From positions 1-35,042 of IMG/VR virus record IMGVR_UViG_3300032561_000071: a DNA stretch of 35,042 bases. One strand, given 5' to 3'. This stretch comes from a virus. The notes below the pieces were generated by a model. That model did not search any database, was not told the origin of the DNA, and saw only the letters and a list, made by a program, of their open reading frames with translations. The position numbers were made by a program, and so were the translations under genes. Numbering within the stretch: the first letter of the stretch is position 1; each line of letters begins with the position of its first letter. Positions 1 through 35,042 of the stretch are shown piece by piece.

Positions 1-24
1 GATGGTAATAGGTTCTTTAGCCAT
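1..24 (-). CDS. start of a gene that runs off the left edge
   Basis: An ATG at 24-22 opens a frame reading MAKEPITI and continues beyond the window. It overlaps the end of the preceding small frame (stop at 19-17), which is the usual tight packing of this operon. A purine-rich stretch just upstream (AAAGAGGAACTAGAGAA region) could serve as ribosome-binding site. Eight residues are too few to name it. By T4 gene order after gp26/gp51 it would be another hub or tail-assembly gene, but that is only inference. Confidence 0.45.
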
Positions 25-193
25 CGTTATTCTCTAGTTCCTCTTTAAGCTTCTGTTGTATTAAACCCGAATAGATATCTCTTTCAAAAGGAAATAAATT
101 TTCTATTTCTGGTATAGAGAAATTATGGCGCTGAGTCAAATTAAATATTAAATAGTAATAGTTTATTAACGAATTATGACTCAGCCCCACGGA
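17..193 (-). CDS. gp51-like tail/hub assembly segment, probably made by -1 frameshift from the gp26 gene
   Basis: An open frame of 58 codons follows the gp26-like gene in the -1 frame, from just after the T-run at 199-193 to a TAA at 19-17. It has no ATG. The only in-frame start is a GTG at 190-188 with no ribosome-binding site at a normal distance. The peptide contains YYYLIF, then NFSIPEIENLFPFERDIY, which matches the look of the short T4 gp51-type baseplate-hub assembly proteins of T4-like phages. Position directly after gp26 agrees with T4 order (26 then 51). I infer expression as a C-terminal extension of gp26 by slippage, as in lambda G/GT. Independent GTG initiation is the alternative. 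Confidence 0.6.
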   Translation of the reverse strand, partial: SVGLSHNSLINYYYLIFNLTQRHNFSIPEIENLFPFERDIYSGLIQQKLKEELENNDG

Positions 194-870
194 AAAAAAT
201 CAGCAATTCCTTCCAATTCAATAATTCTATCATTCTTTTTAGTATTGGTATACTTAATAGTATGGCGAAGTTTTGGCATTGTATCTACAAATTCATCTAA
301 AATCTTTTCATAATTTACTTTTCCAAAATTATTTATGAATTCCTGTTTTTCTTCTAAGCTATATGATGCAGCATCATATACTTTATCTCCTTCATAAATC
401 GTTTCCAGACAGGATGCTATCATATCAATTTTAGTTTTTACCGATGTATCATTAATAGTAGGGTATCGGAATTGAATTTTAATATCATTTCCGATATCTA
501 TTAATGTATGATGTTCTGGAAATATAGTGGGCTTAATAGAATCTATATCGACATCAAATGAATATATCTTATTATCCTCTTTATCTCTATATCGTAGGGT
601 CACAACATCATTGACAGATTTGGCTCTAATTTGTAAAAATAGATACTCTACATCAAATATTGGTAGTTTATTGACATCTATAGAACTGTCACCAAGACAA
701 TTTGTTAATACTTGTTTAACAGCATTCGCTGTATCTTTTGGATCATTGCTTTCTTGGGCTATAAGAAATATTTTTTCTTCTCTTACAGTAAAGGGTCTAA
801 ATTTTACTTTATCTTTTACACTGATCAAAGATGTCTCAAAAGTTGGAGCGGAAATAATTGGAAGAGTCAT
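181..870 (-). CDS. 26: baseplate hub assembly protein, T4 gp26 family
   Basis: The 229-residue protein has the N-terminal signature KFRPFTVREEKIFLIAQES, followed by a KQVLTNCL segment and IFDVEYLFLQIRAKSV. This is the pattern of the T4 baseplate (gp26-type) family; T4 gp26 is 208 residues, so length fits. In T4 it helps assemble the central hub of the baseplate in the cytoplasm. The start at 870 is preceded by GAGG at a good distance. It is the last full gene of a minus-strand operon that begins with gp4 at 2622. Near its end the codons GAT TTT TTT CCG create a heptamer of seven T residues that could shift ribosomes into the downstream -1 frame. Confidence 0.8.
   Translation of the reverse strand: MTLPIISAPTFETSLISVKDKVKFRPFTVREEKIFLIAQESNDPKDTANAVKQVLTNCLGDSSIDVNKLPIFDVEYLFLQIRAKSVNDVVTLRYRDKEDNKIYSFDVDIDSIKPTIFPEHHTLIDIGNDIKIQFRYPTINDTSVKTKIDMIASCLETIYEGDKVYDAASYSLEEKQEFINNFGKVNYEKILDEFVDTMPKLRHTIKYTNTKKNDRIIELEGIADFFPWG
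193..199 (-). other. candidate -1 ribosomal frameshift site (T TTT TTT)
   Basis: Seven consecutive T residues lie in the gp26 reading frame as T-TTT-TTT, the ideal X XXY YYZ layout for -1 slippage. The zero frame stops at 183-181. The -1 frame continues for 58 codons through a gp51-like sequence that lacks its own ATG. Slippage is inferred and no downstream pseudoknot was modelled. Confidence 0.55.
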
Positions 871-881
871 TTAAAACCTCA

Positions 882-1502
882 TTATAGTATGGTAATACCA
901 GTTGCTGGTAAATTTGTTATTTGGGAAGGCTGTTGTGATATCGATAGGTTATTTGTATTAAAATTAACAGGATTAGTTGTGGAGTAGTACGTATACGCAA
1001 AAGAAGCTGGAACAAGCACCAAGCTGTCCGTTGCAGCCCATGAAAAATTAATAGGACCGACTGATACAGGGAATATATCTTTAAATGTGGTTGTCATGAT
1101 CGTTCCGCCATCTTGCCCAAATTGCGTAAGGGTTCCTTGCCCGATATAGCTATCGTGATAGTTTAAGAGCATAGCCCCTGATCCTGAATACGAGGGCATC
1201 ACTAGATTTATCCAACTTTGTAAAAGTTCTAAAATATTTCCAGATGCATCACAATAAAACATAAGATCTAAGTTGGAAAAATTCGTACCTGTAGCATATG
1301 GCATATCAATACCATATCCGAGACGTTTTGTAGAATTAGTTTCGATACGTCTATTTGGCTGTTGGGCAGATGTACATAATAGATTAATACTTTGGGCAGA
1401 TCCTTTAACACTACTAGGAGGATTTAGCATCATTTCAAAATGGGCTTCTCGTGCCAAACTTTGATTTGTTTGAGATAAGAATGTTTGGATATTGAATGAC
1501 AT
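882..1502 (-). CDS. tail-tube-fold protein (gp19/gp54-like)
   Basis: The 206-residue protein has the plan of T4-type tube proteins: an N-terminal FEMMLNPPS strand, NLLCTSAQQPNRRIET, the YGIDMPYATG loop, then LMFYCDASGNILELLQSWINLVM, and a beta-rich C-terminal half with TTTFKDIFPVSVGPINFSW. Tube proteins stack as hexameric rings inside the contractile sheath. Its place in the hub operon between gp26 and gp4 suits either the main tube subunit or the tube initiator gp54, which has the same fold. I cannot decide between them without structure comparison. The ATG at 1502 overlaps the last base of the upstream stop, so translation is probably coupled. Confidence 0.7.
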   Translation of the reverse strand: MSFNIQTFLSQTNQSLAREAHFEMMLNPPSSVKGSAQSINLLCTSAQQPNRRIETNSTKRLGYGIDMPYATGTNFSNLDLMFYCDASGNILELLQSWINLVMPSYSGSGAMLLNYHDSYIGQGTLTQFGQDGGTIMTTTFKDIFPVSVGPINFSWAATDSLVLVPASFAYTYYSTTNPVNFNTNNLSISQQPSQITNLPATGITIL

Positions 1503-2158
1503 TATTTCTTCCTTATGGGTTTAGCAGGTTTCTTTTGTTTCACGGATGACAACATAGCAGCAGAATCCTTCCAAACAGCAGCAGTAGTTGCTTTTTGGAA
1601 TTTCTGAGTAGGTAACATCAATGCAATATCCCATTCTTTAGGCTCAATGTATAAAAATTGGGATCTCACATGATCGTATAAATACATTTTAAAACATGGC
1701 TTGAATAATGAAAGATTAGATGCATTTTTTAAGGTTTGGTATGATATCATTAAACGAGTTGTATCATCATACTTTTTATTATTAGCTATCACATACAAAG
1801 CATCCATTAGTTTAGCCCTTAGCACTGGTTGAAGATAGTGTAGGTTAATACCGTAGAATCCTCCGGGGAATGTTGCTACTGGAAATATAAGAGGGAATGC
1901 ATCCCAATACGGAAGCTCATCTTTATGTTTAGCATCATATGTGAACATATACATACGTCCCGGCATACATGTATTAGTGGCCAAAGCATTCCCAAATAGG
2001 TTATCTCTATTAGAAATCAATCTAGCAGCCCTATAATTTAATGCCTTATTACGAAACCAATCTCTTGCCTCTTTAGATTTATTAGGAAGAATACCCAAAT
2101 CAGCGGCTTTTTTAAGCATATTACTATAGATATATTTACTGGTGGTAGTTGAAACCAT
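1502..2158 (-). CDS. conserved T4-like virion-cluster protein, possibly DNA-end protector (gp2-like)
   Basis: The 218-residue protein contains GRMYMFTYDAKHKDELPYWDA-type sequence, then FPLIFPV, GGFYGINLHYLQPVLRAKLMDAL, and a basic tail ending PAKPIRKK. I recognise the YDAKHKDELPYWD plus NLHYL pattern from T4-superfamily phages, where such proteins sit beside gp4 and have been annotated as DNA-end protector or as unknown structural proteins. It lies directly after gp4 as gene 2 neighbours gene 4 in T4. The functional name is a guess from position; the family membership is firmer. The start is an ATG about 26 bases after the gp4 stop. Confidence 0.55.
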   Translation of the reverse strand: MVSTTTSKYIYSNMLKKAADLGILPNKSKEARDWFRNKALNYRAARLISNRDNLFGNALATNTCMPGRMYMFTYDAKHKDELPYWDAFPLIFPVATFPGGFYGINLHYLQPVLRAKLMDALYVIANNKKYDDTTRLMISYQTLKNASNLSLFKPCFKMYLYDHVRSQFLYIEPKEWDIALMLPTQKFQKATTAAVWKDSAAMLSSVKQKKPAKPIRKK

Positions 2159-2184
2159 TTAAAATCATTCCTCGTTTTATATAT

Positions 2185-2622
2185 TTAGTTGATAAACCCA
2201 CTGTTCTTTTCTGTAGATATAACAAATATCCAGCCTCGTTCATCACAGAATTTTTTACATGCATTCCATTTCGCCTGATTGATCATATACGTAGAGGCTT
2301 CTTCTAGATATCTTTTAGTTTGACGTTTAGGTTTAACAGGAGGTTTGGTATACTTATCGGGTTTAATCTCCATTACAATTTTATCACCAGCTTTATTTTC
2401 TAAGTAAATATCTGGAAAATATCTATGGCTTTTTTGGTCAATAGGATTAAAGTATACAATAGAAAATTCCTCTGATGCCCATTTTAAAACAGAAGGATCT
2501 AAATCTAATCTACGGAATACTTGTAGTTCCCACCCAGAGCGATATATAATATTATTTGGATTGCCCATATATTTATCGGGATTCTCTGGGGTATAACGGC
2601 CTTTATAGGTTTTATAGTTCAT
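2185..2622 (-). CDS. 4: head completion nuclease, T4 gp4 family
   Basis: The 145-residue protein carries a PD-(D/E)XK nuclease core: YRSGWELQVFRRLDLDP (helix with the first acidic residue), SHRYFPDIYLE (the catalytic D) and IVMEIKPDK (the E-x-K strand). T4 gp4 has this core and length of about 150, and trims or seals the packaged head before tail joining. The gene opens a minus-strand operon, and a TATAAATA late-promoter motif lies about 37-44 bases upstream of its ATG. GAGATAAATTAA before the ATG is the ribosome-binding site. Confidence 0.8.
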   Translation of the reverse strand: MNYKTYKGRYTPENPDKYMGNPNNIIYRSGWELQVFRRLDLDPSVLKWASEEFSIVYFNPIDQKSHRYFPDIYLENKAGDKIVMEIKPDKYTKPPVKPKRQTKRYLEEASTYMINQAKWNACKKFCDERGWIFVISTEKNSGFIN

Positions 2623-2635
2623 TTAATTTATCTCA

Positions 2636-2643
2636 CATAAATA
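2636..2643 (+). promoter_or_regulatory. late-type promoter for the gp48-spike operon
   Basis: The plus strand reads CATAAATA, one mismatch from the T4 late consensus, 33 bases before the gp48 ATG. It overlaps the 5' leader of the divergent gp4 operon, so the two late promoters face away from each other within 31 bases. Confidence 0.45.
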
Positions 2644-2658
2644 CTTTATCCAATATAA

Positions 2659-2666
2659 TATTTATA
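2659..2666 (-). promoter_or_regulatory. T4-type late promoter for the gp4-gp26 operon
   Basis: The minus strand reads TATAAATA exactly, the T4 late promoter consensus, with the gp4 start codon about 37 bases downstream. It is the only long enough gap before this operon. Confidence 0.6.
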
Positions 2667-2675
2667 GGGAAAGCC

Positions 2676-3545
2676 ATGAGTTCAACCACTATTACTGACC
2701 CAAATGTAGTAAAACAATCTTACAAGCCATATACTGGCTCACAATCGCATGTATTTCCGCCTGAATTAGCAAAATCTGCTAATTTTTTATCTATGAATAT
2801 CAGATCATATCAAAATACTCCCGGAATAACTAGTGGAGGTTCTGCTCCTTCTGTATCAGGATATAATATTCACCTGCCTATACCATACGCAGGATTAGAA
2901 GATAATTTTCATATCGATTATGAAAATACTGCTAGAGATGTTTTAGGTGGTACAGCGGCTGCTGTTATGGCTGCGCTTCATAATAGAACAGTTGCAGGTG
3001 ATCCCCATGCAGGATATATTTCTAGAGTAGAAGATGGTATAAAAAATAGTTATTATGGTGAATGGGAGGGTATATCTGCCTTTGTGGGATCAGAACTTCA
3101 CGGGGCTATTTTAAATAAAACTGGCACAATCGGGCAACAAGCTGTAGGACAAGCTGTTAATCCTAATATATCTGTCTTATTTAAAGGAATAGGTATTAGA
3201 ACTCATTCGTTCCGATGGAAATTGGTAGCCAAAAATTCTGCTGAATCTAATCAAATATACGGAATAATAAAACTTTTAAAAACGGCTGCTCTTCCATCTA
3301 GAAACGCTGGTAGTAGTTTTACTATCCTAGATTATCCAGATGTTGCATTTTTATCTTTGAATGGCCCTCAGGGTAACGGATTAATTACATTTGCAGGTTT
3401 TGGTTGCTTTATCGAAGATATTCAGGTAAGCTATGGTGGATCTACGAGTCCTGCATTCTTTTTAAATTCTAATGCACCAGTAGAAGTAGACCTTATGATA
3501 TCATTTAGAGAACGTACTATTATAACATCGTCGGATATATCATAA
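2676..3545 (+). CDS. 48: baseplate tail-tube cap, T4 gp48 family
   Basis: The protein starts MSSTTITDPNVV; the ATG at 2676 is preceded by AGGGAAA, so the longer frame upstream is not used. It has 289 residues. A proline/glycine-rich N-terminal half is followed by the family hallmark GIRTHSFRWKLVAKNSAESNQIYGII-type sequence near residues 173-200, then LKTAALPS and LDYPDVAFLSLNG. T4 gp48 caps the baseplate and starts tube polymerisation. The C-terminal beta strands end in VDLMISFRERTII, typical of a tube-fold domain. It opens the plus-strand baseplate operon and its stop overlaps the next start by one base. Confidence 0.75.
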   Translation: MSSTTITDPNVVKQSYKPYTGSQSHVFPPELAKSANFLSMNIRSYQNTPGITSGGSAPSVSGYNIHLPIPYAGLEDNFHIDYENTARDVLGGTAAAVMAALHNRTVAGDPHAGYISRVEDGIKNSYYGEWEGISAFVGSELHGAILNKTGTIGQQAVGQAVNPNISVLFKGIGIRTHSFRWKLVAKNSAESNQIYGIIKLLKTAALPSRNAGSSFTILDYPDVAFLSLNGPQGNGLITFAGFGCFIEDIQVSYGGSTSPAFFLNSNAPVEVDLMISFRERTIITSSDIS

Positions 3546-4141
3546 TGACAACGCCTTCTTATTTCGGAAATTTTCCTAATACAGTTTATAATGGAACAAC
3601 TATTCCTAATATATTCATGCGAGTTAAATTTCTAGAAACGTTACGGCTGGCTTCATCTGTATATTATCCATATGTTATAGAAGAAGGAGAAACTGCTGAT
3701 GGCATCGCATCTTGGTATTATGGTAGTCCCGTTTATGATTGGGTAATTTACCTAGCAAATAATATCATAGATCCTTATAGTCAATGGCCCAAAACATCTG
3801 CTCAATTTTCAGATTATATTATTAAAACATATGGTAGTATACAAGCCGCTCAATCTGAAATATTATTCTATAGACGAGAGCCAGATATAGGATATCTATC
3901 TCCTGATGGTAGTCAATTTTCATCTTCTCCGCAACAGGGATATAATGTTGTGGTAAATAATACAGATTTAAGAATAACTCCATCATCATATGCTACTATA
4001 CAAGATCCGGCCAATTACTTTCCAGTATATGCGTATGATTATGAGAATGAACTTAACGAAAATAAACGTAATATATCACTCATAGATAAAAGTCTATTAC
4101 AACGAATTGTTTCTGAATTATCTGGATTACTAAATGCCTAA
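3545..4141 (+). CDS. 53: baseplate wedge protein, T4 gp53 family with LysM-like segment
   Basis: The 198-residue protein contains YVIEEGETADGIASWYYGSP followed by YDWVIYLANNIIDPYSQWP, the hallmark LysM-like region of T4 gp53 (196 residues). In T4, gp53 joins wedges around the hub and clamps them. The start overlaps the gp48 stop, and the C-terminus overlaps the gp27-like start by eight bases, so the genes are translationally coupled. Function assignment rests on the motif, length and place next to gp48 and gp27. Confidence 0.85.
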   Translation: MTTPSYFGNFPNTVYNGTTIPNIFMRVKFLETLRLASSVYYPYVIEEGETADGIASWYYGSPVYDWVIYLANNIIDPYSQWPKTSAQFSDYIIKTYGSIQAAQSEILFYRREPDIGYLSPDGSQFSSSPQQGYNVVVNNTDLRITPSSYATIQDPANYFPVYAYDYENELNENKRNISLIDKSLLQRIVSELSGLLNA

Positions 4142-5573
4142 CAATACATATAATCCCGGATCCTTATCCAAGATATCCCTAATCATCACCAACTTTGATG
4201 GATCTAAACAAATAGACATATCTTCTATATTCGTTAATCTCTCTATTACTGAAGATATTTTCAAGAATACATTATACGGATCGGTTATTATCAAAGATGC
4301 AATCGGCCTTCTCGAAGGTGCGCCAAATAATCCAAATTTACAAGGCTTTCCTATAGTCGGAGAAGAATTCCTTTTGGTATCGTATACTCCGTTAAATCAA
4401 GATACAGTTAATTTAAGATTTATGGTATATTCTGTTGACGATATCGTATACGGAAAATCCAATTTTAAAAAACAGTACACCCTTAATTTCTGTAGTGAAG
4501 AACATCTGATCGATTCTACTACAGTGGTAATGAAAAGCTATACTGGCATTAATTCAGATAATGTTCAAAATCTATGTAAGGATTTCTTACAAATAGATAA
4601 GGTAGATATACCATATAAAGGACATGCAATTAAGAAATTCGATAAGATACAGCCGACCAGAGGCAACCAGAATGTTGTCATTCCTAGATTGCCGCCAATT
4701 CAAGCCGCACATTTTCTTGCCAGACGTTCTATTGCGGCAGATGCAGCGATGAATACAGGTACATACCTATTCTTTGAAAACTTTAAAGGATTTAATTTTT
4801 GTGATTTGGAATATCTTATCACCCAAGGAATAACAAAATTTAATTCATTTGGTAAATATACTTCTCAGACAGATTATCATCCTATGGTATACAGATTCGA
4901 AGATCCTATTGTGGTTGGCTCTACCTCTAAACAACCACAACTAAGAGAAATGAATGCCATTCAAGCAATGCATCAAAAACATTATTTTGATACTATTGAA
5001 AAATTAAAAAGAGGACTAATAGAATCCGATACAGTCCTATTCGATTATACCAAAGGAACTTATTCTCCTACCAGATATAGATATATAACTACTCTTGACA
5101 AAACCAATACCAATCAGGTTGGATTGGGTAATGAGACAGGAAACTCTTTTCCTACCAATAGTAATTCTTTTATGACATTTGCTACATCTAATAGCGATAA
5201 TGTCGTTAAATATAGTAAATTTTTCATGATACCTAAAGATACAAGCCAACCAGACACATTTCTAGATACGATTTATCCTAACAGGGCATCATATTTTACA
5301 GGAATGGCCCAGAATATGTTTACTCTAGATACTTATGGGAATACCAAAGTAAATGCAGGTGATGTCATTTATGCCACCATTCCGTCTAGTGTAGATAATT
5401 CTCCTAATAAATTTATTAGTGGCTATTATCTTGTTTGTACTATTCGACATATCATAAGTCAAACATATTATCATATGAAAATGGATATCTATAAGAATGC
5501 TGTTGACACAAAACTACCAACAATGGATTTACCTAAATCAAATACCACATCTAACACAGGAAATTCTAAATGA
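4134..5573 (+). CDS. 27: baseplate hub protein, gp27-like
   Basis: The 479-residue protein begins with SLIITNFDGSKQIDI and EDIFKNTLYGSVIIKDA, a pattern of phage hub proteins that form the trimeric ring under the tail tube. The middle includes RLPPIQAAHFLARRS, GTYLFFENFKGFNF and YLITQG, as in gp27-type hub domains. The C-terminal GDVIYATIP and GYYLVCTIRHIISQTYYHMKMDIYKN segments match the final hub beta domain. T4 gp27 has 391 residues, so this one is about 90 longer. It lies between gp53 and the gp5-like spike, the expected hub order. Confidence 0.75.
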   Translation: MPNNTYNPGSLSKISLIITNFDGSKQIDISSIFVNLSITEDIFKNTLYGSVIIKDAIGLLEGAPNNPNLQGFPIVGEEFLLVSYTPLNQDTVNLRFMVYSVDDIVYGKSNFKKQYTLNFCSEEHLIDSTTVVMKSYTGINSDNVQNLCKDFLQIDKVDIPYKGHAIKKFDKIQPTRGNQNVVIPRLPPIQAAHFLARRSIAADAAMNTGTYLFFENFKGFNFCDLEYLITQGITKFNSFGKYTSQTDYHPMVYRFEDPIVVGSTSKQPQLREMNAIQAMHQKHYFDTIEKLKRGLIESDTVLFDYTKGTYSPTRYRYITTLDKTNTNQVGLGNETGNSFPTNSNSFMTFATSNSDNVVKYSKFFMIPKDTSQPDTFLDTIYPNRASYFTGMAQNMFTLDTYGNTKVNAGDVIYATIPSSVDNSPNKFISGYYLVCTIRHIISQTYYHMKMDIYKNAVDTKLPTMDLPKSNTTSNTGNSK

Positions 5574-6541
5574 TTAGTGACCTTCAACATATTATGGGAG
5601 TAGATCATACTATATGGTATGTCGGAGTTGTAGAAAATAGAGATGATCCATTAATGTTAGGTAGATGTCAAGTTAGAATAATTGGTGTACACCCTGATGA
5701 TAAAACATTAGTTCCTACCACAGATCTTCCATGGGCTATGCCAATTCTTCCTGTTAATGGATCACCGGCTTTTGCTGGCATGGGGCATTCTCCTGTAGGA
5801 CCAGTTATTGGTACAACAGTTTTTGGTATATTTGCTGATGGTATAGAGCGCCAGCTTCCATATATGCTAGGAACGATTGCAGGCGGTGTAGGACACCTTG
5901 ACGCAGGTTCTAGTGCATCACTAGGGGATACGTTATCAGGCTTCGTAGCGGGCTTTATTCCCACAGCTGCATCAACTGGCATGATATCCCGTGGAGCATT
6001 CTATGCTAAATTTCTATTACAGAATTTAAATAATGCAGGATTTAAAATAAAAGATTTTCATGCAGCGGCAATAATGGGAAATATTGCTGGCGAATCTGGT
6101 GTTCAAGCCGTGGTAGAAGGACATTTTGGGCATCCATCTGGCCCTCCTCCTATCAACAGTCATAATGTCGGATACGGATTTGCACAATGGACCAATAGTA
6201 GATTGGTTAATTATCTCAATTATTGTAGCCAACATAATAAGAACCCTCAGAGCGAGGATGCTAATATGAGTTTTCTCATATATGAACTTACAGGATCATT
6301 TAAAGGTATGTTAAATGCGTTAGCATCTGGCGGTACGCATAGTGCAGCTGGAAATCCTAACGGACCACATAATGTGGATAATATCATAGGGGCAACGTCC
6401 TATGTCCTAGGACAGTTTGAACGTCCTGCCTATAGATGTTTAGCCACTACAACACCTCGTCGCATAAATTATGCACAATTGATATGGGCTGGCATGAAAG
6501 GTACTGGCCAGCCAGTTAGTGGAACAGGAACCTATTCATGA
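5570..6541 (+). CDS. 5: tail spike protein part 1: gp5 OB domain plus phage lysozyme domain
   Basis: Residues 1-100 form the gp5-type OB domain (WYVGVVENRDDPLMLGRCQVRIIGVHP, later PVGPVIGTTVFGIF and PYMLGTIAG). From about residue 140 a phage tail lysozyme-type domain follows, with AAAIMGNIAGESG carrying the likely catalytic glutamate and GYGFAQWTNSRLVNYL. It should cut peptidoglycan when the tail reaches the periplasm. Unlike T4 gp5, there is no beta-helix in this chain. The helix is encoded by the next gene, whose ATG overlaps this stop by four bases. The natural counterpart of T4's self-cleavage is therefore replaced by two genes. Confidence 0.8.
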   Translation: MISDLQHIMGVDHTIWYVGVVENRDDPLMLGRCQVRIIGVHPDDKTLVPTTDLPWAMPILPVNGSPAFAGMGHSPVGPVIGTTVFGIFADGIERQLPYMLGTIAGGVGHLDAGSSASLGDTLSGFVAGFIPTAASTGMISRGAFYAKFLLQNLNNAGFKIKDFHAAAIMGNIAGESGVQAVVEGHFGHPSGPPPINSHNVGYGFAQWTNSRLVNYLNYCSQHNKNPQSEDANMSFLIYELTGSFKGMLNALASGGTHSAAGNPNGPHNVDNIIGATSYVLGQFERPAYRCLATTTPRRINYAQLIWAGMKGTGQPVSGTGTYS

Positions 6542-8337
6542 CAGATTTATCAAACACAATTAATAATATCATAACTTCTACAGAAATGGCAATAGTAGAT
6601 ATAGCATCAACAGATTTTCTTTCTGTTTTCGGTGGAGCAGGGAACTTATCTGTAAATAATCTAACCCAATATATTCAAAGTTTTACTAATACTATCCCCA
6701 TTTCTACTGTAGAAACATATCCAACGCTTTCTTCCACTACTTCAGATGTAGACACTAATACAATATTATATAATCCAAACGTTAGTGTTAGAAGTGATAT
6801 AACTGGATCAAATACATCTGCCAATGGAGTTGTTAATCCAACCACTAGATATGTCAATCCAATAGGTAATGAACCTCCTGTAGCGGGGCAGGTTAGCTAT
6901 TATCCATATAATAAAGCTTATGTGAGTGAGTCAGGCCATCTTAAAGAAATAGACGATACTCCCGGTAATGAACGTTTGTTAGATCAGCATGTATCTGGTA
7001 CATATCAGGAAATGAAGGCTTCAGGCGACCATGTTATCAAGGTGGTTGGTGACAGTTATACAATTGTTGCGGGCGCAGATCATATTACAGTTCAAGGTTC
7101 TATATTAGTTCATGGCGAACAAGAATGTAATATGAGAATAGGTGGTTCCATTAATATTATAACAGATGGAGGATGTAACTTAGTATCAAAGGGGGCACTA
7201 AGAGTTAGAGCTTCTAGTTTGGCTTTCGAATCCACATCTGGTGATATTTCATTCCTATCTGCTGCCAATTTAACTATGACAGCCGCTGGATCCACTAATA
7301 TTAAAAGTCAATCGACAGCTATCCAAAGTGATAATATAACATCTATCAAAGCTGGGCAGAATTTGGTTATAGAAGCTCAAAAGATATCAGAACATTCTAT
7401 GTCTGATATTGTCGCTCAGGCAAGCGGAGGAATTTATATGCAATCCCAAGGAGATACAGATATTATTTCTGGTGGCAAGACTGTATTAACAGGATCATCT
7501 ATAGAAGTAGCCGGGATATTAAATGCACAAGGTCAAACTAATATGTTAGCGTCTGGTACTCCTGTTCAAGGACAAGGTTCAGCTAGTGGTAGTAGTCAAT
7601 CCCCAGATCAATTTGTTCCAGCTCAATTATCTAATGGATCTGGTATAACTGGATCTAACAATCCAGATGACGTTTATATGATGAATGATGATGATACCCA
7701 ATCTGCAATGACAGCTATTCAAACAGGTCTTAAAAATGGTACTATCCAATCTGCGGATCTTATACCACCTGCGGCTGGTCAATCAGATGCGGCTGGTGCG
7801 CCTAATGTCAATTTTAATGCTATTCCAACTTCTATTATTGCGCTGCCTAGTGGAGGTGCTTTAGATAATCTTCAGCTATCGCCTAATTTCACTTTGGGAA
7901 GACTTTCTAAACATGCTTTGGCAAGCCCTACATCAGTAGTAGCTCAACATGGGTTAAGTCAATTGCAGATGGTACAAAATCTTCAAATGTTAGCATTGAA
8001 TTCTCTGGAATTAATTAAGAAAAAGTTTCCAGACATGCAGATTACAAGTGGATTTAGATTAGGAAGTTCTAATTCTCAACATGAACGAGGTATGGCATGT
8101 GATATGCAATTTGCATCTGCAAATGCAAATAGAAATCAATACTTTACATATGCTCAATGGATACGAGATAATGTACCATACGATCAATTATTATTAGAGT
8201 ATAAAAATTCTGGTACTAAATTACCATGGATTCATATATCATATAATGGTGGAGGAAATAGACGCCAAGTATTAACCCTTTTTAACGGGCTAACACATGG
8301 GAGTGGGCTGATCGACCTTTCGGGTAGTTCTTCATAA
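6538..8337 (+). CDS. tail spike protein part 2: gp5C-type beta-helix with C-terminal M15 peptidase
   Basis: The 599-residue protein begins with a Ser/Thr/Asn-rich linker. A needle region follows (about residues 160-330) with short VxVxG-like repeats (HVIKVVGDSYTIVAGADHIT, GGSINIITDGG and later NLTMTAAGSTNIKS), as in gp5C and VgrG. After a low-complexity linker comes an M15 peptidase: SGFRLGS, SQHERGMACDMQF with the zinc-binding H and D, and PWIHIS with the third ligand. It probably cleaves stem peptides of peptidoglycan. So the spike complex carries two different murein hydrolases. The last 56 bases are overlapped by an opposing gene. Confidence 0.75.
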   Translation: MTDLSNTINNIITSTEMAIVDIASTDFLSVFGGAGNLSVNNLTQYIQSFTNTIPISTVETYPTLSSTTSDVDTNTILYNPNVSVRSDITGSNTSANGVVNPTTRYVNPIGNEPPVAGQVSYYPYNKAYVSESGHLKEIDDTPGNERLLDQHVSGTYQEMKASGDHVIKVVGDSYTIVAGADHITVQGSILVHGEQECNMRIGGSINIITDGGCNLVSKGALRVRASSLAFESTSGDISFLSAANLTMTAAGSTNIKSQSTAIQSDNITSIKAGQNLVIEAQKISEHSMSDIVAQASGGIYMQSQGDTDIISGGKTVLTGSSIEVAGILNAQGQTNMLASGTPVQGQGSASGSSQSPDQFVPAQLSNGSGITGSNNPDDVYMMNDDDTQSAMTAIQTGLKNGTIQSADLIPPAAGQSDAAGAPNVNFNAIPTSIIALPSGGALDNLQLSPNFTLGRLSKHALASPTSVVAQHGLSQLQMVQNLQMLALNSLELIKKKFPDMQITSGFRLGSSNSQHERGMACDMQFASANANRNQYFTYAQWIRDNVPYDQLLLEYKNSGTKLPWIHISYNGGGNRRQVLTLFNGLTHGSGLIDLSGSSS

Positions 8338-8482
8338 CGTCTTGTGCAGCTGCCCATGCAGTCTCAGCTTGCCTAGTATGGATGATAATATTTCCGATAG
8401 GATCACCCACAGATCCATGAATATCCTTGGCATAGACAGGATTAGAAATCAAGATAGTAATCGACATAATAAAATACTTCAT
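8282..8482 (-). CDS. small exported protein
   Basis: The 66-residue protein starts at an ATG preceded by AAGGAG at seven bases, which fixes the start. MKYFIMSITILISNPVYA is a signal peptide with a cleavage site after VYA. The mature part of 48 residues begins KDIHGSVGDPIGN and shows no family I know. The 3' end runs 56 bases into the opposing spike gene. The start MKYFIM is also used by the lipoprotein at 19603-19914, so the signal segment may be shared by recombination. Confidence 0.65.
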   Translation of the reverse strand: MKYFIMSITILISNPVYAKDIHGSVGDPIGNIIIHTRQAETAWAAAQDVMKNYPKGRSAHSHVLAR

Positions 8483-8515
8483 GGTTGAACTCCTTATCAA
8501 TTGATTTGGTATAAC

Positions 8516-8536
8516 ACCAATAGATTAATTATTGGT
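8516..8536 (-). terminator. inverted repeat, possible terminator or leader hairpin
   Basis: ACCAATA and TATTGGT form a perfect 7-bp stem with a 7-base loop between two minus-strand genes. There is no U-tract on either side, so its role as terminator is weak; it could be a hairpin in the leader of the small exported protein. Confidence 0.35.
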
Positions 8537-8540
8537 TATC

Positions 8541-8915
8541 TTATGCCAAAGAATTTTTGATGAAGTTATACCCCAAACCGAATTCATATTCGATATAATC
8601 ATAGCCATAAAATTTAAATTGTTCTTCAAGTCCTTCTGCACAAATGAGGATTCGAATAGCGTCTTCACGACTATTGTTCATTGCATCACGAATAATCAGA
8701 ATACGATTATTGAAATCAGCTTCCCGATTTTTTTGTTCAATCCGTTCACGTTCAATAGAAGCGTCAGAAATTTCACAAACTTCATCCCAAATTGCTTGCT
8801 TACCGTCATCATCAGCACTCTTCCACTGTTGCCAGAAATTAGAAGTAGGACGATATCCGTATGCATCCTTATGGATATCCGAAATAAGATTTTCATCAAA
8901 AGTGTGATTGGTCAT
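8541..8915 (-). CDS. phage protein of unknown function
   Basis: The 124-residue, acidic protein (MTNHTFDENLISDI, then WQQWKSADDDGKQAIWDEV) has no domain I recognise. A long charged helix (residues 50-80, IERERIEQKNREADF) precedes a tyrosine-rich end with FYGYDYIEYEFGLGY. GGAAG before the ATG is the ribosome-binding site. A shrunken, degenerate copy of this gene is fused to the 3' end of the upstream gene at 8979-9329. Confidence 0.6.
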   Translation of the reverse strand: MTNHTFDENLISDIHKDAYGYRPTSNFWQQWKSADDDGKQAIWDEVCEISDASIERERIEQKNREADFNNRILIIRDAMNNSREDAIRILICAEGLEEQFKFYGYDYIEYEFGLGYNFIKNSLA

Positions 8916-8957
8916 AATGACTTCCTTTGCGTGAATATCCTCTTCTAATATATTTTA

Positions 8958-8970
8958 ATTATAGTGTCAA
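8958..8970 (-). promoter_or_regulatory. possible promoter elements (TTGACA and TATAAT)
   Basis: TTGACA (8970-8965) is followed one base later by a perfect TATAAT (8963-8958) in the 63-base gap before the 124-residue gene. The two are too close to act as one promoter, so the TATAAT would need a weak AAATTT box at 8986-8981 as its -35. Which box is used is unclear. Confidence 0.35.
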
Positions 8971-8978
8971 CATTTATT

Positions 8979-9329
8979 TTAAATTTTTGACTTCGATATA
9001 ATCATATAGATAAAATCTAAAATCTTCTGCCAGAAATTAGAAATGATATTTTTATCAAAAGTGTGATTAATTATAATGACTTCCTTTGCGTGAATATCCT
9101 CATCCAAAAATATTAAATGAGGATTACCATTGTGCTTACACCATGCCAAAGCGACCTGTGCCTCATCGGATGTAGGTGATGATCTGGATCTAATTCTATC
9201 GACCGTTTCCAATAATTCTAATGCACCATCACGCATCCATTTTGGTAGATCTTCATTTGTTGATTTATCCAATAGTCTTTGTCTAAACTCATTATAACGT
9301 TGAGTTTGTTTAATTTCTTCGTCTGTCAT
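8979..9329 (-). CDS. phage protein with a fused remnant of the neighbouring gene
   Basis: The 116-residue protein has its own first 75 residues (MTDEEIKQTQRYNEFRQRLL, WMRDGALELLETVDRI, ALAWCKHNGNPHLIFLDED). From IHAKEV onward it reads through what was the ribosome-binding site and start of a copy of the next gene: INHTFDKNIISNFWQ aligns with MTNHTFDENLIS and SNFWQ of the 124-residue protein. The former ATG is now ATT. The tail then runs out of frame through a shortened relic. The first part is probably the functional part; its role is unknown. Confidence 0.6.
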   Translation of the reverse strand: MTDEEIKQTQRYNEFRQRLLDKSTNEDLPKWMRDGALELLETVDRIRSRSSPTSDEAQVALAWCKHNGNPHLIFLDEDIHAKEVIIINHTFDKNIISNFWQKILDFIYMIISKSKI

Positions 9330-9343
9330 AAATTTTCCTTAAT

Positions 9344-9374
9344 AAAAAAGGGGAGAGATTTCTCCCTCCCCTTT
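9344..9374 (-). terminator. Rho-independent terminator of the outer-membrane barrel gene
   Basis: On the minus strand a GC-rich stem (GGGGA with TCCCC, then GAGA with TCTC, two bulged bases) is followed by TTTTTT. It lies 34 bases after the stop of the 9408-9887 gene. Confidence 0.8.
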
Positions 9375-9407
9375 CCCCGCCTATTCTAAATCAGCCCATG
9401 CTCTAAT

Positions 9408-9887
9408 TTAGAATCGTAGAGTTGCCGTAGCAGCTACAGCATTCTTATGGGTAGATCCCAAATCATGATATTGGTATTGGGCACCTACAGATACCGGACC
9501 AACAACATTAACCTCGACACCGCCAGTGAAAACAGCTCCCTTAATGGAACGAGCATTAAAATCACGGAAATTATCATATGCCGCACCAGCATAAAGAAGC
9601 GCATGGTTATTCAATTCGTAACCAACTCGGCCACCAACGTTGATGTCAGAACGATCAAATACGTTTGACAACCCAGCTTCTACACCTACCGTAACAGGTC
9701 CGACAAGCTTTGCATCATATCCAGCTTCTACGCCATAATTGAAACTATGGTTCGCAGGCACATTTGTAACATCCTGATAGCCAGCTGTCGCTGTCACACG
9801 AGGTCCAGTAAAGCTATCTGCCATAGCAGGAGTTGCAGCAAATGCAAGGACAGCTGTAGCGATAGCAAACAAAATAGACTTATTCAT
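9408..9887 (-). CDS. outer-membrane beta-barrel protein with signal peptide
   Basis: The 159-residue protein has a clear signal peptide (MNKSILFAIATAVLAFAATPAMA, cut before DSFTG). Alternating strands follow: VTATAGYQDV, FNYGVEAGYDA, VTVGVEAGLSN, INVGGRVGYEL, ALLYAGAAYDN, AVFTGGVEV, VSVGAQYQYHD, and a final strand ending in F (AATATLRF). This is an 8-strand barrel of the OmpA-transmembrane/Ail-Lom type. It should insert in the host outer membrane. It has its own terminator and a sharp ribosome-binding site (AAAGGAATG before the ATG region). Possible roles are exclusion of other phages or altered host surface; neither can be shown here. Confidence 0.8.
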   Translation of the reverse strand: MNKSILFAIATAVLAFAATPAMADSFTGPRVTATAGYQDVTNVPANHSFNYGVEAGYDAKLVGPVTVGVEAGLSNVFDRSDINVGGRVGYELNNHALLYAGAAYDNFRDFNARSIKGAVFTGGVEVNVVGPVSVGAQYQYHDLGSTHKNAVAATATLRF

Positions 9888-9908
9888 ATATTCATTCCTT
9901 TAATAATA

Positions 9909-10028
9909 TTAGTTTAGTTTAGACTTAAGCTCTTCTGCCTTGGCTTTCCATAAGGCTTGGAACTTAGGATTCTTTGCCCTTGCCATCAGGTCATAGAATT
10001 TCGAAATAGTTTCTATAGGGTTAAACAT
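9909..10028 (-). CDS. 39-residue basic helical protein
   Basis: A short frame MFNPIETISKFYDLMARAKN, then PKFQALWKAKAEELKSKLN, starts inside the last codons of the upstream gene (ATG overlaps its stop) and ends at TAA 9911-9909. The coupling and amphipathic lysine-rich helix argue for a real gene. Function unknown. Confidence 0.5.
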   Translation of the reverse strand: MFNPIETISKFYDLMARAKNPKFQALWKAKAEELKSKLN

Positions 10029-10383
10029 TTTTATTTTCTCTGTTGTATTGTTCGACACTGCGCATGCCTGCGGGAGAAATAATTACTTGACCTCTTGCAG
10101 AATCTCCATAATCAGCAAAAGTCAACCAATGAAGATTTTCTTTTCCTACAAGATTTACAAAATCGGCCATTACTTTTCGTGTCATTCTAGGCAGATCCCG
10201 ATATACCCAATCGATTTTATCTGGAAAGCATTCACGAACTAGAGAAGCTTCTAATTCATCAGACAGCTTCTTTAACTCTTGCATTTCTTCCTTTGTGAAT
10301 GGATTATTACCAGCCATACAATTACACCTTTCGATTCCACAATATACAAAACATTTCTTATTGATTAACTCGGGTCCATACAT
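10021..10383 (-). CDS. phage protein of unknown function with an N-terminal cysteine cluster
   Basis: The 120-residue frame begins MYGPELINKKCFVYCGIERCNC; four cysteines in the first 22 residues could bind metal. The ATG at 10383 has AAGGA twelve bases upstream and overlaps the nucleotidyltransferase gene by 19 bases. An internal ATG at 10317 has a better-placed AAAGGT, so a 98-residue form (MAGNNPFTKEEM) is also possible. The rest (DLPRMTRKVMADFVNLVG, SARGQVIISPAGMRSVEQY) is not a family I know. Confidence 0.55.
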   Translation of the reverse strand: MYGPELINKKCFVYCGIERCNCMAGNNPFTKEEMQELKKLSDELEASLVRECFPDKIDWVYRDLPRMTRKVMADFVNLVGKENLHWLTFADYGDSARGQVIISPAGMRSVEQYNRENKNV

Positions 10384-10907
10384 TCTTTATAAATCCTTGA
10401 TCTTACGTCATTTGCCGACATACCTTCCGTATCTAAAGAATTTAGAAAATTGGCAATATGATCCAATCCTTCATAGAGATAAGGTTTAGGTGTCTTACTA
10501 ACATTTGCATCATAGATCTTTTTACGTAGACCAGACGAACTAAAATGATGATCACGAGAACAATAATGAATCTTAATAGGTAAATTAGCCCCTGTAAAAG
10601 TATGATTATGTTTGTAATCAGCACCAAGAAATCTAACATCAATTGGATACGTTGTCAAGATAGCATATAGATCATCTTCTGTTTCGTATGGAATAATTGT
10701 GGCACCTGATGCAAAAATACAACTACTTAATTGTAACCATCGTTCGAAATATGATTGGATAGGTCTGTTCTTCTCAGGGCGATCTATAGTGGGATCAGTA
10801 TGCAATCCAATATAGAGGTGGCTACAATTCTCCCTACATTCCTTAAGCATTAGTAAATGCCCAGCATGTAAAAGATCAAATGAAGAAGCTATGAAACCAT
10901 TTGTCAT
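10365..10907 (-). CDS. cytidylyltransferase-like nucleotidyltransferase (TagD/HldE-C type)
   Basis: The true start is the ATG at 10907, which overlaps the preceding gene's stop as ATGA; the longer frame has no ribosome-binding site. The 180-residue protein has FIASSFDLLHAGHLLML with the HxGH nucleotide-binding motif, IGLHTDPTI, RPIQSYFERW, YPIDVRFLGADY and a C-terminal HHFSSSGLRKKI in place of the usual ISTTxLRxRI. Such enzymes transfer a nucleotide from CTP or ATP to a sugar- or glycerol-phosphate. It might supply the missing activation step of the heptose module at 27-29 kb, but it is 17 kb away and that link is speculative. Confidence 0.7.
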   Translation of the reverse strand: MTNGFIASSFDLLHAGHLLMLKECRENCSHLYIGLHTDPTIDRPEKNRPIQSYFERWLQLSSCIFASGATIIPYETEDDLYAILTTYPIDVRFLGADYKHNHTFTGANLPIKIHYCSRDHHFSSSGLRKKIYDANVSKTPKPYLYEGLDHIANFLNSLDTEGMSANDVRSRIYKECMDPS

Positions 10908-11110
10908 GAATTTAAAATCGCTTCTACCAAAAAGATAAACCCTACTGTGATCACTATAAGATCCATAGCACATTTAGTGATATAATATGCAATACGAGAC
11001 ACCATAGAAAACCTATGTATTGGATTATTCTTGTCGAATGTACGGGCTATATCACATACTCCAATCCACAACATTAAAAATGTAAGAATGTAATAAAATA
11101 TCATCACCAT
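10904..11110 (-). CDS. small membrane protein
   Basis: The 68-residue protein has two hydrophobic segments, YYILTFLMLWIGVCDIA and CAMDLIVITVGFIFLVEAIL, separated by a charged loop. GAGG precedes the ATG by ten bases. It overlaps both neighbours by a few bases and is coupled to the 55-residue membrane protein upstream. No family recognised. Confidence 0.55.
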   Translation of the reverse strand: MVMIFYYILTFLMLWIGVCDIARTFDKNNPIHRFSMVSRIAYYITKCAMDLIVITVGFIFLVEAILNS

Positions 11111-11271
11111 TTGGTTAAAACCTCATATAAACTTTTTATCATATACTTAATAAGTGCAACAGGCCACCATACAAGTTCCGAAGTGGTCATAAAATTTCCA
11201 GCTCCACCAATTACGAGAAACAATCCAATTATAGGCCATGCTAAAGTCACAAGAAAAATAATCATACTCAT
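11104..11271 (-). CDS. small membrane protein, 55 residues
   Basis: MSMIIFLVTLAWPIIGLFLV opens the frame and is strongly hydrophobic; the rest (GGAGNFMTTSELVWWPVALI) holds a second short hydrophobic stretch. AGGGAA precedes the ATG. Its stop overlaps the ATG of the 68-residue membrane protein, so the two are probably made together. Confidence 0.5.
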   Translation of the reverse strand: MSMIIFLVTLAWPIIGLFLVIGGAGNFMTTSELVWWPVALIKYMIKSLYEVLTKW

Positions 11272-11297
11272 ATTTTAATTTCCCTTTTATTCACGGT

Positions 11298-11762
11298 CTA
11301 TTGTGGTGCATGGCGAGTAGTTTGTTTTGCAAGAAAGAACATAATTCGAGGCATATAATTCGCAGCTTGTTTGAGTAAATTACGTGCCTCACATTCCCAT
11401 TCCACCGCTTCAGCTAAGATTTCTTTGGTATTGGTAAGCTTGGCGTTGGTTATATCGAGTAATTCTTTAGCGTATTTTAGGGCAGTTATGCGGTGATCTG
11501 CATCTTCTCTGAGAGCTATCACGTTACGTTTAAGATGAGCAACCTCATACCGTAGTTCAGTAATCACGGTGGCGGCTCGTCCCTCATATGTTTTATCTGG
11601 TGTGGGCCAAGAATATAAATCGGTGCGTCCATCTAGATTGTCAGTTTGGCGTAGTGACTTCGCTTCGGCCATCATCTTACTAATTTCCGAAGAGGCAATA
11701 GCAGATAAGTAAAGTTGTTCCACCAGTGCATTCAGTTCATCTTCAGGCATTTGGTTAGTCAT
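11298..11762 (-). CDS. coiled-coil phage protein of unknown function
   Basis: The 154-residue protein is largely helical; residues 65-130 (ITELRYEVAHLKRNVIALRE, then KYAKELLDITNAKL) predict a coiled coil. The LAEAV segment near the end resembles LAEAVQLLRNW in the gene at 12234-12551, so the two may share an adaptor module common in alphaproteobacterial phages. The ATG overlaps the upstream membrane-protein gene by eight bases. Ribosome-binding site is weak (GAGAC). Confidence 0.55.
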   Translation of the reverse strand: MTNQMPEDELNALVEQLYLSAIASSEISKMMAEAKSLRQTDNLDGRTDLYSWPTPDKTYEGRAATVITELRYEVAHLKRNVIALREDADHRITALKYAKELLDITNAKLTNTKEILAEAVEWECEARNLLKQAANYMPRIMFFLAKQTTRHAPQ

Positions 11763-11943
11763 GGTTAGTGTCTCGTTCTACATCGTTACTGAGACGACCA
11801 AAAATAAAACCAAGAACCATAGCACTAACGGGACCAAAAAATGCATTCCAATTCATTGAATCGCCACACATACCCACGCCAGCAATTGCCATAAAAATTG
11901 GTGATATAATCATTGCCACGATAAAATATAATATATTCTTCAT
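11755..11943 (-). CDS. small membrane protein
   Basis: The start MKNILYF at 11943 is preceded by AAGGGAAG; the longer frame is not needed. The 62-residue protein has two membrane spans (FIVAMIISPIFMAIAGVGM and AFFGPVSAMVLGFIFGRL) and a short acidic tail. It sits one base after the stop of the 98-residue gene. No family recognised. Confidence 0.55.
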   Translation of the reverse strand: MKNILYFIVAMIISPIFMAIAGVGMCGDSMNWNAFFGPVSAMVLGFIFGRLSNDVERDTNHD

Positions 11944-11944
11944 A

Positions 11945-12241
11945 TCACTTCCCTTTATTTTGGTTTGTGAGAAAGGCTTTGGCACGTTTTAAATGATCTG
12001 ATGATCCGGCAATAACACCTGATGTCAAGCATTCGATAATGGATACTGCTAATTCCAAAGTTGCTTCAGTATCAGTTAAACGATCCTCGGCTGCGATTCT
12101 GTGGCGGGCGAAGGCTTGGACAGGTACTTCATGATCCCATTGCCCATCGACTATCCCCTCCCCAGCGCCTTCTGTGTGCGGGAATGTCCAGCGCACTAAT
12201 GCTCCAGCCGCTTCCCTATCCGCTTGCGTCGCCTCAATCAT
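11945..12241 (-). CDS. QAFARHRI-type phage protein
   Basis: The 98-residue protein starts MIEATQADREAAGALV and contains HEVPVQAFARHRIAAEDRL. I recognise this combination (TQADRxAA, then VQAFARHRxxAE) from small proteins of phages and prophages of alphaproteobacteria; no function is known. The gene is richer in G+C than its neighbours, which suggests transfer from a GC-rich phage. Its ATG overlaps the stop of the upstream gene. Confidence 0.65.
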   Translation of the reverse strand: MIEATQADREAAGALVRWTFPHTEGAGEGIVDGQWDHEVPVQAFARHRIAAEDRLTDTEATLELAVSIIECLTSGVIAGSSDHLKRAKAFLTNQNKGK

Positions 12242-12551
12242 GGCTGGTGTCCTGTTCTGCGAGAAAGTCAGAAACTGGCGGTGGTAAATCGCAGGGATCC
12301 ACCCAATTTCTTAACAGCTGCACCGCCTCCGCCAGCCGTGCCTTAGTGTCTATCAAATCCTTCAAGTGTGTTGCAGCAGCTTTAGCAGTTGCTTGGTATG
12401 CCGTTTTCATATCATTCATTGCAGACAACATACGGAATTTTTCTTCTTTCAATTCAGCGAGTTCTTTATCTAGAATATCTAGTTCTTTAACTAGAGCATC
12501 CCGCTCATCCCGCATTTCACACCAAGTCTTGTCATCATCATGTATCATCAT
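12234..12551 (-). CDS. coiled-coil phage protein of unknown function
   Basis: The protein (105 residues from the ATG at 12551, AAAGG just upstream; a second ATG follows at once) has a long coiled coil (RDERDALVKELDILDKELAE) and an AAAATHLKDLIDTKARLAEAVQ segment. The tail DPCDLPPPVSDFLAEQ is coded by GC-rich DNA unlike the rest of the window. It opens the mixed-origin block 11298-12551. Confidence 0.55.
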   Translation of the reverse strand: MMIHDDDKTWCEMRDERDALVKELDILDKELAELKEEKFRMLSAMNDMKTAYQATAKAAATHLKDLIDTKARLAEAVQLLRNWVDPCDLPPPVSDFLAEQDTSHD

Positions 12552-12582
12552 AAAACCTTTCACTTAATTTATGTCTCTAAAC

Positions 12583-12601
12583 GCATAAAATAAGTTTATG
12601 C
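12583..12601 (-). terminator. hairpin after the exoribonuclease gene
   Basis: GCATAAA and TTTATGC form a perfect 7-bp stem around ATAAG, 14 bases after the exoribonuclease stop. Only GTTT follows on the minus strand, so this is at best a weak terminator. Confidence 0.35.
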
Positions 12602-12614
12602 TATAAAGGACATA

Positions 12615-13073
12615 TTATGGATTCATCCATTTTTCTTTAAGTGCCATCGCATCCCACCACGCATTATGGCGAACAGCATTTTCAAGTTTACTTGGATATG
12701 AGTCCACCCTTACCATACGAAAGGTGAGGTTGTCAAGCCCTACCATCATACCCGGTCCAGTAATTAAACATTCATTAAAATATTTAATATCATCTGGCCA
12801 ATCTGCAATTATAACCGGATCACGATCATTTCCGATAAGGGTTTTAATCTTTCTACCAATATCGGCTGTATTATCACATTTATATGCCATACCGGGAAGA
12901 GGACTTGGAATATCCCATAGAATGGGAAGAACATTATCCTTTACCCATTGTTCACATTTCTTTTTCGATACAGGAGCTACACAATAAATGCTTTCACCAT
13001 CCTGCCTGACCAATGCAAGAGAGATTAATTCTCCGCCGAATCCATTAAATTCACAATCTAAAAAATAAATCAT
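12615..13073 (-). CDS. 3'-5' exoribonuclease, DEDD family (Rv2179c-like)
   Basis: The 152-residue protein has the DEDD layout: MIYFLDCEFNGFGGELISLAL (the DxE of motif I), VIIADWPDDIKYFNE (motif II aspartate) and AVRHNAWWDAMALK (motif III with H and D). This matches the Rv2179c-like phage/bacterial 3'-5' exoribonucleases of the same size. It would trim RNA 3' ends in the infected cell. Start coupled to the 78-residue gene (GTATGA overlap). Confidence 0.75.
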   Translation of the reverse strand: MIYFLDCEFNGFGGELISLALVRQDGESIYCVAPVSKKKCEQWVKDNVLPILWDIPSPLPGMAYKCDNTADIGRKIKTLIGNDRDPVIIADWPDDIKYFNECLITGPGMMVGLDNLTFRMVRVDSYPSKLENAVRHNAWWDAMALKEKWMNP

Positions 13074-13306
13074 ACCAATTCTTCTCTATAAAAAGTATGA
13101 CCATATCCATCTACAGTTATACCATATAATTTTTCATACCAATCTGGGATATACCGTTTAGGAGCTTTAGCAAAGAAGTCTTTAAATGCATCCAACCATA
13201 CTTTCCGATCTTTCAAATCAGCACTATACGATAGGGTAAACAAAGATTGATTTGGTATCAATTCCATATCATCTGTTAAAACAGTAAATCTTGTAGGCAT
13301 GCTCAT
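13070..13306 (-). CDS. phage protein of unknown function
   Basis: The 78-residue protein (MSMPTRFTVLTDD, AFKDFFAKAPKRYIPDWYEK) has an AAAAGG ribosome-binding site and is coupled to the exoribonuclease gene by overlapping stop and start. No domain recognised. Confidence 0.55.
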   Translation of the reverse strand: MSMPTRFTVLTDDMELIPNQSLFTLSYSADLKDRKVWLDAFKDFFAKAPKRYIPDWYEKLYGITVDGYGHTFYREELV

Positions 13307-13318
13307 AATATAAACCTT

Positions 13319-13690
13319 TTATCTTGGTGCTCTTCGCTCTATAACATGATGAATAAATTTCTCAGGAGAAAAATATTTCTCAAATATGGCCAATACTAAC
13401 ATAGGATCATATGGTTTGCAAGAAAAAATATCAACATAGGCAGAATTGCCGTCAGACGGGCAAAAATGTGCCGATATATTAGAGTCTTGTAAAAGCTGAT
13501 AAATGGAGAATCCAACCTTATTAGGATCGTTGGTTTCACACCATACGATTTGAAGATCCCCAATTTTAATCATTTCGATACGTTCAAGAAGTTCATCTAT
13601 AAACTTTTGAAATGTTATCTTACAATTAATAGCATCTGAATTACAATTAGATGCATCGATGGCAGTCAACCATCCCCAAGGTTCTTCCAT
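13319..13690 (-). CDS. SpeD-like pyruvoyl decarboxylase homologue (AdoMet decarboxylase family)
   Basis: The 123-residue protein matches class-1 SpeD over its length: GWLTAIDASNC corresponds to GxHxxxxxxxC, LLQDSNISAHFCPSDG to the ESHxxIHTWPE processing site, and YVDIFSC to the strand with the proton-donor cysteine. Ser70 (would become the pyruvoyl group), His75 and Cys91 are all kept; the Glu before Ser is Asp and the His after it is Asn. It may decarboxylate AdoMet or, as in some SpeD relatives, arginine or ornithine. Substrate cannot be told from sequence. The ribosome-binding site GGAG lies in a long hairpin, described separately. Confidence 0.7.
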   Translation of the reverse strand: MEEPWGWLTAIDASNCNSDAINCKITFQKFIDELLERIEMIKIGDLQIVWCETNDPNKVGFSIYQLLQDSNISAHFCPSDGNSAYVDIFSCKPYDPMLVLAIFEKYFSPEKFIHHVIERRAPR

Positions 13691-13742
13691 TTTGTTCTCC
13701 GTTTAAAAAGTAAAGAATCTATTTATCAAACGGAGAACAAAA
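13690..13742 (-). promoter_or_regulatory. 15-bp hairpin that buries the ribosome-binding site of the speD-like gene
   Basis: TTTTGTTCTCCGTTT (plus, 13690-13704) and AAACGGAGAACAAAA (13728-13742) are perfect inverted repeats with a 23-base loop. On the mRNA the downstream arm holds the GGAG and touches the AUG, so a transcript containing both arms should be poorly translated. Confidence 0.7.
13720..13727 (-). promoter_or_regulatory. late-promoter-like motif inside the hairpin loop
   Basis: The minus strand reads GATAAATA, one mismatch from the T4 late consensus TATAAATA, inside the loop. A transcript starting just downstream would lack the first arm and expose the ribosome-binding site, the arrangement known for T4 gene e. 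Confidence 0.45.
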
Positions 13743-13745
13743 CGA

Positions 13746-13916
13746 TTACCAATCTAGGTCATCTTCCTCCATAAGTGCTTCTATATTTCTAGTGTGTAGA
13801 GCATTCCGTATCTTTTTTTCTTTTCGATGGGAATTACGATCAAAGATATCTCGCCTAAAATCTCGAACATCATCATATTCATGACTTTTACGCATATCAT
13901 CTTGGCTCTTAGACAT
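13746..13916 (-). CDS. 56-residue highly charged protein
   Basis: The frame MSKSQDDMRKSHEYDDVRDF continues with RRDIFDRNSHRKEKKIRN and ends EEDDLDW. GAGG precedes the ATG by eleven bases and a TTGACA promoter lies upstream. It shows no known domain; the charge pattern suggests a nucleic-acid or protein binder. Confidence 0.5.
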   Translation of the reverse strand: MSKSQDDMRKSHEYDDVRDFRRDIFDRNSHRKEKKIRNALHTRNIEALMEEDDLDW

Positions 13917-13949
13917 TGAAATTAAAACCTCTTCTCAATAAACACAGAT

Positions 13950-13978
13950 TCTTTACTCCTATTTTACTCTGGTGTCAA
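13950..13978 (-). promoter_or_regulatory. sigma70-type promoter
   Basis: TTGACA (13978-13973), 17 bases, then TAAAGA (13955-13950), in the gap before the 56-residue gene. The -35 is perfect, the -10 is weak. Confidence 0.5.
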
Positions 13979-13996
13979 GGGTATATTCATTCCCTA

Positions 13997-14638
13997 TTAC
14001 CCAACCTTCTCCGATTGGTGTGAATTCTTCACATGTTTCGCTAGTGGGCCGGGTAAAAAATTCCCGTCCTCTGCGGATGATATGCAACCAAAAGGGCATG
14101 GCTTTGCTTTGCTTCTGTCCTTTTTTTCGTCCTTTCCCGATACCACAATCTGTGAAGATTGAAGATCTAAAACATCATCTGTTTTTGTAACATTATGCTG
14201 ATTCAAATCTGGCAATAATCCGGGAAATGTGTTATGAACCAAATCATATGTGATATTCTTATAAGGACATCTTTTCTCTTTCATAGCAAGAACAAGTTCT
14301 GCATCGTCTGGATCAAGAGCCTCTAGTAGCTGTACAAACATAGTTTGACGTTTAAGATCTGGAATATTGTCAGCCTGTCCTTTGATGAATAGATAAAGGG
14401 TTCTAGACTCCCTGTAAAGACTTCCTTCACTATCAGCAGCCTTTGGCATCTTTTTAAAGTTAGGTGCGCCTTCAGGAAGGTTAAATACTACGTCAGGGTG
14501 AAACATATACATCAAAATTTGTACGAGTGGTTTAATGCTTGCACATGTACCCAATGCATCTTGGCGTTGTTTAGGATCTTTAATTCCAGAAATAATCTTG
14601 AGAATTTCAGAAATCCCCTGTCTACGCTGTTCAGTCAT
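13997..14638 (-). CDS. DUF6433-type T4-superfamily protein with C-terminal zinc-finger-like motif
   Basis: The 213-residue protein matches a family common in T4-like phages: VFNLPEGAPNFKK, LYRESRTLYLFIKG, QTMFVQLLEALDPDDAELVL, then ITYDLVHNTFPGLLPDL. Function unknown. The C-terminus adds CPFGC and HVKNSH, a spacing that could form a zinc finger. AAGGCG precedes the ATG. The 48-residue gene just upstream is coupled (TGATAATATG). Confidence 0.65.
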   Translation of the reverse strand: MTEQRRQGISEILKIISGIKDPKQRQDALGTCASIKPLVQILMYMFHPDVVFNLPEGAPNFKKMPKAADSEGSLYRESRTLYLFIKGQADNIPDLKRQTMFVQLLEALDPDDAELVLAMKEKRCPYKNITYDLVHNTFPGLLPDLNQHNVTKTDDVLDLQSSQIVVSGKDEKKDRSKAKPCPFGCISSAEDGNFLPGPLAKHVKNSHQSEKVG

Positions 14639-14642
14639 ATTA

Positions 14643-14789
14643 TCATTCGCCTTTTATAATTGTCTTAAATTGTGAAACACTATCAAGAAACATCAATTGT
14701 TTCTTATGTGGAAGATCATAGAAGTTCTTCTTATTATATAGGAGGCGATAAAATTGAGATGCTTGGGATATTTCTTCACTTGTATACAT
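14643..14789 (-). CDS. 48-residue protein of unknown function
   Basis: MYTSEEISQASQFYRLLYNK then KNFYDLPHKKQLMFLDSVSQ, ending FKTIIKGE. A TAGGTAG element lies upstream of the ATG. It lies between the nadV C-half and the DUF6433 gene and stops four bases before the DUF6433 start. Helical, basic, not recognised. Confidence 0.5.
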   Translation of the reverse strand: MYTSEEISQASQFYRLLYNKKNFYDLPHKKQLMFLDSVSQFKTIIKGE

Positions 14790-14819
14790 ATCGAGATTCT
14801 ACCTATTCATAAATTTTGT

Positions 14820-15527
14820 TCAAATCAATGCGTTGTTACGAACATCATCAAACAGCTGGTCACGCAATAGTTCACCATCTGAATACACATCTTGCAAAAC
14901 ATCATCTTCTGCATACATCTCATATTTAACGGGATGGCTCTCCGTGGTATAAGTAAAAAACTTACTATCCCAATATGGGGTATGCTTAAGAATCATTCGA
15001 CCCTTCTTAGACCTTTTACCAGAATCAGTAAGAGGATCCTTATACACGTCAATCCATTCACCGTTGATAAATGCCGCCGAACACTTCATTGCAAACTTTT
15101 GATCGTCACGATTAACAATCTGTAGAAGAGCGCCGCCTTGGCCGAATGCCACATTATCAGCACTATAACCAATAGCAATAATAGCATTCAGAATTTCTTT
15201 GATAGTGTCAATAGTAATACCATCGCCTTGAATTACACGAACATTGTTGAGAACCTTATATCCTTTATCATTAATAGCATGCCCAAAATGATAATCAAGG
15301 ATTCGGATGCAGCTTTCTACCACTGTTGCTGGATCGCCACTATCTGGGCGGATAACGGTAAACCCACCAAGTTCTCCGTTCAAGATAATCTTCTGTTTAA
15401 TTTCAGGATCAGTTCCTAGGAGTTCGCAAAACTCAAAAATATTATAAGTATCTCCTACTATTGCAAAAGTCTTACCACCGGTGCCAAAATTGTCAATCAT
15501 CGTGTTAATGTAGGTTCGTTCACTCAT
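14820..15527 (-). CDS. nadV: nicotinamide phosphoribosyltransferase, C-terminal half (split NadV/NAMPT)
   Basis: The 235-residue protein starts MSERTYINTMIDNFG; AAAGGA eight bases upstream supports this ATG, which overlaps the endonuclease stop. It carries the second half of NAMPT: AIVGDTYNIFEF, GGFTVIRPDSGDPATVV with the Arg and Asp that bind the substrate, VIQGDGITIDTIKEIL, VAFGQGGALLQ, DPLTDSGKRSKKGRM. Laid after the N-half it lines up with human NAMPT without lost residues at the junction. It can only work together with the N-half, since active-site residues are divided between them. Reaction: nicotinamide plus PRPP to NMN and pyrophosphate. Confidence 0.85.
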   Translation of the reverse strand: MSERTYINTMIDNFGTGGKTFAIVGDTYNIFEFCELLGTDPEIKQKIILNGELGGFTVIRPDSGDPATVVESCIRILDYHFGHAINDKGYKVLNNVRVIQGDGITIDTIKEILNAIIAIGYSADNVAFGQGGALLQIVNRDDQKFAMKCSAAFINGEWIDVYKDPLTDSGKRSKKGRMILKHTPYWDSKFFTYTTESHPVKYEMYAEDDVLQDVYSDGELLRDQLFDDVRNNALI

Positions 15528-16603
15528 TTTATATTTCCTTTCCAATCAACTAGTTTAAAAGAGCATCCATTAAACTTAGCGTTTCTTTTTGAATAACTAT
15601 TATATGTGCCTTCTTTGATGGCTATGTTCCATACCCCTTCAGTGCATCTATGTTCTCTCAAAAATGAACCTTTATTACCACAAAAGGTAAACAAAAGATT
15701 GTCTACCGGGGAATAGCATTCTATTTTCTTGTCAGTAGCCTTCATGTGAATACTAGGATCATACTCATCGCAGTTGATATTCACAAACTTATTCAGTTCT
15801 TTAATAAAGACTGTGACCATCCCCTTTGTTGTTCCATGATCAGGTTTCCTATTTTCTTTGGACGCCAGTGTTGAGTATCTATCCTTATTATGGTAATATT
15901 CTTCGGTTGTTACATGACATATTTTATCAGTGAAGGAGTCTTTTACAGTAACCTTACCTGCATGAATGCCATTAAGTTCATGATTGTCTTCTGTAGTTGC
16001 ATATCTTCGCATTCCAGCATCATCTATTACTTTCCCTCCAAACACCTTAACATGAACACTAGGATCAAACATGCTAACTGGCATGGAACTTGTTTCTCCT
16101 GTTTCAATAACTCGTACACTAACTTTGCCAGACGATGCGGTGCGATATAGATGTTTATTGTTTCGGTATTCCTCTACGGAAACTCTACAAACACCACCAG
16201 ATGATATTTTTATAACCCGAACACTGTTGCTAGTAGGATAAGCATGAATAGTAGAATCAAACTCATCTTTTGGAATCCTGAAATAAGTTGAATCTTCTAG
16301 CAATCTAACAACAACCGTATTTTTAGTATTCCACCCTCTGCCTCCGGATATTATATTATAAGTATCTACCCTTTTCACGAAATCTTCATTTACAAGTTCC
16401 GCTTCTTTGTTATTCATCTCATCAAACGAATCATACATGTATAATATGCGTCTGCTAAACGCATGAACACCGTATTTTAACAAGGCATTAGTAAAACGAG
16501 TCCCGGAACCAAGATATCCATCATCAATGTTGGTAGTAGAATGCTGTCCAACATATATCATACCATTGATAGTATTTGTAGTTTCGTATATAATATAAAA
16601 CAT
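15524..16603 (-). CDS. GIY-YIG homing endonuclease inserted in nadV
   Basis: The ATG at 16603 has GGAG upstream; the protein has 359 residues. Residues 1-90 form a GIY-YIG nuclease: FYIIYETTNTINGMIYVGQH, YLGSGTRFTNAL, and the glutamate in NNKEAELVNEDFV. Residues 105-300 hold about five repeats of roughly 35-45 residues with the pattern VxVxD...V..EEY...H, likely DNA-contacting modules, and a final ECYSPVDNLLFTF/CTEGVWNIAIKEG segment resembling NUMOD modules. The gene separates the two nadV halves and shares its last bases with the C-half start. It would cut nadV alleles that lack the insertion and spread itself. Confidence 0.85.
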   Translation of the reverse strand: MFYIIYETTNTINGMIYVGQHSTTNIDDGYLGSGTRFTNALLKYGVHAFSRRILYMYDSFDEMNNKEAELVNEDFVKRVDTYNIISGGRGWNTKNTVVVRLLEDSTYFRIPKDEFDSTIHAYPTSNSVRVIKISSGGVCRVSVEEYRNNKHLYRTASSGKVSVRVIETGETSSMPVSMFDPSVHVKVFGGKVIDDAGMRRYATTEDNHELNGIHAGKVTVKDSFTDKICHVTTEEYYHNKDRYSTLASKENRKPDHGTTKGMVTVFIKELNKFVNINCDEYDPSIHMKATDKKIECYSPVDNLLFTFCGNKGSFLREHRCTEGVWNIAIKEGTYNSYSKRNAKFNGCSFKLVDWKGNIK

Positions 16604-16637
16604 TTTTAAGTATGCTCCATTGCAGTAACACACTTAT

Positions 16638-17342
16638 TTAGTCCTTTTGGTGACTTGCACTTATAGAATGTTCGCTAGCAGGAATACTAAAACCAGCCAT
16701 ATCAGCACCATAATACCGACGAGCATACAAAAGAGCTTCGATAGTGTCAGTACCCATGAAGTTGATAAGATGGGCAGATCCGCCAATTCCAGCAGATTCC
16801 AAACTAGATACGCCACGAGCGCCGAAATCGTGCAATTTAAAATTAATATCAGCGGGTGTGCCAGTATGTTCAAGAGCATCCAAAATCACCTTCTTAATTT
16901 CACGACTATTGGTTGCTACTGTTGTAGGATACCAAATCGAACGAAGAATAGCAGTTTCAAGAAAACTTGTCAACCAATAACATTTTGGATCTGTGTTGAT
17001 GATAGTCGCCAACACATTACGAACAGGAATAACCATTCCCTCTGGAACTGCCTTAATATGAACAGGAAGGCAACCATTATGAGCATGAAGAATATATTCC
17101 CATCCTTCACGGTTAAATGGTTCACCATGGGCAGTAATAATGGCCTCAGCTTCATCAATCATGTCTTGGGTAATAGGTGCAAGCAAGTATTCCTTGATAA
17201 ATGCTTGGAGGCCAAAAAATACGGTTTCATCATACTTTCCACCCCTACTCTCGATATAACTGTAGATATATTCGGTGTTAGGAGGATATTGATTGAACTG
17301 GCTGTACTTATACGAATCTGCGTTAAGAATAATATTTTTCAT
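16638..17342 (-). CDS. nadV: nicotinamide phosphoribosyltransferase, N-terminal half (split NadV/NAMPT)
   Basis: The 234-residue protein opens MKNIILNADSYKYSQFNQYP and continues with YIESRGGKYDETVFFGLQAF, IKAVPEGMVIPVRN, FLETAILRSIWYPTTVATNS, FKLHDFGARGVSSLESAGIGG, FMGTDTIEAL and FSIPASEHS, all landmarks of the first half of NAMPT, including the active-site His in EHS. It stops after SHQKD where an intact enzyme would continue. Full-length enzymes have about 470-490 residues; 234 plus 235 adds up to that. Translation is driven by AAAGGAG in the loop of a hairpin leader shared with nadM. Confidence 0.85.
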   Translation of the reverse strand: MKNIILNADSYKYSQFNQYPPNTEYIYSYIESRGGKYDETVFFGLQAFIKEYLLAPITQDMIDEAEAIITAHGEPFNREGWEYILHAHNGCLPVHIKAVPEGMVIPVRNVLATIINTDPKCYWLTSFLETAILRSIWYPTTVATNSREIKKVILDALEHTGTPADINFKLHDFGARGVSSLESAGIGGSAHLINFMGTDTIEALLYARRYYGADMAGFSIPASEHSISASHQKD

Positions 17343-17400
17343 AGTAGCAAAACTCCTTTGCTTGTTAATGATCTTGGTCTGTCCTAGATCAGTCGTTATT
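17343..17400 (-). promoter_or_regulatory. two-hairpin leader of nadV (shared with nadM)
   Basis: Reading the minus strand: a CTAAATAA motif resembling a late promoter, then hairpin 1 (17391-17369; arms TGATCTAGG and CCAAGATCA, loop ACAGA, one mismatch), six bases, hairpin 2 (17362-17346; stem AGCAAA with TTTGCT, loop GGAGT), three bases, ATG. The ribosome-binding site is the loop of hairpin 2. The same plan occurs before nadM. Confidence 0.65.
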
Positions 17401-17710
17401 TAGGCGAAAACTTAAAAACCGCATCATAATTTTCATTCCATCCGGGAGAATCATATACTACAGTCCAACCCTGTTGTCTATAAATTTCTTCAATATCAAG
17501 ATAATTATTTTCGAATATTTCTACTCGTGTCATCCCAGATTTAATGAGCTTTTCTATAATTGTATTTTGAGAAATTGTAAATGGTCTATTATTAAATTCC
17601 TTAACAATTAACTCATTAACAGTTTCGATAACAATTTGAGGAATATAATGGACTTTACTAGATAAAGCTTCTTTTGGTGAAATAGGAAGTATATGTCTAG
17701 ATGTTACCAT
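17396..17710 (-). CDS. conserved phage protein of unknown function
   Basis: The 104-residue protein has IPQIVIETVNELIVKEFNNR, FTISQNTIIEKLI and a C-terminal YRQQGWTVVYDSPGWNENY-type end. I recognise this plan (IPxxVIExVNELI, then GWxVxYDxPxxNE) from many T4-superfamily phages; no function is known. It is coupled to the macro-domain gene (TAATG overlap) and lies just before nadV. Confidence 0.65.
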   Translation of the reverse strand: MVTSRHILPISPKEALSSKVHYIPQIVIETVNELIVKEFNNRPFTISQNTIIEKLIKSGMTRVEIFENNYLDIEEIYRQQGWTVVYDSPGWNENYDAVFKFSPK

Positions 17711-18177
17711 TATTCAAACTCCACTAAAGTTACCGAGCCTCCTTGCTCTGTTATCACCTTAGCAAAATCTTCTAGCATAGTCAAGATACGATTTTTATCT
17801 CCACCAGCAAGACCCATTCCGATATAAGGAAATCCAAATCTAGCTTTACTAAGTGTAGTAAGCTTCTTTAGAATAAGATAGAAGCTCTCATACTCGAAAT
17901 GATCAATGCCACGAGGCGTATAGTGGACCTGAGTGTATGCATTGATCACGATGAAATTAAAAGTTGTATACGAGCTAAAGTTGCCAAGCTTAGCGACAGG
18001 ATTCTTCCACTGTTGAGATGCCAAACAATCAGCATCATATGCACCCGGATATCTTGCACGAATTTCCTTGGCAATGCCCCCTGCCATTGTGTTTTGACAG
18101 TTGCAACCATGTACGATAACATCAAACTCACCTTGTTCGGCAAGATCAATAAGGTTTCCTTTGGTATGTTTAAGCAT
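17710..18177 (-). CDS. macro-domain protein (ADP-ribose binding or hydrolase)
   Basis: The ATG at 18177 (MLKHTKGNLIDL) is the natural start; the longer frame would need TTG. The 155-residue protein is one macro domain: VIVHGCNCQNTMAGGIAKEIRARYP (binding loop 1 with the conserved N and the GIA turn), FIVINAYTQ, and FPYIGMGLAGGDKNRIL (loop 2). Such domains bind ADP-ribose or hydrolyse Appr-1''-P and related esters. Sitting in the NAD-salvage island, it may clear or capture ADP-ribose products made by host defences; this is inference. Confidence 0.8.
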   Translation of the reverse strand: MLKHTKGNLIDLAEQGEFDVIVHGCNCQNTMAGGIAKEIRARYPGAYDADCLASQQWKNPVAKLGNFSSYTTFNFIVINAYTQVHYTPRGIDHFEYESFYLILKKLTTLSKARFGFPYIGMGLAGGDKNRILTMLEDFAKVITEQGGSVTLVEFE

Positions 18178-18364
18178 TGTTCTGACTTTCAATTTTTCGA
18201 ATTTTCGGCTTCATATTTTCATAAATTATATGACGACAAGCGGCTAATGAAAATGGGTTGTAAGGAACAAAACATCCTCCTGAACCATCATCATTCAGCG
18301 ACCATCTAGAACAAAATTCTATACAATCACATTCAACACGATCTGTTGTTTTATCATTTATCAT
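18170..18364 (-). CDS. small cysteine-rich protein
   Basis: The 64-residue protein has five cysteines (VECDCIEFCSRW, GGCFVPYN, ACRHIIYE), possibly a metal site. GGGAT precedes the ATG. The end overlaps the macro-domain start by eight bases. Not recognised. Confidence 0.5.
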   Translation of the reverse strand: MINDKTTDRVECDCIEFCSRWSLNDDGSGGCFVPYNPFSLAACRHIIYENMKPKIRKIESQNNA

Positions 18365-18385
18365 AAAATTTATCCCAAATTGCGT

Positions 18386-18426
18386 TTCGGAATCGAATAT
18401 GGTGGTAAATTATATTCGATTCCGAA
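18386..18426 (-). repeat. perfect 15-bp inverted repeat at the end of the mazG-like gene
   Basis: TTCGGAATCGAATAT (18386-18400) and ATATTCGATTCCGAA (18412-18426) flank an 11-base loop. It spans the last codons and stop of the mazG-like gene. No U-tract follows, so it may be an mRNA-processing or stabilising hairpin rather than a terminator. Confidence 0.6.
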
Positions 18427-18709
18427 CCTCATCATCCCATTTGCAAAAGGTTTTGTATTTCTTAGTAGACTGTTCTACAATTGCGATCGATTGAGAAAAA
18501 TTGAAATTATTGGCGACAAAGTAATTCAAAGCAGCGTATACGTCACCGATTTCTTCGATAAACTTTTCATTAAGATCGCCAGACCAATGATCAGTCTTGC
18601 CTTCAGATCCAATCAGCTTTCCGCAAACTTGTTGCAGTTCACCCAATTCTTCGATCAGCTTGGACAACCCGTTCCATTCGCTTGATCCTATACAATATGG
18701 TTTAGTCAT
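18410..18709 (-). CDS. MazG-like nucleotide pyrophosphohydrolase
   Basis: The ATG at 18709 overlaps the upstream stop (CCATGA) and follows AGGA; the longer frame would use TTG. The 99-residue, all-helical protein has KLIEELGELQQVCGKLIG (E20, E21, E24) and NEKFIEEIGDVYAALNYFV (E53, D56), the ExxE..ExxD magnesium motif. MazG-like enzymes split NTPs to NMP and pyrophosphate; in phages they may shape nucleotide pools or alarmone levels. It belongs to the operon leading to the macro-domain protein and nadV. Confidence 0.75.
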   Translation of the reverse strand: MTKPYCIGSSEWNGLSKLIEELGELQQVCGKLIGSEGKTDHWSGDLNEKFIEEIGDVYAALNYFVANNFNFSQSIAIVEQSTKKYKTFCKWDDEVRNRI

Positions 18710-19050
18710 GGCCAATCCTGCGCTTTCTTACGTTCAAATTCACGTAGCATTTTAGCATTTTTTTGTTTTAAACGAATGCTTCTTTCATATTCTTTATCCA
18801 TATTAATAAAAAATTTCTTTTCCTCACATGTTAGATCTATGTTGAATAGAGTATCTCTATCTGCTAAAATTGCGCCTCTCGTCAATGTTACAGTTTTCCA
18901 GAAGAATCCATAAACACAAACACGCCAATTATCGTTTATATTACGAATTCTATCTTTATTGACATAATAGCTCGTTTCATGCCAATTATCCCATAAGATA
19001 TCATATCCCTCATTTTTAATTTGGTTTATAACAAATTGTGCAAATCTCAT
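18706..19050 (-). CDS. phage protein of unknown function
   Basis: The 114-residue protein (MRFAQFVINQIKNEGYDILW, then EEKKFFINMDKEYERS, RLKQKNAKMLREFERKKAQ) ends in a basic helix. AAAGGAT precedes the ATG. Coupled to the mazG-like gene. No family recognised. Confidence 0.55.
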   Translation of the reverse strand: MRFAQFVINQIKNEGYDILWDNWHETSYYVNKDRIRNINDNWRVCVYGFFWKTVTLTRGAILADRDTLFNIDLTCEEKKFFINMDKEYERSIRLKQKNAKMLREFERKKAQDWP

Positions 19051-19073
19051 TTTTCTATCCTTTATTCACATAT

Positions 19074-19217
19074 CTAATTCAAGCTAAACCAAAGATATCT
19101 GTTGGTATACTCGTTATAGATATCAATGCCTTCCTTTAACTTATATAATGTAAGTCTTTTATCTGGAAGCTTACGAGTTATAATAGCTTTAAGTTTAAAA
19201 TAATCTAAATCTGACAT
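19074..19217 (-). CDS. 47-residue protein of unknown function
   Basis: MSDLDYFKLKAIITRKLPDK followed by RLTLYKLKEGIDIYNEYTNR. AAGGT precedes the ATG. The ATG overlaps the stop (TAATG) of the frame that ends the gene upstream, which supports that frame as the genuine C-terminus of the broken gene. Confidence 0.5.
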   Translation of the reverse strand: MSDLDYFKLKAIITRKLPDKRLTLYKLKEGIDIYNEYTNRYLWFSLN

Positions 19218-19542
19218 TACTCGACCTTATCTAATATATCAAGAATTTCTTTTTCAGTTGCCTCATCATCATTATAATCTTCGTTAATAAACTTAACTGG
19301 ATCACCTATCTTAAATTTATTAATTTGTTCTTGTAGAAAAGTATATATATCAATGGTGATAAAATATCACTAGAACCATAATAATTACTTTTCTGTAATA
19401 TCTTTTTACGTAAATCACATGTAGTATAAGCTTCTATTTTATCTCTTACATTTCTAGTCTCATTATAAAATTCTACCATCAATTTTTCAGTATTAGAATC
19501 TATTAATACTTTGAATAACTTATCTTGGAACTTAATATACAT
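19217..19542 (-). pseudogene. gene broken by a frameshift
   Basis: The first frame (MYIKFQDKLFKVLIDSNTEK, then RKKILQKSNYYGSSDI) runs out into an unlikely tail and stops at 19306. A second frame, open from about 19360 to the TAA at 19219-19217 without an ATG, reads DIYTFLQEQINKFKIGDPVK, then EDYNDDEATEKEILDILDKV, with good coding character. One base missing near the TTTT at about 19361-19366 would join them into one protein of about 117 residues. It is either a real inactivation, a sequencing error or, less likely, a programmed shift. Function unknown. Confidence 0.55.
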
Positions 19543-19602
19543 AATTAATCACCTTAATAATTTACTTCATAAATACATTAACTAATCTTTAATTTATAAC
19601 GA

Positions 19603-19914
19603 TCAGTTAGACTTTTCAGTTAAACTGCAAACTGAATCAATATTGTCTGTTTCAATAAGCTGCCATCCATTATATGCATTCCAAATAGCAAATCTTCCAT
19701 CAAACTGTCCTCCATGTAATTTTTGTATTTTCGTATCTCCACAAATTTTAACTATTGTGGAAGATACAGGTAACTTATATTGTTCTTCCACAGTTTCATT
19801 TTCATTTCCAGCTAGATTACGATATGGGGGATTGCCGATGTAATACCCAGAAGAGGCGTCATCATCACAACCAGAAAGAGTTAAACATATTAATATCATA
19901 ATAAAGTATTTCAT
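19603..19914 (-). CDS. lipoprotein
   Basis: MKYFIMILICLTLSGC is a signal sequence with lipobox LSGC (Cys16). Residues after the cysteine are DDD, which in many Gram-negative hosts favours the inner membrane. The mature part has two more cysteines (IVKICGDT, DSVCSL) that could form a disulfide, and a FAIWNAYNGWQLIE segment. Not recognised. It shares the MKYFIM start with the exported protein at 8282-8482. Confidence 0.65.
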   Translation of the reverse strand: MKYFIMILICLTLSGCDDDASSGYYIGNPPYRNLAGNENETVEEQYKLPVSSTIVKICGDTKIQKLHGGQFDGRFAIWNAYNGWQLIETDNIDSVCSLTEKSN

Positions 19915-19963
19915 AACTAATTCCTTAATAATTTACTACTGCTTGTCCAATTTTTAAATTTAT

Positions 19964-20449
19964 TCATGGCAATGTTTCCGGGTAATAATGTGTTTCAACC
20001 ACATTTTTGCATCTATCACATAAGCCAGTTTCATTGTCAACAATTTTATATCGTTTCCAACACCTAGGGCATTTTAGATCTAAATTTATAAAATGTAATG
20101 CGCCGAGTTTAACTTCGCCACAATTAGCAATATTACAATCGGAAGGAAAGATTCCTGATGGTATACAGACGATATCTTCAATACTAGCTCCTCTGCCTAC
20201 AATATCAGACAGTTCGCCAGATTGATTATCCATATCGAGCATAATAGCTACATCAAACATATTGGTATAAAATATCCATCCAATATCTTCAGCCTTTGTA
20301 ATTTTATTTTGCTTTCTGATATTCATGTCTAATTTGCTCGCTGCGTTATCAATTAAATCTCGCAATATTTTCTTCACATCAAATTCATGAAATTCAATAT
20401 CTTGATGTTTGTCCATCAAATTAGTATCAGTGTCAAAAAGTAGACGCAT
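19964..20449 (-). CDS. protein with C-terminal IleRS/FPG-type zinc finger
   Basis: The 161-residue protein ends LKCPRCWKRYKIVDNETGLC then DRCKNVVETHYYP. CPRCW...LCDRC is the zinc finger found at the C-terminus of isoleucyl-tRNA synthetase and in FPG/Nei glycosylases. The N-terminal 120 residues (FHEFDVKKILRDLIDNAASK, FDVAIMLDMDN, LGALHFINLDL) resemble the region before the finger in IleRS only loosely. AGGAG precedes the ATG. It is coupled to nadM (GTATGA overlap). Role unknown; nucleic-acid binding is plausible. Confidence 0.6.
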   Translation of the reverse strand: MRLLFDTDTNLMDKHQDIEFHEFDVKKILRDLIDNAASKLDMNIRKQNKITKAEDIGWIFYTNMFDVAIMLDMDNQSGELSDIVGRGASIEDIVCIPSGIFPSDCNIANCGEVKLGALHFINLDLKCPRCWKRYKIVDNETGLCDRCKNVVETHYYPETLP

Positions 20450-20452
20450 ATA

Positions 20453-21550
20453 TCATACTCCTAGGAAGAAATTGATAATATGAAAATGATCATCAAAAAG
20501 CATATCTTCACGAAGTTCCCCGATAGGGATCCACTTTGCTTTTTCAGCATCATCCGCACCTTTGACCTTAGGCAATTTTACATCATCTGTCAACTTGAAA
20601 TGGGCAGCATGAGTGATAACCCTACCCAAAGTAGATCGATGCACATCATCGAACACATGTTCGCCTACTTGACAACCACGGATAACCTTTTCAGGAACCT
20701 TAATAAGAGTTTCTTCCTTAAGTTCACGAAGGATACCATCGGATATACGTTCATCCATCTCTAAATGGCCTCCCGGAAGTGCCCACAGCCCCTTTCCCGG
20801 CTCACTGCGGCGCTTTACCAACAGAATATGCCCAGATTGCTCTACAACAGCATCTACAGTAACATGTTTAACTGGATATGGTGCAGCTGCCCATGATTTC
20901 TTATATGCCTTTACGTGGACCAATTCCGACTTCAATTGGTCATACTCTGAGGTATGAATAAATCGGTCAAAGAGAAATTGTGCGCTCTCCTTAGGAAGAA
21001 GAGAATCTTGGACTTCCCATTTATGTAACCGTCCTTCAAGAAATCCTTCACGAATATTAGTTGCATGAATATCTCCATGAACATCCACATTCACGGATTC
21101 CCATTGGGGGAACAATTTAAGATAATATGAAGAATGATCTTTAGAGGCTCCAATCAAGCCTACTTTGGCATCAGCAGTTCCATGAAGATGAAATCCACCC
21201 TCATTAATGATATCAAGAGTTACATTATTAGCAATATCTTGAATTTGCTTAACCCACGCACTATCATTGTAAAGCTTATCATATAGAGGCTTAATAATAA
21301 GGCGACTGTTAGCAGTTTCTGTGGAATATCCAAATGGAATCCCTACATGATCTGAGAATACCTCAGAAATAACATTTTCTCGCTCTTGAAATGTAAAGGG
21401 GGTACGAATTGTACGTGCTTTACCAGCAGATCCAACCAAAACCAAGACATTTCTTGATTTCTCTAAAGCGGTTTGGATAACCTTGACATGGCCAAGGTGA
21501 AGAGGACTAAATCGCCCAATAAAAACCAATAGGTCAAATTCTTTATTCAT
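20453..21550 (-). CDS. nadM: bifunctional NMN adenylyltransferase / Nudix hydrolase (NadM type)
   Basis: The 365-residue protein has two domains. Residues 1-195: nucleotidyltransferase with GRFSPLHLGH at 12-21 and ATNIREGFLEG near 163-173, the motifs of NMN adenylyltransferase. Residues 225-365: Nudix domain with the box from G261 to I283 (GHLEMDE, then LRELKEE); the usual Gly near the end of the box is Leu. It makes NAD+ from NMN and ATP, and the Nudix part may degrade ADP-ribose. With split NadV this completes NAD+ salvage from nicotinamide. Its leader matches that of nadV. Confidence 0.85.
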   Translation of the reverse strand: MNKEFDLLVFIGRFSPLHLGHVKVIQTALEKSRNVLVLVGSAGKARTIRTPFTFQERENVISEVFSDHVGIPFGYSTETANSRLIIKPLYDKLYNDSAWVKQIQDIANNVTLDIINEGGFHLHGTADAKVGLIGASKDHSSYYLKLFPQWESVNVDVHGDIHATNIREGFLEGRLHKWEVQDSLLPKESAQFLFDRFIHTSEYDQLKSELVHVKAYKKSWAAAPYPVKHVTVDAVVEQSGHILLVKRRSEPGKGLWALPGGHLEMDERISDGILRELKEETLIKVPEKVIRGCQVGEHVFDDVHRSTLGRVITHAAHFKLTDDVKLPKVKGADDAEKAKWIPIGELREDMLFDDHFHIINFFLGV

Positions 21551-21610
21551 AGCTCAAAACTCCTTTGAGTAATTATGCAAAGAGTCTATCTCTAAGCATC
21601 GGTATTTATA
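21551..21610 (-). promoter_or_regulatory. late promoter and two-hairpin leader of nadM (shared with nadV)
   Basis: TATAAATA (21610-21603) is an exact late-promoter match. Three bases later comes hairpin 1 (21599-21575; arms ATGCTTAGAG and CTCTTTGCAT, loop ATAGA, two T-T mismatches), five bases, hairpin 2 (21569-21553; stem CTCAAA with TTTGAG, loop GGAGT), two bases, ATG. A transcript from this promoter would begin at the foot of hairpin 1. Confidence 0.65.
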
Positions 21611-21919
21611 TTAGCAAGAATGCTCTCTTAATACGATTCCAACCTTTGTCTGAATATATTGACAATCATATTTATTATCTTGAATTATATTCATATCGTC
21701 AGTAGTTTTATCTCCATCTGTCCGATATCCAATTACCAATCCATCATTTGATGGTGGTGTTGAAGTAGATGTATCGACAGGAACATCAGTTTCGCTGGTA
21801 GTAGGTATTCCTGTATCGACTTGAGATGTATTAATTTTATTATGTTTACCAGATTGCCCACCTTGGGCTTCGCATCCTGATAGCAAACATATCGCAATAA
21901 TGCAAGATAAAAGTTTCAT
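21611..21919 (-). CDS. lipoprotein with Ser/Thr-rich linker
   Basis: MKLLSCIIAICLLSGC is a lipoprotein signal with lipobox LSGC (Cys16), followed by EAQGGQ. Residues 30-60 are rich in Ser, Thr, Pro and Asp (a flexible linker). The C-terminal part has two cysteines (KYDCQYIQTK, LREHSC). AGGATT precedes the ATG. Not recognised. Confidence 0.6.
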   Translation of the reverse strand: MKLLSCIIAICLLSGCEAQGGQSGKHNKINTSQVDTGIPTTSETDVPVDTSTSTPPSNDGLVIGYRTDGDKTTDDMNIIQDNKYDCQYIQTKVGIVLREHSC

Positions 21920-21936
21920 ATTATAATCCTAAAAAA

Positions 21937-21958
21937 TGGAGGGGATTTCTCCCCTCCA
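21937..21958 (-). terminator. Rho-independent terminator of the SPFH gene
   Basis: TGGAGGGGA and TCCCCTCCA form a perfect 9-bp stem with a 4-base loop, followed on the minus strand by TTTTTT (21936-21931). It lies eight bases after the SPFH stop. Confidence 0.85.
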
Positions 21959-21965
21959 AATTCAA

Positions 21966-22793
21966 TTAGTTGCTAGGAAGCTGGATCATATTGGATGCAT
22001 TGCCTGCAACATAAGTTGGCAAATGACCATCCCACTTTTCCAGATACTTTTGCTTCAGAATGTTGGGATTCGCTTCTAGAGCTTGTGCCTCGATCTGGGT
22101 AGCCTTAGCATCACCTGTAGCCTTAGCTACTCGTGCTTCTGCATCAGCCTTGGCAGTTGCGACATTAGCTTCAGCTGCCAGAGCTTGCTGTTGGTTAGTG
22201 ATCTTTTGATTGATCTGTGCCATAACAGCCTGAGGAACACGAGGACCGCCAGCCCAATAAAGCTGCTCTACAACCAAACCACGGTCGTTGAAAAACTTCT
22301 GAACATCAACCTGAGTTCGTGCCAAAAGCTCTCCCTTCTTAGCACCATAGATATCTTCAATGCTCATTGCAGAGGCTTGATTAATCAAAGCTCCACGAAT
22401 TTCATTGCGAAGTGGTCCAGCAATGATATCGTCCATATCCATACGATAGTTTGTATACAACTTAGGAGCCTTAGATGGATCCACATGGTATGCTACACCA
22501 ATATCTGCTGTAGCACTCATACCGTTACTATCGTTGAACTGAAATTCCTCGTTAACATTATTCCCTTCATTGGAAGAAGCTGTCCAAACATAAGTATGAG
22601 TCGATACAGGATACTCATAAATCGAAGTGCCTAGTCCGGTAAAATAAGTACCAATTCCCTTAGGATCTGGATCTACACCGGCATTAGAACCCCATGAGGT
22701 AACTTGGATACCCACGTTACCCGGAGCAACCCTCGAACACGCACCAAGACTGACAGCGCAAACGCTAAGCAAAATAATATCACGAATCTTCAT
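21966..22793 (-). CDS. SPFH/band-7 (prohibitin-like) lipoprotein
   Basis: The ATG at 22793 (MKIRDIILLSVCAVSLGAC) has AAGGA upstream; the signal ends in a lipobox with Cys19, so the protein should be lipid-anchored on the periplasmic side. The band-7 domain follows (GNVGIQVTSW, STHTYVWTASSN, DIGVAYHVDPSKAPKLYTNY, IIAGPLRNEIRGALINQASA, RTQVDVQKFFNDRGLVVEQL), then an Ala/Glu-rich coiled coil (ALAAEANVATAKADAEARVA) and LKQKYLEKWDGHLPTYV. SPFH proteins assemble into rings or scaffolds. Phage copies are known but unexplained. Three small membrane proteins precede it in the operon. Confidence 0.8.
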   Translation of the reverse strand: MKIRDIILLSVCAVSLGACSRVAPGNVGIQVTSWGSNAGVDPDPKGIGTYFTGLGTSIYEYPVSTHTYVWTASSNEGNNVNEEFQFNDSNGMSATADIGVAYHVDPSKAPKLYTNYRMDMDDIIAGPLRNEIRGALINQASAMSIEDIYGAKKGELLARTQVDVQKFFNDRGLVVEQLYWAGGPRVPQAVMAQINQKITNQQQALAAEANVATAKADAEARVAKATGDAKATQIEAQALEANPNILKQKYLEKWDGHLPTYVAGNASNMIQLPSN

Positions 22794-23010
22794 TATTAAC
22801 ATCTTCCTTTTGATTGACAACTGGCATTATTGCCGCTGCTCGTTTAAATACGATGGAAATAACCCATACAATAATCGATACCATCAATACGATTAGTGCA
22901 ATTCCGACATCATCATGAGCATTAAACAAAAACTGAATAGTCTTTGGTATCAAGATGAATACACCAAATATAATAAATGGCCATTTAGCCACATTTAAAA
23001 AAGATTTCAA
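22780..23010 (-). CDS. small membrane protein of the SPFH operon
   Basis: The 76-residue protein has two spans (WPFIIFGVFILIPKTIQFLF and VGIALIVLMVSIIVWVISIV) and an acidic tail. It overlaps the SPFH start and the upstream gene by a few bases. Not recognised. Confidence 0.6.
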   Translation of the reverse strand: MKSFLNVAKWPFIIFGVFILIPKTIQFLFNAHDDVGIALIVLMVSIIVWVISIVFKRAAAIMPVVNQKEDVNNEDS

Positions 23011-23243
23011 GACTTTTTCCCCTTAGATTTTGCAATAAGAAATCCAATAGTTGGAAATATTGCAATAAACCACACTATGGATAATGCCACACTGGATAAC
23101 AAATATCCAAAAACCTTTTCTCCATCGATTTCTGTAGTCCTACTACGACTAAAGGTATCGAACACTTGAAAATCTTTACCATATGCCAAATAACCTCGAA
23201 TAATGAGAGTTACTATTGCTCCCAATATATAAAGTTCACACAT
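23007..23243 (-). CDS. small membrane protein of the SPFH operon
   Basis: The 78-residue protein has an N-terminal span (LYILGAIVTLIIRGYLAYG) and a C-terminal span (GYLLSSVALSIVWFIAIFPT), with a basic end KSKGKKS. Coupled by overlaps to both neighbours. Not recognised. Confidence 0.6.
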   Translation of the reverse strand: MCELYILGAIVTLIIRGYLAYGKDFQVFDTFSRSRTTEIDGEKVFGYLLSSVALSIVWFIAIFPTIGFLIAKSKGKKS

Positions 23244-23493
23244 TCTTTTTTTCCTTTAAGAGTTTAGCAATTTTCTTTCCCATTGTAAATACAATTATAG
23301 CTGGAATGACCATAATAATTATAGGCCATGCCAAAGAGCTTATAATGAGAAGTAAAGTGCATTTAAGAAGCATATCCTCGTCAAGTTCCCCATTTTTATA
23401 ATAAAAAGGTGTGGGATCAGATTGGTACGCAAACCCTATTATTCCAATAATCAAAAAGAATATAAGTAATGCACATACGAAATATATAAACAT
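23236..23493 (-). CDS. small membrane protein, first gene of the SPFH operon
   Basis: The ATG at 23493 has AGGAAA upstream; the longer frame overlaps DUF932 and its terminator and is rejected. The 85-residue protein has spans FVCALLIFFLIIGIIGFAY and LLLIISSLAWPIIIMVIPAI and a lysine-rich end. Not recognised. Confidence 0.6.
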   Translation of the reverse strand: MFIYFVCALLIFFLIIGIIGFAYQSDPTPFYYKNGELDEDMLLKCTLLLIISSLAWPIIIMVIPAIIVFTMGKKIAKLLKEKKNV

Positions 23494-23517
23494 ATTGGTT
23501 TTCCTATGAGGGAAGAA

Positions 23518-23540
23518 GGGGGGGTGGTAAATCCACCCCC
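23518..23540 (-). terminator. terminator-like hairpin after DUF932
   Basis: GGGGGTGG and CCACCCCC form an 8-bp stem with loop TAAAT eight bases after the DUF932 stop. The minus strand continues with CCTTCTTCCC, a weak U-tract. Confidence 0.6.
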
Positions 23541-23548
23541 TAGTTAAA

Positions 23549-24514
23549 TTAGGCAGCTTCTGCCATTTCCATAGCAATGTTTGCAGCTTGGATCTTACGA
23601 TTCTGGTTTGCACCAAACCAAGCGGATTGAAGACGGCTTTCAGTCGAACGACCAAGGATGTGATCAGTGGCATAAGTCACTGCATTAAATGCCTGCCACC
23701 ATGTGCCACGACCAAATTCTGCACCGGGCTGACTCTCTAGTGCTTCGTATACGGTACGAGCTGGACGGCTGGCCAGTTCACCCTCTTCAGCCTTAGCATT
23801 GCTGACAGCTGGGAAAATACGGTTAAAGTATTCAACAATGGTTTCATTGGTGAAACGCTTGCTAGACAGATATTCAGCCATTTCCTTATACTTAGCAAGC
23901 TTCTCCTTCGAAATACCGAGGGCTTCCTTTGCAAGATCAGCATTAAACTGGCTACGATGACCAGCTGAGAACCGAGAAGTAAACGAGGAACCCATTGCCA
24001 TTGCAAGAGTATTAGCACAGACTACCCGGATAGGAGTAAAACGGATTTCAATCGACTTACCATACTGATGCGGGTTAGAAAAAAGAAGAAATCCTTCAAC
24101 TCGATCATGACCAAGAATTTCAAACGATTCATTGATCTTGGCAAGTGCCCATACATTACGACCATCGTTCAAGGAACCTGCGGTATTCATTTCCATATCA
24201 CCAGCAGCGACAAAATCATTAAAGAAATTAAACGCTTCGCTGTTTTGAACAGGATTCCAATCCTTACCAACAACATCCAAAATACGATTATCAGAAGTGC
24301 GAACCAACGCCGACTTTGCGTTAACTCGAATGGTTTCACCATTTACATGGGTGAAAAGAGGAGTCTTCGCAACTTCCCAATCCAAGCCAGCAGCCTGCAT
24401 AATCTGTTCAGGAGTCAAATCAGCCGGAACCTTAGTACCCAGACCGTGCCAAGGCAATTCACCAGCCCAAGCCATCTGTGCTTCACCATTTACCATTTCA
24501 AGTGCATGTGCCAT
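23549..24514 (-). CDS. DUF932 phage/plasmid protein
   Basis: The start MAHALEMVNGEAQM at 24514 follows AAAAGGAAAATATATT. The 321-residue protein matches the DUF932 (phage/plasmid-like TIGR03299) family: WHGLGTKV near the start, WEVAKTPLF, LDVVGKDWNPVQNSEAFNFF, FSNPHQYGKSIEIRFTPIRV, VCANTLAMAM, WWQAFNAVTYATDH and RLQSAWFG. These proteins are widespread on phages and plasmids; function is unknown. It has its own promoter and terminator, implying separate, possibly strong, early expression. G+C is above that of its neighbours. Confidence 0.8.
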   Translation of the reverse strand: MAHALEMVNGEAQMAWAGELPWHGLGTKVPADLTPEQIMQAAGLDWEVAKTPLFTHVNGETIRVNAKSALVRTSDNRILDVVGKDWNPVQNSEAFNFFNDFVAAGDMEMNTAGSLNDGRNVWALAKINESFEILGHDRVEGFLLFSNPHQYGKSIEIRFTPIRVVCANTLAMAMGSSFTSRFSAGHRSQFNADLAKEALGISKEKLAKYKEMAEYLSSKRFTNETIVEYFNRIFPAVSNAKAEEGELASRPARTVYEALESQPGAEFGRGTWWQAFNAVTYATDHILGRSTESRLQSAWFGANQNRKIQAANIAMEMAEAA

Positions 24515-24559
24515 AATATATTTTCCTTTTAACCAGAGCAGTCCATCCGCTCTTGATGT

Positions 24560-24592
24560 GACTCTTATACCCCCAACAGATATAAGAGTCAA
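24560..24592 (-). promoter_or_regulatory. sigma70-type promoter of DUF932 overlapped by a palindrome
   Basis: TTGACT (24592-24587), 17 bases, TATAAG (24569-24564). GACTCTTATA (24560-24569) and TATAAGAGTC (24581-24590) form a perfect 10-bp inverted repeat spanning both boxes, so a repressor or an early-leader hairpin is possible. Confidence 0.65.
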
Positions 24593-24623
24593 CATCTTTT
24601 TTCAAAAAAGTGCAATTATTTTA

Positions 24624-24908
24624 TCAACCCTGTCGAGAACCCGGATTTGTGTACTTCTCCTTACGAGGAGATGCATTAAATTCATTTTGACGGGATGTTA
24701 GCTTGGTAAGAACTCGCCGCATAGTACGGCCACCGGGGAACTTCTTCCCAGACCGTGTACGAGCGGGTTTAGTGTTGTTTACTCCAACCCTGCGACCGTT
24801 TACCAAAATATGGATAGACTGATCTTTCGTATCACTAGGAACGCCTAGAAGATCTTGACGAGTCTTTGAAGTCATACAAGCAATTTGAATAGAAGATAGA
24901 TTATTCAT
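24624..24908 (-). CDS. small basic phage protein
   Basis: The 94-residue protein is rich in Arg and Lys (NGRRVGVNNTKPARTRSGKK, PGGRTMRRVLTKLTSRQNEF), suggesting nucleic-acid binding. The ATG follows AAAGGAAATTATATT, a leader shared with four neighbouring genes. Not recognised. Confidence 0.55.
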   Translation of the reverse strand: MNNLSSIQIACMTSKTRQDLLGVPSDTKDQSIHILVNGRRVGVNNTKPARTRSGKKFPGGRTMRRVLTKLTSRQNEFNASPRKEKYTNPGSRQG

Positions 24909-24924
24909 AATATAATTTCCTTTA

Positions 24925-25317
24925 TTAATCTACGGTTTCTTCGACGCAGCAAAAATTTTCAAATTCTCGCCATGATCCTGTAAATATTACATCAGTAGGA
25001 TCCTTGATCACCACCTTATCTGGATAAATGTGATACTCAAATTCCTGCCATTTATCTTGATTCAATTCAGGAGAACACAAATAAATTCCTCCCGCACTAT
25101 CACCTTTCAATCGGCCAACAATTTGAGCAGCCATACATCCCATTCCATTAAATTGGGTAGCTGCATCATTGTAGCCATTTACCATAGTCTTAGAATTCAT
25201 AAAAGATGCGATATCCTTACCATGTCCTGTAGGATAACCATCAAATTGACGATAAAATGCCACAAACGGGGTTTTTCCATCAGTTTCATAAAAGTATGTT
25301 AGTGACCGAGTTCCCAT
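24925..25317 (-). CDS. MGTRSL-type conserved phage protein
   Basis: The 130-residue protein has MGTRSLTYFYETDGK, FYRQFDGYPTGHGKDIASFM, QFNGMGCMAAQIVGRLKG, GGIYLCSP and a FEYHIYPDKVVIK strand. I recognise this combination (MGTRSLT, then YRQxDGYPxGHG and NGMGCxAAQ) from many phages and some bacteria; its function is unknown. Same leader type as its neighbours. Confidence 0.7.
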   Translation of the reverse strand: MGTRSLTYFYETDGKTPFVAFYRQFDGYPTGHGKDIASFMNSKTMVNGYNDAATQFNGMGCMAAQIVGRLKGDSAGGIYLCSPELNQDKWQEFEYHIYPDKVVIKDPTDVIFTGSWREFENFCCVEETVD

Positions 25318-25336
25318 AATATAATTCCTTCAAAAT

Positions 25337-25636
25337 TTAATTAATAGTAACGTTCTTCATTTCTCGAAGAGCTTGATCCACACCAGAATTTATACGGTGT
25401 TGAATTAGGTCAATATATGCTGGAACTAATGTTTTAGCTCCACCTTGAATGGCCAAAGTATATACAACTCCTTCTATCTTCCATGTTAACGCTGAAGATA
25501 TAATACCAAATTTTTCTGTGGTTGTCAAGTCATCATGAGATTTAAAATAGGAATCAGTTGTCTTTGTAAGCTCGGCTACCAATTCTATAATATAATTATG
25601 AAGATCATCTAGTCGTTCGGTTTTTATTTTATTCAT
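25337..25636 (-). CDS. phage protein of unknown function
   Basis: The 99-residue helical protein (MNKIKTERLDDLHNYIIEL, SSALTWKIEGVVYTLAIQGG, LVPAYIDLIQHRINSGVDQA) has a plan similar to the 83-residue protein at 26535-26786, perhaps an old duplication. AAGGAAATTATATT precedes the ATG. Confidence 0.55.
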   Translation of the reverse strand: MNKIKTERLDDLHNYIIELVAELTKTTDSYFKSHDDLTTTEKFGIISSALTWKIEGVVYTLAIQGGAKTLVPAYIDLIQHRINSGVDQALREMKNVTIN

Positions 25637-25648
25637 AATATAATTTCC

Positions 25649-26482
25649 TTAAATGTGACAATCGACCACAGTAAACCACTGGTCTGATGGTGTTTTATTA
25701 ATAAGGTCTGCGTACCAATTGTACCACTCGGTTTTACTTATTTCGTTAGAAACGCTGCCAAACCAACCCATTTCTCCCCGTTCGAACCAAGTTCCATCCT
25801 TTACAACAGCAAAAGTTGTAAAGGCTGCTGCCCTAGCATTACTAGCGTATTCATCTTCAGTTACTGAATATGATTCATAATTTCTATCCCACCTGAATTC
25901 TTCAGATGCATTAAGATCCATAATCACTGGAGAAGATGAGAAGATTTGTCTAGCCTTATCATGATTATAATCATTTTCCAACAAAATATAATTATAAGTT
26001 GGAAGCACTCGGCCATCACGAATTGTGTGAAATTTTTTCCATTTAATTCTAGCAGACGCTTCAGCATCATCACGAATCTTTACAATATTGATGGCACCTT
26101 TAGTTGATTTGTCCATGGCAATATGTCCACCCCATCGACCACCGACAACCCACCAATCCCATTTTTTATTAGGATTGGTTCGATGAATAACTCGATTAAT
26201 GTGACCGTTTGATTTACGGGTGAATCGATAATACTTACCATTTTCATTTATATCATCTCCATAATAATACGAAAGAAATTCAACAAATGTCATTTTGGTA
26301 TTATCAGGAGATGAATTATGAGCTTTAAATTCTGCCCTAGCCTCAGCCGTAATGTCGATATCTTTGACATATTGATCATCTAACCCTGTACATTCAAATT
26401 CATGCCAAGGCGCAAGAATGGTTTCCAGCTCCATTTGGGTAGGCTTAGTGGGTGTGATTACCAGTAGACTAAAATGTGACAT
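25649..26482 (-). CDS. MSHFSLLVI-type conserved phage protein
   Basis: The 277-residue protein has MSHFSLLVITP, LAPWHEFECTGLDDQYVKDI, WDWWVVGGRWGGHI, TTFAVVKDGTWFERGEMGWF and ends DQWFTVVDCHI. This pattern (MSHF.xLVI, APxHEFECTG, WDWxxxGGRWxG, VVDCHI) occurs in many phages and in bacteria and has no assigned function. It is led by a strong TTGACA promoter. Confidence 0.7.
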   Translation of the reverse strand: MSHFSLLVITPTKPTQMELETILAPWHEFECTGLDDQYVKDIDITAEARAEFKAHNSSPDNTKMTFVEFLSYYYGDDINENGKYYRFTRKSNGHINRVIHRTNPNKKWDWWVVGGRWGGHIAMDKSTKGAINIVKIRDDAEASARIKWKKFHTIRDGRVLPTYNYILLENDYNHDKARQIFSSSPVIMDLNASEEFRWDRNYESYSVTEDEYASNARAAAFTTFAVVKDGTWFERGEMGWFGSVSNEISKTEWYNWYADLINKTPSDQWFTVVDCHI

Positions 26483-26509
26483 AATATAATCCTCAATTTG
26501 ATGTGAAAA

Positions 26510-26538
26510 TATATAACCTAATTAGCGATAGATGTCAA
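26510..26538 (-). promoter_or_regulatory. sigma70-type promoter
   Basis: TTGACA (26538-26533), exactly 17 bases, TATATA (26515-26510), 28 bases before the start of the 277-residue gene. The -35 lies in the last codons of the gene upstream. Confidence 0.7.
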
Positions 26539-26786
26539 ATCCTATTTTCACCTTCTTTAATCGCTCTTTCAATCATTACCCTCAACATAGTTGTTAGATT
26601 TGGATCGATCACATTGATAACACTTGCATACCAACCAACAATATCGCTAAGTGCATCTGCAATAATAAATGACGATTCAGGAGTAAGATTTTTGGCGTTA
26701 GCTCCACCAAGAAACACCAGAATTTCTTCATGAATAATTTTACGTAGGCTATCAGACTTTTTCATCAATTGTTCAATATCTACCAT
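26535..26786 (-). CDS. small helical phage protein
   Basis: The ATG at 26786 (MVDIEQLMKKSDSLRKII) follows GGAA at nine bases; an earlier in-frame ATG at 26801 overlaps the upstream gene. The 83-residue protein (EILVFLGGANAKNLTPES, FIIADALSDIVGWYASVINV) is not recognised and resembles the gene at 25337-25636 in layout. Confidence 0.5.
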   Translation of the reverse strand: MVDIEQLMKKSDSLRKIIHEEILVFLGGANAKNLTPESSFIIADALSDIVGWYASVINVIDPNLTTMLRVMIERAIKEGENRI

Positions 26787-26788
26787 GA

Positions 26789-27130
26789 TTAATCGTTCCA
26801 TTCTATAATAAGTTTACGGCCATTTTTACGCAAAATCCCAACATAATTACCGATATTATTATCAATAATTGCCTCTTCATCAGGATCTATTTCAAAAATA
26901 CTAAGACCTTCTTTCTCACAGGCATAGGTCCAACTTCCAAGTACACCATATTTAACATGAGATGTAGCATCTGTCGCCCGTTCAGCATGGCTATGCATAA
27001 TTGCTATTCTACGCTGATAGTCGGTATTATACCATCCAGAACATTTATAAGCATAGTCAAATCGTACAATTTCAATGCCTTCTTCTGTGACCTTAACATC
27101 TTTCCGACGAGTGTAGCAATAAACGCCCAT
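26789..27130 (-). CDS. phage protein of unknown function
   Basis: The 113-residue protein (MGVYCYTRRKDVKVTEEGIE, IAIMHSHAERATDATSH, FEIDPDEEAIIDNNI) has no known domain. AAAGGAG before the ATG lies in a small hairpin (AAAG, loop, CTTT). Led by a TTGACT promoter. Confidence 0.55.
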   Translation of the reverse strand: MGVYCYTRRKDVKVTEEGIEIVRFDYAYKCSGWYNTDYQRRIAIMHSHAERATDATSHVKYGVLGSWTYACEKEGLSIFEIDPDEEAIIDNNIGNYVGILRKNGRKLIIEWND

Positions 27131-27154
27131 AAAGATCTCCTTTGTGTTGAAGCC

Positions 27155-27182
27155 TTTATAGACGTTTATAAAACTAAGTCAA
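27155..27182 (-). promoter_or_regulatory. sigma70-type promoter
   Basis: TTGACT (27182-27177), 16 bases, TATAAA (27160-27155), 25 bases before the 113-residue gene. Confidence 0.6.
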
Positions 27183-27190
27183 GCCTAAAT

Positions 27191-27664
27191 TTAAAAATCT
27201 TTTATGTTAGATACCAAGTCGATAGTCTGTTCAGCGGATGTATGAGTTATTCCTCTGCCACCAGCTGTGATAAATGCGTCAACATTTTTCCATTGATCAT
27301 CTATCAATAATATATCATGCGCTGCATACAGAGCTTTTACCTCTTTTTTAGGTACGATAACTGGAATCCAAGATGGAAATCCATTGGATATCAACCATCT
27401 AATTTTCTGTTTAGCAACATCAATGAATAAATCCTGTTGAATGCCACCAGCGGATGAAAGATAAAAAACTTTAAGATTTATCGATTGAAGATATCTAATA
27501 AGATCGAATGCATCTGGTAAAACAGGAAGGGTTTCAAATCCACCATCTTTAACAAATTTTGGAAATTTCCACTGCCACTCTTCTTTTGTGCTACTAGAAA
27601 AATCATATCCAGAATTAAAATCTGCCAATACGCCATCTATATCTAAAGCAATTGTTGTAATCAT
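27191..27664 (-). CDS. HAD-family phosphatase (5'-nucleotidase-like)
   Basis: The 157-residue protein has TIALDIDGVLADFNSGYDF (HAD motif I, D8 and D10), VFYLSSAG (motif II), KKEVKALY (motif III lysine) and DILLIDDQWKNVDAF (motif IV). The short cap resembles 5'(3')-nucleotidases and similar small phosphatases. Directly coupled to gmhA and hddA, it could supply the heptose-bisphosphate phosphatase step, but it lacks the zinc-binding cysteines of classic GmhB. Function therefore open. Confidence 0.7.
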   Translation of the reverse strand: MITTIALDIDGVLADFNSGYDFSSSTKEEWQWKFPKFVKDGGFETLPVLPDAFDLIRYLQSINLKVFYLSSAGGIQQDLFIDVAKQKIRWLISNGFPSWIPVIVPKKEVKALYAAHDILLIDDQWKNVDAFITAGGRGITHTSAEQTIDLVSNIKDF

Positions 27665-28260
27665 TAGTATTTTATCTCCTCTGGATTTTTATCGCTCTGA
27701 GTTCTACGGATAGTCTGAGCGATAAAATGCATCAATGCTTGGCTTGCATCTTCAACAATCCCATAATTATTAGATTCGATATGTAAATAAACATCTGAGT
27801 AGTCTAATGCTGCTCCTCCATCGAATCCTACAATTGCAATTGTTTTCATACATTTAGCTTTAGCTGTTTGTAATGCTTTGCAAATATTTGGACTATTTCC
27901 AGATGAACTAATAGCAATTAAAACATCATTGCGCCTTCCTTGCCATTCTATTTGTTTTGAAAAAACTTCATCATAACCAATATCATTGGCGATGGCAGTC
28001 ATAACAGAAACATTTGATGCTAAAGAAATAATTTTTGGATATAATTCTGTATCTGTTGCTACCCCTTTCATACAATCACATGATAAATGTTCAGATATTG
28101 CTGCTGACCCGCCATTGCCACATGTGAATATGGTTTTAGAAGATCCCATAGCTTGTATCATAATATCAACTATTTGATCTAAATCAAATTCATCAATATT
28201 ATGAATTGCTACTGCTAGGTCATCAGCATAAGTATGCAAATCTAGATAAGGTTTAGTCAC
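27664..28260 (-). CDS. gmhA: sedoheptulose-7-phosphate isomerase
   Basis: The start is most likely GTG at 28260 (M-TKPYLDLHTYADD) because AAAGGTGG lies eight bases upstream; an earlier GTG at 28278 has no such site. The 198-residue SIS-domain protein has IFTCGNGGSAAISEHLSCD (residues 44-62) and DVLIAISSSGNSPNICKAL (112-130). GmhA is 190-195 residues. It converts sedoheptulose 7-phosphate to D-glycero-D-manno-heptose 7-phosphate in the cytosol. It overlaps the kinase gene by eight bases. Confidence 0.8.
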   Translation of the reverse strand: MTKPYLDLHTYADDLAVAIHNIDEFDLDQIVDIMIQAMGSSKTIFTCGNGGSAAISEHLSCDCMKGVATDTELYPKIISLASNVSVMTAIANDIGYDEVFSKQIEWQGRRNDVLIAISSSGNSPNICKALQTAKAKCMKTIAIVGFDGGAALDYSDVYLHIESNNYGIVEDASQALMHFIAQTIRRTQSDKNPEEIKY

Positions 28261-29200
28261 GATATACCACCTTTGCACCTTCTGGTGCCATTTTAACTGT
28301 TAACACTGTGTCTTTAAACTTACATTGTGTTAATTTGTTGCGATCTTTTTCTGTTTGCATCATGGCTAATATATACCCACCTCCGCCAGCACCAAGAACC
28401 TTACATCCGATACTGCCTAAGGAATAACAAGTTTCAATAATATCATCTATGATATTGTTTGATATTTCGGATGATGTTTTTTTCTTAAGGTTCCACGAAT
28501 GAGATAAATTTGTGCCATACTGAATTATATCTACTTTAGAATTTCCAATTAAATGCGCTATATCTTTTATTTTATCTAAGTGGTTCGATTTATCAAACAC
28601 CACAGTATCTAAAATTGAGGTGGCTTTTCTTTGTATTCCAGTTGAAATAAGAACACAATTATCCAATATATTATTATCATCAATTTTAGAAATTTTACAT
28701 CCAGATTCTGAATATTCGATATAATTCATCCCACCAAATGCTGAAGCATACTGATCTTGTTTGCCAATTCTCCATCCGCATTTTTCAATTTCTATCTTAG
28801 AGGCAAGCTCTGCTATTGAATATGCATTATATCCAGAAAAAGAATATAAATCTACTACAGCAGAAATAAGGGCACATGTGAAGGCAGAAGATCCACCTAG
28901 CCCACTTCCTATCGTAGGAATATCCGCCCATGTATTAATTTCGATACCTGTTTTTATTCCAAAATATTTGAGAACTTCTCTGACAATATCATGTTCAATA
29001 TCATTGATATCATAGACAAGTTCTTGTTTCATATATGAAATTTTAACATGACGATGCGGAGTTTTACTAACAGCCACATAAACAAATTTATCAACAGCGA
29101 TGGAGATTGTAGCGCCACCGCCATTATTAATATAATACTCTGGAACATCTGTACCACCTCCAAAAAAGCTAACCCGTAACGGAGCTTTAGCTAAAATCAT
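28253..29200 (-). CDS. hddA: D-glycero-D-manno-heptose 7-phosphate kinase (GHMP family)
   Basis: The 315-residue protein opens ILAKAPLRVSFFGGGTDVPE, the GHMP N-terminal motif of heptose/fucose kinases, has IGSGLGGSSAFTCAL at about 98-112 (ATP loop), and KVLGAGGGGYILAM near the C-terminus (motif 3). It phosphorylates heptose 7-phosphate at C1. Following gmhA this gives heptose 1,7-bisphosphate. GAGGAAA precedes the ATG. Confidence 0.8.
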   Translation of the reverse strand: MILAKAPLRVSFFGGGTDVPEYYINNGGGATISIAVDKFVYVAVSKTPHRHVKISYMKQELVYDINDIEHDIVREVLKYFGIKTGIEINTWADIPTIGSGLGGSSAFTCALISAVVDLYSFSGYNAYSIAELASKIEIEKCGWRIGKQDQYASAFGGMNYIEYSESGCKISKIDDNNILDNCVLISTGIQRKATSILDTVVFDKSNHLDKIKDIAHLIGNSKVDIIQYGTNLSHSWNLKKKTSSEISNNIIDDIIETCYSLGSIGCKVLGAGGGGYILAMMQTEKDRNKLTQCKFKDTVLTVKMAPEGAKVVYRD

Positions 29201-29209
29201 AAAATTTCC

Positions 29210-29356
29210 TCAATAACAACCCCAACCTCTACATTTAGTACATTTTACCCCGCCGCCGGGGGCATTAACTATATCCCCGTCACAATCTGGGGTAGCATCC
29301 CATAGCTCATCGTGATATTCTTTGCGCTTGGCTTCTTTACGTCCATCCTCTGTCAT
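29210..29356 (-). CDS. 48-residue zinc-ribbon-like protein
   Basis: MTEDGRKEAKRKEYHDELWD is followed by TPDCDGDIVNAPGGGVKCTK and CRGWGCY. Four to five cysteines (DC, KCTKC, GC) suggest a metal site. Small PDCDG..GGGVKCTKC proteins of this kind are common in alphaproteobacterial phages. The ATG overlaps the glycosyltransferase stop (TAATG). Confidence 0.6.
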   Translation of the reverse strand: MTEDGRKEAKRKEYHDELWDATPDCDGDIVNAPGGGVKCTKCRGWGCY

Positions 29357-30366
29357 TATCCGGTCCTATACATGAACTTTGGAGACGCTACAGAAATGTC
29401 TTTCCCTATGTTTTCGGCTACCAATGATTGGCATAAGGCATTCCACTGAGAAGACACTCTATCCCAATTAAATCTAAAATCTGCATATGTTTTTACAAAA
29501 TTAAGATATGGCATCATATTATCATTTTGTAGACGATTAATAGTATCATCCAAGAGATTATAGAACAATCCAGCATGTTTGTTTTGATCATTATCCCATT
29601 GATATTGTAATGTCAACCCACCACTTGTATCAGTTAATCCTGCAAAATTAGGATGAACGCATACACAACCAGATGACATTGCCTCAATCAAGGATCTACT
29701 ATTACATTCCATCCAAATGGAAGGATATGCAAAAATATGTGCATTTGCTACATGCTGTCTTACAGTTTCGTTACTAGCAAATCCGTGGTAGTTAATTTGG
29801 GGATGATTTCGACAACGTTCAAATAATTCTTCGAATTGTGCATCAGCTTCTGACCATCCATAAATTGCATAGCTAGAAAATACATCTAAAATTATATTAG
29901 GATGTTTCTTCGCCAGTTCTTCAAATACTGGCACCAAGATGTTCAATCCTCTCTGAGGAGTGGAGGTATAGATTAAACGTATTTCTTTTTTTGGATCTGG
30001 TTTATTAATTGCTGGAAATGGATCAATTGCGGTATCGATTACACAGAATTGCTGAGTTTGGGGGACACCTAACAACATCTGATATGCGTTCATTTGCCAA
30101 TTACCACAATATACTATCTTATGAAACCTATTTCTGCTATTAGGATCCTGTAGATGTTTAGTTTCACTATCCATTGGTAGATCATGAACCCAATAAATTC
30201 TAAGCCTATCATCATGTAATTCTCGTACACGAGAAGGAATAATCTGAAATTTATCATGAAATTCCGGGTTTAATCTTGAAATAAGACCTTCTACCATTTG
30301 TTCAGTTCCGCCATGAGAATTCTTATTTAATTCATTACGGGACCAAAGTTTTGGATCAATGCTCAT
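29356..30366 (-). CDS. GT-B glycosyltransferase (GT4-like)
   Basis: The 336-residue protein has NSHGGTEQMVEGLISRL near the N-terminus, IYWVHDLP, YTSTPQRGLNILVPVFEEL, INYHGFASNETVRQHVANAH, and FAYPSIWMECNSRSLIEAMS with GCVCVHPNFAGL, the donor-binding region of GT4-type enzymes. Related enzymes occur in T4-superfamily phages. It may add the sugar made by the neighbouring genes to DNA, virion or host surface. Its start overlaps galE. Confidence 0.75.
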   Translation of the reverse strand: MSIDPKLWSRNELNKNSHGGTEQMVEGLISRLNPEFHDKFQIIPSRVRELHDDRLRIYWVHDLPMDSETKHLQDPNSRNRFHKIVYCGNWQMNAYQMLLGVPQTQQFCVIDTAIDPFPAINKPDPKKEIRLIYTSTPQRGLNILVPVFEELAKKHPNIILDVFSSYAIYGWSEADAQFEELFERCRNHPQINYHGFASNETVRQHVANAHIFAYPSIWMECNSRSLIEAMSSGCVCVHPNFAGLTDTSGGLTLQYQWDNDQNKHAGLFYNLLDDTINRLQNDNMMPYLNFVKTYADFRFNWDRVSSQWNALCQSLVAENIGKDISVASPKFMYRTG

Positions 30367-31342
30367 AATTTAATTCCTCGATATGTCTATAATGCGATTT
30401 AATAATATCGCTTAAATTGTGTTTGGGTCTATAATTCAATTGTGTGATGGTTTTAAACGTATCTGCTAAAAGATACGCAGGATCCCCAGAACGTTCTTCG
30501 CTTATCGAATAAGTTAAAGGAAAATGCTGCTGAAACATTTTTACAAGCTCTTTATTAGAGCTATGGCATGCATTACCATTTCCAACGTTAAATGTGTCGA
30601 AATATCCATATTCAGTGAGGATGATATGGTTGGCGGCAGCTATAAGAGTTCGACACACATCTTCTACATGTATGTAATCTCTAACACAGGTTCTGTCATA
30701 TGTATTATAATCAGATCCAAATATCTTGAATTCAGACTTATTTATAGAGGCCATAGACATTTTTGTCAATATATGAGGTTGATCAACATCCTGTCCTAAT
30801 TCCCCATATGAGCCTGCTACATTGAAAAACCTCATAGCCATAGCTCTGGCACCATATGCGGCACATACAGCCTCTAAGAGCTTCTCTCCGAACCATTTGG
30901 TCCATCCATAGGGGTTGATGGGATTTCCTGCTAAATCTTCTCTGATTAGATGTGATGTTCCAACATCACCATATACCGCAGCAGAAGAAGCAAAAACAAT
31001 AGGAGTTTTTTGATTTACTCCTTCTACGATACCAGTCAACATTTCAGTTAAATGTGAATTGTTGTTTTTAAAATATGTAAGAGGATTTGTCACAGATGGG
31101 CCAAGCAAACTATTGGCTCCTAAATGGAATATTACATCAACTTTATTTTGTTTAGCTTTCCAAAAGTTGATATTGCCATATCCTGTAGGCTTATTATTAT
31201 AAGCACGAGAAACATAATTAGAAATGATGTCCAAAGGCTTATTATCAATATCCAAAGCCACAACATTCCAACCAGATTCATGAAGAATTTTACAAAGAAT
31301 TCGGCCAATATATCCCCCTGCTCCGGTAACAATAGCTTTCAC
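30356..31342 (-). CDS. galE: UDP-glucose 4-epimerase-like NAD-dependent epimerase
   Basis: The start is GTG at 31342 with GGGGA upstream; the nearby ATG is in another frame. The 328-residue SDR protein has VTGAGGYIGR at 5-14 (NAD site), FASSAAVYGD near 117-126, PYGWTKWFGEKLL with the catalytic Tyr145 and Lys149, MRFFNVAGSYG and RDYIHVEDVCRT. This set is typical of GalE. It would interconvert UDP-hexoses for the adjacent glycosyltransferase. Confidence 0.8.
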   Translation of the reverse strand: MKAIVTGAGGYIGRILCKILHESGWNVVALDIDNKPLDIISNYVSRAYNNKPTGYGNINFWKAKQNKVDVIFHLGANSLLGPSVTNPLTYFKNNNSHLTEMLTGIVEGVNQKTPIVFASSAAVYGDVGTSHLIREDLAGNPINPYGWTKWFGEKLLEAVCAAYGARAMAMRFFNVAGSYGELGQDVDQPHILTKMSMASINKSEFKIFGSDYNTYDRTCVRDYIHVEDVCRTLIAAANHIILTEYGYFDTFNVGNGNACHSSNKELVKMFQQHFPLTYSISEERSGDPAYLLADTFKTITQLNYRPKHNLSDIIKSHYRHIEELNYEH

Positions 31343-31500
31343 AATTCATCCCCAATTTCTATTTCTTCAACATATTTTCGCCCGATATCTAAGCATAACG
31401 ACAAGACTGCCATTGCACTTATTCTGGACGCTAGATTTACAACTAACCATACCGCTATTTTAGCTTTAATATGTTCCCATTTGGTCAACGGTTGTATCAT
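31339..31500 (-). CDS. 53-residue protein with one hydrophobic segment
   Basis: MIQPLTKWEHIKAKIAVWLV continues with VNLASRISAMAVLSLCLDIG and ends GDEL. It overlaps the stop of the glutaredoxin gene (ATGA) and the GTG start of galE, so it is probably translated. Likely membrane-associated. Not recognised. Confidence 0.5.
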   Translation of the reverse strand: MIQPLTKWEHIKAKIAVWLVVNLASRISAMAVLSLCLDIGRKYVEEIEIGDEL

Positions 31501-31952
31501 ATACTCTCACTTATCGTATAAGAAATAACATTTGAATAATTCAGATTAAATTTTCCATGTTTACCAGACACTACCACGATATCTTTATCTAATGGATCTA
31601 ATGATATAAATGTAAGCATATCTTGTTCACTGTGTAAACCAGTGTTATATTCAACCGATAATGGAGAATAATTTGTCATATCATGAAAAAATAATGATTT
31701 ATATTGATCATCCATTTCTGAAATATATTCAACTAAAGAATCATACCCGCCTATAGGTCTATAGTAAGAATCTTCGTATATAACCCAAATTTGAGGAACA
31801 GTCTTAGCATCTGGTGCTAATTCTAAAAGCTCTTCTTTGGTATAGTCCTCTCCAAGATTCATATATGTAAATTCAAAATTCTTATTAGTGAGAACTTCTT
31901 TTGCTTTATCACAAAATTGACAATTATTTTTTCCATAAACGATGAAACGCAT
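31497..31952 (-). CDS. glutaredoxin with C-terminal extension
   Basis: The ATG at 31952 has GGAG six bases upstream. Residues 1-80 are a glutaredoxin: FIVYGKNNCQFCDKAKEVL (Cys11, Cys14), TVPQIWV with the cis-Pro, and IGGYDSLVEY. T4-like phages carry glutaredoxins to reduce ribonucleotide reductase. A further 70 residues (FFHDMTNYSPLSVEYNTG, LDKDIVVVSGKHGKFNLNY) are not part of the known fold and could be a separate domain. Confidence 0.8.
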   Translation of the reverse strand: MRFIVYGKNNCQFCDKAKEVLTNKNFEFTYMNLGEDYTKEELLELAPDAKTVPQIWVIYEDSYYRPIGGYDSLVEYISEMDDQYKSLFFHDMTNYSPLSVEYNTGLHSEQDMLTFISLDPLDKDIVVVSGKHGKFNLNYSNVISYTISESI

Positions 31953-31953
31953 A

Positions 31954-32133
31954 TTATCTCCAAGAAATTTTATTAATAGAAATCCTAGCATCAGGATATA
32001 GACGATCTAGGTAACTTTGGACGGCAAATTCTGATTCAGCCCCATGCAAATGGACCACACTGGATCCCTGTTGCTGACGACGATTACGAACATTATTCTT
32101 AGAATAATAAAAATCGACCATAAAGTTTGCCAT
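31954..32133 (-). CDS. 59-residue conserved phage protein
   Basis: MANFMVDFYYSKNNVRNRRQ, QGSSVVHLHGAESEFAVQSY and LDRLYPDARISINKISWR. AAGGAG precedes the ATG but sits in a 5-bp hairpin. The SEFAVQSYLxxxYPDARI end is one I associate with small phage proteins of unknown role. Confidence 0.55.
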   Translation of the reverse strand: MANFMVDFYYSKNNVRNRRQQQGSSVVHLHGAESEFAVQSYLDRLYPDARISINKISWR

Positions 32134-32141
32134 GGAATTGT

Positions 32142-32156
32142 CTCCTTATTTAGGAG
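32142..32156 (-). promoter_or_regulatory. hairpin holding the ribosome-binding site of the 59-residue gene
   Basis: CTCCT and AGGAG pair around AAATA on the minus strand, right after the promoter. AGGAG is the ribosome-binding site, so the 5' end of the transcript could hide it. Confidence 0.45.
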
Positions 32157-32184
32157 TTATATTCCAATTTTACTCAGATGTCAA
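32156..32184 (-). promoter_or_regulatory. sigma70-type promoter
   Basis: TTGACA (32184-32179), 17 bases, TATAAC (32161-32156), 22 bases before the 59-residue gene. The -35 is within the last codons of the exonuclease gene. Confidence 0.65.
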
Positions 32185-32835
32185 GCTATAATATGCGTCA
32201 ACTCTTTCATGTGCGACTGTAACCCAATCGGATACATTTTCAATAAAAACAGATGGACCATCGCCATTTTCGTTAGCAATGATAATCACAACTTGATCAA
32301 TGGATATCCCAGTTAGTTCTTTAAATGCGATAGCATAGATCGTAGATTGGATAAAATAATCTTCTATCCATTCTTTCTTTTTCTCGTTGGTGCTGGTTTT
32401 ATAGTCTATAATCGATCTTTTGCCCTTAAATTTGGCAATTAAATCAGATCTTCCGGCTATTCGAAGTGTATCTGAATATAATGGAACTTCTATCCCTACA
32501 ATATTTCTAACATTTTTTAATAGAATAGGTCTTATTTGGCCAAATAGAGCTAATGCCAAACTATTTTCCCGTCTAGGATCTATTTTTTCTCCCATGACAA
32601 ATCGTTCGGCCAAACTATGTAATTCATTTCCTCGCATTGCAGCGGCCCTAGTGATTCTATCAGCTTCTGCATCTCCAATTTTAAGTCTCCATTTTATTAG
32701 ATGGTCTTTATCGGATGTTTTACCTAATACCGTAGTCACTGATGGATATTTTTTACCATCTGGTGTGATATAATATCTACCTGTTGGTAGAGTTTCACAT
32801 TCTAAATCTTCAAATTTCATTAATTCAAGTGACAT
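32170..32835 (-). CDS. PD-(D/E)XK exonuclease (RecB/Cas4/MGME1-like)
   Basis: The 221-residue protein has YPSVTTVLGKTSDKDHLIKW, RGNELHSLAERFV (motif with His), IAGRSDLIAKFKGKRSIID (catalytic Asp) and DYKTSTNEK (D/E-x-K), then FIQSTIYAIAFKELTG with the conserved Gln. This is the PD-(D/E)XK layout of phage and mitochondrial MGME1-type single-strand exonucleases. Probable role in DNA processing or recombination. The ATG at 32835 lacks a strong ribosome-binding site; an ATG five codons later is possible. Confidence 0.75.
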   Translation of the reverse strand: MSLELMKFEDLECETLPTGRYYITPDGKKYPSVTTVLGKTSDKDHLIKWRLKIGDAEADRITRAAAMRGNELHSLAERFVMGEKIDPRRENSLALALFGQIRPILLKNVRNIVGIEVPLYSDTLRIAGRSDLIAKFKGKRSIIDYKTSTNEKKKEWIEDYFIQSTIYAIAFKELTGISIDQVVIIIANENGDGPSVFIENVSDWVTVAHERVDAYYSLTSE

Positions 32836-32842
32836 AATTTAT

Positions 32843-33160
32843 TCAATCTGTAGTAGCTTTGATACCAAATTTTTTCTGTTTAGCCTTTACGACTTCTCGA
32901 ATTTTTGTTTGCTTAATACCTTTATCACCATATGTATCTGCCATTTTAGAAGTAGGATTGGCTCTAGCTATTCTTCCCATCATATCATTAAATCCGGCAT
33001 CTGGTTTGATACTATCGCCAGTTCCGCTTATGATAGCACATCCAGTTACCATTTGTTTTATATGAGGATTGTCGGCCAAATAAGATTCACGAGCGGAAAT
33101 ACCCATATAATCTTCCCATTCTTCATCAGTTTCAGTATTTTTAAATCTGTAAATAGGCAT
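32843..33160 (-). CDS. conserved phage protein with FmdB-like N-terminus
   Basis: The ATG at 33160 overlaps the upstream stop (TAATG). The 105-residue protein begins MPIYRFKNTETDEEWEDYMG and ISARESYLADNPHIKQM. This beginning resembles FmdB-type zinc ribbons without the cysteines and is frequent in T4-superfamily phages. The rest (GFNDMMGRIARANPTSKM, VVKAKQKKFGI) is basic. Function unknown; some such proteins are structural. Confidence 0.6.
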   Translation of the reverse strand: MPIYRFKNTETDEEWEDYMGISARESYLADNPHIKQMVTGCAIISGTGDSIKPDAGFNDMMGRIARANPTSKMADTYGDKGIKQTKIREVVKAKQKKFGIKATTD

Positions 33161-33627
33161 TAATCCCACAATCCTCTATAATATTTGCCAAATAATATCA
33201 ATCCATTAGCTATACGTTTATCATATTCTAATGCAGATTCTTTATCATACCAATATTTAGGCTTGTTTGGATCCACTTGGTCATTTATATGCATTTCTGA
33301 ATATTTTGGTTTATCAGCTTTAGGGGTGAAAACTAATGTCATATTATCACTATGATGATGAAAATCTTCTGGCTTTAAAATTTGAGCAAATGCCCAAATC
33401 ATTTCATCCAAAGCCCAATTCCATCTATCATGTACAGTTTCATCGTTATCAAAACCTGAATTATGATTCCTTAATTCTTCTGGTACATCTTCGTTATCTA
33501 CAATACATGAACCATGCTTATTCTTTTTTAATTTGATGAGAGCGGGATGAATAATTCGTGCTAACGTGTAGTCAAGATTCCACACATCTTTACGAGATAT
33601 CTTGACTACACGATTAGTTACTTTCAT
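33160..33627 (-). CDS. conserved phage protein (DVWNLDYTLARII type)
   Basis: The 155-residue protein has VWNLDYTLARIIHPALIKLK, VDNEDVPEELRN, DRWNWALDEMIWAFAQIL and ALEYDKRIANGLILFGKYY. This pattern (VWxxDxTLAxIIxPxL, DxEDVPE, WxWxLDEMIWAF) recurs in large phages of many hosts; no function is known to me. Confidence 0.65.
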   Translation of the reverse strand: MKVTNRVVKISRKDVWNLDYTLARIIHPALIKLKKNKHGSCIVDNEDVPEELRNHNSGFDNDETVHDRWNWALDEMIWAFAQILKPEDFHHHSDNMTLVFTPKADKPKYSEMHINDQVDPNKPKYWYDKESALEYDKRIANGLILFGKYYRGLWD

Positions 33628-33638
33628 AATTTTACTTT

Positions 33639-34076
33639 CTAGTGTCTAACAACATGATCGGCGGCGTGAGTAGCGGCCCATGCCAGAGGTTTAATTTGTG
33701 CATCTATACCCAGACAGCCCTTAACCCAACCAAGAGCTTCTTTAACAGCCACATTAGACTTATGCTTTGGATTTGGATTGATATCAAGATGGACCGACAT
33801 ATGCCTACCACCTAGGACTTCCAGAATATCAGTTGCGGCATCTACTGCAAACTGAACCTCTGTCAGTAGTCGTTGCTTTAGATTGCCATAATCTTCTAGG
33901 TCTACTGTATGATGAAAAATTTGGCATCCATGTCGAGAATCTTTATGTAGAATAATAACAGTTGAATACTTTGCCATCCACTTTTTATTTTTCTTATAAC
34001 GAATACTATCTGCGCCAACATACACAGAAGAACTTTGTGATGAGTTCATGATAGCTTTTTTGGCATCTTCAAACAT
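33639..34076 (-). CDS. DUF458/YkuK-like RNase H-fold protein
   Basis: The ATG at 34076 (MFEDAKKAIMNSSQSSS) has AGGAAG upstream; the longer frame would use TTG. The 145-residue protein has SVYVGADSIRYKKNKKWMAK (first acidic residue), STVIILHKD, HHTVDLEDYGNLKQRLL, VHLDINPNPKHKSNVAV and CLGIDAQIKPLAWAATHAAD, the plan of the DUF458 RNase H-related family. Nucleolytic activity is possible but unproven. Confidence 0.7.
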   Translation of the reverse strand: MFEDAKKAIMNSSQSSSVYVGADSIRYKKNKKWMAKYSTVIILHKDSRHGCQIFHHTVDLEDYGNLKQRLLTEVQFAVDAATDILEVLGGRHMSVHLDINPNPKHKSNVAVKEALGWVKGCLGIDAQIKPLAWAATHAADHVVRH

Positions 34077-34111
34077 ATTACTTCCTTTCAAAACATTAAG
34101 TAATGTTGCCT

Positions 34112-34140
34112 TCTATATAGACTTGATATTACTATGTCAA
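34112..34140 (-). promoter_or_regulatory. sigma70-type promoter
   Basis: TTGACA (34140-34135), 17 bases, TATAGA (34117-34112), 36 bases before the DUF458 gene and just after the tRNA-Trp gene. Confidence 0.65.
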
Positions 34141-34149
34141 GGAAAATAT

Positions 34150-34227
34150 TGGCGAATGCGCTGGGATTCGAACCCAGATTTTCAGTTTTGGAGACTGACG
34201 TGTTAAACCATTGATCACTACGCAAAC
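34150..34227 (-). tRNA. tRNA-Trp (anticodon CCA)
   Basis: The minus strand folds as a tRNA: T arm CTGGG-TTCGAAT-CCCAG, anticodon arm TCAGT-CTCCAAA-ACTGA with anticodon CCA, D arm closed by GTG/CAC, and an encoded CCA end. The acceptor stem GTTTGCG/CGCATTC has two adjacent T-T mismatches at positions 2-71 and 3-70, where GAATGCG would be expected. Confidence 0.75.
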
Positions 34228-34233
34228 GTGAGG

Positions 34234-34260
34234 GCAAGGTTTTTTAAAGAAAAACCCTGC
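34234..34260 (-). terminator. hairpin upstream of tRNA-Trp
   Basis: GCAGGGTTTTT and AAAAACCTTGC pair on the minus strand over 11 positions (one G-T) around a 5-base loop, between the 67-residue gene and the tRNA. It may be a terminator without U-tract or a processing signal. The rest of 34261-34310 shows no gene. Confidence 0.4.
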
Positions 34261-34310
34261 AAGAAAACTTAATCTCTGTATTATACCAGAGCAGCTCTGA
34301 TGCATGCTAC

Positions 34311-34514
34311 CTATTGTCCGAGATTAACGACATTTTGGTTCTTAATAACTAAATCATTTTTAGTTGCATAATCTATAACATCTGAATAATAAAATATTAT
34401 TCCGCCGCCATCCCGTGGTTTGGTATTCGGTAAAGCTTTAAGAAAGCTAAATGTTTGCGGATAGAAATATTTACTACTATCGAATATATCATCTATTATT
34501 TCTTGATCGGTCAT
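34311..34514 (-). CDS. small phage protein of unknown function
   Basis: The ATG at 34514 has AGGT upstream. The 67-residue protein reads MTDQEIIDDIFDSSKYFYPQ and GGGIIFYYSDVIDYATKNDL. Not recognised. Confidence 0.5.
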   Translation of the reverse strand: MTDQEIIDDIFDSSKYFYPQTFSFLKALPNTKPRDGGGIIFYYSDVIDYATKNDLVIKNQNVVNLGQ

Positions 34515-34521
34515 ATGCAAC

Positions 34522-34680
34522 CTAATTAAAATTATTTATAATTTCTATTATTTCTTTATATTGATGCAGTGAGTTTGCCGATGTGCCTGCCAATATTACG
34601 ACTAGTAATTCTAAATGTTCTCTAGGCATCGTTTTAATATGTTCTATATATTCGTTAAAATCTGGACGATCATGTGACAT
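34522..34680 (-). CDS. 52-residue phage protein of unknown function
   Basis: The ATG at 34680 follows GAGGG. MSHDRPDFNEYIEHIKTMPR, then EHLELLVVILAGTSANSLHQ; helical, not recognised. It ends seven bases before the next start. Confidence 0.5.
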   Translation of the reverse strand: MSHDRPDFNEYIEHIKTMPREHLELLVVILAGTSANSLHQYKEIIEIINNFN

Positions 34681-34725
34681 ATTTAATCCCTCATAAAATA
34701 CTAGCATATGAAACGTATATACAAT

Positions 34726-34801
34726 TGGTCGGGAAGACAGGGATCGAACCTGCGACCTGATGCTCCCAAAGCACCCGCTCTACCACCTGAGCTACTTCCC
34801 G
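34726..34801 (-). tRNA. tRNA-Pro (anticodon TGG)
   Basis: A full cloverleaf: acceptor CGGGAAG/CTTCCCG, D arm GCTC/GAGC, anticodon arm GGTGC-TTTGGGA-GCATC with anticodon TGG, T arm GCAGG-TTCGATC-CCTGT, and an encoded CCA. All stems pair with at most one G-T. Confidence 0.92.
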
Positions 34802-34820
34802 ATATTCTTTATTTAGTTTT

Positions 34821-34860
34821 AGGCGGGAGTGACGATTCTTCACCCGCTCTACCATCTTAC
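34821..34860 (-). pseudogene. tRNA fragment
   Basis: Plus-strand CACCCGCTCTACCA at 34841-34854 is identical over 14 bases to the D-arm/anticodon-stem part of tRNA-Pro (34772-34785). A small hairpin (GTGA with TCAC, 7-base loop) takes the place of an anticodon arm, but no T arm or acceptor can be found. It looks like a decayed tRNA copy. Confidence 0.5.
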
Positions 34861-34945
34861 TGTCAAGCCTTCTATATGACTATTTTTGGCCTTTGTGATT
34901 GGTGTGCTATTTATTGATCGTTTAACTACACTACTAAAACAATAT

Positions 34946-35027
34946 TGGCACCCTAGGTAGGATTCGAACCCACATGTTAGTTCCAGTTACCTTTCGCTCC
35001 GTTCGTAGCGGAGGGGGATACTAGGGC
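34946..35027 (-). tRNA. tRNA-like gene with abnormal D arm, perhaps Arg (ACG)
   Basis: The 3' half is normal: T arm GTGGG-TTCGAAT-CCTAC, acceptor GCCCTAG/CTAGGGT, encoded CCA, and T8-A9 after the 5' acceptor strand. The middle is odd. CTCCG-CTACGAA-CGGAG has the shape of an anticodon arm (anticodon ACG), but only seven bases precede it, so no D arm fits, and 23 bases follow before the T arm. It may be a tRNA with a small insertion, a degenerate gene, or a minimal tRNA. Confidence 0.5.
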
Positions 35028-35042
35028 ATTAATTGGTTGCGG

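Follow-up and report, generated by a model that had tools for sequence, protein, structure and literature searches.

In a viral record of 35,042 bases (the whole stretch of DNA analyzed, called the window below), the NAD synthesis genes nadV and nadM were each preceded by a leader of about 50 nt that consisted of hairpin 1, an A-rich linker, and hairpin 2, which carried the Shine-Dalgarno sequence in its loop. Based on sequence comparisons, we put a probability of about 0.85 on the idea that this two-hairpin leader is a cis-acting translational operator of phage NAD synthesis genes and represents a class that is not listed in Rfam. A broader idea, which we regard as fairly likely, is that the leader is a dedicated phage NAD-sensing RNA that would switch on the restoration of NAD during infection just as host NADase defenses drain it. 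It would then be the third class of NAD-responsive leaders and the first that is restricted to phages; in one version, NadM itself would be the sensor, with a second role as a repressor that binds RNA in a sequence-specific manner.

Results

Both NAD genes are located on the minus strand. The N-terminal half of nadV (234 amino acids; NAMPT_N and the start of NAPRTase), which would be the first controlled gene, is found at positions 16638 to 17342 (Pfam PF18127, 9.6e-32; PF04095, 7e-14), and the C-terminal half at about 14820 to 15530 is separated from it by another ORF. A scan of the nadV insertion for RNA families did not detect an intron family. The putative second controlled gene, nadM (20453 to 21550), encodes an NMN adenylyltransferase fused to a Nudix domain (Pfam NUDIX, 7.9e-19; CTP_transf_like, 2.7e-8), and its closest relatives carry a NadM/Nudix annotation.

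An earlier note on this DNA had claimed that the nadV and nadM leaders follow the same two-hairpin plan. This was borne out by the MFE and centroid folds, which contained exactly two hairpins in the nadV leader (17344 to 17392, minus strand) and in the nadM leader (21551 to 21599, minus strand). Hairpin 1, as defined by sequence, covariance model R1, and MFE fold, was imperfect in both copies. Specifically, nadV hairpin 1 (17369 to 17391, minus strand) has an A.A mismatch 2 bp below its pentaloop ACAGA (17378 to 17382), and nadM hairpin 1 (21575 to 21599, minus strand) has a 2x2 U.U/U.U internal loop 4 bp below its pentaloop ATAGA (21585 to 21589); the note had given the same two loops. Hairpin 2, as defined by sequence and MFE fold, is AGCAAA-GGAGT-TTTGCT in the nadV leader (17346 to 17362, minus strand; Shine-Dalgarno at 17352 to 17356) and CTCAAA-GGAGT-TTTGAG in the nadM leader (21553 to 21569, minus strand; Shine-Dalgarno at 21559 to 21563). 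Its 6 bp, its GGAGT loop with the Shine-Dalgarno sequence, and the 3 bases (nadV) or 2 bases (nadM) between it and the ATG agreed with the note. The further statement that the outer three pairs of stem 2 differ between the copies was wrong: the outer two pairs differ (A-T/G-C versus C-G/T-A) and the third pair, C-G, is identical. A box 3 to 4 bases before hairpin 1 had also been described. This was correct for nadM, in which TATAAATA (21603 to 21610, minus strand) ends 3 bases before the hairpin, but not for nadV, in which CTAAATA (17397 to 17403, minus strand), a presumably late-promoter-like box, is about 5 bases away.

R1 was built from 17 relatives, and the window copies were left out. With filters off, cmsearch scored the nadM leader at 43.1 bits (E = 3.4e-7) and the nadV leader at 25.2 bits (E = 0.0023); the next match had an E value of 0.37, and the two leaders were the only credible R1 matches in the window. 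AAAGGAGTTT occurred twice in the record, both times in these leaders. A blastn search with the nadV leader as the query yielded nothing useful. The folding energies were -12.6 kcal/mol for the nadV leader (z = -2.8; 2 of 200 shuffles as good) and -13.2 kcal/mol for the nadM leader (z = -2.3; 5 of 200 shuffles as good). Taken alone, folding energy relative to shuffled sequence was moderate evidence for the window leaders.

These equally stable shuffles were in keeping with a chance resemblance between two leaders of one genome, and so was the approximate hairpin 2 match (the 13-base core with up to 3 mismatches), which was no more frequent in the record than in shuffled sequence. The homologs argued against chance. 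In 17 leaders, which were selected to have at least 4 bp in both stems, 90.3% of the cells were paired versus 57.4% when shuffled, and double changes were present in 12 of 14 pairs. In 107 distinct model matches, the alignment of which was fitted to the model, 91.3% of the cells were paired versus 55.2% when shuffled, the covariation score was 0.812 versus 0.175, and all 14 pairs contained double changes (529 double-change cells). NAD-linked sequences (181) were also compared to unlinked sequences (170), and only pairs outside the search pattern were counted, since the pattern fixes the first stem 1 pair and the innermost hairpin 2 pairs. The two pairs behind the closing pair of the hairpin 1 loop were formed in 99% and 97% of the NAD-linked sequences and in 32 to 42% of the unlinked sequences. 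The mean number of stem 1 pairs, out of 7, was 5.47 in the 181 NAD-linked sequences, 2.57 in 60 unlinked viral sequences, and 2.70 in 110 unlinked bacterial sequences. Such compensated stems in homologs strongly supported the note's argument that compensatory changes are the sign of a selected RNA element. Because near-perfect stem pairing was found only where an NAD gene follows, and because homologs matched the model, a chance resemblance was, for practical purposes, excluded.

In the consensus, hairpin 1 has a 5-nt loop, mostly AUAGA (69 of 81 leaders) closed by a G-C pair, with firm pairs just behind it and a variable stem that tolerates mismatches in the middle. The linker is 0 to 15 nt long. 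The GGA of hairpin 2 mostly starts 9 to 14 nt before the start codon, and the loop distance plus the GGA-to-ATG spacing places the hairpin 1 loop about 34 to 44 nt upstream of the start. The leaders used for loop statistics were required to match RNNGA and GG[AG] and to have stems of at least 4, so that these letters are necessarily fully conserved in this set. About seven bases (GAUAGAC, about 11.5 bits, partly fixed by the search rule) are conserved outside the base pairs and the Shine-Dalgarno sequence. The median dG is -7.0 kcal/mol for hairpin 1 and -2.1 kcal/mol for hairpin 2. Of 498 other ORFs that have a Shine-Dalgarno sequence, only 5 (about 1%) had a hairpin resembling hairpin 2, and two of these five were the head of a nadM operon and a nadM gene, both of which the selection rule had missed.

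When IMG/VR was scanned with the first loop pattern alone, 58 of 74 matches were on nadV or nadM (scan loci only). With four loop patterns, 241 of 306 distinct viral matches, among the matches listed, were on these genes; this count was taken over 576 loci, most of which IMG/VR scans could find anyway. The best 80 of 102 relatives served as the sample of relatives. A covariance model search of 1.08 Mb of loci gave 154 matches at E ≤ 5, every one on the strand of the NAD genes. Among the best 150, 137 had their ends no more than 25 nt from the start of nadV or nadM, while 2 were the window copies; 5 others preceded a small ORF in front of nadM, 5 were nadM or nadV leaders in which the start had been assigned differently, and 1 (L074, position 5337) was unexplained. 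The note had staked its proposal on further copies in homologous leaders, and a model match was indeed directly upstream of 82 of 95 nadV genes and 55 of 82 nadM genes (starts were found by tblastn in the loci, and overlapping loci were counted separately).

Whole phage records mostly had exactly two model matches (15 of 22, 15 of 25, and 14 of 16 records in three record sets), even when nadM and nadV were 39 kb apart or were located at 12.6 and 327.8 kb in one 350-kb record. The element preceded nadV, nadM, or the leading gene of a nadM operon and, in single cases, a phage nadA and a Thalassospira nadE, so the association was confined to the pathway of one metabolite, as would be expected of a riboswitch. 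Small ORFs of unknown function were also under the leader in nadM operons. Named carrier phages infect Rhodobacter, Ruegeria, Synechococcus, and Xanthomonas. The NadM-encoding phages KVP40, RB16, ACP17, phiM19, and DLP_6 were without the element, and phage X1 had a hairpin 2-like structure and only weak scores at its two leaders (18.2 and 14.9 bits). As a check on NadM dependence, eight nadV starts of putatively NadV-only phages were examined and had no credible leader (best E value, 0.83), a comparison that is confounded by phylogeny. Four of these eight nadV genes were downstream of a ribose-phosphate pyrophosphokinase gene, which in one case bore the annotation phosphoribosyl pyrophosphate transferase, and that of CcrColossus had an adjoining cytidyltransferase (nadM-like) gene. 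A search of 385 alphaproteobacterial genomes, with filters strict enough to miss the Thalassospira copies too, gave one match, directly after a phage-type nadM. The idea of a general phage leader element was not supported by model scans of whole records or by the ORF background.

An Rfam cmscan of the window at the gathering threshold detected two tRNAs only, and permissive Rfam scans of two leaders gave sub-threshold noise and nothing credible. The nadA motif (the NAD+-I riboswitch) is an Rfam family, and the leaders did not score above its curated threshold. In the available portions of its description, NAD+-I resembles our leaders in being a translational OFF switch in an NAD gene leader; it differs in having two similar NAD+-binding domains. 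NAD+-II also controls an NAD-related gene (pnuC) and closes the ribosome-binding site, and the available text of PMC10085692 describes a long-range pseudoknot. That description, with its pseudoknot, A5 minor-groove triple, and conserved core, sets NAD+-II apart: our leaders were predicted to fold into two separate hairpins, with no sign of P1/P1a, a pseudoknot to the ribosome site, or an A5 triple, by programs that are blind to pseudoknots. The available reports place NAD+-II upstream of pnuC in Streptococcus, and one paper adds Haemophilus influenzae. Thus, the Rfam scans and the accessible part of the published NAD+-II structure supported the note's view that the leaders are not a known NAD+ riboswitch class, and no published report of the element was found in the literature sections that our search covered.

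Discussion

NadV and NadM produce NAD+ from nicotinamide, and phage NAD+ restoration answers NADase-based immunity, according to the available text of PMC9503650 and PMC11984713. We propose that hairpin 2 would be too weak to stop translation on its own and that an effector common to all leaders would recognize the loop of hairpin 1 and keep the initiation region closed in concert with the loop of hairpin 2. Phage NAD genes would then be translated only when the NAD supply is low, which would amount to feedback repression. The candidate effector is NadM itself, which may regulate in the manner of T4 gp43, a protein that acts on its own mRNA, or of PyrR, which acts on pyr mRNAs, and the signal may be a nucleotide bound by NadM, such as NAD+, NMN, or ATP. 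The operator of gp43, a DNA polymerase, is likewise described, in the published portions available, as a hairpin with a small, conserved loop that is located, in a phage enzyme mRNA, about 40 nt ahead of the start, plus sequence over the ribosome site. The differences are that the leader has two hairpins, four target genes, an AUAGA loop, and a protein that is only a candidate. PyrR, an enzyme-like protein of nucleotide metabolism, recognizes a hairpin loop that occurs in several mRNAs of the pathway it belongs to and acts mostly by attenuation. We propose a similar role for NadM; the PyrR loops have other sequences.

NadM as the autoregulator is our tentative first choice. The nadM gene carries the element as hairpins upstream of and overlapping its own translation start region, as an autogenous operator would be. 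In addition, all 21 records with a model match encoded full-length NadM, and none of the 4 records without one did, which slightly favored NadM as the effector. This co-occurrence is partly circular because nadM itself is a leader-bearing gene, and the control is weak because at least three of the four no-match records were chance pattern matches with one stem 1 pair each (L340, L524, and L561). A 7.9-kb fragment (G445) with a loop pattern match had no NadM match and was too short to tell. We know of no RNA-binding role for a bifunctional NMN adenylyltransferase/Nudix protein. NadV was rejected as the leader-binding protein, since NAMPT_N was not found in the Thalassospira genome that has two element copies. 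A third NAD-type riboswitch class is also possible, and we hold this idea a little less firmly. In this case, the RNA itself would bind NAD+, NMN, nicotinamide, or a similar metabolite, possibly via a loop-loop contact as in guanidine-II, and lock the Shine-Dalgarno hairpin. The element heads genes for four enzymes of one pathway in phages of Alphaproteobacteria, Gammaproteobacteria, and Cyanobacteria with almost no common proteins, which suggests that a trans-acting factor is unnecessary. The protein comparison covered RcXuper, B23, and LucasX. Apart from NadM and NadV, these phages had only another large protein and a shadow frame in common by plain blastp, a result that also fits NadM as the effector. 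In this search, 20-kb borders truncated some ORFs, and a diverged regulator of small size could escape. Guanidine-II (mini-ykkC) is a precedent, as the available descriptions give it two small hairpins with conserved loops, a variable spacer, and most probably translational control. However, its loops are dimerizing ACGR tetraloops with conserved adjacent stems, whereas our two loops are unlike each other (mostly AUAGA and GGAGU) and not complementary, with free stems and no evident kissing helix. Moreover, a pocket of about seven conserved bases would be unusually small for a ligand as large as NAD+, and the variable linker and the mismatches in stem 1 also count against a riboswitch.

Binding by a protein other than NadM, such as a host global regulator (e.g., CsrA/RsmA-like) or a phage RNA-binding protein, seems unlikely. 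CsrA/RsmA-like regulators prefer GGA in loops, hairpin 2 displays GGA in its loop, and the spacing of about 27 nt between the two hairpins would be suitable for a dimer; by eye, loops 1 and 2 are also alike within phages OC (GGGGU and GGAGU) and BUCT-ZZ01 (AAAGA and AAGGA). However, a CsrA/RsmA pair would have GGA in both loops, and AUAGA, the usual loop of hairpin 1, does not correspond to a standard CsrA site. Confinement to NAD genes is unlike a global regulon, and no small protein common to the three motif-bearing phages was found by blastp. The site of T4 RegB was also distinct: the accessible part of PMC3014915 describes an unstructured GGAG followed by RAYARAA that structure protects, whereas the leader GGAG is inside a hairpin and is followed by U-rich stem sequence. 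Finally, a general aid to expression, in which a hairpin at the mRNA 5' end protects the transcript and the Shine-Dalgarno structure is weak, with no sensing, would fit the location of hairpin 1 near the mRNA 5' end (0 to 15 nt after the -10 box in 48 of 63 leaders whose promoter-like box scored well, a count with no shuffled control). We consider this improbable, since it does not account for the fixed AUAGA loop, for the confinement to NAD genes, or for the rarity of the hairpin 2 form at other ORFs.

A compact, portable leader in front of nadV, nadM, nadA, and nadE would provide the control by which phages time NAD+ restoration, and a 50-nt RNA plus a reporter would suffice for a direct test. 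If an NAD metabolite is bound by the RNA, it would be a new riboswitch class; if NadM binds the leader, a metabolic enzyme would be a new RNA-binding regulator. The element can also be used to flag NAD genes by sequence in phages that lack annotation.

The two NAD genes of the window and their leaders

In the window, nadM, which encodes an NMN adenylyltransferase-Nudix protein (20453-21550, minus strand), and the N-terminal half of nadV (16638-17342, minus strand) were each headed by a two-hairpin leader, and the predicted fold of both leaders was precisely two hairpins. The earlier note had described this layout, and its details were borne out, except that the copies differ at two, not three, of the outer pairs in stem 2 and that hairpin 1 contains mismatches in both.

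The nadV gene was split (14820-17342, minus strand) by a 369-aa ORF (15524-16633, minus strand), with the C-terminal half at about 14820-15530 on the same strand. Pfam gave no match for the 369-aa ORF, and no intron RNA family was found in the insertion by the RNA-family scan. We take the ORF to resemble a GIY-YIG homing endonuclease. The same kind of nadV insertion was seen in a related phage (locus L176, 7022-9644) and in loci L161 and L134. The C-terminal half of the L176-type split gene was headed by a two-hairpin leader of its own (47.0 bits), and the window's C-terminal half was without one. Just upstream of nadV was a gene for a Macro-domain protein (17710-18192, minus strand; PF01661, 22.2 bits, barely above its cut-off). 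The window spans an entire virus record of 35,042 bases, which is possibly a fragment of its virus.

Homologous leaders share the plan and covary

IMG/VR searches with NadM and NadV yielded 18 loci plus the best 80 of 102, and the leaders of these homologues mostly followed the plan of the window leaders. Hairpin 1 had the loop ATAGA on a stem that was almost free in sequence, and hairpin 2 was built around AAGGAGTT. Seventeen leaders with equal loop spacing were aligned without gaps. In these rows, which were picked for stems of at least 4 bp and hence selected for pairing, 90.3% of cells were paired under the two-hairpin structure versus 57.4% after shuffling. The covariation score was 0.831 versus 0.191 in shuffles, and a one-base shift of the partner strand lowered pairing to 44%.

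A covariance model built from the 17 leaders, with the window copies excluded, was run on both strands of the window and 96 loci (1,076,145 bases). All 154 matches at E≤5 lay on the same strand as the NAD genes. Among the best 150, 137 ended no more than 25 nt from the start of nadV (82) or nadM (55), and 2 were the window's own. The other 11 comprised 5 that preceded a small ORF and then nadM (L014, L043, L052, L083, and L084), 5 nadM or nadV leaders for which the script set the start codon differently (L010, L028, L078, L089, and L011), and 1 (L074, 5337) before a 106-aa ORF, 612 nt ahead of nadV. The earlier note had proposed a covariance-model search of phage genomes, and copies were found directly upstream of 82 of 95 nadV and 55 of 82 nadM starts, with overlapping loci counted separately. 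The 107 distinct match sequences, in an alignment fitted to the model, had 91.3% of cells paired versus 55.2% after shuffling and double changes at all 14 pairs.

Loop-pattern scans recover NAD genes and provide a pairing control

A pattern made of the loops only, GATAGAC-N16-26-AAAGGAGTTTT, gave 74 matches in 71 IMG/VR stretches, and 58 of these preceded nadV or nadM. The other 16 consisted of 9 with at most two stem 1 pairs and 7 with at least four; of the latter, 3 were before the C-terminal half of a split nadV, 3 headed small ORFs before nadM, and 1 (L147) was cut at the end of its locus. When three further loop-2 variants were added, at least 306 distinct viral matches were obtained, with nadM or nadV within 1.5 kb downstream in 241, of which 209 had a good stem 1. 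Only 13 of the 65 matches without such a gene had a good stem: 7 were copies of one coding stretch, 4 (L147, L460, L487, and L498) had less than 500 bases of downstream sequence, and L515 and L565 were without explanation.

These matches were never selected on the outer stem pairs and served as a pairing control. In 181 distinct NAD-linked stems, pairs 2 to 9 of stem 1 formed in 99, 97, 69, 62, 70, 87, 63, and 43% of cases, and a mean of 5.47 of the first seven pairs formed, versus 2.99 with partners shuffled. The corresponding means for unlinked matches were 2.57 (60 viral) and 2.70 (110 bacterial, a set that still includes a nadE copy). In hairpin 2, the next three pairs formed in 87-100% of linked and mostly 27-67% of unlinked matches; two pairs reached 73% and 91% in unlinked matches to pattern B, a small set consisting largely of the repeated coding stretch. 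Pairing thus depends on the downstream gene.

Distribution in phage and bacterial genomes

Matches at E≤1 were found in 19 of 22 phage records of 80-360 kb (exactly two in 15, none in 3), and all 16 members of a set of 15 further phage records and a Thalassospira genome had matches (exactly two in 14). Another 25 records included 21 with a match at E≤0.5, 15 of them with exactly two. Where the genes were read, strong matches lay at nadM and nadV. The two leader copies were 39 kb apart in record G412 and at 12.6 and 327.8 kb of 350 kb in G411. In G450 a further copy headed a small ORF that precedes nadM, in G439 a copy stood on a small ORF, and in G438 an orphan copy preceded an insertion; a weak third match in G417 looks like chance. 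In a 360-kb phage record (G017; L111, 37129), a leader copy preceded nadA (Pfam NadA, 2.1e-84). This nadA encodes quinolinate synthase, a de novo NAD synthesis enzyme encoded by a phage.

Among named phages, RcXuper (Rhodobacter), DSS3P8 (Ruegeria), B23 (Synechococcus), and LucasX (Xanthomonas) carried the element on both nadV and nadM, and these copies were the only matches genome-wide (E≤2, strict filters). In BUCT-ZZ01 (Synechococcus), the whole-genome scan gave one match, and scanning the fetched locus added a weaker one at nadV. Scores were weak at both leaders of X1 (18.2 and 14.9 bits), and DLP_6 had a single match (13.8 bits). In Ochrobactrum phage OC, hairpins with the loops GGGGT and GGAGT were found by eye before both NAD genes; the scan of the locus gave 18.0 bits at the nadV leader, and the two weak matches from the whole genome lay elsewhere. 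The model had no match in KVP40, RB16, and ACP17, or within the fetched loci of phiM19 and Mx1. By eye, only a hairpin-2-like structure around GGAG, with no AUAGA hairpin, was seen at RB16 nadM (L204, 3985-4001), Entb_46 nadV (L660, 215-237), and KVP40 nadM (L203, about 3975-3988).

The loop pattern matched at least 118 stretches of genome contigs, and the NAD-linked cases among the matches listed comprised nadM from two metagenome bins as well as nadE of Thalassospira xianhensis. In the latter (L313, 4098-7031), a phage-type nadM was followed directly by nadE (NAD_synthase, 1.2e-65), each with its own leader. The adjoining genes are presumably methylase-like, and the region may be an integrated phage. 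In an alphaproteobacterial genome (L591, 456-1818), the element stood after nadM and before an 89-aa ORF, which we take to be of LuxR type, with a presumed transposase-like ORF downstream.

Small ORFs that lay between leader and nadM or had their own copy were also seen in L657 (287-613), L658 (180-548), L043, L409, and L410. They belonged to several different families of unknown function (PHROGs 12218, 33851, and, weakly, 37251).

Leader anatomy and relation to known RNAs

The leaders of the NAD genes and nadM-operon heads carry a selected RNA structure in which a weak hairpin holds the Shine-Dalgarno. Of 81 leaders, 69 had ATAGA as loop 1 and 47 had GGAGT as loop 2, the loop-to-loop distance was 25-30 nt in 73, and the linker was 0-15 nt; outside the loops, few bases were conserved. 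The median energy of hairpin 1 was -7.0 kcal/mol and that of hairpin 2 was -2.1 kcal/mol, and the Shine-Dalgarno hairpin is therefore marginal. A hairpin-2-like structure occurred in 5 of 498 other ORFs with a Shine-Dalgarno, from which NAD ORFs were removed by a crude rule; two of the five, the head of a nadM operon and a nadM, had escaped that rule. A promoter-like box pair was present in 66 of the 81 leaders. Hairpin 1 is probably near the mRNA 5' end because it began 0-15 nt past the -10 box in 48 of the 63 leaders with a well-scoring box pair, a count without a shuffled control.

The leaders had no credible match in Rfam release 15, and NAD+-II is a pseudoknot in the excerpts of PMC10085692 and PMC8632094, in agreement with the earlier note, which did not recognise the element as either known NAD+ riboswitch class. 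A word search of the text of PMC7749635 returned no occurrence of phage, nadV, or nadM, and none of the open-licence papers listed in literature searches described an RNA leader on phage NAD genes. We rate the element as a new class within translational leader control, a known kind.

Candidate effectors

A factor common to all leaders would stabilise the closed state. Because of the low base conservation, free stem, and elastic linker, the leader resembles a hairpin read by a protein more than it does a compact aptamer. NadM itself is our leading candidate for the binding protein, with a probability of about 0.40. All 21 records with a model match encoded full-length NadM and none of the 4 records without one did, but at least 3 of those 4 held chance pattern matches only, and NadM was missing from one 7.9-kb fragment that matched a pattern. 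The Thalassospira genome yielded no NAMPT_N match, and RcXuper, B23, and LucasX have hardly any other protein in common, both of which favor NadM. An excerpt of PMC3014915 describes how T4 gp43 represses itself through a hairpin, and the phage NAD leader resembles that operator in hairpin distance.

Direct binding of a metabolite, as in a riboswitch, is nearly as plausible. The presence of the leader on genes for four enzymes of a single pathway, in phages that infect three host groups, is what a riboswitch would lead one to expect, and guanidine-II, as described in an excerpt of PMC5486947, provides a precedent in which two small hairpins can suffice. That a protein other than NadM reads the leader seems unlikely.

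In two phages only, at L587 (2420-2472 and 3766-3822) and at L589 before nadM and nadV, the two hairpins had loop variants that resembled each other (AAAGA/AAGGA and GGGGT/GGAGT), hinting at one effector site that reads both loops.
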